Translations under genes and position numbers: made by a program
Notes under the pieces: model-generated
What the model saw: only the letters and a program-made list of their open reading frames with translations
The model's database searches: none
Told to the model about the DNA's origin: nothing
Source of the DNA: Leptolyngbya sp. FACHB-261
GTDB taxonomy: Bacteria; Cyanobacteriota; Cyanobacteriia; FACHB-261
NCBI RefSeq assembly: GCF_014696065.1
Contig: NZ_JACJPL010000027.1
Span: 372,001 to 436,000, forward strand
Direction of reading: 5' to 3'
Length of the DNA stretch: 64,000 nucleotides
Shown: positions 1-64,000 of the stretch, in pieces
Numbering within the stretch: position 1 is the first letter of the stretch
How the letters are laid out: each line of letters opens with the position of its first letter

Positions 1-96
1 AGCCTAAGTGTCAATGTTGAGGACGCCAAGAGTGATACCAATGTTGAGAGTACAGATTTTGTGGATATAAATTTTGTAGATACGAATATCAGCTAG
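1..96 (+). CDS. C-terminal end of a protein cut by the window edge
   Basis: Frame 1 is open from the first base to a TAG at 94-96, giving 31 residues rich in Asp, Asn, Ser and Val. This could be the acidic tail of a protein that starts before the window. It is too short to identify, and an open stretch of this length can occur by chance. Confidence 0.3.
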   Translation, partial: SLSVNVEDAKSDTNVESTDFVDINFVDTNIS

Positions 97-146
97 TAGC
101 TTGCAGAAGATATCTGTCAGCTGACCCTTCTTGTTTCTTACTATTG

Positions 147-222
147 CTCTGGGTCAAGTCCTCTGGGCCAAGTGCTTTGGGCTAATTACTTTGGCCACAT
201 GTTTGAGCCAAGTATTTGGGCC
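147..222. repeat. Degenerate tandem repeat, about 14-15 bp unit
   Basis: Five to six imperfect copies of a unit resembling CTTTGGGCCAAGT follow each other (CTCTGGGTCAAGT, CTCTGGGCCAAGT, GCTTTGGGCTAATT, ACTTTGGCCACAT, GTTTGAGCCAAGT). The array lies in the non-coding stretch before the DCC-family gene. Just after it, TTTCCCAATAAA occurs twice, at 249-260 and 266-277, with a 17 bp period. Confidence 0.55.
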
Positions 223-304
223 CGAGGATAGCTCGCTAGTTTTCAAGATTTCCCAATAAAATGGGTTTCCCAATAAACTAGAGAACAGCTCTGCTCTGGT
301 TTTT

Positions 305-745
305 ATGACTTACAACGTCATCTACGACGGTAATTGCAATCTCTGTGTGACGCTGGTGCAACTCCTGGAATCCCTTGACCGGGGTGAGCGCTTTCAGTAC
401 ATCCCCATGCAAGACCAGGACAACCTTCAGCGCTTTGGCATCACATCCCAAGATTGCGAGCTCGGCATCATTCTGCTGAACGCGGAAGATCCCACGCAAC
501 GCTGGCAGGGCAGTGATGCCGCTGAAGAAATTGGACAACTGCTGCCTCTGGGCGCTGTATTTGTCGCGGCCTATCGAGCCTTGCCTGGCTTGAAGTGGGC
601 CGGTGATCGGGTGTATGAGCAGGTCCGCGACAATCGTTACACGCTGTTCGGCAAACGCTCGACCACTTATCAACCGCTATACCCAGCCTGTGATACAGCT
701 TGCCAGTCATACTTCTCGACTGAGGCCCAGAAGCAGCCGAAGTAG
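305..745 (+). CDS. DCC family (DUF393) thiol-disulfide oxidoreductase-like protein
   Basis: The 146-residue protein opens with the hallmark of DUF393, YDGNCNLC, at residues 7-14. The family is named for an Asp-Cys-Cys pattern of this type and is predicted to have a thioredoxin-like fold with redox-active cysteines. No signal peptide or membrane segment is visible, so it is probably cytosolic. Two further cysteines lie near the C-terminus (CDTACQSY). Length fits the family. The substrate is unknown. The gene stands alone, tail to tail with the minus-strand regulator that ends at 765. Confidence 0.85.
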   Translation: MTYNVIYDGNCNLCVTLVQLLESLDRGERFQYIPMQDQDNLQRFGITSQDCELGIILLNAEDPTQRWQGSDAAEEIGQLLPLGAVFVAAYRALPGLKWAGDRVYEQVRDNRYTLFGKRSTTYQPLYPACDTACQSYFSTEAQKQPK

Positions 746-764
746 TTACCAGCGAGAGGTGACT

Positions 765-1342
765 CTATCCCGAGCTTGCCTGACTGGAGTCGATCAGCAG
801 CAAGTAATGGCAAGGCTCAGAGCCGGGATTGTGGAAACTGTGGGCAATATTCGCTGGAAAGAAAATAGAGTCCCCTACTTCTAAAACTTCCGTTCGCCCA
901 GCCAGCGAGCAATGCAACTGTCCCTGAAGCACGGTGATATGTTCGACCACACCGGGGCGATGGGCAGGAAACACGCCTGTACTGCGACCGGGTGGAACTT
1001 GATACCAGACTAACTCAAGGCCCCGTCGAACCAGACTTGGAGCTAGCAGAGACCGCTCTACCTCTGTCTCAGGATCGACTAGGCGCTGGCGTTCTGCCTT
1101 GCGAACCAGCACCACTGGGTCTGTCGTCTGCTCGCCGATCAGTTGAGACACCGTGCAGCCCAGCCCCTCGGCAATTTGGGAAACCACCTTAATCGTTGGA
1201 TTCTTTAGTCCTCGTTCAATGTCTGAGAGCATGGCGCGGCTGACACCCGTTTGTTCAGCCAGAGCTTCCAAGGTGAGGCCCAGACGACTACGCCAAGCGC
1301 GAATATTCTGACCCAGGTCCAGAGAGCTACCTCATCGTTCAC
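765..1342 (-). CDS. XRE-family transcriptional regulator with C-terminal cupin domain (apparent 5' frameshift)
   Basis: A helix-turn-helix (GVSRAMLSDIERG) is followed by a cupin barrel (PGRSTGVFPAHRPG through GDSIFFPANIAHSFHNPG). Regulators of this design bind a small effector in the cupin and control a neighbouring gene. The continuous frame has TTG at 1271 as its first usual start, but the HTH clearly begins upstream: LGQNIRAWRSRLGLTLEAL is encoded as far as about 1320, where the only in-frame choice before a TGA (1334-1332) is CTG. In the next frame GTG at 1342 gives VNDEVAL, and restoring one missing base in the GCTCTCT run near 1322-1327 would join the two. The divergent MFS gene at 1472 is the probable target. 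Confidence 0.85.
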
Positions 1343-1471
1343 GTCTGTAGTTATTGTCGGTCGCTAGAGCCCCACCTTTGTTCTGTTATTGTGGATTAAT
1401 TCTTCTATAGAGGAGAGTGGCTTTCAACGCCCTGCCCAGGTGGTGGGTTGGAAGGAACTCGAACAAACGTC

Positions 1472-2638
1472 ATGCGCCGACCTGAACTCACCGCTGAACT
1501 CGTCATTGCGGCCTCACTGTTTCTGGTTACGGCTGCGGTCAATTTAGAAGTGCCTCTCTACCACACTTATGCTGAAGCTGCAGGCTTTGGCAATGGCTTG
1601 ACAGCAGTTGTGTTTGCCGCCTATGTGGTCGGCTTGTTGCCGGTGCTAATCCTGTTGGGCGGTATTTCTGACCGTCTGGGGCGTAAACCTGTGGTGCTGG
1701 CCGGTCTGGTAGCGGCGATGCTGGCAACGGCCTTGATGATCCTGAGCCCCAATATTCACACCCTCTTGCTAGCGCGAGTTTTGCAGGGTGTAGGCGTGGG
1801 CTTGAGCGTAGGCGCTGGCACCGCTTACCTAGCAGAACTTATGACTGACCGTTCAAGCCAGGCAGCAGGTTATGTGGCAGTGGTGACCTCACTGGGCTTT
1901 GGCAGTGGCGCACTCTTAACCAGCGCAGCGTTAGTGGCCAGCCAGACCTTGGTACCCCCGAGTTACTGGCTAGTTCTACTGCTGACGCTGCTCTGCACGG
2001 TGCTGCTGCTGCGCTTGCCTGCTCGCCAGCCAGTCGGCGGTGCCCTACTGCGGCTGCCTGCCTTTCCCAGGGGTACGGTGAAACCGGGGATTGCCATTGG
2101 TGCAGCTTGGGCTGTGACCGGGCTAGTCATCGCGGTCGTACCGACTCAGCTGAACCAGTATCATCTACTGGCTTGGGCTGGACCGGCCCTGTTTCTGGTC
2201 AATGGCACTGGGGTTGTGGTGCAACCTCTCGCTCGCCGTCTCTCAGCGCAACAGGCACAGCGCGTTGGTTTTGTCCTGGTGCCGCTGGGCTACGGTCTGT
2301 TGATCGCTGGGGCTGGGCTGGGCTGGTTAGGACTAGTGCTGTTAGGCGCTGCTGTGGCAGGGTCTGCCTGTTATGGCTTCACTTACCTGGGAGGGTTAGC
2401 CGAGGTCGTTCGCTTGGGTGAGTCTCAGCGCGCTCGGGCTGTATCTGGCTATTTTTTGTGCGCTTATTTAGGCTTTGGTTTGCCTAGTATTGTCATTGGT
2501 TTTCTAGCTGATCGAATTGGCACCATGGCAGCGCTGCTAAGCTTCGGTGCCGTGATTATTGCTGTTAATTTCGTGCTGGCATTGAAGTCCAAATCAGAAC
2601 CATCGGATCGTGTTTTGGAACGCCAATTAGAACGCTAA
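1472..2638 (+). CDS. MFS transporter, probable drug or metabolite exporter
   Basis: The 388-residue protein is almost entirely hydrophobic with about 12 membrane segments. It carries the MFS motif A between segments 2 and 3 (GGISDRLGRKP). I chose ATG 1472 (MRRPELTAEL) rather than the in-frame TTG at 1448 because it directly precedes the first membrane helix. It is divergent from the XRE-cupin regulator, an arrangement typical of locally regulated efflux genes. The 130 bp between them carry GTTATTGT twice (1350-1357, 1385-1392). The substrate cannot be read from the sequence. Confidence 0.85.
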   Translation: MRRPELTAELVIAASLFLVTAAVNLEVPLYHTYAEAAGFGNGLTAVVFAAYVVGLLPVLILLGGISDRLGRKPVVLAGLVAAMLATALMILSPNIHTLLLARVLQGVGVGLSVGAGTAYLAELMTDRSSQAAGYVAVVTSLGFGSGALLTSAALVASQTLVPPSYWLVLLLTLLCTVLLLRLPARQPVGGALLRLPAFPRGTVKPGIAIGAAWAVTGLVIAVVPTQLNQYHLLAWAGPALFLVNGTGVVVQPLARRLSAQQAQRVGFVLVPLGYGLLIAGAGLGWLGLVLLGAAVAGSACYGFTYLGGLAEVVRLGESQRARAVSGYFLCAYLGFGLPSIVIGFLADRIGTMAALLSFGAVIIAVNFVLALKSKSEPSDRVLERQLER

Positions 2639-2732
2639 TGTGGCATCAAGTCCACCAGTTAGCTTGCATGGTGATCTTCCAGAAATCGCAGTTCTGCAGC
2701 AGGATCTACTGGGTAGCCAACAGAGCTTTTCG

Positions 2733-3377
2733 TTAGGGTGATAGCCGCTCGATTTGCCAATTGCCATCATTGCATAGCCGGTACTGTAAGCGGTCATGCA
2801 AACGACTAGGACGGCCCTGCCAAAATTCAATTAGGTCGGGAATAACTCGGTAGCCACCCCAATGCGATGGACGAGGAATTTCTTGGTCTTGGTACTGTTG
2901 CTTAAGCCCCTCTAAACGCTGCTCTAGAACGTCACGACCGCTAATCACCTGGCTTTGATCCGAAGTCCAAGCTCCCAAACGGCTGCCAGGAGGCCGACTG
3001 TGAAAATAGTGATCAGATTCTTCGTCTGACACCTTCTCAACTCGACCTTCAACGCGAACTTGTCGTTCTAGATCTGTCCATAGAAACACCAAGGCAGCCC
3101 AAGGATTTTGAGCCAGCTCCTGACCTTTGTGGCTGTTGTAGTTAGTGTAAAAGATGAAGCCCCGCTCGTCAAAACCTTTAAGTAGTACAACCCGCGCTGA
3201 GGGCCTACCCTCCGGCGTCGCTGTTGCTAAAGTCATGGCATTCGGTTCTAGCAATTGAGCCTCAATCGCCTGGTCAAACCACTTCTGAAACTGCTGAAAA
3301 GGATTCGCTGCTACATCGCTTTCACTGAGCCCTAGCAGAGTATAATCCTTACGCAGATCGGCAATAGAGGTATTCAT
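2733..3377 (-). CDS. pdxH: Pyridoxamine 5'-phosphate oxidase
   Basis: This FMN enzyme oxidises pyridoxamine or pyridoxine 5'-phosphate to pyridoxal 5'-phosphate. The family pattern runs through the sequence: [58 protein letters not shown], and the C-terminal [17 protein letters not shown] with its Arg/His substrate contacts. ATG 3377 ([12 protein letters not shown]) gives 214 residues, the usual family length. An upstream in-frame extension to 3569 is unlike the family and would overlap the divergent dehydrogenase. PLP made here would serve enzymes such as HemL, also in this window. Confidence 0.95.
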
Positions 3378-3485
3378 TTCTGCCAACGCCTGATCGTTAC
3401 CTGATGTTTCATTGGTTGATTGTAAGCTGCCCCGGGAGGCAACAGGTACAATCAACACTGAGCAATCGAGCTGAGAGGTAGCTAG

Positions 3486-4259
3486 GTGGTTTCTGTCAAA
3501 AACCAAATCGTTCTGATTACAGGGGCTAGCAGTGGCATTGGTGCAGCCTGCGCTCAAGCTTTTGCCCAAGCAGGTGCCAAGCTAATTTTAGCGGCCCGGA
3601 GACAAGAGCGATTACAACAACTGGCGGCAGAAATCGATAAGGAATTCGGCGTTCCAATTCATTTATTAAGCCTAGATGTTAGTGATCGAGCGCAAGTTGA
3701 AACCGTTCTACAAGACCTACCACCAGAATGGTCCAGTGTTGATATTTTAGTTAACAATGCCGGTCTAAGTCGCGGTTTAGACAACTTGCAGGAAGGCAAC
3801 ATTCAAGACTGGGAGGAAATGATCGATACCAATATCAAGGGTCTGCTTTACATGACTCGTTTTCTGGTGCCAGGCATGGTTGAACGAGGTCACGGGCATG
3901 TGATCAATATTGGCTCAGTTGCGGGGCATCAAACCTATCCCAAAGGCAACGTTTATTGCGGCACCAAAGCTGCGGTTCGGGCCATCTCCGAGGGGCTCAA
4001 ACAAGACCTATTCGGCACGCCTATACGCGTTAGCTCGGTTGATCCTGGCATGGTAGAAACTGAGTTTAGTCAGGTCCGTTTCCACGGCGATGCTGAGCGA
4101 GCTGCTACGGTTTATCAAAACACCACGCCTCTCACAGCGGGCGACATTGCCGATGTGGTTTTCTTCTGTGCCACCCGTCCGGCTCATGTCAATATCAGCG
4201 AGGTGTTGGTCATGCCCACTGCTCAGCCTAGTCCCACGATGGTGCATCGACGCAGCTAG
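3486..4259 (+). CDS. SDR family NAD(P)-dependent oxidoreductase (YdfG-like)
   Basis: A classical short-chain dehydrogenase of 257 residues. The Rossmann motif TGASSGIG is at residues 12-19, NNAG at 90-93, and the catalytic triad is Ser144, Tyr157 and Lys161 (YCGTK). AARRQERL after the second strand suggests NADP preference. The sequence most resembles the YdfG-type 3-hydroxy acid/serine dehydrogenases, but the substrate is an inference. The start is GTG 3486, with GAGAGG shortly upstream. The gene is divergent from pdxH across 108 bp. Confidence 0.9.
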
Positions 4260-4334
4260 GACCCACGGTTAGAGCAGGAACCTCAGCAATCCAGCAGAGT
4301 CAATACATTCAGATGAGCGATTGGGTTTGACGCA

Positions 4335-4769
4335 ATGACTCGACAAGGCTGTCTCTTAGCTTTGGTGCTAGCGGGAACTGGGCTGATTGGTTTGACAAGT
4401 CCGGCCCCCGCCCAAGATTTCCCAGCACAAACCTACCAGCCCGGCTTTTGGCAACCCCTAGCCCGAGTTAATCCCCGTCAGCCCGTGCAGGTCCGACTAG
4501 TCAACCAAACAGCTGCGCCTTTGGAGTATGGCCTGACTGAGTCGCGAGACATTCGAGTTCTACCACCGGGGGCCAGTGTCAATGTGCCACGCCTGCCCCT
4601 ACCCGCTTTCATGAACATCAACCCGGCTGACGAGCTGCCCGAGCAAGGCTTGAGATACAACATCTCGGTCCAGAACAATCTAGTTACGGTTCGGGTGATC
4701 TCAATTAGTGATTTAGCCAGCGACCGCACCTTCAACATCGACACCACGGGCGGCATTTACATCTATTAG
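4335..4769 (+). CDS. Secreted hypothetical protein
   Basis: The 144-residue protein starts with a Sec signal peptide (MTRQGCLLALVLAGTGLIGL, cleavage probably after PAPAQ). The mature part is a small, beta-rich domain (VNPRQPVQVRLVNQT, VRVISISD). I do not recognise a named family. Its make-up fits a small periplasmic or cell-surface protein. It stands alone and is followed by a structured 3' region and a strong terminator. Confidence 0.75.
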   Translation: MTRQGCLLALVLAGTGLIGLTSPAPAQDFPAQTYQPGFWQPLARVNPRQPVQVRLVNQTAAPLEYGLTESRDIRVLPPGASVNVPRLPLPAFMNINPADELPEQGLRYNISVQNNLVTVRVISISDLASDRTFNIDTTGGIYIY

Positions 4770-4780
4770 ATAGAGAACCT

Positions 4781-4860
4781 GTTTAAACCCCTGGGCACTT
4801 GCCCGTAGAAGACGTCAGCACTCAGGGGTTCCGCGAAGAAGTGAGCTTCTAAGTTTAAGT
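4781..4860 (+). other. Structured 3' region or possible small RNA
   Basis: AACCCCTG (4786-4793) pairs with CAGGGGTT (4823-4830), enclosing a nested GGGC/GCCC pair (4793-4796, 4801-4804). A further AGAAG/CTTCT pair lies between 4836 and 4850. The segment runs into the terminator at 4865-4891. It may be the 3' UTR of the preceding gene or an independent small RNA. Confidence 0.4.
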
Positions 4861-4864
4861 TTCT

Positions 4865-4891
4865 TAAAGCCGACTTTTTTAGTCGGCTTTA
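4865..4891 (+). terminator. Rho-independent terminator
   Basis: An 11 bp perfect stem (TAAAGCCGACT, 4865-4875, with its complement at 4881-4891) surrounds a five-T loop. The arrangement is A-rich on the left arm and T-rich on the right, so it could act in both directions. It separates the secreted protein from the JAMM/moeB pair. Confidence 0.8.
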
Positions 4892-5024
4892 TTTGACTGG
4901 TCTTGATAGGCGTGTTACCTTCACACGCACAGTTGATTGTTGCCTCGGTTGAATTTTCAACAAGGGCGATCAAGTTCGTATCAATTCTCACCCGCGTGAT
5001 TCTTTGGTGTCGGCGGACTGCTCT

Positions 5025-5489
5025 ATGGTCCTCGTTCTGTCAGCCCAACAGCTCAACCAGATTTGTGTCCATGCTCAGCAGACTTACCCCAATGAGTGTT
5101 GCGGGCTGATGTTGGGCAGAGGAGTGTTTAAGGGCGAACATCGAGAATTGGTTTCACTTTGGCCTACCCGCAATGCTTGGGAGAATAGTGCCGACAATCC
5201 TCTGGACGATGGCGCGTCCCCAACTGAACGGTTCCTAATTGATGCCAGTGAGATCCTGATGGCTCAACGGCATGCTCGTACCAACGGTCTGGAGATCGTT
5301 GGAGTCTATCACTCCCACCCGGACCACCCAGCTGTGCCCTCAGAGTTTGACCGGGAGTACGCTTGGCCGCGATGCTCCTATGTCATTGTTTCAGTTCAAA
5401 CCGGACAAGCTCGTGAGATCTATAGTTGGACTCTCAGCGATCAACAGACCTTCGTGCCTGAAGCAATCTTGCAGACTCAGCCCCTCTAG
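5025..5489 (+). CDS. M67 family (JAMM/Mov34) metallopeptidase
   Basis: A complete JAMM zinc-protease motif is present: Glu24 (YPNECCGLMLG), then His96-x-His98-x7-Ser106-x2-Asp109 (HSHPDHPAVPSEFD). Prokaryotic members of this family trim or release ubiquitin-like sulfur-carrier proteins, for example Mec acting on CysO in Mycobacterium. ATG 5025 gives 154 residues; TTG 5004 and GTG 5007 are alternatives. The moeB-type E1-like gene follows after 39 bases, supporting a role in sulfur-carrier processing. No sulfur-carrier gene is visible nearby. Confidence 0.88.
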   Translation: MVLVLSAQQLNQICVHAQQTYPNECCGLMLGRGVFKGEHRELVSLWPTRNAWENSADNPLDDGASPTERFLIDASEILMAQRHARTNGLEIVGVYHSHPDHPAVPSEFDREYAWPRCSYVIVSVQTGQAREIYSWTLSDQQTFVPEAILQTQPL

Positions 5490-5528
5490 CTTGGCCGCCT
5501 AAATTTCTTCTTTAGAAGCAACTGCTCT

Positions 5529-6704
5529 ATGACTCTAAATCCTGACCTCGATTCGATTGAACTGACTCGTGACGACTACGAGCGTTACTCGCGTCACTTG
5601 ATTCTGCCGGAAGTCGGCGTCGAAGGCCAAAAGCGCCTAAAGGCTGGTAGTGTTCTCTGCATTGGCTCCGGCGGATTGGGTTCGCCCCTGTTGCTTTATC
5701 TAGCTGCCGCCGGTGTCGGTCGCATTGGCCTGGTAGATTTTGACGTGGTTGACGCCTCCAACCTGCAACGCCAGATTATTCATGGCACGGCTGCCGTAGG
5801 CAAACCAAAAATTCAGTCAGCGAAAAACCGCATTCTAGACATCAATCCTTACTGCCAGGTTGATCTCTATGAGGAACGTTTCACCTCAGAGAACGCCCTG
5901 CGCATTATGGAGCCTTACGACATCGTGGTCGATGGCACCGATAACTTTCCAACCCGCTATCTAGTCAACGACGCCTGCGTCCTGCTCGGTAAGCCCAATG
6001 TCTACGGTTCTATCTACCGCTTTGAGGGACAAGCAACCGTCTTCAACTATCAAGAGGGACCCAACTACCGCGACCTCTATCCCGAGCCACCGCCACCTGG
6101 ATTGGTGCCCTCCTGCGCCGAAGGCGGGGTCTTGGGCATTCTGCCCGGCATTATCGGCGTGATTCAAGCCACCGAAACCGTCAAGATCTTGTTGGGCAAG
6201 GGCAATACGCTGAGTGGGCGGCTGCTGCTCTACAACGCTTTGGAAATGAAATTCCGCGAACTCAAGCTGCGTCCTAACCCAGTTCGACCCGTGATTGAAA
6301 AGCTCATCGACTACGAGCAGTTCTGCGGCATTCCGCAAGCTAAGGCTGCTGAAGCAGCGAGTCAAGCCACTCTGTCAGAAATGACTGTGCAAGAACTCAA
6401 AACGCTGCTCGATAGCGGTGCCGATGACTACGTGTTGATCGATGTCCGCAATCCCAACGAGTACGAAATCGCTCGCATCCCTGGCGCGGTGCTGGTTCCC
6501 CTGCCTGACATCGAGAATGGCAATGGTGTTGACCAGGTTCGTGAGCTGGTGAACGGTCACAAGCTAATCGCCCACTGCAAAATGGGAGGTCGCTCTGCCA
6601 AGGCCCTAGGCATTCTCAAGCAAGCTGGCCTTGAAGGCATCAATGTTAAAGGCGGCATCACCGCCTGGAGCCAGGAAGTTGACCCCAATGTACCGACCTA
6701 CTAA
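5529..6704 (+). CDS. moeB: MoeB/MoeZ-type adenylyltransferase with C-terminal rhodanese domain
   Basis: Residues 1-250 form an E1-like ThiF/MoeB domain: the nucleotide motif GSGGLGS is at 46-52, ND-type contacts lie in VDFDVVDASNLQRQ, and a conserved cysteine is Cys196 in PGLVPSCAEGGVLG. Residues 283-391 form a rhodanese domain with Cys350 in the loop CKMGGRS. Proteins of this design (MoeZ, MOCS3) adenylylate the C-terminal Gly of small sulfur carriers and then pass sulfur to make a thiocarboxylate. This serves molybdopterin, thiamine, cysteine or tRNA thiolation. The Zn-binding CxxC pairs of E. coli MoeB are not evident. It is likely co-transcribed with the JAMM gene and is followed by a terminator. 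Confidence 0.93.
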   Translation: MTLNPDLDSIELTRDDYERYSRHLILPEVGVEGQKRLKAGSVLCIGSGGLGSPLLLYLAAAGVGRIGLVDFDVVDASNLQRQIIHGTAAVGKPKIQSAKNRILDINPYCQVDLYEERFTSENALRIMEPYDIVVDGTDNFPTRYLVNDACVLLGKPNVYGSIYRFEGQATVFNYQEGPNYRDLYPEPPPPGLVPSCAEGGVLGILPGIIGVIQATETVKILLGKGNTLSGRLLLYNALEMKFRELKLRPNPVRPVIEKLIDYEQFCGIPQAKAAEAASQATLSEMTVQELKTLLDSGADDYVLIDVRNPNEYEIARIPGAVLVPLPDIENGNGVDQVRELVNGHKLIAHCKMGGRSAKALGILKQAGLEGINVKGGITAWSQEVDPNVPTY

Positions 6705-6746
6705 TTTCGGTTAATTCTCAACGGGACAGGTAGTAGCAGCTTCATC

Positions 6747-6798
6747 AGCCTAAATCGCATTACTTCTCTAGAGGAGGTGCTGCGGTTTAGGCTATTTT
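6747..6798 (+). terminator. Stem-loop terminator after moeB
   Basis: AGCCTAAATCGCA (6747-6759) pairs over 13 bp with TGCGGTTTAGGCT (6781-6793), with one G-T wobble, and is followed by ATTTTGG. The 21-base loop contains a smaller CTCTAGAG palindrome. Confidence 0.7.
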
Positions 6799-6954
6799 GG
6801 TAGCGGCTTAGGCTAGAGCTTCGCACCCGAGTGAAAGCAGAGGTATCAATCAGGCTCACAAATTGTAACTTTAGCTACAGTTTGCGTCATGGGCCTCGTA
6901 CAATCGCTTCATAAGCTCACAAAAGTACGCATTTCAGCGATAGGGAGAAGGATG

Positions 6955-7146
6955 ATGGCCGAATTAATCTGTACGGTTCCCATTCCCAAAACACCTCAAG
7001 AGCTAGAATCTGCTATTCAAAGCTATAGAGTCAGTGACCTCAACGGCTCTGATCTGTTCTGCCAGTGGCAGGCTATTCGCGATGCTTCCCTCGCGCAATC
7101 TGTCGAACTTGAGAGTGACCAGGTGGCTGGCGAAGAAAGTTATTAG
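6955..7146 (+). CDS. Small hypothetical protein
   Basis: An acidic 63-residue protein (MAELICTVPIPKTPQELESA...) with no membrane segment. ATG 6955 has the Shine-Dalgarno-like AGGGAGAAGG four bases upstream; ATG 6952 is too close to that site, and 6889 would add an unsupported N-terminus. I do not recognise the family. It is a single gene with a stem-loop after it. Confidence 0.6.
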   Translation: MAELICTVPIPKTPQELESAIQSYRVSDLNGSDLFCQWQAIRDASLAQSVELESDQVAGEESY

Positions 7147-7171
7147 AAATAATTTACAACTATAAAGTCAT

Positions 7172-7204
7172 CCCCTAATGCAGACAAGCAATCTTCATTA
7201 GGGG
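7172..7204. terminator. Stem-loop between convergent genes
   Basis: CCCCTAATG (7172-7180) and CATTAGGGG (7196-7204) form a perfect 9 bp stem with a 15-base loop. No T-run follows on the plus strand. It may protect or end both the plus-strand small gene and the minus-strand EVE transcript. Confidence 0.45.
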
Positions 7205-7263
7205 CAACAGCATGCGTATATATTTACGAGATATAGGGACTGGCTTGGCCTTGCCAAGCTCCT

Positions 7264-7668
7264 TCAACTGGCTAACTCTAAAATGCGTTGCCACTCGTCT
7301 TCCTGAACAGGCATTGCTGAGAGCCGAGACAACTTGACTAAAGGAAATTCAGCAAACTCAGGCAATTGCTTAAAGGTCGCCAGCGTCACTGGCTTAGCTA
7401 AGGCTTCAATAGGAGTAATGTCAAAGACTACAAAGCGAGGGTCTGCCAGCTTTGGGTCTGGATAGGCTTCTGTTTCAATACGGGCGATACCAGTAATCGC
7501 TTTTTGCTTGCCAGTGTGGTAGATGAAGGCGAGATCACCCGGAGCCACTAGGCGCATATATTTAAGAGCCAGATTATTGCCGACGCCATCCCATACCGTG
7601 CGTCCATCTCGCAGCAAATCGGCAAAGTTATAGTCGTCGGGCTCAGTTTTCAGTAGCCAGCGCTTCAT
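7264..7668 (-). CDS. EVE domain-containing protein
   Basis: The 134-residue protein is a single EVE domain: it starts MKRWLLKTEPDDYNFADL, then WDGVGNNLALKYMR, GDLAFIYHTGKQKAITGIA and PVTLATFKQ. EVE domains have the PUA-like fold of YTH proteins and bind modified bases in RNA or DNA. ATG 7668 begins exactly at the conserved W-L-x-K-T-E-P start of the family; the open frame extends to 7704 without support. It overlaps the end of the upstream small gene by 26 bases, suggesting coupled translation. Confidence 0.92.
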   Translation of the reverse strand: MKRWLLKTEPDDYNFADLLRDGRTVWDGVGNNLALKYMRLVAPGDLAFIYHTGKQKAITGIARIETEAYPDPKLADPRFVVFDITPIEALAKPVTLATFKQLPEFAEFPLVKLSRLSAMPVQEDEWQRILELAS

Positions 7669-7897
7669 TAAGATCGAGCAATGATTCCAGAATGGGCGTA
7701 TCAATCCAGCCCAACTGCCACAGTACCATCGGCAGAGGGCCTAACCATGCCTGCTGGATTTCGCGGGCGCGGTAGATCTGTTCCTGAGTCAAAATTCCAC
7801 GCCGTAACAGTGACTGCTCAATACGGCTGAGAGGACGGGGGGGTTCATCAGAAACGTTAGGCACTATGGAGTCGTTAGCTGGTGGAAGAGCAATCAT
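7643..7897 (-). CDS. Small cyanobacterial protein, DUF2949-like
   Basis: An 84-residue protein. Its second half (LLRRGILTQEQIYRAREIQ, then GPLPMVLWQLGWIDTPILESLLD) has the pattern I associate with DUF2949, a small family of unknown function found in cyanobacteria. The first 25 residues are variable and Pro/Ser-rich. The 3' end overlaps the EVE gene start, so the two are probably one transcript. Family assignment is from pattern memory and is moderate. Confidence 0.65.
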   Translation of the reverse strand: MIALPPANDSIVPNVSDEPPRPLSRIEQSLLRRGILTQEQIYRAREIQQAWLGPLPMVLWQLGWIDTPILESLLDLNEALATEN

Positions 7898-7985
7898 AAG
7901 GTTAAGGTCTAGAAGGTTAAACAGTTGGCTGCCGGAGTTGACTCAGGGATAGAGGGGGGCAGCTCTACCTGTGAGTGGACACACT

Positions 7986-8267
7986 CTACGCCAAGGTGCT
8001 GCAAGCACTATACGCTAATGTGGCACTTTTCAAAGTGGTCGATTGAGTTGAAGCAGCGGTCCAAGCTTTTAGAATTGGACAGCCACTCTCTGCATTAATC
8101 TGGCCGCAGGACAAGGCGATCAGTAGAGTATTCAGCGCGAGCAGATCAGCAGCGGTAATTGGGCTTTCCTGGAGCAATAAGTTGATTTCTTGTTGCGCCC
8201 AGGGCTCCAATTGCTCAGTGCGTAAAGCGTCTAAAACTAGCCCTTGAATAGTTGCCATAGTCGGCAT
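7986..8267 (-). CDS. Small hypothetical protein
   Basis: A helical 93-residue protein (MPTMATIQGLVLDALRTEQL..., then INLLLQESPITAADLLALNTLLIALSCG). GGGGGC lies just before ATG 8267, which I prefer to the in-frame position at 8324. The C-terminus is low-complexity Ser/Thr/Ala. I do not recognise a family with confidence. Confidence 0.5.
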   Translation of the reverse strand: MPTMATIQGLVLDALRTEQLEPWAQQEINLLLQESPITAADLLALNTLLIALSCGQINAESGCPILKAWTAASTQSTTLKSATLAYSACSTLA

Positions 8268-8431
8268 TGCCCCCGTATAACCAATGCTCTCCATCCTGAG
8301 GGGTGCAAAGGCAACTGGGACCAACGGTAATCACCGCAGTCTTGTGATCTCAAACACGAGACTGCCAGTGGCGCGGTTTTTTAAAGCTTCAGTTTGTAAA
8401 CCTTGAGCTATCAAGAAACAGTCTTGAAGCT

Positions 8432-8464
8432 CAGCGCTTGCTCAAGAAACTTGGGCAAGCGCTG
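8432..8464 (-). terminator. Long hairpin after cysE
   Basis: CAGCGCTTGC (8432-8441) pairs with GCAAGCGCTG (8455-8464). The stem continues through a T-G wobble and CAAG/CTTG to an AAA loop, about 15 bp in all. A smaller TCAAG/TCTTG-type hairpin lies at 8411-8426. No clear T-run is seen, so termination or RNA stabilisation is inferred. Confidence 0.6.
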
Positions 8465-8478
8465 GAGGCTTTAAATAT

Positions 8479-9252
8479 CTAAATACCTGCGCCGCCTAAG
8501 AACTCCTCAATCACCTTTTCTTCAAGGCGACAACGGGCTGGGCTGCCAACAGTCACAAGCTCAGACTCAGCAGAAACCTCTTCTGGGTCCTCTGCAGAAC
8601 CTTGCAGTTTACGCATCTGCGCCTCCAACTGCTCAAGCCGGTCTACCAACACCCGAATTACGTCTGCTTCAGGGTCGGGAATCGTGCCGTGCTCTAGGGG
8701 ACCGACTCGCTCACCGGCCCGGTAAACAACCCGGCCCGGCACACCCACCACCGTGCAATCGGAAGGAACACTGCGCAGCACCACGGAGCCAGCGCCAATG
8801 CGCACATTGTTGCCGACTTGAATGTTGCCCAGCACCTTGGCACCTGCCCCGACCACCACATTCTCACCGAGGGTGGGATGGCGCTTGCCAGTTTCTTTAC
8901 CAGTACCGCCCAAGGTAACGCCTTGATAGATCAGGGCGTAATTGCCAATAATCGCCGTCTCGCCGATCACCACACCCATGCCGTGGTCAATCACTACACC
9001 CTGGCCGATTTGAGCACCGGGGTGAATCTCAATGCCCGTTAGAAAGCGGGCCACATGAGAGATCAGGCGGGGCAAAAAGGGAACATTTCCACTGAAGAGC
9101 CAATGGGCCATTCGGTGAAGCGCCAGCGCCTGCAAGCCTGGATAACAGAACAGTACCTCTAGCCAGTTGCGAGCAGCTGGATCGCGCTCAAAAATTGCTT
9201 TGAAGTCAGCCCGAAGGGCGCTAAACAAGGGAGGCATCTGGTTCGCTTGCAT
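8479..9252 (-). CDS. cysE: Serine O-acetyltransferase
   Basis: CysE acetylates L-serine with acetyl-CoA, the first step of cysteine synthesis. The N-terminal helical domain (FSALRADFKAIFERDPAARN) is followed by the left-handed beta-helix of hexapeptide repeats (IHPGAQIGQGVVIDHGMGVVIGET, then GNYALIYQGVTLGGTGKETG and HPTLGENVVVGAGAKVLG). His-bearing loops are intact. ATG 9252 gives 257 residues; GTG 9258 is an alternative. Residues beyond 200 form an acidic tail ending in EEFLGGAGI. Such C-terminal tails often dock into O-acetylserine lyase, whose partner typically sees a final Ile, as here. Confidence 0.93.
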   Translation of the reverse strand: MQANQMPPLFSALRADFKAIFERDPAARNWLEVLFCYPGLQALALHRMAHWLFSGNVPFLPRLISHVARFLTGIEIHPGAQIGQGVVIDHGMGVVIGETAIIGNYALIYQGVTLGGTGKETGKRHPTLGENVVVGAGAKVLGNIQVGNNVRIGAGSVVLRSVPSDCTVVGVPGRVVYRAGERVGPLEHGTIPDPEADVIRVLVDRLEQLEAQMRKLQGSAEDPEEVSAESELVTVGSPARCRLEEKVIEEFLGGAGI

Positions 9253-9385
9253 GACCACCGTTTACCATCCTAGCTTCCCTGGTCCTGCTTGATTGACCTG
9301 ATGCCCAACTGCAATTGACTCTTTTGGCCGGATCTTTAGGTTGGCTTTTTGGGTTGGCTGGCCGTTTGCCTTTTTGCCTCTCAGA

Positions 9386-12300
9386 CTAAGACCGCGCCAA
9401 AATTTGCTCTAGGCGTTCTAGCAGGGAATCTGGGCTAAGGTCACCTTTTTGCAGAATCAGCTCAGTTTCCTGCTCAAGACGACGGCGTGCGGCAATATTT
9501 GGCTCTAAAGAGCTGAGGATAATCACGCGCACTAGATCGCGACTGCCACCGGGCATCGAGCGCAATTGCTGCAACACTTGAAAGCCATCGAGCCCCGGCA
9601 TCATCAGATCCAGAATCACCAGGCGAGGCAGAGACCGCTCCAGTTCGCGCAGGGCAACTTCACCATTCTCAGCGGTGCGCACTTGGTAACCCTCCGCCAG
9701 CAGCAGGTCCAGCAACCATTGGCGAATATCGGGCTCGTCATCCACAACCAGAATGTCGCTGCCCTCCTGCGGCGGTAGCCCTTGGTTTTGCAGCATCTGA
9801 AGCAGGCTCTCGCTGCCCACTGGTTTGGTGAGATAGGACGATAGGCCTAGTGGAATCAATAAGCCACGCTCACCAGACAGCCCTTGCAATACTAGCGGGA
9901 TCTCTACAGTGGCTGGATGACACTTCAGCTCAAACAGCACCTGCCAGAACTGCCCCTCAGGGAGAGCCACCTCCAACACAATTACATCGGGCCGCTGGCG
10001 TCGAGCAATTTCAACACCTTCTAAGCCGTCAGCAGCGGTTAGTAGCCGATAGGCTTGTCCGGCTAACCGTTCGGCCACCGCAGCCCGGACCTGAGGATTC
10101 GGCTCAATGAGCAGAACCGTGCGCGTTCCATCAGCGTTAGAAGAGCGTACAGGCCCACCGTCAGCCAACGCCAAAGCATTGACTAAGCTTAGTGGAGCAG
10201 AGACCGCCTCGCTAAAGCGATCAGGACCAGGGGCAGAACCAGAGGCAGGGCCAGAGACGAGACTAGGAGCAGGGGGACGGCAGGGCAAAGTCACCGTAAA
10301 GGTGGAACCCTGACCAGGCGTGCTTTCTAACCGGATGTTGCCACCCATCTGCTGTACCAGACGGCTGGTGATCGCCAAACCGAGGCCAGTACCACCACCG
10401 CGTTGGCCCGGATGTTGATTGACTCGTCGGAAGGCTTCAAACACCAGGGGTTGCTGATCGAGGGGGATGCCAACCCCAGTGTCGATCACAGCAATCTCAA
10501 GTTGGTCACTGTCCTGTACGGCAACTGGTGCAGTCGAGCCGTCTTGGACCGAGCCTGCTAAGACCGAGCCTGCTGGATGCCGTCTCAGCCGTAACGTAAT
10601 CTGCCCCTGATCGGTGTACTTAATTGCATTGGACAGTAGGTTGGTGAGAATCTGGCGTAGACGCTCAGGATCAGCGATCAGCTCACCTAAGGGCTCAGGA
10701 GAATCGATCAGCAAGCTTAGGCCGCGATCACTGGCAAGCCCGCTCAGACCACTCACTGTCTGCTCGACCAACTCTCGCAGATTGATTGGCTCAGCTTGAA
10801 GCTCTATCTGACCGGCTCGGATGCGAGCAAGATCTAAGATGTCGTTGACCAGGCTGAGCTGTTGACGGCCATTGCGCAGAATGCGCTCTAGCTGATCGCT
10901 TACTTGGTGCAGGCTGCGCACATCTTCACGGCGCAGTAGCAGCTGTGAGAAGCCAATAATGGCGTTAAGGGGGGTCCGCAGTTCATGGCTCATATTGGCC
11001 AAAAACTCATCCTTGTGGCGGTCTGACTCCAGCAGTTCATAGTTCAGCCGCTCTAAGCGCTGCTGCTGAGCTTCCATTTCTGCATTGACAAACTCTAGCT
11101 CCGAGCGCTGAGCCTCTAGTTCTTCGTTCTGGGCCGCGAGTTCTTGCTCACGGGCCTGGAGTTCCTGCTGCTGCTGCCGAATGGTCCCAAAGCTTAAAGC
11201 GTTTTCGATTGCAATCGCCAACTGATCAGCAATTGAGGCCAGAGCATTCCGATCCCGAGCACTGAGAGGAACTAAGCCCGCGACCAGGAGCATACCGACT
11301 AGCCGATCACTGATGCGCAACGGCCAGGCCGCTTGGTAACGCAGAATCGCTGAGCCATCTAAGGTCGGGTAGACCAGAGCCGACGCTTCGTCGCCTTCTA
11401 GAAAACAAGCTTGCCCTAGAGCCATGCCTGCCAAACCTTCGCCAGCATTGTAGGTCTTCTGTAGGCTGTCTGGGTTCAAACCGTAAGTTGAGCGCAATTG
11501 CAACTGCTGAGCCGTTCCTGACCACAAGTAAATGGCACCAGCCCGACGACGAGTTTGCTCACACAGGGTTGCTAGCGCTTGACGCAATAGTGGTTCTAGA
11601 TCTTGTTCAGCAATTAAAACTTCGCCGACTGCCTGCACAATTGCCTGAACATCTCGCTCAGCCAGTTGCAAGCGCTGTGCTTCTATCTGGCTAAGCATGG
11701 CGTTGAACTGCTGCGTAAACTGGCCCAGTTCATCATCCCGGTAAACTTGGGCGCGCACTGAAAGGTCGCCATCTGCAACGGCCTGAGCGCTGCGCTCTAG
11801 CTCCTGCAATGGACGACGCACACTACTAACCAGCAATACGCCTAAACCACCGGCTAGAAGAAATCCTCCTCCCCAACACAACTCAGTAAGGAGTTGTAAT
11901 CGTTGCTGACGCAATTGGGCTGTTTGCTCTAAACGACGCAAATTCTGATTACTCAGGTTCAGCGCCTGGGTATGAACCAGCCGAAAACGGTCGAAGCGAG
12001 CTTTGCCTTGGACGGAGGCAAATTGTTGCAGGGCAGCTCGTTGGTTGCCGGAGCGGACCAGCTCAACCATAGGCCGAGCCGAACTGTTGTACCAGTCGTT
12101 TCCGGCGTGCTCGACTGCGTTAATCGCGTTGAGCAGTTCAGCTGTCTTGCCATCAGTCTCAGAAGCAACCCGGCGGCTCAACGTCAGTCCCTCTAGATAT
12201 TGCTGACGCCCCTCCTCAAAGGGTTCTAGAAAGGCCGCATCTTGGGCAATTACATAACCTCGATAGCCGGTCTCTTGATTCAGCATGCCCCGCAACACTT

Positions 12301-12529
12301 CGTCCAGCGCTTCATCTAGCGCTTCGCTATTGCGGTAGAACTGCTGTTGCTGTTGCAATTCACTTAGCAGCAAGCGTTGACTGAGCAGGCCACTCAGCAA
12401 CATCAAAGACAGAATTCCGACCCCACCGGCGACTAGCTTAGTGGCTAAGGTTAGGCTCCGGGGCCGCCCCTGCATTCTGCCTGTCAGTGTCCTGCCTGCC
12501 CGTGTTCTGCCCGTCAGTCCACCTGCCAC
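9386..12529 (-). CDS. Hybrid sensor histidine kinase: CHASE3-HAMP-GAF-HisKA-HATPase-REC-REC
   Basis: A 1047-residue membrane sensor. Membrane helices lie at about 31-50 and 217-236 and enclose a CHASE3 sensor (NQETGYRGYVIAQDAAFLEPF). HAMP follows to about 290, then GAF at 300-445 and a Glu/Gln-rich coiled coil at 450-500. The kinase core has phosphoacceptor His515 (MSHELRTPLN) and an ATPase domain with N, G1 and G2 boxes (LLSNAIKY, DTGVGIP, GGGTGLGL). Two receivers follow. REC1 (about 803-915) has Glu853 in place of the phosphoacceptor Asp and EP in place of the acidic pair. REC2 (925-1045) is canonical with Asp974. The first 20 residues are low complexity, so the start could be the in-frame Met at 12475. 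Confidence 0.93.
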   Translation of the reverse strand: MAGGLTGRTRAGRTLTGRMQGRPRSLTLATKLVAGGVGILSLMLLSGLLSQRLLLSELQQQQQFYRNSEALDEALDEVLRGMLNQETGYRGYVIAQDAAFLEPFEEGRQQYLEGLTLSRRVASETDGKTAELLNAINAVEHAGNDWYNSSARPMVELVRSGNQRAALQQFASVQGKARFDRFRLVHTQALNLSNQNLRRLEQTAQLRQQRLQLLTELCWGGGFLLAGGLGVLLVSSVRRPLQELERSAQAVADGDLSVRAQVYRDDELGQFTQQFNAMLSQIEAQRLQLAERDVQAIVQAVGEVLIAEQDLEPLLRQALATLCEQTRRRAGAIYLWSGTAQQLQLRSTYGLNPDSLQKTYNAGEGLAGMALGQACFLEGDEASALVYPTLDGSAILRYQAAWPLRISDRLVGMLLVAGLVPLSARDRNALASIADQLAIAIENALSFGTIRQQQQELQAREQELAAQNEELEAQRSELEFVNAEMEAQQQRLERLNYELLESDRHKDEFLANMSHELRTPLNAIIGFSQLLLRREDVRSLHQVSDQLERILRNGRQQLSLVNDILDLARIRAGQIELQAEPINLRELVEQTVSGLSGLASDRGLSLLIDSPEPLGELIADPERLRQILTNLLSNAIKYTDQGQITLRLRRHPAGSVLAGSVQDGSTAPVAVQDSDQLEIAVIDTGVGIPLDQQPLVFEAFRRVNQHPGQRGGGTGLGLAITSRLVQQMGGNIRLESTPGQGSTFTVTLPCRPPAPSLVSGPASGSAPGPDRFSEAVSAPLSLVNALALADGGPVRSSNADGTRTVLLIEPNPQVRAAVAERLAGQAYRLLTAADGLEGVEIARRQRPDVIVLEVALPEGQFWQVLFELKCHPATVEIPLVLQGLSGERGLLIPLGLSSYLTKPVGSESLLQMLQNQGLPPQEGSDILVVDDEPDIRQWLLDLLLAEGYQVRTAENGEVALRELERSLPRLVILDLMMPGLDGFQVLQQLRSMPGGSRDLVRVIILSSLEPNIAARRRLEQETELILQKGDLSPDSLLERLEQILARS

Positions 12530-13076
12530 TTCTCGACTTCACCCCACACACGCTTGACCGACATTAATCTTAACTAGTTGATTGAATCATTGATTGTGCA
12601 GAACAGTTCAATTTAACGCTTTCGCATCCCTCCTGAAATAGCTCAGGTTGAGAGATTTCATAGGGCTAGGCACTACAATTCTGCAACCGCGTTTTTGGGC
12701 CATCACTGTGCAGAACAGTGCGAATATTTTGCGAATACTTAAGGCAAATCCTTAAAAAACTCAATATCAAACCACAGGCCATGTAAAAAAGAGTTGCAAA
12801 GACACAAGCAGCAAGTTTAGTACGGTATCTTATACAACAAATCCAAACTGGGAGCATGGATTTAGGAAGGTCAATATTTGATCTTCTGTGCTCCGTCTGG
12901 CATAGAAGATCAGCTTTGTTCGAGCCTGGTCGCAGACAGTCTTGCTCGATTGTTTGCGTTTAAAACCGTTCTAGAACAGTGAGGTTACGCCCATCTTGGG
13001 GCTTAGTTTTTCTGTGTTTTGCTCAGAGTTTGAGCCGAAGTTTGCACTTCTCTATTTAGATCTGGAGTTTAAAACC
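12530..13076. other. Intergenic region with a repeated TGTGCAGAACAGT motif
   Basis: This 547-base stretch separates the divergent hybrid kinase and a small secreted protein. The 13-mer TGTGCAGAACAGT occurs at 12595-12607 and 12707-12719. The second copy sits in the inverted repeat CACTGT-GCAGA-ACAGTG (12704-12720). A related CTAGAACAGT lies near 12970. No convincing gene is visible; a 63-codon minus-strand frame at 12666-12857 lacks support. Confidence 0.4.
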
Positions 13077-13352
13077 ATGTCCAGAATAACGTTTGTGCCC
13101 ATTAGCTTAGCGCTAGTCTTATTTGCCAATGCCCCTGCCGCACTGGCTCGCGATGGTTTCCGTCCCATTCAACAAGCGGGTGCTCAGACACGAATTACAG
13201 CTTCGAGAACCGGTATGACAACCGGAACCGTTGTCGCTGCGCAATCGTTCACACCAGGAGTTGCCCAGAGTATTCGATCGCGGGCTAATGTTGCACTTCC
13301 CGCCTCTAGAACCAATCGAATCTTGATCCATGCTGTTGAGGCTGGGCGCTAA
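13077..13352 (+). CDS. Small secreted hypothetical protein
   Basis: The 91-residue protein has a Sec signal peptide (MSRITFVPISLALVLFANAP, cleavage near ALA-RD at residue 24). The mature part of about 67 residues is basic and Thr/Ala/Arg-rich, with no cysteines. ATG 13077 starts directly at the signal peptide. Upstream extension to 12996 would bury it. No family recognised. Confidence 0.65.
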   Translation: MSRITFVPISLALVLFANAPAALARDGFRPIQQAGAQTRITASRTGMTTGTVVAAQSFTPGVAQSIRSRANVALPASRTNRILIHAVEAGR

Positions 13353-13385
13353 CTGGCCAGTGATTGCTTAAAGTGCGCTCAAACA

Positions 13386-13416
13386 GGGTCAGGATGATTG
13401 CCCCTTATCCTGACCC
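13386..13416 (+). terminator. Stem-loop after the small secreted gene
   Basis: GGGTCAGGAT (13386-13395) and ATCCTGACCC (13407-13416) form a perfect 10 bp stem with an 11-base loop. The following sequence (CCTCGGGACTGTCCCTTCTTA) is only weakly T-rich. Confidence 0.55.
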
Positions 13417-13452
13417 CCTCGGGACTGTCCCTTCTTAAGGACTAAGCTCTAA

Positions 13453-13550
13453 GGGCCAATTTCTGCATGCCAATTCATTCAAAGGCATTTCTTCAAGGCC
13501 AATTTCTGGAGCCAACTTCTGGAGCCAGTTTTTAAGAGCCAACTCTGAAG
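13453..13550. repeat. Degenerate tandem repeat, GCCAA(T/C)TTCTG type
   Basis: GGCCAATTTCTG, GAGCCAACTTCTG, GAGCCAGTTTTTAA and GAGCCAACTCTGAA lie in tandem, with looser copies before them (GGGCCAATTTCTG, TGCCAATTCATTC). The unit is about 13-14 bp. It fills the gap before the DUF2808 gene and resembles in style the array at 147-222. Confidence 0.5.
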
Positions 13551-13641
13551 TAAGGCTTAGCAACATCTGTGAATGTTCCGAACATGCCGTTTAATGCACT
13601 GCCATTTCGTTGTCATTTCTAAGCTGTTTAGAGACAAAACA

Positions 13642-14193
13642 ATGTCTATAAATATAAGGCTGGAATTACTACTGAGTGTTCTGTTACCCGCTTCGCTGTT
13701 GGCCTTACCCGTAGGGGCCGTTCGCCTCAGCAATGGTCAGGTTGCCTTTAACGAACCACCGCAAGTGGTTCGGGCTGGGGCTAGTTCGGTCCAGGCGTCG
13801 CTACCGGGCACGATCTATCACTTCACGATTACTCTGCCTGAAAACGCAGGGGAATCGATGCAGGCAGTCACAATCACCCAGCGCCAAAATGTGGAAAACA
13901 TCGCGTTTGAGCCAGAAGCCAGCCGCGCCTTTGTAGGCAGCAGCTTCCGGGGTAGCCCCATGCTCTCGCTCGCCAGTGTTGGCGGCCCTCGACCCACAGC
14001 TAACGAGGTGACACTAGTATTCGATCCGCCCGTACGCCCCGGCAGTACAGTAACCGTTGCCCTTCAAGCTCGCAATCCCCGCTATGGCGGCACCTATCTA
14101 TTTGGCGTCACCGCTTTTCCAGTGGGCGAGAACGGCTTAGGGCAGTTTTTGGGCTACAGTCGCCTCAATTTCGCAAGTCCAGATGGCGGCTAG
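13642..14193 (+). CDS. DUF2808 domain-containing secreted protein
   Basis: ATG 13642 starts a 183-residue protein with a signal peptide (LLLSVLLPASLLALPVGAV). The mature domain matches the DUF2808 pattern: FTITLPENAGESMQAVTI, FEPEASRAFVG and VTLVFDPPVRPGSTVTVALQ, ending with GTYLFGVTAFPVGENG. DUF2808 proteins are cyanobacterial, predicted periplasmic or cell-surface, and of unknown function. An in-frame extension to 13573 lacks a leader. Confidence 0.88.
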   Translation: MSINIRLELLLSVLLPASLLALPVGAVRLSNGQVAFNEPPQVVRAGASSVQASLPGTIYHFTITLPENAGESMQAVTITQRQNVENIAFEPEASRAFVGSSFRGSPMLSLASVGGPRPTANEVTLVFDPPVRPGSTVTVALQARNPRYGGTYLFGVTAFPVGENGLGQFLGYSRLNFASPDGG

Positions 14194-14248
14194 GCCCAGC
14201 GAAGCCTAGAGTAGAGCCGTTGTAAGTCCGTTACGAGGGTGGCAGACG

Positions 14249-14617
14249 GTGAGCGCCTACGAGCAGATTTATGCCGTGGTTCGGCTGATTCCATTGGGCA
14301 AAGTCGCCACCTACGGTCAGATTGCCACCCTCGCCGGACTACCAGGTCATGCTCGGCAAGTCGGTTACGCCCTATTCCGGGTAGCGCCGGGGGCAGATGT
14401 CCCCTGGCAGCGAGTAGTGAATAGCCGTGGCGAAATTTCCTACTCAGCCCTACGGCACGGCTCCGACGATATACAACGGCTGTTGTTGGAGGAAGAAGGC
14501 ATTCAATTCAACCCCAATGGCCGCATTGATTTGCGTCACTACGGCTGGCAGCCTCTCCCCCTCAGTGAGCTAGCGACTGAGCAAAGCCAAGAGGGCGGCT
14601 CTAAGAGCCGTCTTTAA
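14249..14617 (+). CDS. Alkyltransferase-like (ATL) protein, MGMT DNA-binding domain
   Basis: A 122-residue protein built on the methylguanine methyltransferase DNA-binding domain (YEQIYAVVRLIPLGKVATYG, then GLPGHARQVGYAL with the Arg finger region). The active-site motif PCHRV is replaced by PWQRV, with Trp53 where the alkyl-acceptor Cys should be. ATL proteins of this type bind O6-alkylguanine and hand it to nucleotide excision repair rather than repairing it themselves. The start is GTG 14249. Confidence 0.9.
   Translation: MSAYEQIYAVVRLIPLGKVATYGQIATLAGLPGHARQVGYALFRVAPGADVPWQRVVNSRGEISYSALRHGSDDIQRLLLEEEGIQFNPNGRIDLRHYGWQPLPLSELATEQSQEGGSKSRL
14591..14615 (+). terminator. Stem-loop overlapping the end of the ATL gene
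   Basis: GGCGGCTC (14594-14601) pairs with GAGCCGTC (14605-14612) around a TAA loop, with G-T wobbles extending the stem, followed by TTT. It overlaps the last codons of the gene. Confidence 0.45.
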
Positions 14618-14698
14618 CCATCTCCAAGGACCGGCTCCAGAGACAGTTCTAGCTACTTCCTGACAACTTGTCCCCTAACCTCAGCTCGGATTCCAGTC

Positions 14699-14728
14699 TT
14701 GACGATATATCGCGATATATCGTTTATT
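14699..14728 (+). promoter_or_regulatory. padR promoter with a 22 bp perfect palindromic operator
   Basis: A perfect palindrome spans 14702-14723, with arms ACGATATATCG and CGATATATCGT. It fills the spacer between a -35 box (TTGACG, 14699-14704) and a weak -10 box (TTTATT, 14723-14728). A repressor bound there would block polymerase. The adjacent PadR protein is the obvious candidate, making autorepression likely. Confidence 0.75.
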
Positions 14729-14762
14729 AGAAGAAGCTGAAGTAGGTCATAAAGAACTAGCT

Positions 14763-15368
14763 ATGTTTGGACATTTTCATCCCCGCTTTCTAGCAGTGGC
14801 CTGGGAAGGTTTTGGGCAGGGGGGACCGTTTTGGCATGAAGGCGGTGGTCATGGTCACGGACGTCATGGGCGTCACGCCAAGCGTTTTGGTGGTTGGGGC
14901 GAGGAGCCGCGTGCCCGCCGGGGTGATATCAAATTCAGCCTGCTCGACTTACTGATCGAGCAGCCCCGGCACGGCTATGAGCTGATCAAAGCCTTAGAAA
15001 CGCAACATGGCGGCTTCTATAAGCCCAGTCCAGGCTCCGTTTACCCAACCCTGCAAATGCTTGAAGAAGGCGGTTATCTCACCAGTGAGCAGGTTGGTGG
15101 CAAGCGCGTTTATACCGTGACCGAGAGCGGTCGGCAATTACTGGCTGAACGGAATCAGCAGACTGGTGGGCGAAGAGACCCAAGTTTCGACCAGCAAAAA
15201 GCAGATAAATCCCGCGACCTGATCGACCTGCGCAATACGGCAATGGAACTATCCGCAGCGGTGATGCAAACGGCTCGCGGCGGCAATCCAGAGCGGATTG
15301 GCGAAGCCCGCGCAATTCTAGAGCGAGCCAAACGCGAGATCTACGCTCTCCTTGCTCAGGAGGAGTGA
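14763..15368 (+). CDS. PadR family transcriptional regulator with His/Gly-rich N-terminus
   Basis: The winged-helix PadR domain occupies about residues 52-130: IKFSLLDLLIEQPRHGYELIK, then FYKPSPGSVYPTLQMLEEGGYL and the wing VGGKRVYTVTESG. A C-terminal helix (RDLIDLRNTAMELSAAVMQ) probably dimerises. The first 45 residues are unusual, with nine histidines and many glycines (HEGGGHGHGRHGRH), suggesting metal binding or a flexible tail. PadR proteins are usually repressors that sense small molecules. No efflux gene follows; the next gene is a convergent kinase, so its target beyond its own promoter is unknown. Confidence 0.9.
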   Translation: MFGHFHPRFLAVAWEGFGQGGPFWHEGGGHGHGRHGRHAKRFGGWGEEPRARRGDIKFSLLDLLIEQPRHGYELIKALETQHGGFYKPSPGSVYPTLQMLEEGGYLTSEQVGGKRVYTVTESGRQLLAERNQQTGGRRDPSFDQQKADKSRDLIDLRNTAMELSAAVMQTARGGNPERIGEARAILERAKREIYALLAQEE

Positions 15369-15413
15369 GAAGGCCACCCCTCCGCGCCTAAGTCACCCTA
15401 GGAAAGCCGCAAC

Positions 15414-17165
15414 TCAGTGCAGGTCTGCTTCCCAAACAGCAATGTAAAGGCGGCCTTGAGGATTACGCTGAATCACTCCTTCTAGTTTGCCGCCAGCCCT
15501 GAAACGGTAGGACTTGCGCTGGCGAGCCTTCACAGCCTCTAAAGCATTGAGGACACTAGACGAAGGGGTCGAGCCCAGCATTTGGGTCAGAGCCGACTGC
15601 ATCTGTTCCATGTTTACGCCGTTGCCAAAGGAAGCTTCACTCTGCCTGACCTGTAGCGTATTGCGGTCGTAGAGATATGCCAGAGTTAACTGATTGGGAA
15701 TCACCTCAAACAAGTCAGCTGTCGTATTGGGCCAACTGCCTCGCCTAAAAGTCTGGCTAGGACGGCCCAGAGCTTGGCGGACTTGGTCGCGGGCAGTCCC
15801 GGTAGGAAAGGGAGCAATGCTGCCCGTTGCATTGCTCGTTGTCTTGATTGGTTCAGCCGGTTCAGCGGTTGGGCTAGGTTCTGGCGGTGGGCTAGAAGCG
15901 GTAGCCTCTGGCGAGGGCGACGGTTCTGGCGGTTCCGGCTGGGCTGGTTCAGCTGGGGGCAACTCTGCCGCTGGAGCTTCTACCGGAGCAGATGGCTCAG
16001 GTTCCGGCTCAGCCACAGGCGCAGAGACCGAAGGTTGTGTTACCACTGGGGCTTCAGCCACCGGCTCAGGCTCAGGCGAACGGCTTGATAGAACGGCTAA
16101 GCCCGACCCCAGCACTACAGCACTCAGCACCCCCAGCCCAATCCAGACAGCTCGCCCACTCTGTTGCCGAGTCTGCTGGCTAGGAACAGTATTGAGTTGA
16201 GCGATGACCCGAGTCTTCTGAGGCGACACCTGGGAAATTGTCGACTGGGAAGCGAGTTGAGCTGCTGGAGTAGGTGTTTGAGAGCTGACAGGCACGGACG
16301 GCGGACGAGGTTGGGCCAAGGCTACCGGCACCGTCACAGAAGAAGTGACTCCAGCCAATGGGCTCAAAAGTGCCAACCAGTCTTTGACCTGCTGCGGTCT
16401 GGTCTCAGCCGCCAATTGCATCCCTCGCAGAACCGCATGGTTCAGCTGAGGGCTCAACTGGGGTTGCAAGTCGCTGGGGGCAGACAAGGGTATCTGCGTG
16501 CGCAGCGTGGCAGGCGGCGGGACTTTCGCTGTCACCAAAAAATACAGCGTCGCTGCCAAGCCGTAAATATCCAGGGCCGGGGTCCGGCGAGCCTGTGGTA
16601 CATATTGCTCAGGAGGCGCATAACCCTCAGATAGAGCACTGGTTTGAGTCTGAGTCACTCCAGGCGTAAATTCGCGGGCGATGCCAAAGTCGATCAGGAC
16701 AACATCCTGAGTCACCTGATGCAGCAGAATATTTTGCGGCTTTACATCCCGGTGTAGCATTCCCTGCGCATGAATTGCGCTCAAGGCAGAGCCAATCTGC
16801 CGGACGTAGTGAATTGCATCGGCCTCCGACAAAGGGCCTTTCTCTTGCACGACCGCTTCAAGCGTTGGACCCGGAATGTAGTCCATCACCATGAAGGACT
16901 GGCCATTCTCCTCGAAGAAGTCACTGACCCGGACGATGTTGGGATGGAAACACCTCGCCAGACGGCGAGCTTCTTCGAGAAATTTGCGCTGAAACCCGGC
17001 GACTTGCGCATGGCTGCTTAAGACAGCATTGAGCGTTTTGATTACTACCGTCTGACCTAGATAGGTGTGCAGCGCCCGGTAAGTAATGCCAAACCCTCCC
17101 AAGCCGAGCACCTGCTCGATCTGGTATTTGCCATTTTGCAGTGTCGTGCCGGTCAGGCTGTGCAT
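15414..17165 (-). CDS. Membrane-anchored serine/threonine protein kinase
   Basis: A Hanks-type kinase domain spans about residues 13-268: glycine loop GLGGFG, Lys43 in VVIKTL, catalytic HRDVKPQN with Asp140, DFG at 159-161, and APPEQ. A linker leads to one membrane helix (about 340-360). A Pro/Glu/Ala-rich stretch to about 440 follows, then a C-terminal domain of some 140 residues (TARDQVRQALGRPSQTF, QLTLAYLYDRNTLQVRQ) seen in other cyanobacterial kinases. The kinase faces the cytosol and the C-terminal domain lies outside the membrane, so it may sense an envelope signal. Substrates are unknown. Confidence 0.92.
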   Translation of the reverse strand: MHSLTGTTLQNGKYQIEQVLGLGGFGITYRALHTYLGQTVVIKTLNAVLSSHAQVAGFQRKFLEEARRLARCFHPNIVRVSDFFEENGQSFMVMDYIPGPTLEAVVQEKGPLSEADAIHYVRQIGSALSAIHAQGMLHRDVKPQNILLHQVTQDVVLIDFGIAREFTPGVTQTQTSALSEGYAPPEQYVPQARRTPALDIYGLAATLYFLVTAKVPPPATLRTQIPLSAPSDLQPQLSPQLNHAVLRGMQLAAETRPQQVKDWLALLSPLAGVTSSVTVPVALAQPRPPSVPVSSQTPTPAAQLASQSTISQVSPQKTRVIAQLNTVPSQQTRQQSGRAVWIGLGVLSAVVLGSGLAVLSSRSPEPEPVAEAPVVTQPSVSAPVAEPEPEPSAPVEAPAAELPPAEPAQPEPPEPSPSPEATASSPPPEPSPTAEPAEPIKTTSNATGSIAPFPTGTARDQVRQALGRPSQTFRRGSWPNTTADLFEVIPNQLTLAYLYDRNTLQVRQSEASFGNGVNMEQMQSALTQMLGSTPSSSVLNALEAVKARQRKSYRFRAGGKLEGVIQRNPQGRLYIAVWEADLH

Positions 17166-17329
17166 AGATAACAGCGCTCTTGTAGGAGCCTCTTAGACCG
17201 CTGTATAGATTAGCGACTCACCGCATAGTATGGCTACGTACAGCCAAAAATCCCTCAATCTGGGGAAAGGGATCCTCGGTCTAGTTCAATTGAGTACCGT
17301 TCGGTTGAGCCCGCAATGGCCAGGTAGAG

Positions 17330-18151
17330 CTACGGCGTCACCGTACCCGATAGGGGCGAACTGGCACTGGCGTAAGTTTTCACGGGAATCCGCCCTGCCA
17401 AATAGGCCAAGCGTCCCGCTTCGCAAGCCAGACCCATGGCTCGACCCATCGCTGCCGGATCCTGAGCTTGGGCAATGGCAGTGTTGATCAGCAGCGCATC
17501 CGCACCCAGTTCCATCGCCTGCGCAGCTTCACTAGGCACCCCAATACCGGCATCCACAACCACCGGCACCGTTGCTTGCTCGATGATGATACGAATGTTG
17601 GCGGCATTGTTGAGCCCTTGCCCAGAACCAATGGGGGAACCCAACGGCATGACCGTGACACAGCCAGCCTCTTCTAAACGTCTGGCCAGCAGCGGGTCTG
17701 CGTTGATATAGGGCAGTACTGCAAAGCCTTCCTTGACCAACTGCTCTGCTGCTTCTAGGGTGCCAATCGGGTCGGGCAGCAGATACTTTGCATCCGGGAT
17801 GACCTCCAACTTGACGAAGTTATTGTCTTCCTGGCCCAGAACCTTGGCCAGTTCTCGACCCAAACGAGCCACCCGCACGGCTTCTTCGGCGGTTTTGCAG
17901 CCTGCGGTATTGGGCAACAGCCAATAGTGGCTCCAATCCAGTGCTTCCGCTAAGCCCTCGTGACCGGGGGCGCTGGTTTGCACCCGACGCACTGCCACAG
18001 TCACGATTTGGCTACCGCTGGCCGTTAGCGCTCCCCGCATCTCGTCGAAATTGCGGTATTTGCCGGTCCCAGTCATTAAGCGAGAGGTAAAGCTACGACC
18101 GGCAATGGTCAAAGCCGTATCTTGCTGTGTATTTTTTTCTAGAGTCTGCAC
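17330..18151 (-). CDS. thiG: Thiazole synthase
   Basis: ThiG forms the thiazole ring of thiamine from deoxyxylulose 5-phosphate, dehydroglycine and the ThiS thiocarboxylate. The TIM-barrel protein (273 residues) carries the Schiff-base Lys114 (FVKLEVIPD). Phosphate and substrate loops are [14 protein letters not shown] and [13 protein letters not shown], and [10 protein letters not shown] is near the end. No ThiS domain is fused and no TPP riboswitch is evident upstream. The gene sits 56 bases downstream of the zinc-ribbon gene on the same strand. The sulfur donor path may use the MoeB/rhodanese protein at 5.5 kb, which is an inference. Confidence 0.95.
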
Positions 18152-18207
18152 AGAAATGATGTGGCGTTTTGCGCACGAGATGAGGCTACCTCCATTCTGA
18201 GCACAAA

Positions 18208-18630
18208 TTAGCTGCCATAACGGTGCATTAGGGCTAGGTGGGTGCCCTGGCTCATCCGGCGGGTGTACTCCCCCACAGTTGGATTGGGGTGATCCGGGTC
18301 AAAGGTTCCGGTGGTCTGAGCCCAGACATCACGGGGCGGGTAGGTGGCGGTGGTAGTGCCGTTCTCATCCCGACTGACCAGCAACCAGACGTGGCCATGC
18401 TCTGGGCAAAAGAATTGTTCCATCCAACGGCTGCGATCCACCCAAGCCGAGTTTTGAGCTGCGTAAAGCAAGGCATTTTTGCGCGATAAACCTAGCTTTT
18501 GCTGCATTTGTTCAACACCGGCTACAAATAGGTGATGTCGATCACTTTGACAGCGCCATAGACGGCTGCCACAGTGACAACAATTGACCAGCACGCGCTT
18601 TTTTCTGCGATTTGCACGCTTAGCCGCCAT
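18208..18630 (-). CDS. Conserved hypothetical protein with zinc-ribbon-like cysteines
   Basis: A 140-residue basic protein. The N-terminus is Lys/Arg-rich ([11 protein letters not shown]) and is followed by Cys17, Cys18, Cys20 and Cys27 ([11 protein letters not shown]). A later CPEHGH could complete a zinc site. Conserved-looking stretches include [20 protein letters not shown] and [12 protein letters not shown] believe it is a cyanobacterial protein of unknown function. It lies directly upstream of thiG. Confidence 0.65.
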
Positions 18631-18777
18631 ACTTCCAGGATCCTCACACGGGCATTGCTTGGGCTGTTGATCAGTTGAGTTGAGTCAGGCTCGTTCAGCC
18701 TTCTATCCCTTCTCGGCTTTTCTTCAAAAAAACTGAAGCGCCAGAAAAACTGAAGTGATTGAAGTGGCTGATCTCTC

Positions 18778-19629
18778 TCAAGCGGCTACTGTATTGGATG
18801 TTAATCGACGCTTGAGCGCATATCCGGCACCCATCAAACCTGCAATCACAACTGCACCTATCCCCAACGGGCTGGGAAGCCAGAAGTCAGCTTCTAAGTG
18901 ATTCATACTTCCCGGCGTCAGAGTCCAAACAAGCTGACGTCCATCTGAGTCAGTTTGGTCCGACTGGGCACTCTGCGCCCCTGAAGGAGTGCTCAATTTG
19001 AACTCTAAATCCACTAACGTTCCTGGCGTTAGCAGCAATGCACCATCTGACGTGGCCACCCCGAGCTGCCGCAAATCTAAGTCAAAGTCGAGATGGTTAA
19101 GCGTTGCCAGGATTAAGTTAGCCGAGCGCAACTCCACATGGGACCGAGGCACTGATCCAATCGAGCCAACAGCGCGGGTTCCAGACGAGCTGAGCAGACC
19201 GGCCAGCGCGCGGTCCAACAGAGGCTCCAACTTGGCCTTCAGATCAGGACCATTGCGAAAAGGCAGGGTCAATTCCAGCTCACGCTCACTCAGGCGCTGA
19301 CTGCGACCTCCGGCCGAACGCACCTGGCTTTGCAGATCATCTAAAAGCTGGCGGGCGCTACTGCCATTGAGGTTAATCAGACGTTCGCTCAAACGCACAT
19401 GTTCAACGATCCTGCCGCCCGCCGTCCCGTAGAACTCAATGCCCAGGTCAGCCTGGACACAGCCTCCCAGTAGCAAGCTCAACAGGATCAGCAGCAGAAT
19501 CGGCGTCAGCTTGAGCCAGCGCCATCCCTGAGCCAATGGGTTGTGGCGGCGGCGATTAGACTTTAGGCTTCGGCTGGACACACTGAGTTCTCCTTCCAGG
19601 GAATTCGGCCAGTACACCGGGTCCGTCAT
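18778..19629 (-). CDS. DUF3153 domain-containing lipoprotein
   Basis: A 283-residue protein. After a basic start, one hydrophobic stretch ends in a lipobox (LLLGGC, Cys at about 57), so it is probably a lipoprotein. The DUF3153-like body follows (DLGIEFYGTAGGRIVEHVRL, LTLPFRNGPDLKAKLEPLL). A second membrane helix (LGIGAVVIAGLMGAGYAL) and a basic tail close the protein, so it may be anchored at both ends. The family is cyanobacterial and of unknown function. The N-terminal 30 residues before the leader are unusual; the real start may lie further in. Confidence 0.8.
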   Translation of the reverse strand: MTDPVYWPNSLEGELSVSSRSLKSNRRRHNPLAQGWRWLKLTPILLLILLSLLLGGCVQADLGIEFYGTAGGRIVEHVRLSERLINLNGSSARQLLDDLQSQVRSAGGRSQRLSERELELTLPFRNGPDLKAKLEPLLDRALAGLLSSSGTRAVGSIGSVPRSHVELRSANLILATLNHLDFDLDLRQLGVATSDGALLLTPGTLVDLEFKLSTPSGAQSAQSDQTDSDGRQLVWTLTPGSMNHLEADFWLPSPLGIGAVVIAGLMGAGYALKRRLTSNTVAA

Positions 19630-19714
19630 AAAGGCCGATCACACCTGGTAAGTGTATACCGGATGCCCTTTTGATCGCCGTTCTAGCCGGTCAAACTAGC
19701 CGTCCCAGCTACAG

Positions 19715-21451
19715 CTACAGCAATTGAAGCGACTCTAGACGCAGCCAGTTCCCAGCGAGATTCAAGAACCCTTGCACTTGCACTGGCTGCCCCTCTTTAC
19801 AGGTATTGAGCTGAGTATGAACCTCAGGCCACAGCGTCACTAACTGCACAGGAGCGGTCAGGTCTTGGCTCTCCAGCCAGATGCCGTCTGGACGCTGATG
19901 CACAATCCCCGTCCAAGTTTGGCTGTGCTGGCTAATGGGCACAGGGGCAGGTACAGGTTGGCAACAGGCATCGGCAGGATAGGTCTCAGGGGCATCTAGA
20001 TACTGCCGCTGCCAGGTCAGCCAATCGGGGTGAGTGGGCGGTAGATCCAATAGGGGAACCAGGGCCACTGGTGCTTGAGGCTCAGTCACAAGCGCTTCTT
20101 GAAGCAACCGCACTGACAGATCACGCGGCTGACACTGCTGCTCGATACATAAGGCAGCAGCCATGCCCGCTGCCTGCCCAATGCCTAGCACGACCGGCTG
20201 TAAGCGAGTTGAACCGTTGGCAATGTGCGAAACCGAGATATTTTTCTCGCACACCAGCAAGCCGTCGATCCGTTCAGGCACCAAGGCTCGATAAGGAATC
20301 GCAAATGGCCAGCCTGTCCAACGCCCGCCCCAACGCAAGGAGCGGGACTTGAGCGGCAAGTCAAAGCCGGGATAGTGATGATCGTTAGGATAGTTGCCCA
20401 AGGCAATGGCATCGGTAGGCAGCTTAGGCGGTGGCAGAATATCGAGCTCGGTGATCGTGGTTAAGCCCACCAGCCGTCGACTTTCACGATAGTAAGGATG
20501 CAGCGCCAAGGCTCCGCTAGGAAAGGCATCAGTTGCTAGACCATAGCGCCGATCCAACTCAGTTTGCCCCAACTGAGTTTGAATGAAATGGGCAAACCCG
20601 AGGCTGTGGGCTTGCGCTTCTTGATTAAACACCCGACGCTCCTCTGGCGACCCCAGCAAGCGGTTGAGCCCCTCGCCGTAGTCATTGCCCTGGATCGGCC
20701 AGTTGATCATAAAGCGTCGCCCCGGCAAGCGGCCATAGTCCAGAAAACGTTCTGGCCCATGCGTTTGCCAGGCTTCGGCGTAAGGCTCTGGGTTATAGCC
20801 TGGAGGGGCTGGAATGGCAGGGGCTGGCTCAGCAAACTCCTGCAAGACCACAACCCAAGTGGGAGCCTGAACCGGGTAGCGCTGAGTAAGCTCGGAGGGT
20901 TCAAGCGGCGCACTGGGCTCGTTGTATTCCGCTCGCCATTCCCAACCCCAACGATGGGGCACCTCGCCCAAAGCCAGTAAATCTCCCAGTTCTGTACCAT
21001 CCAGGGTAATTGCCGCCCGGATTTCGTGATTGGCGAAGCGCACCCCAACCACCTGCTTGTCCTCGCGCAGGACTGCTAGAGGCGTTTCGCCCTGAAGCCA
21101 GCGTAAGTTGGGCAGCGCTGCCAGCCAATCGGCAAAGATCTCAGCTCCTAACCGAGGCTCGTAAGTAAAGAAGCTAACCCAGGCATGGTCAAGTCCCTCA
21201 GGCTGGCGTTGCTCTAGCTCCCGTAGAAAAGCCCCCCACAGTCCGGTTTGCAGAGGCATCAGTTCATTGCCATCGGGAGCGGATACACCAGCCGCAGTCA
21301 ACATGCCGCCAGCCCAGGCAAATTCACTCACCAACACGGTGTTAGCCCCCCGTCGAGCAGCTTGAAGGGCAGCCGCAGTGCCGCCTGTACCACCACCCAC
21401 TACCAAGACATCGGCCCAGATTTGCTCCACGCTGAATTTCCTTACTGGCAA
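19715..21451 (-). CDS. FAD-dependent oxidoreductase
   Basis: A 578-residue protein with an N-terminal FAD-binding motif (ADVLVVGGGTGGTAAALQAA, glycines at about 19-24). The FAD_oxidored pattern continues: AWAGGMLTAAGVSAPDGNE, ITLDGTELGDLLALGEVP and, near the end of the domain, GSTRLQPVVLGIGQAAGMAAAL. The C-terminal 70 residues look like a small beta domain (WTGIVHQRPDGIWLESQDL). No signal peptide is seen. The reaction is unknown. It is a single gene, divergent from the small membrane protein at 21530. Confidence 0.85.
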   Translation of the reverse strand: MPVRKFSVEQIWADVLVVGGGTGGTAAALQAARRGANTVLVSEFAWAGGMLTAAGVSAPDGNELMPLQTGLWGAFLRELEQRQPEGLDHAWVSFFTYEPRLGAEIFADWLAALPNLRWLQGETPLAVLREDKQVVGVRFANHEIRAAITLDGTELGDLLALGEVPHRWGWEWRAEYNEPSAPLEPSELTQRYPVQAPTWVVVLQEFAEPAPAIPAPPGYNPEPYAEAWQTHGPERFLDYGRLPGRRFMINWPIQGNDYGEGLNRLLGSPEERRVFNQEAQAHSLGFAHFIQTQLGQTELDRRYGLATDAFPSGALALHPYYRESRRLVGLTTITELDILPPPKLPTDAIALGNYPNDHHYPGFDLPLKSRSLRWGGRWTGWPFAIPYRALVPERIDGLLVCEKNISVSHIANGSTRLQPVVLGIGQAAGMAAALCIEQQCQPRDLSVRLLQEALVTEPQAPVALVPLLDLPPTHPDWLTWQRQYLDAPETYPADACCQPVPAPVPISQHSQTWTGIVHQRPDGIWLESQDLTAPVQLVTLWPEVHTQLNTCKEGQPVQVQGFLNLAGNWLRLESLQLL

Positions 21452-21529
21452 TCTGCATACGGACGAGAGCCAGGGATGGCCCTGTAGGATTAAGGCTATA
21501 TCTTCTCCGCCCTTCTCCTCAGCGAGGCA

Positions 21530-21910
21530 ATGACCGTGTTCTATCTTCCTGACCCGCCTTATTTTTTGCTAGTAGCTGCGCTCGTTGCGGGTCTCGCTTC
21601 TGGTAAAGCCTTTGAGGCCACGCTCAGAGCTGGCATTCAGGAATGGGCTCGCAGTAAATCGAGCCGCAGTCTGGCAAACCTACGTAGCATTCGCCTGCTC
21701 CTGCCCTACATCGGCATCAATCTAGGTATCGTCGGTTTCTTGATTTGTGGTCTAGAAATTTTTGGTTTCACTTTCACCCTGGCCTGCGCTGTTGCCATTC
21801 CCCTCACGATTTTGATCGCCTTGCTCGTGTGGTACCAGCTGAATGTTCTGCTCACGCAGCTAGAGCAGGGCGGCTCTCGGGCGCTGGACTTAGACATGCT
21901 TGAGCCCTAA
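21530..21910 (+). CDS. Small membrane protein
   Basis: A 126-residue protein with three hydrophobic helices (about 8-25, 56-78, 80-105) and a basic loop between the first two (EWARSKSSRSLANLRSIR). I do not recognise a named domain. It is divergent from the FAD oxidoreductase across 78 bp, which suggests a shared control region. Confidence 0.7.
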   Translation: MTVFYLPDPPYFLLVAALVAGLASGKAFEATLRAGIQEWARSKSSRSLANLRSIRLLLPYIGINLGIVGFLICGLEIFGFTFTLACAVAIPLTILIALLVWYQLNVLLTQLEQGGSRALDLDMLEP

Positions 21911-22021
21911 GTTCCAAACGCGGTGTTAAGTTCGGCATCCGCCTCTAGATAGAGAAACGCCCTAATCTCCGGACGGCTGCCAACGACCGCGATATCATTT
22001 GAGACAGGATGGCGCCCAAAC

Positions 22022-22036
22022 GTTCCGAACTGGAAC
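22022..22036 (+). promoter_or_regulatory. Inverted repeat upstream of a small RHH-like gene
   Basis: GTTCC-GAACT-GGAAC is a 5-5-5 inverted repeat located 30 bases before the start of the gene at 22066. Its position suits an operator, perhaps for that gene's own product. This is an inference. Confidence 0.4.
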
Positions 22037-22065
22037 ATTGCCACGACAAGTTTTACAGGTGAGCT

Positions 22066-22311
22066 ATGAGTACGGCAGGTGGGACAGACGCATTCGGTCC
22101 GGCAGGCAGAGTCCAGGTCTCCCTGGATTTAGACCCTCAATTAGTCGCTGAACTGGCTGAGTTTAGCGATGACCCCTCACAGCTAGTTGAGCAGGCGCTG
22201 CGACAGTGGTTACGAAACCAATCGCAGACTGGGGGTGGCTTTGAGGGGGATCGCTCCCGCGAACTCCGCTCTAACCCACCCGTTCCCCTACGAGGGGAGT
22301 GGAACGATTAG
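22066..22311 (+). CDS. Small ribbon-helix-helix-like protein
   Basis: An 81-residue protein. Residues 15-50 (VQVSLDLDPQLVAELAEF, then DPSQLVEQALRQWLRN) have the strand-helix-helix pattern of CopG/Arc-like DNA-binding proteins. The tail is disordered. It could be an antitoxin or a small regulator, but no toxin gene follows. The next gene, 67 bases on, is an ABC exporter. Confidence 0.6.
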   Translation: MSTAGGTDAFGPAGRVQVSLDLDPQLVAELAEFSDDPSQLVEQALRQWLRNQSQTGGGFEGDRSRELRSNPPVPLRGEWND

Positions 22312-22378
22312 TGGGGCTGAGGTCTTGTCCTCTACCCCCTTTGCAGACTAGATTCCCCATTCGCCCTAAACTCGTTGG

Positions 22379-24133
22379 GTGGGAAAAGGAAATCAAGCAA
22401 CTGAGTCTGTGAAGCGTTCTACCTACTGGCAGCTCCTGGCATATCTTCGTCCACAGACTGCAACCATTGCTGTGGCGACGGTCTGCACTATTGGCTTTGT
22501 CCTCTCAATGCCACTGCTGGCTCATCTGGCTCAGCTGATTGCCGATTATGTGGGCCGTGGCGATGTACAGGGGATCAGCCGTCTAGTAGGAGTCACCGTG
22601 CTGGTGTTTCTGGTGCGGGGCTTGCTGCAATATGGGCAAGACTCGCTGATGGCACAGGCTGCCCTGCGCATTGGTATGGATGTGCGCAATCGGGTTTACG
22701 CCCATCTGCACACGCTCAATTTGGACTATTTTGAAACCTCGCGAACGGGCGACCTGTCCTACCGGCTAACGGAAGATGTGGACCGGATCGGCGAGGTGAT
22801 CAATAAGTTCTTTCACCAGTTCGTGCCCTGTGTACTGCAACTGATCGCAGTTCTGGCCTACATGGTCTATTTGAACTGGCAGCTGACCTTGGCAACTTTG
22901 CTGGTGGCACCGGTGATCGGTCTGCTAATCGGTTGGTTTGGTAATCGCCTTCTGGCCTTGTCACGCCGCAGCCAGTCCCGAATTTCCGACCTCTCGTCCT
23001 TGCTCACCGAAGTGTTCTCTGGGGTGCGGTTGGTGCGAGCCTTTGCGGCAGAGGACTATGAGGTACGGCGCTTTAAATACCAGGCCGAGCGCAACCGGCG
23101 CGCTAAGTATTCCGCCGAACAGGTCAAGGCAATTCAGTACCCAGTCGTGGGTTTTTTGGAAGCGATGGGGGCCTTGCTGGTGTTTTGGTTGGGCAGTTGG
23201 CAAATTGCTCAGGGCAACCTGACCGGCAGTCAGTTTGTGGGCTTTATTGCAGGCATTGCCCTGCTGATGGATCCCATTAATCTTCTAACCAGCAACTTCA
23301 ATGAACTTAAGCAGGCAGAAGCCTCAGCAGATCGGGTGATTGAGCTGCTTCAGGTTCAGCCCACTGTGACTGAGCAGCCCCAAGCTCCCGATCTGCCGCC
23401 GATTACTGGCAAGGTGGAATTCTGTCAGGTTGGCTTTAGCTATGCACTGGGTCAGCCCGTCTTAGAGAACCTGAGCTTGCGGGTGATGCCAGGCGAAGTG
23501 GTGGCGCTAGTCGGTTCCTCCGGCGCGGGCAAGAGCACCCTGGTCAATCTGCTCCTGCGTTTTTACGATCCTCAGGCCGGTCAGATCCTGATCGACGGCG
23601 TCGATGTCCGCAGCGTGACCCTACGTAGCCTGCGCCGTCAGATCGGTATCGTGCCCCAGGAAACAATCTTGTTCACCGGCACGATCGCGCAAAATATTGC
23701 CTTTGGTCAGGACAGCTTCGACCTGCAAAAAGTTCAGGAAGCAGCGCAGATCGCCAATGCTCACGACTTCATCTCAGCCTTGCCTCAGAGCTATGAGACT
23801 TGGGTGGGCGAACGGGGCGTTAACCTCTCCGGTGGCCAGCGTCAACGCCTCGCCATTGCTCGGGCGGTGCTCCTGGACCCGCGCATTCTGATCCTCGATG
23901 AGGCTACCTCCTCATTGGATGCAGAATCGGAGGCACTGGTGCAAGAAGCCTTGACCCGCCTAATGCCGGGACGAACTGTCTTGGTGATTGCCCATCGCCT
24001 AACCACAGTGCGCAACGCTGACCGCATTCTGGTACTGGAGCGGGGCCACGTGGTGGAATCTGGAAACCACGAAGAATTGATGGCTCAAGAGGGTCGTTAC
24101 GCTCAGTTCCACGCCCGCCAGTTCCAGTTGTGA
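22379..24133 (+). CDS. ABC transporter, fused permease and ATPase (MsbA-like exporter)
   Basis: A 584-residue half-transporter. Six membrane helices occupy residues 1-320. The ATPase domain has Walker A GSSGAGKS (379-386), LSGGQ (483-487), Walker B ILILDE with Glu508 and the H-loop His539. It belongs to the lipid/multidrug exporter branch (MsbA, and heterocyst HepA-like proteins in cyanobacteria) and should work as a homodimer in the inner membrane. The start is GTG 22379 (MGKGNQATESVKRS). The substrate cannot be deduced. Confidence 0.9.
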   Translation: MGKGNQATESVKRSTYWQLLAYLRPQTATIAVATVCTIGFVLSMPLLAHLAQLIADYVGRGDVQGISRLVGVTVLVFLVRGLLQYGQDSLMAQAALRIGMDVRNRVYAHLHTLNLDYFETSRTGDLSYRLTEDVDRIGEVINKFFHQFVPCVLQLIAVLAYMVYLNWQLTLATLLVAPVIGLLIGWFGNRLLALSRRSQSRISDLSSLLTEVFSGVRLVRAFAAEDYEVRRFKYQAERNRRAKYSAEQVKAIQYPVVGFLEAMGALLVFWLGSWQIAQGNLTGSQFVGFIAGIALLMDPINLLTSNFNELKQAEASADRVIELLQVQPTVTEQPQAPDLPPITGKVEFCQVGFSYALGQPVLENLSLRVMPGEVVALVGSSGAGKSTLVNLLLRFYDPQAGQILIDGVDVRSVTLRSLRRQIGIVPQETILFTGTIAQNIAFGQDSFDLQKVQEAAQIANAHDFISALPQSYETWVGERGVNLSGGQRQRLAIARAVLLDPRILILDEATSSLDAESEALVQEALTRLMPGRTVLVIAHRLTTVRNADRILVLERGHVVESGNHEELMAQEGRYAQFHARQFQL

Positions 24134-24170
24134 TTTTGTATCGGCATTTAACAGTTTCACCCCGGAATTG

Positions 24171-24212
24171 GTATTCTAAACTACAAAATCGCCTCTGCTC
24201 TGTCTCTAGGAT
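24171..24212 (+). promoter_or_regulatory. NtcA-activated promoter of glnA
   Basis: GTA-N8-TAC (24171-24184) is followed 22 bases later by TAGGAT (24207-24212), which fits TAN3T. This is the canonical class II NtcA promoter of cyanobacteria. glnA begins 115 bases downstream, so nitrogen-limitation control by NtcA with 2-oxoglutarate is expected. Confidence 0.88.
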
Positions 24213-24326
24213 GAGTGGGTGCTGTGCGGGCCAGACAGCTTTAGATATCAGCTTGGTTCAGAGCTTGCAAGGCACGACCGGAAACTGTCGTCAACCCGCC
24301 ACGCGCCAGAGATTAAGGAGAATTTC

Positions 24327-25751
24327 ATGGCCCAGACCCCTCAAGAAATCTTGAGTCTGATTAAAGATCAAGGCATCAAAATCATTGATCTGAAGTTCAT
24401 CGATACGCCAGGCACCTGGCAACACCTCTCGGTCTACTATGACCAGATCGATGAAAGTTCCTTCACCGATGGCGTGCCCTTTGACGGCTCCAGCATCCGA
24501 GGCTGGAAGGCAATCAATGAATCGGACATGTCGATGGTCCTGGACCCGACCACGGCCTGGATCGATCCCTTCATGGAAGAGCCAACCCTAAGCGTCATCT
24601 GCTCAATTATTGAGCCGCGCACGGGTGAGCCCTACAGCCGTTGCCCCCGCGTCATCGCCTCCAAGGCAGTCGATTACCTCAAGTCCACGGGCATTGGTGA
24701 CACTGCCTTCGTTGGCCCGGAAGCTGAGTTTTTCATCTTTGATAACGTTCAGTTTGACCAGACTGAACACCAAGGCTTCTACATCGTCGACTCAGTGGAA
24801 GGCCGCTGGAATTCTGGGCGGGAAGAGCCAGGTGGCAACCTAGGTTACAAGCCTCGCTACAAGGAAGGCTACTTCCCCGTTGCGCCTACCGATTCTTCCC
24901 AGGACCTCCGCACCGAGATGCTCCTGACGATGGCTAAGTGTGGAGTGCCAATTGAAAAGCATCACCACGAAGTTGCTACCGGTGGTCAGTGCGAGCTAGG
25001 CTTCCGCTTTGCTGAGCTGATCAAGGCTGCCGACTACTTGATGACCTACAAGTACTGCATCAAGAACGTCGCCAAGCGCTATGGTAAGACGGTCACGTTC
25101 ATGCCCAAGCCACTGTTTAACGACAACGGCTCCGGTATGCACACGCACCAGTCGATCTGGAAAGATGGTCAGCCGTTGTTCTTCCAGGAAGGCAATTACG
25201 CTGACCTGAGCGAGATGGCTCTCCACTACATCGGCGGCATTCTGCGGCACGCTCCCGCTCTACTGGCCTTCACCAACCCCACCACCAACTCCTACAAGCG
25301 TTTGGTGCCTGGGTTTGAAGCGCCAGTCAACCTAGCCTATTCTCAGGGCAACCGTTCGGCCTCGATCCGGATTCCCCTGTCTGGCAAGAGCCCTAAGGCT
25401 AAGCGCCTAGAGTTCCGTTGCCCCGACGCCACCGCCAATCCCTATCTGGCCTTTTCTGCCATGCTGATGGCAGGCCTAGATGGGATCAAGAACAAGATCC
25501 ATCCGGGTGAGCCTCTGGACGTAGACATCTACGACCTGACCCCCGAGGAACTGGCCAAGGTGCCCTCCACTCCTGGCTCTCTACTAGATGCGTTGGAGGC
25601 TCTACGGGCCGACCACGAATTCCTGCTCCAGGGCAACGTCTTCACCGAGGACTTCATTAACACCTGGATCGAGTACAAGCTCGACAACGAGGTGAACCCG
25701 ATGCGTCTGCGTCCTCACCCCTACGAGTTCGCTCTGTACTACGACTGCTAA
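24327..25751 (+). CDS. glnA: Glutamine synthetase type I
   Basis: GlnA joins ammonium to glutamate using ATP, the entry point of nitrogen assimilation. The 474-residue GSI protein shows the N-terminal signature FDGSSIRGW, the metal-site [10 protein letters not shown] and [14 protein letters not shown], and [26 protein letters not shown] and NRSASIRIP follow. The Tyr-bearing loop IYDLTPEE exists, but cyanobacterial GS is generally controlled by inactivating factors rather than adenylylation; none is encoded here. AAGGAG lies six bases before ATG 24327. The gene has its own NtcA promoter and terminator. Confidence 0.97.
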
Positions 25752-25820
25752 TAGTACGACGCTAATCCGACTGCCAGTCGGTCGTCCTGCGTTTCAGTTT
25801 GGTTCTGTGCTTACAATCTC

Positions 25821-25847
25821 TGCCCCTGGGATCAGGGGCAGTTTTTT
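25821..25847 (+). terminator. Rho-independent terminator of glnA
   Basis: TGCCCCTG (25821-25828) pairs with CAGGGGCA (25833-25840) around GGAT, and is followed by GTTTTTT. A second hairpin, CCGACTG-C-CAGTCGG (25767-25781), lies just after the stop codon. Confidence 0.92.
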
Positions 25848-25979
25848 GATCTCTGATTCTTTAATCTCTGAGTGGCACTTCAATCCGTCTTTAAGCTGGT
25901 AGGTAACTCAACCTCAGGGTCTGAGTGTTTAGAGTGAGTATCTACCTGCATCTACTTCAGGAAAGAGCAAGGGAAAAGC

Positions 25980-26963
25980 ATGTCGATTATTGTGGCTGAG
26001 GGCTTGCGCAAAGCCTATTCCATTGCAGTCAAGGAACCAGGTTTAGCAGGTACCCTCTCCTATTTTCTGCGCCGTCAGTACCAACAAGTCGAGGCCGTGA
26101 AGGGAGTCTCGTTTCAGATCGAACCAGGCGAGGTTGTAGGCTTTTTGGGTCCCAATGGCGCGGGCAAAACCACCACGCTGAAGATGCTGACCGGCTTGAT
26201 TTATCCCTCCGGTGGGCGAGTGAAGGTGGCTGGGCATGTGCCTTTCCAGCGTCGAGCTGCGTTTCTGCAAAAGATCACGCTGGTCATGGGACAGAAGCAG
26301 CAACTGATCTGGGATCTGCCCGCTCTTGACTCTCTAAAAATCAATGCTGCCGTTTACGGCATTCCCGACTCAGACTTCCGGCGGCGGGTGGGAGAATTGG
26401 TCGAAATGCTGAGCCTAGCGGGTAAGCTCAACCAGCCTGTGCGCAAGCTCTCCCTAGGCGAACGCATGAAGGCTGAACTGCTGGCTGCCCTGCTACACCA
26501 GCCCTCAGTGTTGTTTCTAGACGAGCCCACGTTGGGGCTGGATGTCAACGCTCAAGTGAGTGTGCGCGATTTCTTACGCGAGTATAACCAGCGCTACGGC
26601 GCTACAGTTCTACTAACCAGCCACTACATGGCTGACATTACAGCGCTGTGTCAGCGCGTGATGCTGATCCACGAAGGACGGCTGATCTATGACGGTAGCT
26701 TGGAGAGCCTGTTCAACCGCTTTGCTCCCTACCGCGAGGTTCAGCTTGAGCTGGCCCAGCCTATGGCCAAAGCCGATCTCTTAACCTACGGAGACCTGGA
26801 ATCCGTCGAGGGGCGTTCGGTGCGCTTCTGTATCAAGCGAGATTTATTAACACGCACGCTCTCTCGGATTCTGGCTGAGTTAGAGGTATTGGACCTGACC
26901 GTAACGGATCCACCGATTGAAGAGGTGATCGGACGGGTATTTCGGACGGGGGTGGCATCATGA
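25980..26963 (+). CDS. ABC-2 type transporter ATP-binding protein
   Basis: A 327-residue ATPase of the NatA/NodI type: Walker A GPNGAGKT near residue 59, signature LSLGERMK, and Walker B VLFLDEPTLGLD, with a C-terminal domain of about 90 residues. It should energise the two permeases encoded next. The stop overlaps the following start by four bases (ATGA), so translation is coupled. The substrate is unknown. The unusually short Q-loop context (LVMGQKQQLIWDLP) is typical of the group paired with DUF990-like permeases. Confidence 0.9.
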   Translation: MSIIVAEGLRKAYSIAVKEPGLAGTLSYFLRRQYQQVEAVKGVSFQIEPGEVVGFLGPNGAGKTTTLKMLTGLIYPSGGRVKVAGHVPFQRRAAFLQKITLVMGQKQQLIWDLPALDSLKINAAVYGIPDSDFRRRVGELVEMLSLAGKLNQPVRKLSLGERMKAELLAALLHQPSVLFLDEPTLGLDVNAQVSVRDFLREYNQRYGATVLLTSHYMADITALCQRVMLIHEGRLIYDGSLESLFNRFAPYREVQLELAQPMAKADLLTYGDLESVEGRSVRFCIKRDLLTRTLSRILAELEVLDLTVTDPPIEEVIGRVFRTGVAS

Positions 26964-27748
26964 GGAGCTTTTGGCGCAGGGCACGGGTCTTGAGTACGGT
27001 CTATTACGCCTACATGACCGAGTACCGAGCAGAACTCCTGTTGTGGGTGCTGTCTGGGGTGCTGCCCTTCATCTTGATGGGGGTCTGGATGGAGGCCGCC
27101 CAAGGCGGACGCTTCGGCCTAGGCCCACTAGACTTTGCTCGCTATTTCCTGGCTGCCTTTGTAGCACGGCAGTTCTCGGTGGTTTGGGTAGTTTGGGAAT
27201 TTGAGCGGGAAGTAGTGGAGGGCCGCCTGTCGCCTCGCCTACTGCAACCGATGGATCCGGCTTGGCACCACTTCGTGTCTCACTTCGCCGAACGCTTCGC
27301 GCGCTTGCCTTTCGCGATCATCCTGGTCGGCTTCTTTTTTGTGCTTTACCCTCAAGCCATCTGGCTACCCAGTTTGAGCGGCTTTCTGCTCTTTTGCTTG
27401 GCAGTGAGTTTGGCATTCACTATGCGCTTCATCATGCAGTACACCATGGCGATGTTCGCCTTTTGGACAGAGCGCGCTAGTGCTATCGAAGAATTTTGGT
27501 TTCTAATGTATTTATTTCTCTCGGGCTTAATTGCACCGTTAGAGATTTTCCCCCAAGCTGTGCGCAATGTCATTCAATGGACACCCTTCCCTTACCTGAT
27601 TAACTTTCCCGCTTCTTTGCTAGTTGGTTTACCTGTGAATGTTGGTCAGGGATTGCTTGTTATGTTGGCGTGGACGGGCGTATTTTTCGTGCTCAATCGC
27701 TGGCTATGGCGACAGGGTTTAAAGCATTACTCTGGCATGGGCGCTTAG
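26960..27748 (+). CDS. ABC-2 family permease, first subunit
   Basis: A 262-residue protein with six hydrophobic segments. It resembles the ABC-2/DUF990 permeases (MTEYRAELLLWVLSGVLPF, EFEREVVEGRLSPRLLQPMD). Such permeases pair as heterodimers with the neighbouring permease and ATPase. Translation is coupled to the ATPase gene. The substrate is unknown; nearby polysaccharide genes make an envelope compound possible but unproven. Confidence 0.85.
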   Translation: MRSFWRRARVLSTVYYAYMTEYRAELLLWVLSGVLPFILMGVWMEAAQGGRFGLGPLDFARYFLAAFVARQFSVVWVVWEFEREVVEGRLSPRLLQPMDPAWHHFVSHFAERFARLPFAIILVGFFFVLYPQAIWLPSLSGFLLFCLAVSLAFTMRFIMQYTMAMFAFWTERASAIEEFWFLMYLFLSGLIAPLEIFPQAVRNVIQWTPFPYLINFPASLLVGLPVNVGQGLLVMLAWTGVFFVLNRWLWRQGLKHYSGMGA

Positions 27749-27920
27749 CCTTTGGGGAGAGATTTTAGGTTCTTTTGGCTTCTCGCTGTGAATCAAAAGC
27801 GCATTAACAAAGTCGCTAGATGACCGTTTGATTCGTTCCTTAGAAGCTAAAAACGCCCTTAAATCCAACTCAGTAATTCAACATTTTTAATTCCAAACTT
27901 TTACTGTACGAGTTCTGTTA

Positions 27921-28703
27921 ATGAGACGTCACCTGCGCATTCTCCGGCTATTTTGGGCCACTGCCCTAGCAGCGGAACTTGAATACCGAGCGAACTTCAT
28001 CTTCGCAGCTCTTAGCAGTTTAGGTAACCTGATCGGTAGCCTGTTTGCTCTGTCTTTGTTTTATCGCAATGGCTACACCTTCTCAGGCTGGTCTTGGCAA
28101 GAAGCACTAGTGGTACTGGGAATTTTCACTACGCTTCAGGGCTTCGCAGATACTTTTCTGGCCCCAAACTTGAGCCGAATTGTCAAGCACGTGCAGCAGG
28201 GCACCCTCGACTTCATCCTGCTCAAACCGCTCAATAGCCAGTTCTGGCTCTCAACCCACACCCTCTCTCCCTGGGGTCTGCCAGATCTATTTTTTGGCAT
28301 TGTCATGATTGGTTACGCCGGAACCCAGCTCAGCCTAGCGCCTCAAGCATATTTGTTAAGCGCTGTGCCGCTGCTATTCGGCCTGATCAGTCTTTACAGC
28401 CTGTGGTTCATGCTGGGCGCAACCAGCATCTGGTTCGTCAAAATCTATAACGTCACCGAAGTCTTGCGTGGCTTACTAGAGGCGGGACGCTTCCCTATGG
28501 TGGCCTATCCTACGGCGTACCGCTTCTTTTTTACCTTTGTAATTCCCGTGGCTTTTTTAACCACAATTCCAGCAGAGGCTATGTTGGGGCGCTCTGAAGC
28601 AGGTTGGATCATTGGCGCTAGCCTACTCGCTCTGGGGTTATTTCTAGCCTCAGCTTGGTTCTGGCAATTTGCTCTACGCTTTTATACCAGCGCTTCCAGT
28701 TAG
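27921..28703 (+). CDS. ABC-2 family permease, second subunit
   Basis: A 260-residue six-helix permease of the same family as the preceding one (LEYRANFIFAALSSLGNLIG, then IVKHVQQGTLDFILLKPLN). The two share the EYRA and 'LKP/LQP' family features and probably form one heterodimeric channel. A 172-base gap separates them; it holds no recognisable gene or clear terminator. The gene ends 28 bases before the convergent glycosyltransferase. Confidence 0.85.
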   Translation: MRRHLRILRLFWATALAAELEYRANFIFAALSSLGNLIGSLFALSLFYRNGYTFSGWSWQEALVVLGIFTTLQGFADTFLAPNLSRIVKHVQQGTLDFILLKPLNSQFWLSTHTLSPWGLPDLFFGIVMIGYAGTQLSLAPQAYLLSAVPLLFGLISLYSLWFMLGATSIWFVKIYNVTEVLRGLLEAGRFPMVAYPTAYRFFFTFVIPVAFLTTIPAEAMLGRSEAGWIIGASLLALGLFLASAWFWQFALRFYTSASS

Positions 28704-28731
28704 GGTTGCTGTTGGCAGAATGGGCACTAGC

Positions 28732-30114
28732 TCAACTGTCGCTGCTCTCCTGAGTGGCCGACAAAAACTTTGGCACCCACTCAGAGCGCTCGATCGGCAG
28801 TTCAGCATGGCTAGGCTCAATGCTAGGCAGTTCCAGATTGGTGATAGTGGTTGATGCCGAGGGAACCACTTCTGTTGTCGCTTTCTCGCCAGCAGCCACT
28901 CGTGTCAGCAACGCCTCGTACCGGCTCAGAGCCTGCTCAAAAGAGTAGGTATTGACCGCAAATTCGCGCCCCTCACGAGCTAGCTCGGCCAACCGCATGG
29001 GGTTATTTTGCAGCAACAACACCGCTTCAGCCAGAGCAGCGGGATCTTCTGGCGGGATCACGATGCCGCCCCGGCTGCGCCGCACGGCCCGTGCAGCCTC
29101 GCCCATCAAAGGCACCGAGGCAATAATCGCCCGCCCGCTTGCCAGGAGAACCTGAGTTTTGGAGGGCATGTTGAAAGATACGACATTACGCTTTTGCACA
29201 ATCAAGCCAACATCTGCAGCGGCTAACATCTCTGGCAGCTGCTCTCGTGGCTGGAAGGGTAAAAGCAGTACATTCTCTGCCTTAAATTCCTCGCAGAGGC
29301 GCTGAAGCTCCGCGAGAGCTTTGCCCTCGCCCACAATTACAAAAGCGATCTCTGGTTTGTGGGTGAGACGAGCGGCTGCTCGGATAACTGTCTTCAAGCC
29401 CTGAGTTAGAGCAATGTTCCCGGAATACATCACTACAAACTTGTTCTCCAAGTTGTAGGTTTGCCGGAAACGGCTCTCTTCTTGAGGCAGCGGACGGATG
29501 AAGTTAACGTCAACCCAGTTGGGGATAAGCGTGATCTTTTGTTCGGGTACCTGCTTACCGATCAGGTTGTCTACAAAGCCTTCAGAGATCACACTGACAG
29601 CTGTAGCAGAGCGGTAGGCGAAGCGCTCCAACGCCTCAAAAACTCGGATCATCGTCTTATTGGTCAGCAGACCCACCTGAACTGCTGCCTCTGGCAGAAT
29701 ATCTTGTAGGCTAAGTACCACTGGAGCCCGGTAGAGCCAGCTCAACAGCGTTGCAGGAACACAGACCGGTAGGGGAGGTACTGTGGTCAAGATGACATCA
29801 GGACGCCAGCCATTAAGAGCCTGAATAAAGCTAGTAACTACAAAACTGCCATCTAACAGCAGTCGATCTACCAGACTGGGTCGAGGTTTCACCCAGACGA
29901 AGCAGCGTTGAACCTTGACTCCATTTTGTTGAGTGGTGCTAAAAAGCTTGCCGCGATAATCTTCATAGATACGACGCTCGGGATAGTTAGGCATCGCCGT
30001 AATCACCCGAACCTCATGCCCCCGCTTGACAAGTCCTTCAGCCAACTCAGTCATCAATGGAGCGATGCCAATGGGCTCAGGATGATAGTTGTAGGAGTAA
30101 ATCAAAATACGCAT
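28732..30114 (-). CDS. WcaI-like family 4 glycosyltransferase
   Basis: A 460-residue GT-B enzyme. It starts MRILIYSYNYHPEPIGIAPL, the hallmark of the WcaI group of colanic-acid-type exopolysaccharide glycosyltransferases. VMYSGNIALTQGLKTVIRAA, FVIVGEGKALAELQ and the C-terminal donor-binding region follow. A Ser/Thr/Glu-rich tail of about 50 residues is extra. It probably adds a sugar to a lipid-linked repeat at the inner membrane. It belongs with the three minus-strand genes upstream, although a 415-base gap intervenes. Confidence 0.88.
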   Translation of the reverse strand: MRILIYSYNYHPEPIGIAPLMTELAEGLVKRGHEVRVITAMPNYPERRIYEDYRGKLFSTTQQNGVKVQRCFVWVKPRPSLVDRLLLDGSFVVTSFIQALNGWRPDVILTTVPPLPVCVPATLLSWLYRAPVVLSLQDILPEAAVQVGLLTNKTMIRVFEALERFAYRSATAVSVISEGFVDNLIGKQVPEQKITLIPNWVDVNFIRPLPQEESRFRQTYNLENKFVVMYSGNIALTQGLKTVIRAAARLTHKPEIAFVIVGEGKALAELQRLCEEFKAENVLLLPFQPREQLPEMLAAADVGLIVQKRNVVSFNMPSKTQVLLASGRAIIASVPLMGEAARAVRRSRGGIVIPPEDPAALAEAVLLLQNNPMRLAELAREGREFAVNTYSFEQALSRYEALLTRVAAGEKATTEVVPSASTTITNLELPSIEPSHAELPIERSEWVPKFLSATQESSDS

Positions 30115-30529
30115 TTTCTGACCTTTGGAGAGCGCTACCGCACTCGCGAATCTTCATACCTAACTAACGGACAGCATCAAGTCAATATGCGCAGAGAACC
30201 CTTCAAGGGCAGCGAAGAAGGACACAGAGGAAAATTAGGTCAAAGCTAATTCATGCAAAAGTATGAAAGCTAAGTCTGAAGAGGCTCTAACGGTTTGGGC
30301 AGCGTTAATCTGAGGGTCACAGTTAGCGATTCTTCACTCAGTCCAAGGCTATCTCAGCTGTCTAGGCCTGTCTACGTGAGGCGAATGAAGATTAAGTAAA
30401 GTTACTCAAATTAACGCACTCAGTGATGAGGTTGAAGCGAATTTATTAGGGGAGTACAACCACGCAACTACTGGTCTTAATTGATGCAAGATCTGTTTTT
30501 GGATCTGGTTTTAACCTTGATTTTCAGCA
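30115..30529. other. Intergenic region without recognised features
   Basis: This 415-base stretch between the two minus-strand polysaccharide genes is slightly richer in A and T than its surroundings. I see no gene, no strong inverted repeat and no clear terminator; only a small AGATC/GATCT hairpin lies near 30488-30505. It presumably holds the promoter of the glycosyltransferase at 30114. Confidence 0.4.
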
Positions 30530-31195
30530 TCAAGTTTCAGTATCTGTTGAGGAGCGCATTTTGCGGGGATAACGTGGTTTGCAGGGGCTACCCCAACAGA
30601 CCTGAGCGGGTGGCAAGCTGGTGAACACACTGCTACGAGCGCCTACTACAGCATTCGCGCCAACCGTAACGCCTGGACCAATAAAGCAGTCTGCTGCAAC
30701 CCAGGCCCCCGGTTCAATCACAATTGGTTGAGTTAGAAGCCTGAAGGTAGGGTCTTGGATGTCATGACTGCCGGTGCAGAGATAACACTTTTGCGACACA
30801 ACACTGTGGGCACCGATCTGAATCTGCTCCAGGCTGTAGAGTACAACATCATCACCAATCCAGGCATGATCCCCAACGGTTAACTTCCAGGGATAAGTGA
30901 TGCGGGCAGTCGGTCGGATCGCAACTCCCTGCCCAATGCGTGCTCCAAACAGACGTAGCAACCAGCATCGGGGCCCGTGTAGGTTATGCAAGGTTAGGGG
31001 GAACACCACCGCCTGTACTAACCACCACAGCAGAATGACCCAATTCGATCGACCCCGTTCGAAACCCGCCTGATCATATTGGCGTAGGTCAACCCAAGGG
31101 TTCGATTGAGGCTCAATCTCTGGTAATTTGACGGGTAATTCAGTGGGTGCTACACCCGGTGTCTCAGATGCACCAGTTGACATAGGTATGGTCAT
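30530..31195 (-). CDS. WcaF-like polysaccharide acetyltransferase
   Basis: A 221-residue hexapeptide-repeat acetyltransferase of the colanic-acid WcaF type. An N-terminal membrane-associated stretch (RSNWVILLWWLVQAVVFPLT) precedes GARIGQGVAIRPTARITYPW, WIGDDVVLYSLEQIQIG and the catalytic His region CTGSHDIQDP. It would O-acetylate a sugar in an exopolysaccharide repeat using acetyl-CoA. The first 35 residues are a disordered extension. Nine bases separate it from the upstream glycosyltransferase, so they are one operon. Confidence 0.88.
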   Translation of the reverse strand: MTIPMSTGASETPGVAPTELPVKLPEIEPQSNPWVDLRQYDQAGFERGRSNWVILLWWLVQAVVFPLTLHNLHGPRCWLLRLFGARIGQGVAIRPTARITYPWKLTVGDHAWIGDDVVLYSLEQIQIGAHSVVSQKCYLCTGSHDIQDPTFRLLTQPIVIEPGAWVAADCFIGPGVTVGANAVVGARSSVFTSLPPAQVCWGSPCKPRYPRKMRSSTDTET

Positions 31196-31204
31196 GTTCC
31201 CCCT

Positions 31205-32158
31205 CTAAGATTGACTGGTTACTGTTTCAGCCTCCATTGGCACTTCAGGAACACTGGTAGCTTTGCTTTGGACATTGAGTTTTCCCCCAAATTTCTTCAG
31301 CTCATAAAGCTTCACACCAATTTGGTACTCGTACTGGCTCAGTAACCGACCGTAGGTATAGCCAGCATGTCCATCCAGAAAGCCCAGACGGATGAAATAA
31401 AACAGAATAAAACGCAGGAAGGGTTTGAAGGGCAAGCGCACCCAAATTCTCTTTAGAAAGCGTTTGCGCTGCACTGAATCACCGAACAAAGATGCACCGA
31501 TCGTGCCATCTTCACCTTGACCGGTAAGCAAGTTGTAATAAACCCGTGCTTCCCAATTGGAATAGCGATTGTGACGGGCTAACCAGTGGAAGAGATCGCG
31601 GAAGTCTTCATGAAGCATGTCTTCTTTGAGGTAGCCTGCTTTGCCTTGCAGAATGACATGCTCATGAACTTCGTTATCACCGGTGTTACGAATCTCTTCT
31701 GTGTTGAGGTTTTCGTAACGGCCCAGCTTGTGCTTAAACAGGCGCAGGTTCCAGTCTGGATATTTGCCGCCGTGGCGAATCCAGGAGCCTAAGAAAAAGA
31801 CGCGGCGGTTAATGTAATAGCCATCAAATTCAGCGTTTTGGATAACGCGGCCAATTTCCTCCCAAGACTCTGGCGTAATGCGCTCATCACAATCGACAAT
31901 GAGAACCCACTCATTACGAAAAGGTAGATTCTCCAGAGACCAATTTTTCTTCTTGGGCCAGCGTCCATTGAAATGGAACTGTACCACCTGAGCTCCGTGC
32001 GCTCGCGAGATTTCCTCGGTGCGGTCGTCGCTTTGGGAGTCCACAATGAAGATCTCATCAGCTCGTTGCAAACTGGCCAAACAGGCCGGTAGATTCTCCT
32101 CTTCGTTCTTAGCTGGGATCAAGACAGAGACGGGCAGTTTGGAGAGTTGGGAGGTCAT
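31205..32158 (-). CDS. Family 2 glycosyltransferase
   Basis: A 317-residue GT-A enzyme. It has the N-terminal nucleotide-sugar motif VSVLIPAKNEEENLPACLAS and a DxD-like VDCDERIT, followed by WIRHGGKYPDWNLRLF and the base region NEVHEHVIL. It resembles WaaE/KdtX-type transferases and GTs in exopolysaccharide clusters. No large membrane domain is present, only a hydrophobic stretch (FLRFILFYFIRLGFLDG). Donor and acceptor sugars cannot be told. Confidence 0.88.
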   Translation of the reverse strand: MTSQLSKLPVSVLIPAKNEEENLPACLASLQRADEIFIVDSQSDDRTEEISRAHGAQVVQFHFNGRWPKKKNWSLENLPFRNEWVLIVDCDERITPESWEEIGRVIQNAEFDGYYINRRVFFLGSWIRHGGKYPDWNLRLFKHKLGRYENLNTEEIRNTGDNEVHEHVILQGKAGYLKEDMLHEDFRDLFHWLARHNRYSNWEARVYYNLLTGQGEDGTIGASLFGDSVQRKRFLKRIWVRLPFKPFLRFILFYFIRLGFLDGHAGYTYGRLLSQYEYQIGVKLYELKKFGGKLNVQSKATSVPEVPMEAETVTSQS

Positions 32159-32236
32159 AGAGGCTGCATTAATGATTGATTATTCGCACCGGATGATCTG
32201 GAGTAAATGCCAGCAGCATTGCTCACACAGAAAACT

Positions 32237-33178
32237 CTACCCTGAGCGTTTTGCCCACTTTGGCTCAGAAACCATACCTTGAACCACCGCACTTAGATAC
32301 CCTAATTGGCCGTAGGCATACACCAGCGCATCAAAGCGCTCTGATGGGCTGTGTATAGATTTAATGGATTTGTATAAGCCTCGGGCAGCTCGTTCTGTCC
32401 CCCGCAACAACTGTTTAGGCCCAGCTTTGCCAGCCAGGCGCTCTCGATAACACTCACTAATGCCTTGCCACCAGCCGCGACGCAGAAACCAGCTCTGCGC
32501 CAGGCGTTCAGGCGAGACATTGTGGGCGACCAGCGCTTCGGGTAGGTAGGCAACCTGCCAGCCTAGGTTCAGCGCGAGTTCGGTAACGTGCAATTCCTCA
32601 TTGGATAGTAAGTTCTTGCCAACGCGCCCTAGATTGACATCAAAACCACCGATCTGTTCTAGAAACTGACGCCTGATCGAGTAGTTCAAGCCGCGGGGGG
32701 TCAGACCAGGACGATCGATGTAGACCATTTCATTCCCCAAGTCGTAAGCCCCCAAGTTGCTGGCCAGATTCGGTGACAACCAGCTCGGCGCGGCTACACC
32801 CTCAGGCCAGAGCAAGGTGACCTTGCCACCAGCCACAGCTAGCTTCTCATGCTGCTGATAGGCTGAACTCAACACCTGCAACCACGGGCGGCTAGCAACT
32901 GCATCATCGTCAAGGTAAGCCAAAATCTCGCCGGTTGAGGTATTAGCCCCCGTGTTGCGAGCCACTGACAGACCCGCCGTAGGTTCATACACGTATTTCA
33001 ACCGAGGGTGGGGCAGGCGGGCTTCAACAACTTCACGGGTGAGATCGGTTGAAGCATTGTCCACCACCACAACCTCAAAGTTGTCGTAGTCCTGGGTCAG
33101 CAGGCTATCGATGGCTGCACCCAGGTAACTGTCCCGGTTATGGGTACAGATGATGGCTGAGATCAGGCAGTCTGACAT
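32237..33178 (-). CDS. Family 2 glycosyltransferase
   Basis: A 313-residue GT2 enzyme: ISAIICTHNRDSYLGAAID, VVDNASTDLTREVV and YLDDDAVA (the metal-binding DDD), then GGFDVNLGRVGKNLLSNEE. It resembles transferases of cyanobacterial hormogonium and exopolysaccharide loci. It is the first gene of the minus-strand polysaccharide operon, 78 bases upstream of the next glycosyltransferase. The sugar is unknown. Confidence 0.88.
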   Translation of the reverse strand: MSDCLISAIICTHNRDSYLGAAIDSLLTQDYDNFEVVVVDNASTDLTREVVEARLPHPRLKYVYEPTAGLSVARNTGANTSTGEILAYLDDDAVASRPWLQVLSSAYQQHEKLAVAGGKVTLLWPEGVAAPSWLSPNLASNLGAYDLGNEMVYIDRPGLTPRGLNYSIRRQFLEQIGGFDVNLGRVGKNLLSNEELHVTELALNLGWQVAYLPEALVAHNVSPERLAQSWFLRRGWWQGISECYRERLAGKAGPKQLLRGTERAARGLYKSIKSIHSPSERFDALVYAYGQLGYLSAVVQGMVSEPKWAKRSG

Positions 33179-33367
33179 GGCCTCACGGGTGGATGAGCGA
33201 CGGTGGTCACAGATTTTTAAGAGAGTGCCCTGCCGAATTGTACTGAGCTAAAGGCAGGGCCTCTGTAAATCCTCTGTGAAAGTACGGCTGTGCTATCTGA
33301 AGTCTCGCTGAACTTTGTTGACCATAATGGGAAGACAGTTGTCCGGTGGTCCCCCTGCACCTTTGCC

Positions 33368-33772
33368 ATGCGTAAGCGAGTTACCCTTACCTTTCCCAAA
33401 CAAACGGTGCAAATGCCGGTCACCTATCGCTTGGCGAGAGATTTTAATGTTGCAGCTAATATCATCCGAGCTCAGGTGGCACCGAACCAAGTAGGCAAGC
33501 TGGTAGTGGAACTCTCGGGTGATATAGACCAGTTAGATGCAGCGCTGGACTGGATGCGCGCTCAAAGCATCGAAATCTCCTTGGCCAATCCGGAAATCTT
33601 GATTGATGAGTCCATTTGTGTAGAGTGCGGCCTCTGTACCGGAGTTTGTCCAACCGAAGCTCTGACTCTCGATTCCCAGAGCTTCCGCTTGGTGTTCAAT
33701 CGCTCTCGTTGCGTCGTCTGCGAGCAATGCATCCCTACCTGCCCCGTAGAGGCGATCTCTACAGCGCTGTAA
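33368..33772 (+). CDS. NIL domain protein with two 4Fe-4S clusters
   Basis: In this 134-residue protein, residues 1-78 form a NIL domain (VTLTFPKQTVQMPVTYRLAR) of the type found in methionine-importer ATPases. Two ferredoxin motifs follow: Cys84, 87, 90, 94 and Cys115, 118, 121, 125. This is a known cyanobacterial and actinobacterial pairing, possibly linked to homocysteine or sulfur metabolism. I chose ATG 33368, where the NIL domain begins; the frame is open back to 33290. It is divergent from the polysaccharide operon. Confidence 0.88.
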   Translation: MRKRVTLTFPKQTVQMPVTYRLARDFNVAANIIRAQVAPNQVGKLVVELSGDIDQLDAALDWMRAQSIEISLANPEILIDESICVECGLCTGVCPTEALTLDSQSFRLVFNRSRCVVCEQCIPTCPVEAISTAL

Positions 33773-33827
33773 GCAATGCTGTAAAACGCTACAGAGATGC
33801 TTATAGGAGACTTGCTATAAACCTGGC

Positions 33828-34444
33828 CTAACCTGCAGCCTGAGGCTGAGACGTAGTCGCAGTCCGGACTCCGATGCTTCTTTGAAAAGCTGGCCGTTGG
33901 CTTAGTCGCTGCATGTAGCTGACGACAGCAGGGTAAGCACTCAAGTCCAGCCTAAGCAGGACCGGGATGTAGTTGAGGATAGAACCCACTGCGACATCAG
34001 CAACGCTAAACTGCTCCCCTAACAAGAAGGGCTGTTTCTCTAGCAATTGATTGAGTGGTGTCAATAGGCGGGGCATCTCGCGCTCCCGGTTAGCCTCAAC
34101 AAAGATGCCCGGTCCCAAAGTGGCGTTGGCGAATAGAGTCCACTGGTTTAGTAAGGCACGTTGTTCGGGCGAGAGGGCTGCCTGACCATATTGCTCAGCC
34201 CCATGTTTCTCCGTCCCATATTTCTCAGTCAGATAGAGCAGAATTGCGCCTGACTCCCAGAGTCTGAAGTCCCCGTCGCTGAGAGCAGGCACCTTGCTAA
34301 AAGGATTGATTGCCAGAACTCCGGCTGTCGGTGCTCTCCAGCTTGCACGTCTAGCAAGACAAACTCATAGGGAATAGCCAGCTCTTCTAGGTACCACTGG
34401 ACGATCGAGGCCCGGCTGCGTGCGCCACCATAAAGCTTTAACAT
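33828..34444 (-). pseudogene. Glutathione S-transferase, broken by a one-base frameshift
   Basis: The N-terminal thioredoxin-like part (MLKLYGGARSRASIVQWYLE, to EHRQPEF) is read from 34444. The rest (LAINPFSKVPALSDGDFRLW, ESGAILLYLTEKYG and the helical domain to 33828) is in the next frame. The break lies at about 34316-34318, in TTCTGG; one added base restores a full protein of about 205 residues. All other family features are intact: the cis-Pro region KVPAL, ESGAI and the C-terminal FSVADVAVGS. Either the gene is recently inactivated or a base is missing from the assembly. Confidence 0.85.
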
Positions 34445-34596
34445 GCTGCGGCTAACCCATCTTGGGTTAAGGAATCTACAGCTACCTATCGTGGCTTAAC
34501 TGCTGTAGCTCAACAGCATGATTTATTTCGTGCCGGCTCCATAGGTCGGGCAGTGAAGCCCAAGTAGACCCATTAGCGTCGCGTCAGCTACCCAAA

Positions 34597-34851
34597 CTAG
34601 ATCACGGTTGGTGTGAGCGGGGTCCGTTTGCGAGCAATAAACCGGACTGAGATTCGCCGCAGGCCCAATTCGCGCTCGAACTCAGCGATGTAGTCTACGC
34701 CCTCGCCTCCGCTTTCTCGCTCATCGAGTTTGCGCAGCAGAGCCAGAATTGCGTCGTCCAGCCCTGGATCACCCTCAAATAGGTGCATCAGGGTTTCGCA
34801 GCAATCATCGTCTGGGTAGATGGGAATGTAGTAAATCTGCTTGGCATCCAT
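34597..34851 (-). CDS. Small hypothetical protein
   Basis: An 84-residue soluble protein (MDAKQIYYIPIYPDDDCCET, then GVDYIAEFERELGLRRISVR), acidic in the middle and basic at the end. It looks conserved in style but I do not recognise a family. It lies between the glutathione transferase and the exbD gene, on the same strand. Confidence 0.6.
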   Translation of the reverse strand: MDAKQIYYIPIYPDDDCCETLMHLFEGDPGLDDAILALLRKLDERESGGEGVDYIAEFERELGLRRISVRFIARKRTPLTPTVI

Positions 34852-35108
34852 AGACGCTGCCCTTGCAATCTAGAAATTAAGCTGAGGATGACTGGTCCTG
34901 GGTCAACGTTATCATTACTGGTCAAAAGCCAGTTGTCCGGTGTCATGCTTCTTCGCCATGCGTCGCTACGAGCTGGAGCCAACTGAAGCCCTGCAAGGCT
35001 GTTAGAAAGCCTACGTTTTGTGAGGCCCCGGTTTGTGAAGCCATAGTTTATCAGCTCAGACATCAGCCCAGAGTTTAGGTACAAGCAAGTTATGTACAAG
35101 TGCCTGTG

Positions 35109-35522
35109 CTAATTCTGCTCAAGCGCTAAAGACACCCGGTCCCCTCCCACAGCCCGCATCTCACCCAACAGTTGCACGACCTCTTGATAGGCCAAAGTCC
35201 GATCCGCCTGGAGTACCACTGTTCCTTTGGGGTTTTGGCCTAGATAGGACTGGATTGCCTGAGCCATTTGCGCCGAATCTACGGGGCGGTTCTTCAATAA
35301 AATCTGGTTGCCTGGGTTGAGCCCAATTACTAGTGGATCTGCCATTTCCTGCTGGCTAACCCCAGCCTGGGTACTAGGCAAATTCACATTCAGCACTGGC
35401 TGCCGCGTCAGGCTGAGGGAGGCCAGGACGAAGAAAGTCAGCACGGTTAGCGTCACATCTAACAAGGGCACCAAGTTAATGACAGGCATTTCAGAGCCCT
35501 GTCTGCCGTGCTTGAAGCGCAT
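35109..35522 (-). CDS. exbD: ExbD/TolR family biopolymer transporter
   Basis: A 137-residue protein with one N-terminal membrane helix (PVINLVPLLDVTLTVLTFFV). The conserved proton-path Asp is in PLLDV, and a periplasmic domain follows (VVLQADRTLAYQEVVQLLGE). With ExbB it forms the proton-driven motor that energises TonB for outer-membrane uptake. It follows exbB after 53 bases. A TonB-like gene at 38712 and the Fut iron genes nearby support an iron-uptake role rather than Tol function. Confidence 0.9.
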   Translation of the reverse strand: MRFKHGRQGSEMPVINLVPLLDVTLTVLTFFVLASLSLTRQPVLNVNLPSTQAGVSQQEMADPLVIGLNPGNQILLKNRPVDSAQMAQAIQSYLGQNPKGTVVLQADRTLAYQEVVQLLGEMRAVGGDRVSLALEQN

Positions 35523-35575
35523 CTTTTTCCAGCGTGCAGAGAGAAGAGGACAAGTTAGAGGTTGGGGGCGGGAAG

Positions 35576-36259
35576 TTAGGGGAGTTGGGGTTCTGGGAGA
35601 GAAGTCACAGAAGCAGCATCGTTGGTGCCAGATATCTCAGGCCACACCTGACGATAAATCAGCTCCAAGTCACTGCCAATGCCTGAGAAATACTCGACCT
35701 GGCGGGCCTGTAAAGTCACAAACACCCGAAAAAAGACCAGGGCCACAATTGCCACAATCGTGCCCATTGCCGTCGTAATTAAGGCTTCGCCGATCCCCTG
35801 GGTGGCGCTTTGAGCATTGGTGCTTGCGACGTCGCCTAGCTCCAGGTTCATGAAGGTTTGAATCAGGCCAGTCACGGTTCCCAATAGCCCCAGCAAAGGC
35901 GCTAGCGCAACCACTGTTTCCAGCAGCTTATCGCCCTGACGCATTTTGACAAATTCTCGATCGCCAGCGGCTTCTAGCGCCAATCGGAAGGTTTCCGGGG
36001 TGGGCTGCTTTAGGGTCAGGGGGGCCAAGAGAAAGCGTCCAATCGGTTGGCTCTGGGCTTGCTCAGCCAAGATTGCTGCCTTGCTGAGATCAGAGCGGGC
36101 TGCCGCCAGCACCTCGTGGGCGACTCGGTCCTCCTGGCGCAACAACTGCAGCCAAAACCAGGCACGCTCTAGGGCACAAGCCAGAGTAGCCACTGATAAC
36201 CCCAGAAGTGGCCACATGACTGGACCACCCAGAACAAATAGGTCGAATAGTCTCGCCAT
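35576..36259 (-). CDS. exbB: ExbB/MotA/TolQ family proton channel
   Basis: A 227-residue protein with three membrane segments: the first near the N-terminus (GGPVMWPLLGLSVATLACAL), the second with VALAPLLGLLGTVTGLIQTF and the third with GEALITTAMGTIVAIVALVFF. These are the family signatures. It partners with ExbD to couple proton flow to TonB. ATG 36259 is preferred over the preceding GTG 36262. It is the first gene of the exbB-exbD operon and divergent from futC. Confidence 0.92.
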   Translation of the reverse strand: MARLFDLFVLGGPVMWPLLGLSVATLACALERAWFWLQLLRQEDRVAHEVLAAARSDLSKAAILAEQAQSQPIGRFLLAPLTLKQPTPETFRLALEAAGDREFVKMRQGDKLLETVVALAPLLGLLGTVTGLIQTFMNLELGDVASTNAQSATQGIGEALITTAMGTIVAIVALVFFRVFVTLQARQVEYFSGIGSDLELIYRQVWPEISGTNDAASVTSLPEPQLP

Positions 36260-36262
36260 CAC

Positions 36263-36578
36263 TTCAAGCCCATAGCGCTAGGCGCCCACAACTCTGAACT
36301 CCACAAATCCAAACTTAGATGCCTCGCAGAGTCTGCCCGATTGAGGACACTTTCGAGAAGACAGCTTAGAAAAGCTATTGAGAAAGACTCTCAGCCTCGG
36401 TATTATACAAGTCTTTTACTTCAATCTTGGAGTAGGACTCAAACTAGCAGCATAGTGGCTCTGGTCAACATTTGCAGACCGGATCTGACGCTTTAAGGGA
36501 GTCTGTCTTTTAGGATGATCCTGAGGACAATCGCCTCTACTAATTGCAAACCAGTTTAGTTAGCTACCCCCAGCCATC
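36263..36578. promoter_or_regulatory. Divergent exbB/futC control region with a Fur-like element
   Basis: This 316-base gap separates two divergent iron-uptake units. TGAGAAA-G-ACTCTCA (36379-36393) has the 7-1-7 form of Fur half-sites, though with a weak match to TGATAAT. AT-rich TATTATACAA follows at 36401-36410 as a possible -10 region. Iron control is expected for these genes; the exact site is an inference. Confidence 0.4.
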
Positions 36579-37715
36579 ATGCCGCAACCAGCCATCCTGG
36601 AGCTTCAGCACGTTACCCGGCAGTTTGCTCACAACCTCAGACCTGCGGTGGCCAACTTATCGCTTAGCCTGCCCCAGGGAGATATCCTAGCGATTCTGGG
36701 GCCTTCAGGTTGCGGTAAAACAACTTTACTGCGGCTGATCGCAGGTTTTGAGCGTCCAGAGATAGGACAGATTCAGATCGCGGCCCGGCCTGTGGTAGCA
36801 CTGGGCTGTTGGGTAGAGCCGGAGCTACGCTCAGTGGGCATGGTGTTTCAGGATTTTGCCCTATTTCCCCACCTGACTTTGGCCCAAAACGTTGCTTTTG
36901 GGCTGCACAAAATTTGCAAAGGGGATCCTAAAGGCTTAGAGCAAAAAGTGGCAGAGGCTATTGCCCTAGTCGATTTGACCGGCTTAAATAATCGCTATCC
37001 TCACGAGCTATCGGGAGGGCAACAGCAACGAGTGGCATTAGCACGGGCCTTGGCTCCCCATCCAGCATTGATTTTGCTGGATGAACCCTTCAGCAATTTG
37101 GATGTTGGGGTTCGGCTACAACTCCGCTCCAATGTTCGCGATATTCTTAAACGGACTCAAACTTCTGCAGTGTTTGTCACCCACGACCAGGAAGAAGCAT
37201 TATCCCTGGCGGATTGGGTTGCAGTTATGCGGGATGGGGTACTGGAGCAATTCGACCGGCCCGAGGTAGTTTACAGCCGACCAGCCTCTCAATTCGTGGC
37301 TGAATTTGTAACTCAAGCCAATTTTTTACCCGCCCAATCTTGCGCGGAGGGCTGGCTTACTGAAGTTGGCTGTTTTGTCCTGCCTACCCTAGCTTCAGCT
37401 CACATTGCTGGCGATCAAGCTGTGTTGATGGTACGCCAAGAAGATCTCTGCCTGGAAGCCTGTGCTGAGGCTAATGTGGTTATACGCGAGCGACAGTTTC
37501 TGGGCCGCGAAAATCGTTACGGCTTACTCACTGCCTCAGGATTGGAGCTATATGCCCGCACCCCTGCCCGTCAAGTTTTAGCAGTGGGAACCCGTGTCCA
37601 GTTGCAGCTCAATTGTGAGGGCTTGTATTTGTTTGCCCCTGGCACTAGCCATTCGGTAGGTTCGACCACAACACAACCACTGTCCCCTGCCCATTACGAG
37701 TCGGCACCAGGTTGA
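36579..37715 (+). CDS. futC: Iron(III) ABC transporter ATP-binding protein (FutC/FbpC-like)
   Basis: A 378-residue ATPase. Walker A GPSGCGKTT starts at residue 41, LSGGQQQRVALARAL and Walker B LILLDEPFSNLD follow, with a C-terminal regulatory TOBE-like domain (VVIRERQFLGRENRYGLLTA). It best fits the ferric-iron FbpC/FutC group. Its partners FutA (39043) and FutB (42524) lie within 6 kb but on separate transcripts. Its 3' end overlaps the convergent TonB-like gene by 71 bases. Confidence 0.85.
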   Translation: MPQPAILELQHVTRQFAHNLRPAVANLSLSLPQGDILAILGPSGCGKTTLLRLIAGFERPEIGQIQIAARPVVALGCWVEPELRSVGMVFQDFALFPHLTLAQNVAFGLHKICKGDPKGLEQKVAEAIALVDLTGLNNRYPHELSGGQQQRVALARALAPHPALILLDEPFSNLDVGVRLQLRSNVRDILKRTQTSAVFVTHDQEEALSLADWVAVMRDGVLEQFDRPEVVYSRPASQFVAEFVTQANFLPAQSCAEGWLTEVGCFVLPTLASAHIAGDQAVLMVRQEDLCLEACAEANVVIRERQFLGRENRYGLLTASGLELYARTPARQVLAVGTRVQLQLNCEGLYLFAPGTSHSVGSTTTQPLSPAHYESAPG

Positions 37716-38712
37716 GATAGCGGGTGAACACACCCTGTTTTACCTCATACACGGGTCCATTTGCATAGTTTTTGATTTCTGAAACAGAGAAGCCTTGAGC
37801 CTGGAGAGAAGGGGCCAAAGTTTCGTCAAACAAACGCTTAGGTGTACTGGCCGAAACCAGTAGCAAATCACCTGTAATCCCAGGATTTAAGTTCAGGGTT
37901 TGAGTTGAGTTAGTAGCCCAAAATAGCTCTGGCCGTGATAAGTTTTCACGAATAACCTGAGGCTGCTCAACACTCGTTAAATCGTTCAAAATAGTGCTGA
38001 GCTTTGTTTTAGCTTGCATCGCCTGCTGCAAGTTCTCAGATGTGAGTGGCTGCGCTGCTAATACGTAAAGCGTGCCTCGCTCTGGAGTGGAAAACAGGCT
38101 GAGATATCGCTTCTCACCCCGCTTGGAAAGCTCATACACCCGAATACCAGCATCGTCGTTAACCAGTTGCACCTCGTACCGCTGAGCCTCTAATGACTCT
38201 TGAAGGTTGCGAGATACCGAGGTCAGTCGCATTCCTTCAGCCTGCCAGCAGTTGCCTAGACCCTCACAGCCTGACTGAACCCCAGAGACATGGGGAAAAT
38301 CAGCAAAGGCGGAGACAGGAACTGATGTAGAAGGCGATGGAGTCACAGATGGGGCTGGCGAAATGGTGGCTTTAGGTGAGGCTTTGACAGTAGGGGTTGG
38401 AGGTTGGGGGCTGGGAGCTGGAATGGGCAGGACCGATTGAGGCGGCGAGGCTAGCAGCCGAGGGGGAGAAGCTTGAGGCTTAGAGGAAATTGAGGCAGTG
38501 TTCCTTGGCTGCACAACTTTAGGTTGTTCGGGAGGCTGTTCGCGAGGTAGTTCGCGCACCCCAACTGTTTCTGGTCCGGGGTCTGGCAGCTTGGGTTCAG
38601 GTGAGGGGATCGGCAAGCTTAGCAATATGCCGTGAAACCCTAGAGAGAGCAGCAGGAGCCGGGCTGGGGCGGGCACTCTCAAGAACCGGGACCAGGACTG
38701 AAGTTGAAGCAT
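37645..38712 (-). CDS. TonB-like proline-rich envelope protein
   Basis: ATG 38712 starts a 355-residue protein. A membrane anchor (about residues 14-32, ARLLLLSLGFHGILLSLPIP) is followed by about 120 residues rich in Pro, Ser and Lys, as in TonB. The C-terminal half (ELFWATNSTQTLNLNPGITG, VYEVKQGVFTRYLNLVP) is a globular domain not clearly like the classical TonB C-terminus. The exbB-exbD pair and iron transporter around it make an energy-transducing role plausible. It could instead be a TonB-independent periplasm-spanning protein. It overlaps futC tail to tail by 71 bases. Confidence 0.65.
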   Translation of the reverse strand: MLQLQSWSRFLRVPAPARLLLLSLGFHGILLSLPIPSPEPKLPDPGPETVGVRELPREQPPEQPKVVQPRNTASISSKPQASPPRLLASPPQSVLPIPAPSPQPPTPTVKASPKATISPAPSVTPSPSTSVPVSAFADFPHVSGVQSGCEGLGNCWQAEGMRLTSVSRNLQESLEAQRYEVQLVNDDAGIRVYELSKRGEKRYLSLFSTPERGTLYVLAAQPLTSENLQQAMQAKTKLSTILNDLTSVEQPQVIRENLSRPELFWATNSTQTLNLNPGITGDLLLVSASTPKRLFDETLAPSLQAQGFSVSEIKNYANGPVYEVKQGVFTRYLNLVPTRNGQGTVVVLWSNLPNG

Positions 38713-39042
38713 AGACCGAGGAGACTTGTAGGCAAGACTAAACGAATGAAAAACCTTGTCAACAGAATACTGAGTATTTAAACGAAATCTTGAATTGATG
38801 ACCCTCACCAAGCTTTCTCAAGCAACAATCCAAAGCCCCAAACAGGTCCGTACTGTGCCTTAGAGAAGGTTGCACAAAATCTAAAGCAGGAGGTTGACAG
38901 GGATGTCAGCTGCCATTTATTGTCAAGGCTTGAAATAGGCAATTAGGAACTACTTTCATTAAGCGTACGATACCGCAAAGCGAGGCGGCTGCTCAAGCAG
39001 CCCCTGATCAGTTGAGAGACAGGAGCAAAATCAGCAAGAACA
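38713..39042. promoter_or_regulatory. Divergent control region between the TonB-like gene and futA
   Basis: This 330-base gap probably holds promoters in both directions. For futA, TTGACA (38894-38899) lies 17 bases before TTATTG (38917-38922). TGACA-TGTCA forms a small inverted repeat nearby. I see no clear Fur box and no gene. Confidence 0.4.
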
Positions 39043-40083
39043 ATGAAAATTACTCGGCGCGTTTTCATGGCCTCTGGCTCAGCGATGGCAGCAGTCGCTC
39101 TAGGTCAGTTCAGCAGAGCCAGTGCCCAGACGGGGGTGGTCAATCTCTACTCTGCCCGTCACTACGACACCGATGATGCTCTGTACGAGAGCTTTACTCG
39201 CAAGACGGGAATTCGGGTCAATCTGGTTGAGGCCGAGGCTGATCAACTAATCGAACGAATCAAAAGCGAGGGGGCCAATAGCCCAGCTGATGTGCTGATC
39301 ACTGTCGATGCCGGCCGCCTATGGCGCGCTCAAGAAGCCGGGATTTTGCAGCCCTTCACTTCGCCTAGACTGAAGTCCAGCGTGCCCCGGAGCCTTCAAG
39401 AGCCTAGTGGCTTATGGTTAGGGCTCTCCAGGCGGGCGCGGGTGATCATGTACCACAAGGACCGCGTCAATCCAGCGGAGCTCTCAACTTACGAAGCGCT
39501 AGCTGATCCCAAGTGGCGTGGGCGCATTTTGGTCCGCAGTTCCACCAACGTTTACAACCAGTCTTTGACTGGCTCCGTGTTGGCTGCGCTGGGACCTCAA
39601 CGCACAGAGGCCTGGGCTCGCGGCCTGGTTGCTAATTTTGCTCGTGCGCCCCAGGGTGGCGATAGCGATCAAATTCGAGCGGTTGCCGCAGGTGCAGGAG
39701 ACTTGGCAATTTCGAACACCTACTATTTGGCACGTCTAGCTAAGTCAGACAAGCCGGAAGACCGGGCAGTGGCGCAGAAGATCGGCGTGTTTTTTCCAAA
39801 CCAACGCGATCGGGGCACCCACATCAATATCAGCGGCGGCGGTGTAGTCAAAACCGCTCCTAACAAAGAAGGTGCAGTCAAGTTTTTAGAGCATTTGGTC
39901 AGCCCAGAAGCTCAGGCCGTTTTCGCACGTGGCAACAACGAATATCCAGTCATTTCTGGTGTTCCTCTTGATCCAGTTTTGGTTAGCTATGGCAACTTCA
40001 AAGCGGACGAAATGAATGCTGCTGTGTATGGCCGCAACAATGCTGAAGCTCTGCGCCTGATGGATCGTGCTGGCTGGCGCTAG
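39043..40083 (+). CDS. futA: Iron(III) ABC transporter substrate-binding protein
   Basis: A 346-residue periplasmic ferric-iron binding protein of the FutA type. A twin-arginine leader ([17 protein letters not shown]) suggests folded export through Tat, as for cyanobacterial FutA2. Likely iron ligands are His40 and Tyr41 (SARHYD), Tyr171 (NVYNQS) and the Tyr227-Tyr228 pair (ISNTYYLA), matching the His plus four Tyr pattern of the family. It delivers iron to FutB/FutC. A strong 19 bp palindrome follows the gene. Confidence 0.93.
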
Positions 40084-40120
40084 TATGTCTTGTTTATTAC
40101 AAGTCTCTTGAAGGTTTAAA

Positions 40121-40163
40121 TCAGTGCAATAGGGGTGAGACTAGCTCACCCCTATTGCACTGA
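40121..40163. terminator. 19 bp perfect inverted repeat after futA
   Basis: Bases 40121-40139 (starting TCAGTGCAATAGGGG) are the exact reverse complement of 40145-40163, with a five-base loop ACTAG. It lies between the convergent futA and pentapeptide-repeat genes and could end or stabilise both transcripts. No T-run follows on the plus strand. ATTGCACTGA recurs at about 40174-40183. Confidence 0.65.
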
Positions 40164-40197
40164 TTGCCCTTTGATTGCACTGACTAGTGCTATGCGT

Positions 40198-40701
40198 TTA
40201 CTGCTGAACGCTGCCGTCTGGTAGAATTGCGCCTTTGAGATTGGCTTTGGCTGCTTTCAGAACTGCCGGATCCACCTTGGCTCCACTCAGATCAGCATCC
40301 TGAAGATTGATATTGTTCAAATTCGTGCCCTTTAGTTCCGCCCCTCTCAAGAAGGCACTGCTTAGATTGGCCCCACTCAAGTTGGCTCCACTTAAGTTGG
40401 CCGCCGCTAAACCAGCCTGGCTTAAGTTAGCGTTACTGAGATTGGCGTTGCTGAGGTTGGCGCTATCAAAGAAAGCACCGCTGAGGTTGGCATTTGTCAG
40501 GTCAGCGCTGCTCAAGTCAGCCCCATTCAGTCGAGTTTCACTGAGGTCTGCGCCGCTAAGCTGAGCTGCTTTCAAGCTAGCACCGTTCAAGTCACATTGC
40601 TTGCAAGTTTTCGTTTTTAAGAGTTGCTGGCTGGGGTCGGGTTTGGCACAACCCAGAGCCGCAAAACAGCAAAGCGTCAGAATTAGCGTTTTGAGTTTCA
40701 T
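40198..40701 (-). CDS. Pentapeptide repeat lipoprotein
   Basis: A 167-residue protein with a lipoprotein leader (LILTLCCFAALGC, Cys18). About 20 pentapeptide repeats of the A(D/N)LSx type follow (ANLSNANLSNANLSQ), forming a right-handed quadrilateral beta-helix. Such proteins are abundant in cyanobacteria and mostly of unknown role. A CKQC motif near residue 33 precedes the repeats. It sits between futA and futB, but nothing ties it to iron. Confidence 0.88.
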   Translation of the reverse strand: MKLKTLILTLCCFAALGCAKPDPSQQLLKTKTCKQCDLNGASLKAAQLSGADLSETRLNGADLSSADLTNANLSGAFFDSANLSNANLSNANLSQAGLAAANLSGANLSGANLSSAFLRGAELKGTNLNNINLQDADLSGAKVDPAVLKAAKANLKGAILPDGSVQQ

Positions 40702-40799
40702 CGAAGAAGTTCAGCAATTAGCTAGGAGGCATCTACCTAGATTAATTGGATCACAAATGGGGCCAGAATCGAGCTAGAAGATAGAACTTATGACCAAGA

Positions 40800-42524
40800 C
40801 TAGCGAGCAGCTTGGCGAGACTGGGTAATTTTCCAGCTCAGGAAAATTACTGGAATAATTCCCACGGCAACAATTGCCAAAGCTGGACCTGAGGCTTCAG
40901 CTAGGCGCTCATCCGCTGCCAGTTGATAAACCCGTACGGCTAGCGTATCGAAATTGAACGGTCGAACCACCAAAGTAGCTGGCAATTCCTTCAGGACATC
41001 CACAAAAACTAGCATGGCAGCGGTGAGCAAACTGCCCCACATCAGCGGCGCGTGAATCTTCACCAAAGTGCTGCTAGGGCTATGCCCCAAACTACGAGCT
41101 GCATCATCCAGATTGGGCTTAATCTTGCCCAGACTCGCCTCCACTGTGTTGAAGGAAACTGCTAGAAAACGCACCAAATAAGCAAACACCAGGGCAGTGA
41201 TCGTGCCGCTAAGTAATAGTCCCGTCGAGATCCCTAAAGTGGCACGCATCCAGGCATCCAGTGCATTATCCAGCCGTCCCACAGGAATAAGCACACCGAC
41301 TGCAATCACCGAGCCGGGAACCGCATAGCCCATAGCAGCGATCCGAGTTGCCAAGCGCATGCCCCAGTTGGCTTGTAAGCGCAGACCATAGGCCATGAGG
41401 ACGGCAATGATCACCGCCAAAATAGCAGTAACTGCGGCCAAGACAAAGCTATTGCGTGCTAGCGCCCAAAACCGCTCGTCTAGGGTCTGACTAAGGTTCT
41501 CTAAGGTCATACTCAGCAGCAAGACAGCAGGCAGCAAAAATCCCAACAGCAAGGGCAGGAAACAGGCGACCCAGGCCAGCGCCGCTCTGCCCCCTGCTAA
41601 CAAATAGCCGACGGGTCGGCGTTGAGGCAGGTTGGTTTGGTAGTAGCGAGCTTGGCGGCGAGACCAACGCTCTAGCAAAATCAGCCAGAGGACAAACAGC
41701 AACAGCACTGCGGCTAATTGGGCGGCTGCGGCCCGTTCTCCCATGCCAAACCAAGTGCGGTAGATGCCCGTGGTGAAGGTATCGACCCCAAAGTATTGCA
41801 CCGTCCCGAAATCGTTGAGCACCTCCATGAGCACCAGAGCTAGGCCTGCAACGATCGCCGGTCGGGCCAAGGGCAAGGCAACCGTGGTAAAACTGCGCCA
41901 GGGGCCGCAACCCAAACTACGGCTGGCTTCTAGCGTCCGCACGGACTGCTCTAGAAAGGCCACCCGAGCCAGCAGATAGACATAGGGATAGAGCACCAGA
42001 GTCAGCATGATAATGGCCCCACCCAGTGAGCGAATATTAGGGAACCAATAATCCCTTACGCTCCAACCAAACAGCTGCCGTAGCCCTGTTTGCACGGGGC
42101 CTGCAATCTCTAGCCAATCAGTGTAGGTGTAGGCAAGCACGTAGGCCGGTGCCGCTAGGGGCAACAGCAAGGCCCACTCAAACAACCGACTGCCTGGAAA
42201 CCGACACAGGGTCACCAGCCAAGCAGTACCTACACCGATTAGCAGGACCCCCGAGCCAACGCCCAGCATTAACCATAGGGAGTTGAGCAGGTATCGCGGC
42301 AAAACTGTTGCGGCTAAATGCTGCCAGACCTCAGTGGCAGGCACCAAAATACTGCCTAATACAAACAGAACGGGGGTTGCGATCAAGGCAGCAATTGCAA
42401 TCACAATCACTGTCCAGCTATTCCAGCCCCAATTCCGGCCCCAGTTGCTACCTGTCCACTGAAGAAGCCCTTTTGGGGACCGCGATGCTGGTGGGGTTGC
42501 TTGATCTCGAACTAATTTCGCCAT
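40800..42524 (-). CDS. futB: Iron(III) ABC transporter permease
   Basis: A 574-residue double permease of the FutB/FbpB type with about 12 membrane helices. It has two ATPase-docking EAA-like loops: SLGCGPWRSFTTVALPLARP in the first half and SLGHSPSSTLVKIHAPLMWG in the second. It imports ferric iron with FutA and FutC. ATG 42524 (MAKLVRDQATPP), with AAAAGG upstream, is preferred over the frame start at 42590. The gene is divergent from the antiporter at 42703. Confidence 0.9.
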   Translation of the reverse strand: MAKLVRDQATPPASRSPKGLLQWTGSNWGRNWGWNSWTVIVIAIAALIATPVLFVLGSILVPATEVWQHLAATVLPRYLLNSLWLMLGVGSGVLLIGVGTAWLVTLCRFPGSRLFEWALLLPLAAPAYVLAYTYTDWLEIAGPVQTGLRQLFGWSVRDYWFPNIRSLGGAIIMLTLVLYPYVYLLARVAFLEQSVRTLEASRSLGCGPWRSFTTVALPLARPAIVAGLALVLMEVLNDFGTVQYFGVDTFTTGIYRTWFGMGERAAAAQLAAVLLLFVLWLILLERWSRRQARYYQTNLPQRRPVGYLLAGGRAALAWVACFLPLLLGFLLPAVLLLSMTLENLSQTLDERFWALARNSFVLAAVTAILAVIIAVLMAYGLRLQANWGMRLATRIAAMGYAVPGSVIAVGVLIPVGRLDNALDAWMRATLGISTGLLLSGTITALVFAYLVRFLAVSFNTVEASLGKIKPNLDDAARSLGHSPSSTLVKIHAPLMWGSLLTAAMLVFVDVLKELPATLVVRPFNFDTLAVRVYQLAADERLAEASGPALAIVAVGIIPVIFLSWKITQSRQAAR

Positions 42525-42702
42525 TGCTGCCTTTTCGCGCCCTTCCTTCGTCAAAATATCGTATGCCAGAGCTTCGCCCTCAGCTGCCAACCTACGACCT
42601 GTTCAAGCTAGGATTGCAAGTTGGTCTTGGCAGATCTTTCGCAGCTCTATATAGAGTTCGGGGTTACTCTACGCTTAGAAATTATCTCAGCAGGTGTGAT
42701 CA

Positions 42703-44325
42703 ATGGGTTGGTCTTGGGGTTGGTCTTGGGGACAATCATTTTTGGCAGCCCTTCCCAGTAGCGGTGAGAAAGGAACGGTTTCTGAATTAGTTATTGTTCT
42801 GATTATTTTGCTGCTGGTAGCAACAGGGGTTGCGCTGCTCTCAAAGCAATTTCGGATTCCTTATATTACGGGTCTAGTCTTAGCCGGCTTGGCCATTACT
42901 GAGCTTTTGCCCCATCGTATTGACCTGGATTCTTCACTCATTTTCAATCTTTTTTTACCGATTCTGCTATTCGAAGCGGCGATTAATACCGACATCAGTC
43001 GCTTGCGCAGCACAATCAAACCGATTGCGCTCTTGTCTGGGCCAGGCTTTTTGCTCTGTGCTGGCGTCACTTCACTACTGCTCAAACTAGGCTTAGATCT
43101 AGCCTGGGTGCCTACTTTGCTGCTAGGGGTGATTTTATCAACTACAGACACAGCGCTGGTTATTGCTGTATTCAAAGAGGTTTCAGCCTCACCACGCTTA
43201 ACCACGCTGGTGGAGGGTGAAAGCCTCGTCAATGACGATGTAGCCCTGGTTTTATTTGGTCTGATTTTGATTGCCTATACTACGGGTTCGTTAACACCTC
43301 TAGATGCGATTCAGGAGTTTTTAGTTGTCATTGTGGGCGGCACCCTGGTGGGACTCGCCTGGGGCTATTTGAGTGCTGGATTGTTTACTCAAGCGGATGA
43401 TCCACTCAGTGGCATTCTGCTGACTGTTGCGGTTGCGCTGGGTGCCTTCCAAATCGGGCAATTTTTGGAAGTATCTGGGGTTGTGGCGGTGGTAGTTGCG
43501 GGTCTAATCGTAGGCAACTTTGGGCTCTCGCGTAGCACTTCGGCTTCGTCTTTAGTGACCTTATATAGTTTTTGGGAATACGCCCGGTTCGGGGTCAATA
43601 CCTTTATTTTTTTGCTAATTGGCTTAGAGATTAACCTGATTAGTCTCTGGCAAACTTTACCCGGGGTGCTGCTAGCCCTCATCGCCTATCAGATTGGACG
43701 AGCAATCTCGGTCTATCCACTCTTAACACTGGCTCGCTGGCTCGATCGTCCTATTCCAATGAGTTGGCGACATGTTCTTTTTTTCAGCAACATCAAAGGT
43801 TCTCTAGCAACAGCCTTGGCCTTGAGTTTGCCAGCGAATCTACCCGAACGGGAGCAATTGATCGCCATCGTATTTGGTGTTGTTTTGATATCTCTAGTCG
43901 GACAGGGCTCAAGCTTAGCCTGGTTCTTACGACGTCTAAACATCTCCCATCGCTCTGGAGCGCGTCAACAAATCGAAGAGCTACAGGCTCAGCTGATGAC
44001 GGCTAAAGCCGCTCAGGATGAGTTAGATAGCCTCTTGAAGTCAGGCGTTTTGCCCAAAGCGATCTATGAAGAGATGCGAGCTACGTATCAGGTGCGAGTC
44101 GCTGCTTCTGAGAAACACTTGCGCGATATCTACAACCAGCGACCGGAACAATCACCCACCTTTCAAGGCGATCGCACTGGGCTAGATGCCATTCGTCGTC
44201 GCCTACTGCTAGCAGAAAAGGGAATTCTTAATGACGCTTTGCGCAAAGGTATTTTGTCTGAGGAAGTGGTGCAAGAGCGCGTCAACATTCTCAACCAACA
44301 ACTTCTGAAGCTGGAAGATGATTAG
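42703..44325 (+). CDS. CPA1-type cation:proton antiporter
   Basis: A 540-residue protein with about 12 membrane helices. It has family features in LLFEAAINTD, LSTTDTALVIAVFKEVSAS and GESLVNDDVALVLF (the Asn-Asp ion site). A cytosolic helical tail of about 130 residues follows. It exchanges Na+ or K+ for H+. The N-terminus MGWSWGWSWGQS comes from a tandem 12 bp duplication (GTTGGTCTTGGG twice, 42706-42729). AGCAGGTG seven bases before ATG 42703 supports this start. The 3' end overlaps the convergent KTN gene by 35 bases. Confidence 0.9.
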   Translation: MGWSWGWSWGQSFLAALPSSGEKGTVSELVIVLIILLLVATGVALLSKQFRIPYITGLVLAGLAITELLPHRIDLDSSLIFNLFLPILLFEAAINTDISRLRSTIKPIALLSGPGFLLCAGVTSLLLKLGLDLAWVPTLLLGVILSTTDTALVIAVFKEVSASPRLTTLVEGESLVNDDVALVLFGLILIAYTTGSLTPLDAIQEFLVVIVGGTLVGLAWGYLSAGLFTQADDPLSGILLTVAVALGAFQIGQFLEVSGVVAVVVAGLIVGNFGLSRSTSASSLVTLYSFWEYARFGVNTFIFLLIGLEINLISLWQTLPGVLLALIAYQIGRAISVYPLLTLARWLDRPIPMSWRHVLFFSNIKGSLATALALSLPANLPEREQLIAIVFGVVLISLVGQGSSLAWFLRRLNISHRSGARQQIEELQAQLMTAKAAQDELDSLLKSGVLPKAIYEEMRATYQVRVAASEKHLRDIYNQRPEQSPTFQGDRTGLDAIRRRLLLAEKGILNDALRKGILSEEVVQERVNILNQQLLKLEDD

Positions 44326-44998
44326 GTTCTAAACCCAAAAAATCGATCATACGGTGCAGCAATGAAGGCTTGGTTACGACCAGGATCGTTGAGCCAGCCT
44401 CCAATACAGTTTGACCATTAGGAATGACTAAGTCAGCATGGGGATGATCTTGATAGCCAATAATTAGAGAGCCCGTTGGAAAACGTGGATCTTGAGCCAC
44501 TTGCGCGACTGTGCGTCCGGCAACATAACACTCTCCAGGCACAGGCAACTTGAGAACTTCGACCTGACCCTGCTCAAAGTGCATCATCGATTGCACCTGG
44601 GGATATTCAATCGCATTCACCATCGTGGTCACCGCCAAATCGATCGTGCTGACCACGTGATGGGCCCCAGCAATGCGGTAAGGTTCTTCAAAATCACGAT
44701 GGCGCATGCGGGTCACAATATGCAAGACACCATAATGTTTTGCCAGCGTCACCATCGCTAGATTCAACGCATCACTACGCAGCACTGCCGCCACAGCATC
44801 GGCTTTGCGAATGCCAGCTTCAAAAAGCACATCCGTACTAACGGCACTGCCTTCAAAGGCCATCGCTCCAACTTGCTCTCGTGCATAGCGACAGGCCGTG
44901 GGATCAACATCAATCACGGCAACAGTGTGACCTAAGTCCACCAATTGTTGTGCTAGATTCAGCCCGACCATTCCGGCTCCGCCAACTAGAACATACAT
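44291..44998 (-). CDS. TrkA/KTN-type NAD-binding potassium transport regulator
   Basis: A 235-residue cytosolic protein. The RCK-N domain (MYVLVGGAGMVGLNLAQQLV, with IDVDP ending the second strand) is followed by a TrkA-C domain (KLPVPGECYVAGRTVAQVA, ILVVTKPSLL). Such subunits gate K+ channels, transporters or antiporters in response to NAD(H) or nucleotides. It converges on the antiporter with a 35-base overlap and is divergent from a K+ channel, so either may be its partner. Confidence 0.88.
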   Translation of the reverse strand: MYVLVGGAGMVGLNLAQQLVDLGHTVAVIDVDPTACRYAREQVGAMAFEGSAVSTDVLFEAGIRKADAVAAVLRSDALNLAMVTLAKHYGVLHIVTRMRHRDFEEPYRIAGAHHVVSTIDLAVTTMVNAIEYPQVQSMMHFEQGQVEVLKLPVPGECYVAGRTVAQVAQDPRFPTGSLIIGYQDHPHADLVIPNGQTVLEAGSTILVVTKPSLLHRMIDFLGLEPNHLPASEVVG

Positions 44999-45215
44999 GG
45001 CTATTCCCCTTGCTTACGAGTTCACCCTCCCATCATCCAATAGGCACCAGCAACTGTCACTGCTCGCCACACTAAACCTATGCAGAGGCTTAGACCAGAA
45101 CTAATCGAACTCAGCCCAACTACATCTCGCCGCAACTACATCTCATCGCAACTACACATCAAACACCAGCCTGCGAACCAGACGCTTAAATTCTGCGTGC
45201 GAAAATTGTGAGGCT

Positions 45216-46325
45216 GTGAATTTGCAATCCTACCTTCGTCTCTTGCCAAACTACACGCCTCTCGAATTCAAATATCGTCAAATTCAGCAGCAGTTGATCT
45301 TGGGCGTTTTGGCGCTAGGCGGCGTGGTGTTCCTAGGTACTGCTGGCTATTGCTTGATCGAGGGTTGGTCTCTGCTCGATGCCCTGTATATGACGGTGAT
45401 CACACTAGCTAGCGTTGGCTTTATGGAGGTCCATCCCCTAACAAGTGCTGGCCGACTTTTCACAATCGGCCTGATTTTGATGGGCGTAATTAGCATTGGC
45501 TACATCGTCAATCGGTTCACAGAAGCAGTGATTCAAGGCTACTTTCAAGAAGGGATCCGGCTGAGGGAGCAGCGACGTCTTATGGAATCACTCAGCAGTC
45601 ACTATATCGTCTGTGGCTTTGGTCGCACTGGCCGTCAGGTTTGCCTAGAATTCGAGGCGGAGGGGGTGCCATTTCTAGTCATCGAATCAATTCCTGATCT
45701 GGTGCGTGGCGCGCGGCAATTGGGCTACACCGCTTTGGAAGGCGACGCGACTCTCGATCAAACTTTAGAAGAAGCCCGTATCCATCAGGCCACTTGCATT
45801 GTTTGCACCCTGCCGTCTGATGCTGACAACCTCTACGTCACTCTATCAGCCAAAAACCTCAATCCAGAGGTTCGCAGAATCGCTCGGGCTAACTCACCAG
45901 AAGCGCTAAAAAAGCTCAAGCAGGGCGGTGCTGATGCGGTCATTTCACCCTACATCACTGGGGGACGGCGCATGGCTGCTGCTGCCCTACGGCCTCAAGT
46001 CATGGACTTCATCGACGGGGTGATCTCCAGTAGCAATCGCGCCTTCTATATTGAGGAGTTTCTGGTCGATACAGCGACCTGTCCTGTGGTGGGTCAGACA
46101 CTCCAGCAAACCGAGTTGCGCTCCCGCACCGGCGCTCTAGTTCTAGCGATTCGGCGAGCCGATGGAACCCTGCTCACCGGCCCAACTGCTGATGCTCAGC
46201 TTGCCAATGGCGATCTCCTAATTTGCATGGGGACTGCCGAACAATTGCGTGCTCTCAACAACATTCTCAGCCCCGTCACCTCCTCACCTCGCGTTCCCAA
46301 GAAAAAAGCTCGGTGGGTGGAGTAG
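45216..46325 (+). CDS. Two-helix potassium channel with TrkA/RCK domain
   Basis: A 369-residue channel subunit. Two membrane helices (about 28-48 and 75-97) flank a pore loop, ALYMTVITLASVGFMEVHPL. The selectivity filter reads SVGFME instead of the usual TVGYGD. An RCK-N domain (HYIVCGFGRTGRQVCLEFE) and a TrkA-C domain complete it, as in MthK and related channels. The start at 45216 is GTG (MNLQSYLRLLP). It is divergent from the KTN gene across 217 bp in which I see no further gene. Confidence 0.88.
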   Translation: MNLQSYLRLLPNYTPLEFKYRQIQQQLILGVLALGGVVFLGTAGYCLIEGWSLLDALYMTVITLASVGFMEVHPLTSAGRLFTIGLILMGVISIGYIVNRFTEAVIQGYFQEGIRLREQRRLMESLSSHYIVCGFGRTGRQVCLEFEAEGVPFLVIESIPDLVRGARQLGYTALEGDATLDQTLEEARIHQATCIVCTLPSDADNLYVTLSAKNLNPEVRRIARANSPEALKKLKQGGADAVISPYITGGRRMAAAALRPQVMDFIDGVISSSNRAFYIEEFLVDTATCPVVGQTLQQTELRSRTGALVLAIRRADGTLLTGPTADAQLANGDLLICMGTAEQLRALNNILSPVTSSPRVPKKKARWVE

Positions 46326-46367
46326 GCATGACATTAGGCACTTAGTCAGACCCTTCGTGCCTTGCAG

Positions 46368-47309
46368 CTAGCTTTCGGATGGGTGATGGCCGTTGCGATG
46401 GGAATTGCTGAGGTGGATCCTTGCTCCCATCCACTGCAACTTCTCACGCAGAGTTTGGTAGTAGGAATAGTTCTGGCGTAGCACCACGAACTGCGCCTCA
46501 TGCTTAGACATACGGATATCAACCCGTTGACCAGGCCAGACTGAGGTTGCTAACACACCATCTGCCCACAACTTAGTCATTAACTCCTGATCCGCTAGAG
46601 GCCAGACCGTGACTACGACGCCAGGCGGCAGCACAATCGAGCGGCTGGACAGGCTCAAGGGACAGATTGGTGTCACTGTAATCGCATTGAGACCAGGCGA
46701 GACAATCGGACCATTGGCAGCCACAGTGTAGGAGGTTGAGCCAGTGGGGGTCGAGACAATCAAGCCATCTCCTTGATACTGATCCACCACCTCGCCGTCG
46801 ATCTCCATTTCCAAAATTGAACTGGGCAGCCGATCTACCGAAGCAGGCTTGACCACCATTTCGTTCAAACACAAGAAGGTGTCACTGGTCGGCTTGGCCA
46901 AGCGGTTGTCCGAGTCGAAGACCTCAGCCTCCAACATCATGCGCCGCTGGATAGCGTAGCGATCTGCGAGTAACCGATCCCAAACCGCCTCAGTATCGCT
47001 GCATTCTTCTGAGGACTCGGTCAAAAAACCCAGGTGTCCGCCAGCATTAATCGCCAAAATCGGCACATTGTGAGGAGCCAAATGACGGGCTGCTGCCAAA
47101 CTTGAGCCATCCCCACCCAACACCACCGCCAGGTCAATGGGTTGACCCGCGGATTCTAGAAACACTGGATAAGGATTGTCGCGGGGACCACTCGGTCCCA
47201 TCAAGATGCGACAACCCCGGTCTTGGAGCTGGCGGGCGCACTGGTCCGCCCAGCGGCGACTAGTGGCATCGCCCGCTTTGTAGACCACAAGCGCAAAAGA
47301 TAGCTGCAT
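46368..47309 (-). CDS. nadK: NAD(+) kinase
   Basis: A 313-residue enzyme that phosphorylates NAD to NADP. The catalytic GGDGS (VVLGGDGSSLAAAR), NAGGHLGFLTE, ND-region LNEMVVKPA and STPTGSTSYTVAANGP are all present. The C-terminal tail (SNSHRNGHHPSES) is His/Ser-rich. Cyanobacteria usually carry two NadK forms; which one this is cannot be told here. It is convergent with the K+ channel. Confidence 0.95.
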   Translation of the reverse strand: MQLSFALVVYKAGDATSRRWADQCARQLQDRGCRILMGPSGPRDNPYPVFLESAGQPIDLAVVLGGDGSSLAAARHLAPHNVPILAINAGGHLGFLTESSEECSDTEAVWDRLLADRYAIQRRMMLEAEVFDSDNRLAKPTSDTFLCLNEMVVKPASVDRLPSSILEMEIDGEVVDQYQGDGLIVSTPTGSTSYTVAANGPIVSPGLNAITVTPICPLSLSSRSIVLPPGVVVTVWPLADQELMTKLWADGVLATSVWPGQRVDIRMSKHEAQFVVLRQNYSYYQTLREKLQWMGARIHLSNSHRNGHHPSES

Positions 47310-47493
47310 GGGAGGTGCCGAAATTGCTGTACCTAAATCTTAAGAAGTCAGCGTATTTAGCCAACTCGAAAACTCAAACATTGCAAACTGGCAAGCTGTG
47401 GTTCATCATGGCTCTAAGCTTTTCATGATCAGGGATTTGCATAATTCCAGCATCATTGAATAAAGACCAGAAGCCTAAGAGTCCAGAGCAATT

Positions 47494-48648
47494 ATGAGTC
47501 AGGCTGACCCAGAAGCGAACCAATGGTCCTCCTTTGAGCTGGTCCCCTTAGAGGCAAGCTCAGGAGCGGTAGCGCCAGAGCTGGTTCAACCTGCTGGGGA
47601 AAAGTCACTGGTTAGCATTCGTCCGCTCAACGCCGATGCTGCCGAGCTTGAGGCGCACACTTTCGAATTGCAACAGCGTAACCAGGAGTTAGCCGCAGCC
47701 CTGGCCGAGGCGCAAGCCCGCCTGCAGCAGCAACAACAGCACCATGAAGCGATGGTCGGCTCAGAGCGACAGTTGTTGCAGCAGGTGTCTCAACTCAACC
47801 ACGACCTGGAGCAAAATCAACAGGCGTTCCATCGAATCAAGATTCTAAACCAGTCGCTGAGTGACCAACTCCGAACTGCCCAAGAACGAATCTCAGAGCT
47901 AGAGAATCAATACGCGCAGGCACAGCAGTATCTCAGCGAGCAAACCCACTCGCTGCACCAGTATGAACTGACCTGCCAGGACTTGCAGAGTCGCTTACAA
48001 CGTCAGCAGCGTCATACCTTACAGTTCAAAGCTGCGCTGGAGCGCTGTTTAGAAGTGCCGGGTAGTCCTGTCGCCCAGGCGTCATTGACACCAGGCGCTC
48101 AGCCAATTCAGCCCTGGTCTACAGTCGATAGCCCTAATTTGGATCCTCGTCTCCTAGAGATGAAAGAGGCTGTTAGTACTGTCAGTTCCCTCTCAAGTGA
48201 GCCTGAGCCACTACTACCATTTCCTCAGGCCCTGCCTCAGCCGTTTAAAGAGACAGCAGGTCAGGCTCGGCCAGTAGTTCAACCAGTAGTTCGGCCAGTA
48301 GAGCCAACCCCTGAACCCGGATTTTCTAAGTCAAGGCAACCCGAATCACGGAAACTTGACTCATGGCAACCTAAGACAACGCAACCTGAATTAAGGCAAC
48401 CCCTTGACACAGGTAGAAAACCAGAGCCAGTAGCCTCTAGTCCAAACACGCCTAGTCCAAATGTGCGATCCGATGCGAGATCTGATCCAGGCAATGCCTC
48501 ACCAGCCAACCCACCAGCCAACCTGGAAGACACCGCAAACGCTCCATCGCCCTTGATTTACCCTGAGCGTCGGCAACGGGGTCTGAAATCCCTGGCGGCT
48601 GTTGACCTGCCCAGCTTTCCGCGGTATCAGAAGCCTGAACCCCAGTAG
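47494..48648 (+). CDS. Coiled-coil, proline-rich hypothetical protein
   Basis: A 384-residue protein. Residues 50-185 are Gln/Glu-rich coiled coil (ELQQRNQELAAALAEAQARL). The rest is disordered and rich in Pro, Ser and Glu, with imperfect repeats of the form 'QPExRxP' (about 270-310). A short ordered-looking end (YPERRQRGLKSLAAVDLPSF) closes it. No membrane segment is seen. Its architecture suggests a scaffold or cytoskeletal role, which is only an inference. Confidence 0.75.
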   Translation: MSQADPEANQWSSFELVPLEASSGAVAPELVQPAGEKSLVSIRPLNADAAELEAHTFELQQRNQELAAALAEAQARLQQQQQHHEAMVGSERQLLQQVSQLNHDLEQNQQAFHRIKILNQSLSDQLRTAQERISELENQYAQAQQYLSEQTHSLHQYELTCQDLQSRLQRQQRHTLQFKAALERCLEVPGSPVAQASLTPGAQPIQPWSTVDSPNLDPRLLEMKEAVSTVSSLSSEPEPLLPFPQALPQPFKETAGQARPVVQPVVRPVEPTPEPGFSKSRQPESRKLDSWQPKTTQPELRQPLDTGRKPEPVASSPNTPSPNVRSDARSDPGNASPANPPANLEDTANAPSPLIYPERRQRGLKSLAAVDLPSFPRYQKPEPQ

Positions 48649-48679
48649 GGACGCCCTAGCCTCGCTTCTACCATCACCG

Positions 48680-49303
48680 CTACTGCGCTAGCCAGGCAAT
48701 CGCTTCGCGGATCCAATCCTCCACGTTGGCATTTTTAGACAACGTTGTTTTGCGGCCTACTGCTTGCAGAGCTTGCACGACCTCAGTGCTGGTGTAGCCT
48801 AGGGCTAACAGGGTCATTTCGACATCAGCCTGGATATTGTCAGCAGGGGCACCACTGGGGGCAGTGGTCAAGCCTGCCGCATTACGCCACTCGGCTAGCT
48901 TGGCCTTCAGTTCTAGAGCCAAACGCTGAGCAGTTTTGGTTCCCACCCCCGGGGTGCGGGTGAGCAAACGAATATTCTCACTGACGATCGCTTGAATGAG
49001 ATCCTGAAGCCCCAGAGTGTCGAGCAAGGCCAGAGCCAGTTGCGCCCCAACCCCACTGACGCTGATTAGTTGACGAAAGACATCCCGCTCAGCAGCAGTC
49101 CCAAAGCCATAGAGCACCATTTGGTCTTCACGGACCTGGAGGTGGGTAAACACTTGCACAACCTCGCCCACCCCTGGTAACTGGCGCAGCAACCGAGGGG
49201 CAACCTGGAGGTCGTAGCCGACTTGATGAACATCCAGGGTGACAGTGGCACGGTTACCATTGGCAACCGCACTGCTCAGACTGCCTTTTAGATAGCCAAT
49301 CAT
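48680..49303 (-). CDS. ruvA: Holliday junction branch migration protein RuvA
   Basis: A 207-residue RuvA. The OB-fold N-terminus (MIGYLKGSLSS), two helix-hairpin-helix motifs (LISVSGVGAQLALALLD, LLTRTPGVGTKTAQRLALEL) and the C-terminal RuvB-binding domain (DVEMTLLALGYTSTEVVQAL) are all present. RuvA tetramers hold Holliday junctions for the RuvB motor. ruvB and ruvC are not in the window, which is usual in cyanobacteria. It starts six bases after the CPBP gene and is probably co-transcribed with it. Confidence 0.95.
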   Translation of the reverse strand: MIGYLKGSLSSAVANGNRATVTLDVHQVGYDLQVAPRLLRQLPGVGEVVQVFTHLQVREDQMVLYGFGTAAERDVFRQLISVSGVGAQLALALLDTLGLQDLIQAIVSENIRLLTRTPGVGTKTAQRLALELKAKLAEWRNAAGLTTAPSGAPADNIQADVEMTLLALGYTSTEVVQALQAVGRKTTLSKNANVEDWIREAIAWLAQ

Positions 49304-49309
49304 CCTGCG

Positions 49310-49900
49310 TCACGCTTGCGCTGGACGACCTAGCTTCCAGCTCAGGCTGGAGACCCAGTTGGTCAAAACATGCGCCACAATGGGCACCAACAGGTTGTGC
49401 GTCAGGATGGCGCTCCAGCCTAGGCCCAAACCCACTATGGTTGCCCAAACCACGTAGGGCCACTGCTTAGGGTCACTCAGGTGCAAGATGCCAAAGCAAA
49501 CACTGGTTACCACCAGTCCTGCTGGCGTCAGGCCCAGTTCTGCGAGCATCACCCCGCGGAAGAGTAGCTCTTCACTCATGCCGGGCAATAGCCCTAACCA
49601 GAGCATGTCTGGCAGTAGCAATGGCGATAGCACCAGGTGTAGGTAGTAATCGGCTGAGTCCCGATAGCCAGGCCAGATCCTATAGACACCAGCACTGGCA
49701 GCCGTAATCAATAGTCCCAACAACACGCCATTAAGCAGGGCGCTCCACTCCCAGCGGACCGGCAGCATCTGAACCGGCACAAAAAAGGCCCACAGCTTTG
49801 CGACTAGCAGCAATACCAGAGCGGTCACGCCCATGGCAATTAAAACTTGCTGCCGAGTCAGGGGCAATTCTGGGGAGTCATCTGGAAGGTTCTGAGTCAA
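49310..49900 (-). CDS. CPBP family intramembrane metalloprotease
   Basis: A 196-residue protein with about six membrane helices. The CPBP/Abi motif EELLFRG is followed by a helix with FGILHL and by ILTHNLLVPIVAHVLTNW, giving the Glu-Glu-x3-Arg and two His of the metalloprotease site. Relatives include CAAX-type proteases and cyanobacterial membrane proteins of unknown substrate. It is the first gene of a two-gene unit with ruvA. Confidence 0.9.
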   Translation of the reverse strand: MTQNLPDDSPELPLTRQQVLIAMGVTALVLLLVAKLWAFFVPVQMLPVRWEWSALLNGVLLGLLITAASAGVYRIWPGYRDSADYYLHLVLSPLLLPDMLWLGLLPGMSEELLFRGVMLAELGLTPAGLVVTSVCFGILHLSDPKQWPYVVWATIVGLGLGWSAILTHNLLVPIVAHVLTNWVSSLSWKLGRPAQA

Positions 49901-50376
49901 GGTTTTACAACCGCGTTGGTCGGCGACTATGCAATGAATGATATTCCATAAGCTGCTTTTGAACTGGGCAGCTTACACACCCTTTAGGATTGACTGAGCA
50001 CTCTTCAGGCCTGAGGGGCTGAGGCCGGAGACTCTTGAGAGTTCGTCTTGTTCACCTCAAGGACCTATCGAGCTGATATATCGAGCTGATATACAGACTC
50101 GCAACTAGACCCTTATACAGCGCTTACCAGAGCAGGAACAGCAAACAGAGATCAAAGATACCAAAAAATCAACGGGTAGCAAGCAAGTCCTTTACCGGAT
50201 ACTGCCTGTAGGCTCACTCTTTGGCCTTACTATCTGGCTTAGTTATCTGGTCTCACTCTTTAAGGCGGGAATATTCGGACTTGATATCTGGAGTTGGAAT
50301 TGGAATTGCAATAGTTCAGTTTGCCGCAACTTGCCTCAAGCGCTAGCTCAAAGCGTCCCAAGCTGTGCCTCCAAAC
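49901..50376. other. Intergenic region with a 13 bp tandem duplication
   Basis: This 476-base stretch lies between the DUF3326 gene (upstream, minus strand) and the CPBP gene. It holds no convincing gene. TATCGAGCTGATA is exactly duplicated in tandem at 50066-50091. A GC-rich segment at 50008-50033 (CAGGCCTGAGGGGCTGAGGCC-like) can fold on itself. Confidence 0.5.
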
Positions 50377-51456
50377 CTATGCGCCAACTTGTGCGATGGA
50401 TGAGACTAAGGGCTGAAGATGAGTTAATTCAGGGCACAGGCTTGTAGGCTCTACACCAGCCCGGTGAGCAACCAGCACCCCCAAAGCTTCCAAGTAGGAT
50501 TGGACCTTGATGGCGCGAATACCCAGCGCTTCGGGTGGCACCTGCAAAGCAGTTTTATTATCGGATACTGCGATCACTCGTAGATTTGGCCGGTTAGCTA
50601 GAGCCAGTAGCGCCCCACCCCCACAGGCACTCCAGGGGGTCAAAATTGCATCAACCTCACTGGCTTGTACATCGCCAGGTTCTGGCAGCCCAGACCCGAA
50701 CTGGGGGGCTCGGCTCAGGCCCACGAGAACACAGGGCAGAAAGGTGTAGCCTAACTCCTCAGCGGCGGCACGGGGCGATACAGCCGGATCCAGAGGCAAA
50801 GGTGTGAGAGCGGGAGCATGGGCACAAGGAACTTGAAATTCGCGCACCACCAAGTGCGAAATGACTGCTTCTGCCCCAGCTAAACCATCTGTTCCCTGAC
50901 CGTAGCGGTACTGTTGCAGGGCTACACTGTCCGCATCATCAGGAAAGCGCGCTACCACCGCGATGGCCTGCGCCCCAGCCAGCCGGATCAACTGCTCTGC
51001 CGCTCGCAGCAAACTGTCGGGTTGCTCGATTGTGCCCCAACTTGCTCCCTGCTCACTGGTTCGCAGGCTCACCCCTAGGGGCTGGTCAGTAATCACATAA
51101 TCAGCAATATTCAGGCCCAAAGTTGCACGAGCCGCATTCATGACTTGCAAATGACGCAGCTGTAACTCAGGCTCAATCGCTTGGTCAAAGATGACGCCAA
51201 TGCGGTTCTGATGTACCGGACGCAAAGTCCAACGTCCCGCCGCAAACTGGTCCAAACCATAGCCTTCTACGTAGAGGGCATTGGGCATTGGCCAGTAGAG
51301 CTGAGCGCCATTCAGCACATTAGGATGCGTAATCAGGCGATCGGCCACCTGAGCGATCGCCCGCGCTACGGGTAAAGCATCTCCTGCATAGCCTCCCACG
51401 GCGGCACCAATACCGGTGGGAACCAGCAGCAGAACGGTGTAAGGCCGTTGAATCAA
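50377..51456 (-). CDS. DUF3326 domain-containing protein
   Basis: A 359-residue soluble protein matching the DUF3326 pattern: YTVLLLVPTGIGAAVGGYAG, DALPVARAIAQVADRLITHP, NALYVEGYGLDQFA, and near the end TPWSACGGGALLALANR. The glycine-rich N-terminus suggests nucleotide or cofactor binding. The family is found in cyanobacteria and plants and has no established function. It is the last gene of a minus-strand group. Confidence 0.88.
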   Translation of the reverse strand: MIQRPYTVLLLVPTGIGAAVGGYAGDALPVARAIAQVADRLITHPNVLNGAQLYWPMPNALYVEGYGLDQFAAGRWTLRPVHQNRIGVIFDQAIEPELQLRHLQVMNAARATLGLNIADYVITDQPLGVSLRTSEQGASWGTIEQPDSLLRAAEQLIRLAGAQAIAVVARFPDDADSVALQQYRYGQGTDGLAGAEAVISHLVVREFQVPCAHAPALTPLPLDPAVSPRAAAEELGYTFLPCVLVGLSRAPQFGSGLPEPGDVQASEVDAILTPWSACGGGALLALANRPNLRVIAVSDNKTALQVPPEALGIRAIKVQSYLEALGVLVAHRAGVEPTSLCPELTHLQPLVSSIAQVGA

Positions 51457-51519
51457 GGGCTCAATGACTGAAACGAAAGCTAGAACTGAAACTCAACGCT
51501 GACTGAAGCCTAGAGGCAG

Positions 51520-51714
51520 TTAACGCTGGGAGGTTTGTACTTCAACCTGAGTCACAATTGCCTCAACCACAGCTTTTTGCCGAGGCACATCAACATCAGT
51601 TACTGCCCAGCGCAGGGGGGTACCCTGTTGTTGCAGTTCAGCTTCAATCGCACGATACATTTCAGCAGGACAGCTTTGCAGATCGATCTCAGCAGTGATG
51701 AAGTGTGTGGTCAT
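51520..51714 (-). CDS. Small hypothetical protein
   Basis: A 64-residue protein (MTTHFITAEIDLQSCPAEMY, ending VVEAIVTQVEVQTSQR) with an alpha/beta pattern and no membrane segment. It looks like a compact cyanobacterial family protein, but I cannot name it. It lies 63 bases upstream of the DUF3326 gene on the same strand and may be co-transcribed. Confidence 0.6.
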   Translation of the reverse strand: MTTHFITAEIDLQSCPAEMYRAIEAELQQQGTPLRWAVTDVDVPRQKAVVEAIVTQVEVQTSQR

Positions 51715-51843
51715 AAAACCTTAAGGAGTTCAACATAGATTGCGATCGGCGCAGAGCCTGCAACCTCTACCTTGCACCATACCGCATCGGCAACTGTTCC
51801 AGCCTCTCTCAGGGGTTGATTTAAGGCTAGTTTAGCCGAGCGG

Positions 51844-52272
51844 CTAGGGACCAAACAGGGCTAAGCCTTCATCTCTTAGCAGCCCTTGAGTGATTTTGAT
51901 TGGGGCAAATCCCCGGGCAATCACTTCAGCACAGGGAATATCAATCTGATTTTGACCACATTCAACCAGCTCGTGAATCGAGACACTGAAGACAATCTCA
52001 GTAATGCCCGCCCAAACACAAGCACTGGCGCACATCGGACAGGGCTCACCCGTGGTGTAGAGGGTGTATCCCGCTAGCGAAGCGCTTTGCAGTTGTCGGC
52101 TGAGTTTACGAATGACATTCACTTCAGCGTGGGCTGAGGGATCATGGTCTCGTCGGCCCGTGTTGTGGGCTTTGGCGACGATTTCATGGTTTTTCACTAA
52201 AACTGCACCGTAGGGGTAGTCCCCTTGCTTGGCCTCGGCCAAGGCGACCCTCATGAAGTCTTCAGGACTCAT
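51844..52272 (-). CDS. Nucleoside/nucleobase deaminase (cytidine deaminase-like fold)
   Basis: A 142-residue zinc deaminase. The catalytic HAE (DPSAHAEVNVIRKLS) and the zinc cysteines PCPMCASACVW are intact. GDYPYGAVLVKNHEIVAKAHN is typical of guanine and related deaminases rather than tRNA-specific TadA, which favours a nucleobase substrate. The exact base is not determined. An inverted repeat, GGTAGGGA/TCCCTACC (about 52331-52338 and 52389-52396), lies upstream between it and hemL. Confidence 0.88.
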   Translation of the reverse strand: MSPEDFMRVALAEAKQGDYPYGAVLVKNHEIVAKAHNTGRRDHDPSAHAEVNVIRKLSRQLQSASLAGYTLYTTGEPCPMCASACVWAGITEIVFSVSIHELVECGQNQIDIPCAEVIARGFAPIKITQGLLRDEGLALFGP

Positions 52273-52463
52273 CGCTGTTTAAGTGAAGTTGTCAATGTTA
52301 GCTAGACCCATGAACCAGAGCTAGAGCTTGGTAGGGACAAATTCAGCCAGAAGCCCCAACTTGGAGCCTGTCCGCCAAACCTAAATCCCTACCTCGACTC
52401 GTTCAGGTAATCTTCGGGACTTTGGACTTGAGGTTTTGAGGCTTGAGCGCTTGGATCTGGAGC

Positions 52464-53762
52464 CTACAGTTTGGCAAGCACTGCACGAGCGGCCTCCAAA
52501 GTACGCTCGACATCCTCATCAGTGTGAGCCAGCGAGGTGAATCCCGCCTCAAACTGGGAGGGAGCGAGGTAGATCCCCTGCTCCAACATGCCCCGATGAA
52601 AGCGGCTGAACTTAGCTAGATCGCAGCGTTTGGCATCCTCGTAGCTGTGGACTGGCCCCTCAGTGAAGAATAGGCCAAACATCGCGCCGAGTTGACCGCC
52701 GCAGGCAGCATGTCCAGTTTCATGGGCTACTTGCACGAGGCCATCGGCCAGCTTCTTGGTGATCTTCTCTAGCTGCTCGTAGGTGCCAGGGCGATTGAGA
52801 ATCTCTAGGGTTTTGATGCCCGCAGTCATGGCAAGAGGATTACCCGATAGCGTGCCTGCTTGGTACATGGGACCAGCAGGCGCCACCATTTCCATGATGT
52901 CGCGACGTCCACCATAGGCACCCACGGGTAAACCACCCCCGATGATCTTGCCCAAAGTAGTCAGATCGGGCGTGATGCCAAAGCGTTGTTGGGCACCGCC
53001 ATAGGCTAGACGGAAGCCCGTCATCACTTCATCAAAAACCAGCAGCGCGTTGTGCTCACGGGTGAGTTCACGCAGACCGGCCAAGAAGCCAGCCTCAGGC
53101 ACAATAAAGCCTGCGTTGCCGACCACAGGTTCTAGAATGACACCCGCGATCTCGTTCGGGTTTTGCTCAAACAGCGCTTTCACTGCTTCCAAATCGTTGT
53201 AGGTCGCGGTGAGTGTGTTGGCTGTTGTGGTTTTGGGTACGCCCGGGGAGTCAGGCAGTCCCAGCGTCGCCACCCCTGAACCAGCCTGTACCAGGAACAT
53301 GTCGGCATGACCGTGATAGCAGCCCGAGAACTTGATGATTTTGTCTCGGCCTGTAAAAGCTCGCATCAGCCGCAACACTGACATGCAAGCTTCAGTTCCT
53401 GAGTTAACGAAGCGCACCATTTCGATACTGGGCACTGCCTCGATCACCATCCGCGCCAAGATATTCTCTTGCAGGCAGGGAGCGCCAAAACTGGTGCCCT
53501 TATCTAAGGCTTGGTGCAAGGCTCCCAGCACTTCCGGATGAGCATGCCCGACAATGGCTGGTCCCCAAGTGCCGACGTAGTCGATGTATTGATTCCCGTC
53601 AACGTCGTAGGCGTAGGCACCCTTAACATGATCAAAAACAATGGGTTGTCCACCCACTGATTTGAAGGCGCGGACCGGCGAACTCACGCCACCCGGCATT
53701 AGATCGCGAGCGGCCCCAAAAATTTCTTCTGATCGAACGGTTCTAAAAGCACTACTAACCAT
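52464..53762 (-). CDS. hemL: Glutamate-1-semialdehyde 2,1-aminomutase
   Basis: HemL converts glutamate-1-semialdehyde to 5-aminolevulinate, the first committed precursor of haem and chlorophyll. The 432-residue fold-type I PLP enzyme shows [47 protein letters not shown] and the PLP Lys in [18 protein letters not shown]. It is the C5-pathway enzyme expected in a cyanobacterium. It is divergent from the diguanylate cyclase across 257 bp in which I see no gene. Confidence 0.96.
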
Positions 53763-54019
53763 GCGCGGCTCCTAGTCTGTTGCCGATCTAGCCTACCGCA
53801 GGCAGCTGTGAGATGACGGCTTGACCAGGGGTTGACCTGTAGCATGAGCGCCGATACTTCGGCAATCACTGAGGGCACTCTCGATTAAAGAGTTCCTCAG
53901 GCTTCTGTGAAGTTTTCCTAGGAGAAAGCTTTGATCAGAGGATTGACGCACGAGAGCTGCCGAACGCCAAGGGCCTAAAGCAGGAGTGGGATGCAAGTAC
54001 GCTAGGGACAACTACCGTT

Positions 54020-57000
54020 ATGAAAGCTCTACTGCCCGCTAAGGCTGCAAGATATCAAGCTGCACAGAGGGCGAATAGACAGCTCTTCGGCAAGATAGCA
54101 GGCATGTTTAGTTTGGCCTCAGCTCTGCTAGTTGCCATTGGGGCCATCTCGTATCAGAGCACGATTCAACTTGTTGAGAGCTCTGCCCAAATAGAACAAA
54201 CTCTCCAGACGATTGAGGGTCTTGAAAGCCTCCTCTCAGAGATGAAGGATGCAGAGACGGGACAGCGGGGATATGTTCTCACCGGCACAGAGAGCTATCT
54301 AGAGCCCTACAACACTGCAACTCAAAACGTTAAAAAGCAAGTTAGTAAGCTTCAACAAGCTCTCGGATCTGAGCCCAGACAGAAGCAGCAGCTCGATCAA
54401 ATTGAGACGCTGATTTCACAAAAGCTTGACATTGTTCAAGAGACGATTAAGCTACGTAGGGATGAAAATTTCGAGTCTGCTTTGCAGGTCATTAGAACAA
54501 ACAGAGGCAAGCTAATCATGGATAACATCCGTGTTTTAGTCGGCGAAGCTAAGGCTGAGCAGAATGAGAAGCTGAGACAACTTCAACAGCGAGACCGGCA
54601 AGCAAAAGCCAATGCCAGGAGGACAATTTTTATATTTTCAACGGCGATATTTTTGAGTTCTATCATTATCGTTGTTGCCTACTACCTGATCTATCGTGAG
54701 ATCATCGAGCGTAAGCGAACCGAAGAGATGCTAGCGCAAGAGCGTGATTTCATTGCCACTATCCTAGATACGGTTGGCGCTTTAGTTGTGATCCTCAACC
54801 CTCAGGGACAAATCGTCCGCTTCAACCAAACTTTTGGGCAAATCATTCAGTATTCAGCTTCTGAGATGCAGGGGAAGCATTTCTGGCATTTGTTCTCAAT
54901 TCCTGAGGAAGTTGAGCTGGTACGAACCAACTTCGAGCAGCTTTTGCAGGGAGAGCATTTGGCGCAACATGAGAACTATTTGGTGCCGAAGGGTGGCAAA
55001 CGCCGCTTGATCACCTGGTCTAACACTGCACTACTGAATCCAAAAGGGTCTGTAGACTATGTTATTTATACAGGTATCGATATTACAGAGCGGGATTGGA
55101 TAGAGGCAGAAATTCGACTGCTACAAGTGATTACCCAGGCCATCACTGAATCGGAAAATTTTCCTTCGGCACTTTTGGTGGCGCTCTCACAAGTCTGTGA
55201 AGCAACGGGCTGGAATTACGGCGAAACCTGGCTGCCGCATTCGGATGGCACGACCCTAACCTGTGGTCAAACCTGGTGTAACAATGTCTACGGCCAGAGC
55301 AAGGCTTCTGGAGACGCGCTAGAGCAATTTAGACAAATGAGCCAGGGGTACAGTTTTGTTCCCGACCAAGGCCTGCCCGGACGAGTCTGGAGTTCCAAGC
55401 AACCTGAGTGGATCCAGGATGTTTCAATCCTGCCTGAGGCCCTGTTTATACGGTCCCAAAGTGCGAAAGAATCAGGTCTCAAAGCTGGCTTAGGCGTACC
55501 AATCTTAGCCGGTTCTGAAGTACTGGCTATTTTGGTGTTTTTTATGTTTGATTCTCAACCTGAGGACAAACGACTAGTTGAGCTAGTTTCGACCGTTGCT
55601 ACGCAACTCGGCTCGGTGATTCAGCGTAAGCGAGCGGAAGAGGCTTTACGCCAGAGCGAAGCGCGACTTCAGGCTATTCTAGACAATTCAACAGCTGTGA
55701 TGTATGTCAAGGATATTCAGGGTCGCTTTACCCTAGTGAATCGCTGCTTCGAAACGCTGTTTCACATCGATCGAGAAACAGTCAAAGGCAAAACTGATTA
55801 CGATATTTTTCCTTCAGAAATTGCTGATGTATTTCGTAGTAACGATCAACAAGTTCTGTCTGCTAAAGCCCCTCTGCAGTGGGAAGAAGTAGCTCCCCAT
55901 GATGATGGTTTACACACCTACCTCTCCAGCAAATTTCCACTCTGTGATGCGACGGGGGCTCCCTATGCCGTGTGTGGTATCTCCGCCGATATTACCGAAC
56001 GCAAGCAGATGGAACAGGCGCTCCAACAGGCCAATGAAAAACTCACAGGTTGGGTCAGTGAACTAGAACTACATAATCGTGAGATCAGCTTGTTGGGTCA
56101 AATGAATGAGCTGCTTCAGGCTTGCCTCAGTACAGAGGAAGCTTACGGAGCGATCTCCCGACTGGTTCAGCCCTTGTTTCCAGGGTCGTCGGGTGCAGTA
56201 TTTACGATTAGTGCTTCTAAAAGGCTGGTTGAAGCAGCTTCAACCTGGGGATCAGCATTACTAAGCCAAAAGCTATTTGCCCCTAATGAATGTTGGGCGC
56301 TGAGACGAGGCCGCAGCCACGTGGTCGCTGCTCCTCAGGGTAGTCCGTGTTGCCAGCACCTCCATTCCTCAGATAACCCGCCCTCGGATAATGCTGAGAG
56401 TATTTGCGTACCGATGATGGCCCGTGGCGAGGCACTGGGGCTCCTGTACTTGAATTCAGCGACAGGTGGACAGCTCACAATAGGTCAGCAACGGCTAGCC
56501 GTGACGGTTGCTGAACAAATTGCCCTAGCCCTAGCCAATCTGAAACTACACGAAACCTTACAGCATCAAAGTATTCGAGACCCGCTCACCGGCCTATTCA
56601 ATCGGCGCTACATGGAAGAGTCCCTAGAGCGCGAGTTGCACCGCTCCCAACGCAAGCAGCAACCCGTCGGCATCATTATGCTGGACGTGGATAACTTTAA
56701 GCGCTTTAACGACACCTACGGTCATGAAGCGGGCGATGAAGTGCTGCGGGAACTCGGTCTATTCCTGCGCAAATACACGCGTGGTTCCGACATTGCCTGC
56801 CGCTACGGCGGTGAGGAGTTAACCCTGATTTTGCCCGAAGCTTGCCTGGAGACAACACGGGAACGAGCCGAGCAGTTGCGTGAGGGCATCAAGCACCTAC
56901 ATGTGCAACACCGTCGCCAAGTGTTGGGGGTCGTTACGCTCTCGTTGGGCGTGGCTGTGGTGCCGGACCACGGCTTGAGCAGTGAGGCAGTGCTTCAGGC

Positions 57001-57082
57001 CGCAGACGCCGCGCTCTATCGAGCTAAAGCCCTTGGACGAGATCGGGTGGTAATCGCCGAGTCCATACCAGTTGCGCCTTGA
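54020..57082 (+). CDS. Membrane diguanylate cyclase: CHASE3-PAS-GAF-PAS-GAF-GGDEF
   Basis: A 1020-residue sensor. Membrane helices at about 26-45 and 203-224 enclose a CHASE3 domain (KDAETGQRGYVLTGTESYLEPY). PAS (about 240-358), GAF (365-537), PAS (545-660) and GAF (690-842) domains follow. The C-terminal GGDEF domain has active-site GGEEL at 930-934 and an inhibitory I-site RGSD at 921-924, five residues before it. It should make cyclic-di-GMP from GTP and be subject to product inhibition. No EAL domain is present. The second GAF has several cysteines (SPCCQHLH) but no clear bilin lyase-type motif. Confidence 0.93.
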   Translation: MKALLPAKAARYQAAQRANRQLFGKIAGMFSLASALLVAIGAISYQSTIQLVESSAQIEQTLQTIEGLESLLSEMKDAETGQRGYVLTGTESYLEPYNTATQNVKKQVSKLQQALGSEPRQKQQLDQIETLISQKLDIVQETIKLRRDENFESALQVIRTNRGKLIMDNIRVLVGEAKAEQNEKLRQLQQRDRQAKANARRTIFIFSTAIFLSSIIIVVAYYLIYREIIERKRTEEMLAQERDFIATILDTVGALVVILNPQGQIVRFNQTFGQIIQYSASEMQGKHFWHLFSIPEEVELVRTNFEQLLQGEHLAQHENYLVPKGGKRRLITWSNTALLNPKGSVDYVIYTGIDITERDWIEAEIRLLQVITQAITESENFPSALLVALSQVCEATGWNYGETWLPHSDGTTLTCGQTWCNNVYGQSKASGDALEQFRQMSQGYSFVPDQGLPGRVWSSKQPEWIQDVSILPEALFIRSQSAKESGLKAGLGVPILAGSEVLAILVFFMFDSQPEDKRLVELVSTVATQLGSVIQRKRAEEALRQSEARLQAILDNSTAVMYVKDIQGRFTLVNRCFETLFHIDRETVKGKTDYDIFPSEIADVFRSNDQQVLSAKAPLQWEEVAPHDDGLHTYLSSKFPLCDATGAPYAVCGISADITERKQMEQALQQANEKLTGWVSELELHNREISLLGQMNELLQACLSTEEAYGAISRLVQPLFPGSSGAVFTISASKRLVEAASTWGSALLSQKLFAPNECWALRRGRSHVVAAPQGSPCCQHLHSSDNPPSDNAESICVPMMARGEALGLLYLNSATGGQLTIGQQRLAVTVAEQIALALANLKLHETLQHQSIRDPLTGLFNRRYMEESLERELHRSQRKQQPVGIIMLDVDNFKRFNDTYGHEAGDEVLRELGLFLRKYTRGSDIACRYGGEELTLILPEACLETTRERAEQLREGIKHLHVQHRRQVLGVVTLSLGVAVVPDHGLSSEAVLQAADAALYRAKALGRDRVVIAESIPVAP

Positions 57083-57111
57083 TCTGCCCCAGACCTCGAT
57101 CATTCTAGAGA

Positions 57112-58098
57112 CTAGAAGCCTAGCTCCCGCTTTAGTAATTCGATTGAGCGCTCGTCGATATAGTTCTTGGCAGGTAGGATCTCAGGTGGACGGATGCGAT
57201 CATGGCGCGCATCTGCCACAGCTGTTTTCACCGTTTCATAGCTGGCGGGGTCACAAATAATCAAGTCAGCACTGCGGGCAATAGCCCGGATTTTTTGGCT
57301 ATCGTCCAGGTTGGCAGTTACCACCAGCAGGTCATCGCCGCGAACGCTATGCAGAATCACTTCAGCAGCGCGCAAGATACCACTGCTCAGGCAGACCATG
57401 CCCAGGTAGCTGTTGGGTGGCAGGGCGCGAGCGCGTTTGAGCTCGGGGGCGTAATCATGGATATCGACCGCAAACACGCGAACGGCATAGGGTGAAGCCA
57501 GTTTCTGCACGGAACCTAGAAAATAACGGCTGGTAACCACAGTGCCAGCGCGAGTTTTCTGCTGCAAGACTTGGACTAACTCTTCGAGGGGCACCAACTG
57601 GATTGGCAGATCCAGGGACTTCTGAAGCTCCTGGGCCATGAGATCGCCAGTACCAATATCGCTAGTCGGCGCACAAACTAAGACTTGAGCACTACAGCGC
57701 AGGCGCCAGTCAATCTCAGCCAGGAAGAGCTCACGCGCTTGGTTGAGCGTGCACCCTTGCGCCAGCAGTTGATCGAGGCTAGCTTGCACTGTCTTGTAAG
57801 CGTTAGGGTTATCCAGCAGGTAGCGCTGGTCAGTAGAGCCAGGGCTAGGGGTATTGTCCTGGCTGCGCACATAGATGCCTGAGCCAGCGCGCGCTTCGAC
57901 CAAGCCTTGCTCTTCGAGCTGATGATAGACCTTGCTGATGGTGTTGCGATGCAAGCCCGTGCGCATTGCGAGATCACGAGTGCTGGGCAGTCGATGTCCG
58001 GGTGGAAACTGCCGTGATGCAATGGCAAAAGAAATTTGATTGAACAGCTGGGTCGAGGCAGGTATCTCGCTGTCAGCCTGGATATGAAATTGAACCAT
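57112..58098 (-). CDS. GntR family transcriptional regulator
   Basis: A 328-residue regulator. The winged helix is at about 10-75 (QLFNQISFAIASRQFPPGHR, LPSTRDLAMRTGLHRNTISK, VYHQLEEQGLVEARAGSG). The C-terminal 240 residues are neither an aminotransferase nor a UTRA domain; LVCAPTSDIG, VVTSRYFLGSV and LLVVTANLDDSQ suggest a periplasmic-binding-like sensor. It is divergent from the four-gene lipid operon across 312 bases, so that operon is its likely target. Confidence 0.88.
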   Translation of the reverse strand: MVQFHIQADSEIPASTQLFNQISFAIASRQFPPGHRLPSTRDLAMRTGLHRNTISKVYHQLEEQGLVEARAGSGIYVRSQDNTPSPGSTDQRYLLDNPNAYKTVQASLDQLLAQGCTLNQARELFLAEIDWRLRCSAQVLVCAPTSDIGTGDLMAQELQKSLDLPIQLVPLEELVQVLQQKTRAGTVVTSRYFLGSVQKLASPYAVRVFAVDIHDYAPELKRARALPPNSYLGMVCLSSGILRAAEVILHSVRGDDLLVVTANLDDSQKIRAIARSADLIICDPASYETVKTAVADARHDRIRPPEILPAKNYIDERSIELLKRELGF

Positions 58099-58410
58099 TG
58101 CCTATCCTCAAAGCTCTGCTACTAACCTGGTGGTCGCAGCAGGCTCAAATCGAAGCCTGAACTATCTTATTCATAGCCGATTTGCCTGCATCTATGTGCC
58201 AGTCTCGCGATTGGCTCACTGGCATAGCACGTTAGCTGGGCTTAGATTGCCCAAGACTGATCTCCGAGACCCAACGCAATTGAGCAGATTTCCTCCCGCG
58301 CCAAGCGTTTAGGCTGAATCAGTTTTGGAAGTGGCTCACTGCCCCGCTAAATCCTCATTATTGGAAGACATATTCCTGGAACGGCCTATTTGCAAACCAG
58401 GAATTCACGG
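58099..58410. promoter_or_regulatory. Divergent control region of gntR and the lipid operon
   Basis: This 312-base gap contains the inverted repeat TGCCAGT (58197-58203) and ACTGGCA (58218-58224), 21 bases apart from start to start, about two helical turns. This would suit a dimeric GntR protein. AACCAGGAAT before ATG 58411 supplies the ribosome site of the operon. No gene is seen. Confidence 0.4.
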
Positions 58411-59292
58411 ATGACCACCTATCCCCACCTGCCGCTCACCACGCCTGCTACTGCTAGTAGCACGAGCAATGATGTCACGGCTCCGCCACGTCACGCCCGT
58501 CTTGGGGTGCGCCAGCGACTGCTGGGTCTAGGGATTCGCGCCTTGGGTCCCTTAAGTCAGGGGATGCGTATTGGTCTGAGACATGGCTTTGAGTCAGGAA
58601 GTTCCCTTGACTACGTGTACGACAACCAGGCGCAAGGTCGGCTGGGCATTGGCAAAGTGCTCGATCGGGCCTATCTCAATCAAACAGGCTGGCGTTCGAT
58701 CCGCGAGCGCAAAGCAACCTTAAAAGACACATTGCGGGCGCTGGTTGCTTTGCGCTCAGAGCCATTGGTGATTCTGGATATTGCTGCTGGTGGTGGACGC
58801 TACCTGTTGGAGTTTTTAGCTGAGTGTCCCGCAGCGCCAGTACAGGTCATCGCTCAAGATCTCGCACCTGCGGGTCTAGAGCGCGGTCAAGCACGCGCTA
58901 CCCAATTGGGTGTCACAGGGCGAGTACGGTTTCAGACGGGGGACGCGTTCAGCCTCAAAAATCTGCTCAGTATCGAGCCGCGCCCTCAAGTTGTGATCGC
59001 CTCTGGCCTGTACGAGATCTTTCTGGATGACCTGCTGATCCAAACCTCGATGAACCAGATTTTCGAGCTTCTGACAGCGGGCGACCTGTTCATCTTTACT
59101 AATCAACCCCACCATCCTCAACTCGACGATATTGCTGCACTCCCCAATCGCTTCGGTCAGCCCTGGCAAATGAAGCTGCGCCCTACAGCCCAAATGGAAG
59201 GCTGGGCCAGAACTGCCGGATTTGAAATTGTCAGCAGCCGTCCTGCGGACCAAGCGGGCCTGTTCACTCTGACGATTGCTCGCAAGCCATGA
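58411..59292 (+). CDS. Class I SAM-dependent methyltransferase of the YnbC C-terminal type
   Basis: A 293-residue protein. The Rossmann SAM motif ILDIAAGGGRY is at residues 121-131. The preceding region (HGFESGSSLDYVYDNQAQGR, LDRAYLNQTGWRSIRERK) is the pattern I associate with the methyltransferase half of E. coli YnbC (PF12147). The alpha/beta hydrolase half of YnbC is absent. I chose ATG 58411, with CAGGAA upstream, over TTG 58390. The stop overlaps the next start by four bases. It probably methylates a lipid or lipid headgroup made by the operon, which is an inference. Confidence 0.85.
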   Translation: MTTYPHLPLTTPATASSTSNDVTAPPRHARLGVRQRLLGLGIRALGPLSQGMRIGLRHGFESGSSLDYVYDNQAQGRLGIGKVLDRAYLNQTGWRSIRERKATLKDTLRALVALRSEPLVILDIAAGGGRYLLEFLAECPAAPVQVIAQDLAPAGLERGQARATQLGVTGRVRFQTGDAFSLKNLLSIEPRPQVVIASGLYEIFLDDLLIQTSMNQIFELLTAGDLFIFTNQPHHPQLDDIAALPNRFGQPWQMKLRPTAQMEGWARTAGFEIVSSRPADQAGLFTLTIARKP

Positions 59293-59861
59293 ACGGTATC
59301 TATGCGCTCAAACCAGCCTTCCGCAATGCCCTACGCCCACTCCTGAAGCTGCTCTGGCCGGTTCATCCCGATGTTTTGACTTGGTCAGCGATTGGCCTGT
59401 CTGGCCTTCTGGGATTGGCTCTGCACTGGGGGCAGAGCTGGCTGCTAGCCGTGCCCCTGTTGGCTCTACTGCGCACCGTGCTTAATGCTCTCGACGGTTT
59501 GCTAGCAGTGGAAACTGGCAAAGCCCGACCTGCTGGAGAAGTGATAAACGAGCTGGGCGATCGAGTTTCAGATTTACTGGTTCTGAGTGGCTTGTGGCGC
59601 TGGGTTGACCCCTGGTTGTGGGCTAGCGTGACAGTCACCGTACTGTTGGTAAGCTACATCGGCATTTTGGGCAAAGCCTTAGGTAAGGGACGGCAGTATT
59701 CTGGTCCCCTGGGCAAGGCGGATCGGCTACTTCTGATCTCGATCGGCGCATTGTTGAGCCTGTACTGGCCGCAAACCGTTGTCTTTCACTGGCTGCTACT
59801 GAGCTTTTTGCCTCTGGGTGTTTTTACAGGGGCCTTCCGTCTCTGGAGCGTGCTGCGATGA
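59289..59861 (+). CDS. CDP-alcohol phosphatidyltransferase family protein
   Basis: A 190-residue membrane protein with about five helices. The CDP-alcohol motif is recognisable but altered: NALDG (Asn66, Asp69, Gly70), AV where AR is usual (Val74), and GDRVSD with Asp91 and Asp95. The first Asp and the Arg of the consensus are replaced. It would join a phosphatidyl group from CDP-diacylglycerol to an unknown alcohol. It resembles YnbA of E. coli. It overlaps both neighbours by four bases, a strong sign of coupled translation. Confidence 0.85.
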   Translation: MNGIYALKPAFRNALRPLLKLLWPVHPDVLTWSAIGLSGLLGLALHWGQSWLLAVPLLALLRTVLNALDGLLAVETGKARPAGEVINELGDRVSDLLVLSGLWRWVDPWLWASVTVTVLLVSYIGILGKALGKGRQYSGPLGKADRLLLISIGALLSLYWPQTVVFHWLLLSFLPLGVFTGAFRLWSVLR

Positions 59862-60781
59862 ACGAGCTGTCTGGGAGTTGGGCTGATTTTACTGGAGGTT
59901 TTGCTGGGAGTCCTGCGGGGCTAACGCTGGCGCTAATTGCCGGTTTGATTCTCTTGGCTGGCGGCAGCATTGCCTTAAAGGAACACCTGAGTCAGGAAAT
60001 TGACTCTGGCTTGCGTGCTCGCTTTGTGAGCTGGCTGTGGATGATACCTCTGGCGCTGGTGCCGGTGGGCGTAGGCGGCTGGCTGTGGGTGTTGGCGGTT
60101 GGGCTCCTGATCTTGGCAGCGCAACGGGAGTTCTTCAAGCTGGCTCGGCCGGATTGGAATGTCTGGCCAGTCAGCTTGACGGCCTGTGGCTTGAGCCTAA
60201 CGACAGCATCATTATGGCCAGATGCCTTCACGCTGCTTCCTCTGGTGCTGATCGTCCTGCCTCTGATTGAGCGTCTGCTGAACCAAGAAAGTGACAACGC
60301 CCTACGCGATGCCTCAGTCACAGGGTTAGGACTGGTTCTAATCGGTTGGACCTTGGCCCATTTGATTCCATTGAGGGCGGAAGGCTGGGAGGGCGTCTTA
60401 GTCCTTCTGCTGGCAGTCGTTCTCAATGATGTGCTTGCCTACACTGGTGGGCGACTGCTGGGGCAGTACCCTCTGGCCCCCAGGATCAGCCCCAACAAAA
60501 CATGGGAAGGCTTTCTCTGTGGGATAGCAGCATCGGTCACCGTGTTTGCAGCTCTAGGTTACCTGCTACCACAAATCCTCTGGCAGCGACTGCTGTTCGG
60601 TTTGCTCGTTGGATTAGCAGCACCGTTGGGAGACCTAAGTTTGTCACTTCTTAAGCGCGACCTGGCTGTGAAAGATACCGGATCTGTGATTCCTGGACAT
60701 GGAGGGCTGTTGGATCGACTTGATTCCCTGATCTTGAGCGCTCCACTGTTCTTCTATCTGTTGTGCTGGATGGCAGGCTAG
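59858..60781 (+). CDS. Phosphatidate cytidylyltransferase-like protein (CdsA family)
   Basis: A 307-residue membrane protein with about eight helices. The CDS signature is complete: SLLKRDLAVKDTGSVIPGHG followed by GLLDRLD, near residues 264-290, preceded by RISPNKTWEGF. It should convert phosphatidic acid and CTP to CDP-diacylglycerol for the phosphatidyltransferase encoded just before. It resembles E. coli YnbB. A housekeeping cdsA is expected elsewhere in the genome, so this is probably a second, pathway-specific copy. Confidence 0.92.
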   Translation: MNELSGSWADFTGGFAGSPAGLTLALIAGLILLAGGSIALKEHLSQEIDSGLRARFVSWLWMIPLALVPVGVGGWLWVLAVGLLILAAQREFFKLARPDWNVWPVSLTACGLSLTTASLWPDAFTLLPLVLIVLPLIERLLNQESDNALRDASVTGLGLVLIGWTLAHLIPLRAEGWEGVLVLLLAVVLNDVLAYTGGRLLGQYPLAPRISPNKTWEGFLCGIAASVTVFAALGYLLPQILWQRLLFGLLVGLAAPLGDLSLSLLKRDLAVKDTGSVIPGHGGLLDRLDSLILSAPLFFYLLCWMAG

Positions 60782-60787
60782 CGGACT

Positions 60788-61981
60788 ATGACCGACTTTT
60801 ATCCTCCTCGGCTCGATCCTCTCTTCGTGCGTCTCTGCCAGAGTGTCGCACCCTGGTTGGGGCACTGGCAGTACCGCATGGATTTGCAAGTGGATCAGGC
60901 TTGTCTGGATCGGCTGAATCATGTGCGCGATCACCGGCTGCTGCTCCTGCCCAATCACCCTACTTATCACGATTGGATTGCAGTCTTTCTGCTCTCAGCA
61001 CGAGTGGGAGAAGTCTTTCACTATATGGCTGCTCACGAGCGTTTTAAGGGCTCCGAAGGCCGTTTTCTACAACGCATGGGAGCCTACTCGATCAAACGAG
61101 GGCTAGCAGATCGCACTAGTGTTGCCTACACGATGGAACTGCTGATGCAGCCTGCCTGTCGTTTAGTGATTTTTCCAGAAGGGGGCTGCTCATTTCAGAA
61201 CGACACGGTGATGCCATTTCGAGCTGGAGCGGTACAGATCGCCCTGCAAGCTATGAGCAAACTGGTGAAACGGGGCGAACCTCTGCCTGATCTCTATACA
61301 GTGCCGATCAGCCTCAAATATCGCTACACCAGTGATATGGGTCAAGCAATTCATAACACACTAAGTCGATTGGAGCAGGCCCTTCAAATTACCCCTACTG
61401 GCTCAGAGTTTTACCTGCGCTTACGGGCGGTTGCGGAGCGGGTTATGGTGAGCTTTGAGTGCGATTATGACCTGCATTCTGTCGGTATTGAGCATCTTTC
61501 TTGGAACCAGCGGATCCCCCGGATCAAACAGCATGTACTGGAAGCCTGTGAACAAAAACTAGGCCTAGTTACCGCCGCTAACGAACCCATGCGCGAGCGC
61601 GTTTATAAACTGCAACATGTCTTAGAAGCAGAGGCCGAAACTCTGGGTGCACAGGATGCCTGGACCTATGAATCCATCCATAAAGCAGCGGCTCGCCTGC
61701 TCAATTTCGATGCCATTTATGATGGCTATGTTGCGGCGGCACCGACACCAGAACGTTTCTTAGACACGCTCGTCCGGCTAGAACGGGAGGTGTTTGCCAT
61801 TGGTCAGCCAGTGCCGAAAGGTCATCGCAAGGTGATCATTCACATTGGCGAACCGATCAATCTCAAAGATCACTTTCAGCAGTATCAAAAAAATAAATCC
61901 AGCACGGTCAATGCAATCGTGCAGCAACTCCAGCAGACCGTGCAGCACAATTTAGAGGTTGGTTTAAAGGCCAATTGCTAA
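60788..61981 (+). CDS. PlsC-like 1-acylglycerol-3-phosphate acyltransferase
   Basis: A 397-residue protein. The acyltransferase motif H-x4-D is at His57-Asp62 (NHPTYHDW), FPEGG supplies block III, and a glycine-rich RAGAVQIALQAM follows. It is longer than typical PlsC (about 250 residues), with a C-terminal helical extension from about residue 220. It would make phosphatidic acid, feeding the CdsA-like enzyme. It follows that gene after six bases and ends the operon at a small terminator. Confidence 0.85.
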   Translation: MTDFYPPRLDPLFVRLCQSVAPWLGHWQYRMDLQVDQACLDRLNHVRDHRLLLLPNHPTYHDWIAVFLLSARVGEVFHYMAAHERFKGSEGRFLQRMGAYSIKRGLADRTSVAYTMELLMQPACRLVIFPEGGCSFQNDTVMPFRAGAVQIALQAMSKLVKRGEPLPDLYTVPISLKYRYTSDMGQAIHNTLSRLEQALQITPTGSEFYLRLRAVAERVMVSFECDYDLHSVGIEHLSWNQRIPRIKQHVLEACEQKLGLVTAANEPMRERVYKLQHVLEAEAETLGAQDAWTYESIHKAAARLLNFDAIYDGYVAAAPTPERFLDTLVRLEREVFAIGQPVPKGHRKVIIHIGEPINLKDHFQQYQKNKSSTVNAIVQQLQQTVQHNLEVGLKANC

Positions 61982-62014
61982 GTGAAACGCCTGTTTAGGC
62001 ACTGCCTTTAAGAG

Positions 62015-62035
62015 TTCAAGAGTCCTTGAATTTTT
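62015..62035 (+). terminator. Rho-independent terminator of the lipid operon
   Basis: TTCAAG (62015-62020) and CTTGAA (62025-62030) form a 6 bp stem around AGTC, directly followed by TTTTT. The stem is short but the layout is classical. Confidence 0.6.
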
Positions 62036-62052
62036 AGCAGAACCAACCAGAC

Positions 62053-62850
62053 ATGATATGGTTGCTACGCAATTGGGACATGTCTGGGCAGTTGGCTGCT
62101 CCAGGGAGGCGATCGGTGCGCTTGCTAATTTGGCTGGATGTTCTAGTGCTGCTGGCCTGGGGTTTGGCATTGCTGCGTTTCTGGCTCATGGGTCGGTTAC
62201 CCCTGTTTATCCACCCGAATTACATCCCTTTGGTGGTCGCGGCAGGATTGCTGCTTTTGGTGTTGAGCGGGATCCAGGGCTTGCGAACTTTGGCTTTAGT
62301 GCGCCTCCAAGCCCGGGAGATGCGGCACACAACGCTACTTCCGCCCCAGGTAGGCAGCGGCTTATTACTGAGCGTCGCCTTGATCGCGCTAGTCATGACA
62401 CCGCGTCCATTCACTAGCGATACAGCCCTGCAACGGGGGGTCAGCGATACACTGAGCTTGACCAGACCTCAGCCACAGGCGTTCCGTATCAGCGTGGAGC
62501 CCAGCCAGCGCACCCTGCTCGATTGGATTCGCACTTTGAATGTCTACCCGGAACCTGACGCCTACACTGGACAAGCCGTTAAGGTTCAAGGCTTCGTTGT
62601 CTACGAACCGAATCAGCCCAACAATTACTTGACCATTTCTCGATTTGTGATCACCTGTTGCGCTGCCGATGCTTACCCCGTTGGTTTACCAGTCAAGCTA
62701 GCAGGTGATCGCAGCCAATACCCGAAGGATTCTTGGTTTGAGGTGACAGGCAACATGGTTACTGAGTCACTCAATCAACAACGGCAATTAGTCATTCAAG
62801 CGAGTGCTTTTACTCCCATTCCTGAGCCTGCTAATCCCTATATGTACTAG
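62053..62850 (+). CDS. TIGR03943 family membrane protein (YcgQ-like)
   Basis: A 265-residue protein with an N-terminal block of three membrane helices (IWLDVLVLLAWGLALLRFWL, PLVVAAGLLLLVLSGIQGL, GSGLLLSVALIALVMTP). An exported domain follows with YTGQAVKVQGFVVYEP and the family's RFVITCCAADAYPVGLPV. In other bacteria the partner is a DUF318-type permease (YcgR), often adjacent; none is seen here. The function may concern metal handling, judging from such partners, but this is uncertain. Confidence 0.85.
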   Translation: MIWLLRNWDMSGQLAAPGRRSVRLLIWLDVLVLLAWGLALLRFWLMGRLPLFIHPNYIPLVVAAGLLLLVLSGIQGLRTLALVRLQAREMRHTTLLPPQVGSGLLLSVALIALVMTPRPFTSDTALQRGVSDTLSLTRPQPQAFRISVEPSQRTLLDWIRTLNVYPEPDAYTGQAVKVQGFVVYEPNQPNNYLTISRFVITCCAADAYPVGLPVKLAGDRSQYPKDSWFEVTGNMVTESLNQQRQLVIQASAFTPIPEPANPYMY

Positions 62851-63069
62851 CAGATTTATACCAGAGCCCCTATTCAACTTTTGTCCAAGAAAGGTCCAAG
62901 GACTAAGACAATAGAAGCAACAAACTAGTTCAATTAAGCCAGAAAACAATCAAATTCAGGCATCACTCAGCCCATTGAATCACCTAGTCAGGTGAGGGCA
63001 GCGTTGCGATTTTTGATCGACACTGACTCTGAATTCTGAAACATCACCTTGTGGGTCAGGCAAAATTTT

Positions 63070-64000
63070 ATGCAGCCGCCAATGTTCCTCAAAGGGAAAA
63101 CAGGACAAAAACGAGTTCCTTGGCTTGTTGGACTGTTGATTGTAGGACTGTTGGGATCTGGAATTTTTGCCTATTTAAGTTTGCGCAAGGCAGCGCCTAA
63201 ACCGGATTTGGACACCCAAAGTGCGGTAGTGGCTACTGGTAATCTCGCCATTGAAATCAAAGCCAATGGTTTGGTTCAGGCCATTCGCAAAGTTAATCTC
63301 AGCCCCAAGGAAGCAGGCCGGATTGATCAGCTCTATGTTGATGAAGGTGCTTGGGTCAGGCAAGGCGAATTGATCGCTCGTATGGATAGTGAGCAGGCTC
63401 AAGCGCAGGTCAAACAGTACACAGCTTTACTGGCCAGATCTCAAGCGGATTTAGAGCAAAAACAAACGGGAACCCGACCCGAAGAAATTGCCGAAGCAAG
63501 AGCTAGAGTGGCAGCAGCAGAAGCCAGTGTAGCAATGGCCCAAGCCAAACTAAAACGCGCCGTCGAAGAACTGCAACGCAATCAAATGCTCGCTCAAGCT
63601 GGAGCAATTTCTCAAAATTCAATAGAGGAGTTTTTCAGCCAGCAACAGGAGGCTAGTGCCAGTCTCAACGCGGAACTTGCTCGCTTGCGAGAACAACAGC
63701 AAACGCTAGGTAAGTTGCGCAATGGCACCCGTTCCGAAGAAATTGCCCAAGCCAAAGCCGAAGTTGCTCAGGCCAAAGCGCAGTTGCAGTTTTATCAAAC
63801 TCAGCTTGACAATACTTTCGTTCGCGCTCCCTTCTCAGGTTTAATTACCCGACGGTTCGCCCAGGAAGGCGACTTTGTGACCCCAACTACTTCCGCCTCG
63901 TCTACAGACGGTGCGACGTCAGCCTCAATCGCTGAGTTGTCCAGTGGTTTGGAAGTGGAAGCCAAAGTTCCAGAAGCCAGCGTTGCTCGTATCAACCCCG
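63070..64000 (+). CDS. HlyD/MacA-type membrane fusion protein, cut at the window edge
   Basis: The frame is open from ATG 63070 to the end of the window (310 codons, 3' end missing). One membrane helix (VPWLVGLLIVGLLGSGIFAY) is followed by the first lipoyl half (GRIDQLYVDEGAWVRQGELI). A long coiled-coil hairpin contains two GTR(P/S)EEIA repeats (about 135-230). The second lipoyl half (QLDNTFVRAPFSGLITRRFA) and the start of the beta-barrel complete what is visible. Such adaptors link an inner-membrane ABC or RND pump to an outer-membrane channel; the pump genes probably follow beyond the window. Confidence 0.9.
   Translation, partial: MQPPMFLKGKTGQKRVPWLVGLLIVGLLGSGIFAYLSLRKAAPKPDLDTQSAVVATGNLAIEIKANGLVQAIRKVNLSPKEAGRIDQLYVDEGAWVRQGELIARMDSEQAQAQVKQYTALLARSQADLEQKQTGTRPEEIAEARARVAAAEASVAMAQAKLKRAVEELQRNQMLAQAGAISQNSIEEFFSQQQEASASLNAELARLREQQQTLGKLRNGTRSEEIAQAKAEVAQAKAQLQFYQTQLDNTFVRAPFSGLITRRFAQEGDFVTPTTSASSTDGATSASIAELSSGLEVEAKVPEASVARINP

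Follow-up and report, generated by a model that had tools for sequence, protein, structure and literature searches.

Among described systems, the ynbABCD cluster of Escherichia coli K-12 (b1408-b1411) resembles the locus studied here in its CDP-alcohol phosphatidyltransferase (CAPT)-fold protein YnbA, its CdsA-like protein YnbB and the Methyltransf_20 (MT20) domain of YnbC. A preliminary description of the locus had called ynbABC known but functionally unassigned, which is not wholly the case, as E. coli cells that overproduce YnbB contain more of the glycolipid MPIase (PMC6362211). Polyphosphate accumulated in an E. coli strain with a transposon in ynbC, but not in the Keio deletion strain (PMC2435150); YnbD replaces neither the PGP phosphatases nor the C55-PP phosphatases (PMC7413402). 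Operons of the order ynbA-ynbB-plsC-MT in other Cyanobacteriia (loci L030-L032, L106, L184 and L186) combine the same four functions as the present one, with a hydrolase-free MT20 protein. CAPTs carry the signature D1xxD2G1xxAR...G2xxxD3xxxD4, in which the four Asp bind metal. According to a published description, conservation of these Asp among known CAPTs is absolute (PMC4634129). Here we report a four-gene operon of Leptolyngbya sp. FACHB-261 that encodes an MT20 methyltransferase, a CAPT-fold protein, a CdsA-like enzyme and a PlsC-like acyltransferase; it lies in a window (the whole stretch of DNA analysed) of 64,000 nucleotides.

Operon structure and neighbouring genes

Coordinates and overlaps were checked in the window, and the four genes overlap or abut within 6 bases, as first described:

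57112-58098, minus strand: GntR-family gene plmA (P0001), divergent from the operon and not a member of the module
58411-59292, plus strand: MT gene, Methyltransf_20 (PF12147) class I SAM methyltransferase; alternative TTG start at 58390
59289-59861, plus strand: CAPT gene (P0003), predicted CAPT fold, YnbA superfamily, second clade, N66xxD69GxxAV..G83xxxN87xxxD91; ATGA overlap with the MT gene
59858-60781, plus strand: CDS gene, CdsA/YnbB-type CTP:phosphatidate cytidylyltransferase with intact CdsA signature; ATGA overlap with the CAPT gene
60788-61981, plus strand: acyltransferase gene (P0005), PlsC-like (PF01553), 397 aa; 6-bp gap after the CDS gene
62015-62035, plus strand: weak terminator-like hairpin (TTCAAG-AGTC-CTTGAA) followed by T5, found by eye

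The operon had been said to end at a terminator. The hairpin would fit, with a 6-bp stem that has only two G-C pairs, but a terminator scan reported none after position 61981.

Pfam profile searches gave 236.8 bits for the methyltransferase (PF12147), 202.6 bits for the CdsA-like protein (PF01148) and 60.3 bits for the acyltransferase (PF01553), in line with the families first proposed; P0003 scored 20.0 bits against PF01066, just under the gathering score of 22, so that routine annotation could miss the CAPT gene. The methyltransferase shares 40% identity over 260 aa with E. coli YnbC and is the counterpart of its C-terminal half, and a domain search detected Methyltransf_20 alone and no YnbC-type Hydrolase_4 domain, which agrees with the earlier statement that the hydrolase half is missing. 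Its nearest structural match in the PDB was an uncharacterised protein (3ocj), followed by assorted small-molecule methyltransferases, and therefore no substrate can be read from the structure; a literature search on PF12147 found no paper. The CdsA-like protein contains the superfamily signature S..KR....KD......HGG..DR.D. It was expected to match YnbB rather than canonical CdsA, but the comparison is ambiguous (102 bits to E. coli YnbB over the C-terminal 114 residues only, 100 bits to the CdsA of its own genome over the full length), and its long branch has an unstable tree placement. P0003, by contrast, matches E. coli YnbA (31% over 168 aa) and not the PgsA of its own genome. P0005 has both PlsC-type motifs, HX4D (HPTYHD) and FPEG, and belongs to a longer type than the usual PlsC of such modules (about 213-240 aa).

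The genome has a separate canonical pgsA with the four-Asp motif (C26:432473) and a separate canonical cdsA (C15:422561), which rules out the operon genes as the housekeeping genes and bears out their description as a distinct ynb-type lipid module.

The operon was also thought to have its own GntR regulator. By sequence comparison, however, the adjacent gene is PlmA, a core cyanobacterial regulator for which an interaction with PII-PipX has been reported (PMC5083789). Each of 48 Cyanobacteriia genomes has a single copy (42-65% identity, nearly full length); one genome of the class was listed without it, and the other listed classes of the phylum gave no match. The operon, by contrast, is rare among Cyanobacteriia. 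In none of the other genomes examined do module genes lie beside plmA. Dedicated GntR regulation is thus rejected; adjacency in this genome is the sole tie, and as far as this evidence goes PlmA is a bystander.

Active site of the CAPT-fold protein

The AlphaFold2 model of P0003 (pLDDT 95.6) has the class I CAPT membrane fold; its best Foldseek match was the PI-phosphate synthase of Mycobacterium tuberculosis (6h59; probability 1.00, TM 0.69), and PGP synthase structures matched worse (TM 0.56). Profile hits in the PDB also back the CAPT assignment, as does a score of 70.5 bits, below the cut-off of 180, against the NCBIfam archaetidylinositol-P synthase. In the signature of P0003, NALDGLLAV...GEVINELGD, D1 and D3 are replaced by Asn and AR by AV, and D2, G1, G2 and D4 are retained; E. 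coli YnbA shares the Asn/Asn motif (NALDG...LNETGD). The D3 position is Asn in each of the 69 readable module CAPTs, which come from at least eight phyla; D1 is Asn as well, except in three that have Ala. D2, G1, G2, D4 and three basic residues are likewise invariant, and canonical CAPTs from the same phylum retain the four Asp. The D1/D3 change, newly found here, is by sequence comparison a feature of the whole module CAPT family. Since Asn stands in for Asp at two of the four metal-binding positions, the transferase activity of these proteins is not assured. Still more degenerate relatives exist (L137-L140, and L182/L183, in which D4 is lost).

Mycobacterial and Renibacterium PI-phosphate synthases and archaetidylinositol-phosphate synthases share with P0003 the class I CAPT fold, D2 and D4, and differ from it at D1, D3 and AR. 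The predicted acceptor-phosphate residues of P0003 are K143, R146 and R184, of which R146 and R184 align with R155 and R195 of the M. tuberculosis enzyme and are invariant across the module family; R155 and R195 bind the phosphate of inositol phosphate (PMC4634129). Inositol-1-phosphate synthase (PF01658) is absent from the Leptolyngbya genome, from E. coli and from six related genomes of the phylum that carry the module, and present in four relatives. Inositol phosphate is thereby made unlikely as a general acceptor, and the acceptor of the module CAPT is probably a different one.

Distribution and origin of the module

In a census of stop-to-stop frames searched with HMMs, CAPT, CDS and MT genes occurred together in 45 of 55 non-redundant loci. 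The gene set recurs in relatives that span at least eight phyla, and the association is therefore more than chance. Orphan MT20 genes occur in Streptomyces and relatives, where no module neighbours were found. The acyltransferase had been regarded as an addition to the ynb set; it is in fact present in 39 of the 45 loci and lacking in E. coli K-12. In Hafnia and Citrobacter it lies between ynbB and ynbC. Chloroflexota and a deltaproteobacterium have it as a fusion with an AMP-binding ligase and an acyl carrier domain, and a sister family within the phylum has a gene for an Aas-like acyl-ACP synthetase/acyltransferase next to the module. The ligase-carrier fusions and Aas-like neighbours indicate that a dedicated acyl supply recurs. 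Many relatives have the Hydrolase_4 half, and the frequent partner YnbD carries DSP and PAP2 phosphatase domains; for YnbD, the Leptolyngbya genome gave only weak phosphatase-domain matches (about 65 residues, E = 5e-4 and 5e-3).

The CAPT tree is split 100/100 into two clades. The window copy groups with those of Chloroflexota, Actinomycetota, Verrucomicrobiota and Omnitrophota and not with the YnbA of Pseudomonadota, and its methyltransferase groups with those of Actinomycetota and Chloroflexota (96/82). The operon thus differs from ynbABCD of E. coli in the major clade of its CAPT, as it does in gene order, in having the acyltransferase and in lacking the hydrolase half and YnbD. The operons of other Cyanobacteriia differ from it too: their CAPT falls in the YnbA clade with Pseudomonadota, their order is CAPT-CDS-AT-MT, and their short PlsC (about 213-223 aa) has no BLAST similarity to P0005. 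The CAPT and MT trees lend no support to vertical descent of the operon together with those of other Cyanobacteriia, and it was probably acquired horizontally; its composition (GC 0.548; window 0.534) bears no sign of recent transfer.

Proposed pathway and alternatives

We favour, at a probability of roughly 55%, the reading that this compact ynb-type module is a dedicated branch from phosphatidic acid through CDP-diacylglycerol and a phosphatidyl-(phospho)alcohol to a methylated lipid. The PlsC-like enzyme would convert lysophosphatidic acid to phosphatidic acid and the CdsA-like enzyme would activate this to CDP-diacylglycerol. In the altered CAPT site, where Asn occupies two of the four metal positions, CMP would then be displaced by a phosphorylated alcohol that is not inositol phosphate, and the MT20 enzyme would methylate the head group. 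The outcome would be a private pool of methylated phospholipid, separate from the PgsA route to phosphatidylglycerol. Gene content, synteny, phylogeny, predicted fold, residue conservation and the separate housekeeping genes are direct observations; substrates, step order and product we infer, and the step order and the methylation target are guesses. The phosphatase domains of YnbD, such as a phosphatidyl-X-phosphate product would need, support a phosphorylated acceptor; the absence of the hydrolase and YnbD parts from the window speaks against the pathway. An undescribed lipid is a plausible product. More tentatively, the module CAPT may represent a catalytic type of its own, with metal use changed by the two Asn among the four metal-site positions and with CDP-diacylglycerol linked to an acceptor foreign to known CAPTs (a non-inositol polyol phosphate or the phosphate of a sugar-1-phosphate), giving a chemically undescribed methylated phospholipid in at least eight phyla.

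Attack of a sugar-1-phosphate on CDP-diacylglycerol, giving a sugar-PP-diacylglycerol glycolipid precursor as in an MPIase-type branch, is unlikely. Asn for Asp would suit an anionic phosphate nucleophile over an alcohol, and the less acidic site and invariant phosphate-binding Arg fit, as do the rise of MPIase on YnbB overproduction, GlcNAc-PP-diacylglycerol as its first intermediate and the failure of YnbB to substitute for CdsA (PMC6362211). The same study, however, assigns the reaction to CdsA/YnbB itself, finds MPIase little altered by ynbB deletion and gives no role to a methyltransferase, and module CAPTs always keep D4, which is presumed to act as the catalytic base when the nucleophile is an alcohol.

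It is similarly improbable that a paralogous set makes standard PG phosphate or PI phosphate and no new lipid. Every part comes from known phospholipid families, and fold and profile are nearest to the PI-phosphate and archaetidylinositol-phosphate synthases; yet the loss of D1 and D3 in all module CAPTs while canonical ones of the phylum keep them, the missing inositol-1-phosphate synthase, the worse fit of PGP synthase structures, the constant methyltransferase partner and the failure of E. coli ynbD to complement a PGP phosphatase strain (PMC7413402) argue otherwise.

We doubt still more that the CAPT-like protein has lost catalysis and is a subunit that binds substrate for the CdsA-like and MT20 enzymes or serves as their scaffold, as the family-wide loss of two metal ligands and the more degenerate relatives might suggest, since the otherwise invariant residues in at least eight phyla fit a working site. 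Least probable is lipid repair or acyl remodelling that recycles lysolipids and fatty acids, for which the Hydrolase_4 half and acyltransferase of many relatives, the ligase-carrier fusions and the Aas-like neighbours could serve, but which needs no CDP-diacylglycerol synthase, CAPT or methyltransferase and would lack the hydrolase half in the window.

This study revises the view that the operon has its own GntR switch and brings to light a family-wide change in an otherwise almost invariant CAPT active site. The comparison splits ynb modules into two old clades and gives E. coli ynbABCD, so far without a pathway, its usual part list, in which an acyltransferase is normally included. The question of the ynb product is thereby narrowed to a few assays, with inositol phosphate unlikely as the general acceptor.

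Operon layout and relation to housekeeping genes

The operon is confirmed. It is an instance of a widespread lipid module, for the most part unassigned, of the ynbABCD type of E. coli K-12, which comprises a CDP-alcohol phosphatidyltransferase (CAPT; PF01066), a CdsA-like protein (CDS) and a Methyltransf_20 methyltransferase (MT20; PF12147), usually with an acyltransferase. The window carries a divergent variant of it.

Genes of the operon and the adjacent regulator (window positions)
57112-58098, divergent to the operon, GntR-family gene (product P0001; GntR, Pfam 50.1 bits)
58411-59292, + strand, methyltransferase (Methyltransf_20, Pfam 236.8 bits)
59289-59861, + strand, CAPT-like protein P0003 (CDP-OH_P_transf, Pfam 20.0 bits, below the cut-off of 22)
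59858-60781, + strand, CdsA-like protein P0004 (CTP_transf_1, Pfam 202.6 bits)
60788-61981, + strand, acyltransferase (Acyltransferase, Pfam 60.3 bits)

The gene order, the ATGA overlaps at the MT/CAPT and CAPT/CDS junctions and the 6-bp gap between CDS and acyltransferase agree with the preliminary description; the terminator-like element at the operon end is present but weak. Approximately 70 bp beyond the operon, a gene on the same strand (62053-62850) encodes a DUF1980 family membrane protein, into which read-through across the weak terminator is possible.

The window genome (6.95 Mb, 36 contigs) encodes one further PF01066 protein (C26:432473; canonical motif DWLDGYLAR...GKFLDPLVD) and one further PF01148 protein (C15:422561); the operon genes are therefore not the only cdsA and pgsA of the genome, and a housekeeping role does not apply. 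The proposed kinship with YnbA rather than PgsA stands, as P0003 matched E. coli YnbA (31% over 168 residues) and had no significant BLAST similarity to its own PgsA (C26:432473). The corresponding claim for YnbB is ambiguous, as P0004 scored about equally against its own CdsA (100 bits, full length) and YnbB (102 bits, C-terminal 114 residues); its branch in the tree was long and its placement unstable.

The neighbouring regulator

A dedicated switch of the operon by the GntR protein, as originally proposed, is not supported. P0001 has exactly one counterpart in each of 48 genomes from the class (42-65% identity, nearly full length), and among the genomes listed without a match one is from the same class. 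This distribution is that of PlmA, a cyanobacterial GntR-family protein with a reported PII-PipX interaction (PMC5083789). Full-length PF12147, by contrast, was confined to four genomes of the class (sample of 292 genomes of the phylum), and module genes adjoined plmA in the window only (1/8 PlmA loci read, 1.5 kb flanks). Regulation of the operon by PlmA in the window genome is conceivable. A gene for a 1020-aa CHASE3-PAS-GAF-GGDEF diguanylate cyclase (54020-57082) adjoins plmA on the opposite strand.

Distribution and origin of the module

More than 570 relatives were found when genome contigs were scanned with the MT20 alignment, and the best 80 of them, ranked by likeness to the window methyltransferase, were read; the resulting census of 55 loci (each at least 11 kb, surplus Burkholderia removed) is not an unbiased sample. 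CAPT, CDS and MT20 occurred together in 45 of the 55 loci; 34 of the 55 had the hydrolase half and 32 had YnbD, a protein with PAP2 and dual-specificity phosphatase domains. An acyltransferase was present in 39 of the 45 and lies between ynbB and ynbC in Hafnia and Citrobacter, in contrast to E. coli K-12; it therefore normally belongs to the module and is missing from E. coli, and is not an addition to the ynb set as previously assumed. In Chloroflexota and one deltaproteobacterium, the acyltransferase forms a fusion with an AMP-binding ligase and an acyl carrier domain. Single proteins that combine these three kinds of domain lie within the module at L040:1398-3839, L041:5535-8126 and L048:6693-9374, and each amounts to an enzyme that is self-sufficient in acyl activation and transfer.

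In a sister family of the phylum (L134-L136, L034, L035), an Aas-like acyl-ACP synthetase/acyltransferase gene adjoins the CAPT-CDS-PlsC genes, in some genomes a further CAPT lies close by, and two module CAPTs carry a C-terminal flavodoxin-like domain (Flavodoxin_5/Flavodoxin_1; L034:9223-10311, L035:7761-8849). Methyltransf_20 orphans, with the rest of the module missing, occur in Actinomycetota (L039, L038, L094, L049).

The CAPT tree split into two clades (100/100), a YnbA clade (Pseudomonadota, other cyanobacteria, Hymenobacter, Rhodopirellula) and a second clade (Chloroflexota, Actinomycetota, Verrucomicrobiota, Omnitrophota, a sister family from the phylum but outside the class, and the window). 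Among 390 Cyanobacteriia genomes, 30 had a related CAPT, mostly in one genus, and almost all of these CAPTs were YnbA-like; only the window genome showed the window type. The window MT20 grouped with Actinomycetota and Chloroflexota (96/82). The window acyltransferase is a 397-aa type present in five of the sampled genomes, and the other four had no CAPT, CDS, short PlsC or methyltransferase within 1.5-kb flanks. The simplest account is that the module was acquired horizontally long ago and had parts replaced locally; composition gave no sign of recent transfer, and donor lineages are not claimed because the branches are long.

CAPT active site and acceptor

In E. coli, YnbB overproduction raised MPIase, ynbB deletion had little effect on it, and YnbB could not replace CdsA (PMC6362211); YnbD complemented neither PGP-phosphatase nor C55-PP-phosphatase conditional strains (PMC7413402). 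No papers naming PF12147 were found in the openly licensed literature. A lipid is the predicted product of the operon.

Known CAPTs hold two metal ions with four Asp residues (D1-D4 of the signature D1xxD2G1xxAR...G2xxxD3xxxD4), of which D4 presumably acts as the base (PMC6506517, PMC4634129). In all 69 readable module CAPTs, a count that includes near-identical Burkholderia rows, D3 was Asn and both D2 and D4 were Asp; D1 was Asn in 66 and Ala in three. The canonical motif was kept in 15/15 control loci with non-module CAPTs of the same phylum (L001, L141-L154). Alignments of 29 and 27 sequences showed R62, D69, G70, A73, G83, N87, D91, G139, K143, R146 and R184 (P0003 numbering) to be invariant.

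More degenerate relatives exist, so function may have been lost in some branches. In the sister family, a CAPT-like protein that has lost most motif Asp residues (e.g. NWTTK...ADKYSE) adjoins a miaA-like gene (L137-L139, and L140). Two Cyanobacteriia have a CAPT-like subtype in which D4 is also replaced (NTLDGLVAEE...YLNRLPGEFTD), next to SUF-like genes in one (L182:1909-2535) and an acyltransferase in the other (L183:6870-7508).

The AlphaFold2 model of P0003 is a class I CAPT, nearest to PI-phosphate synthase. In profile alignments, R146 and R184 matched R155 and R195 of the M. tuberculosis enzyme, with an agreeing 38-residue spacing; the latter pair binds the phosphate of inositol phosphate (PMC4634129). 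The window genome, six related module carriers of the phylum and E. coli all lack inositol-1-phosphate synthase, which 4/9 other module carriers have; inositol phosphate is therefore unlikely as a general acceptor. Of the new findings, the replacement of Asp by Asn across the family is the most informative; we infer that the module CAPT takes a phosphorylated acceptor and that its use of metal has changed.
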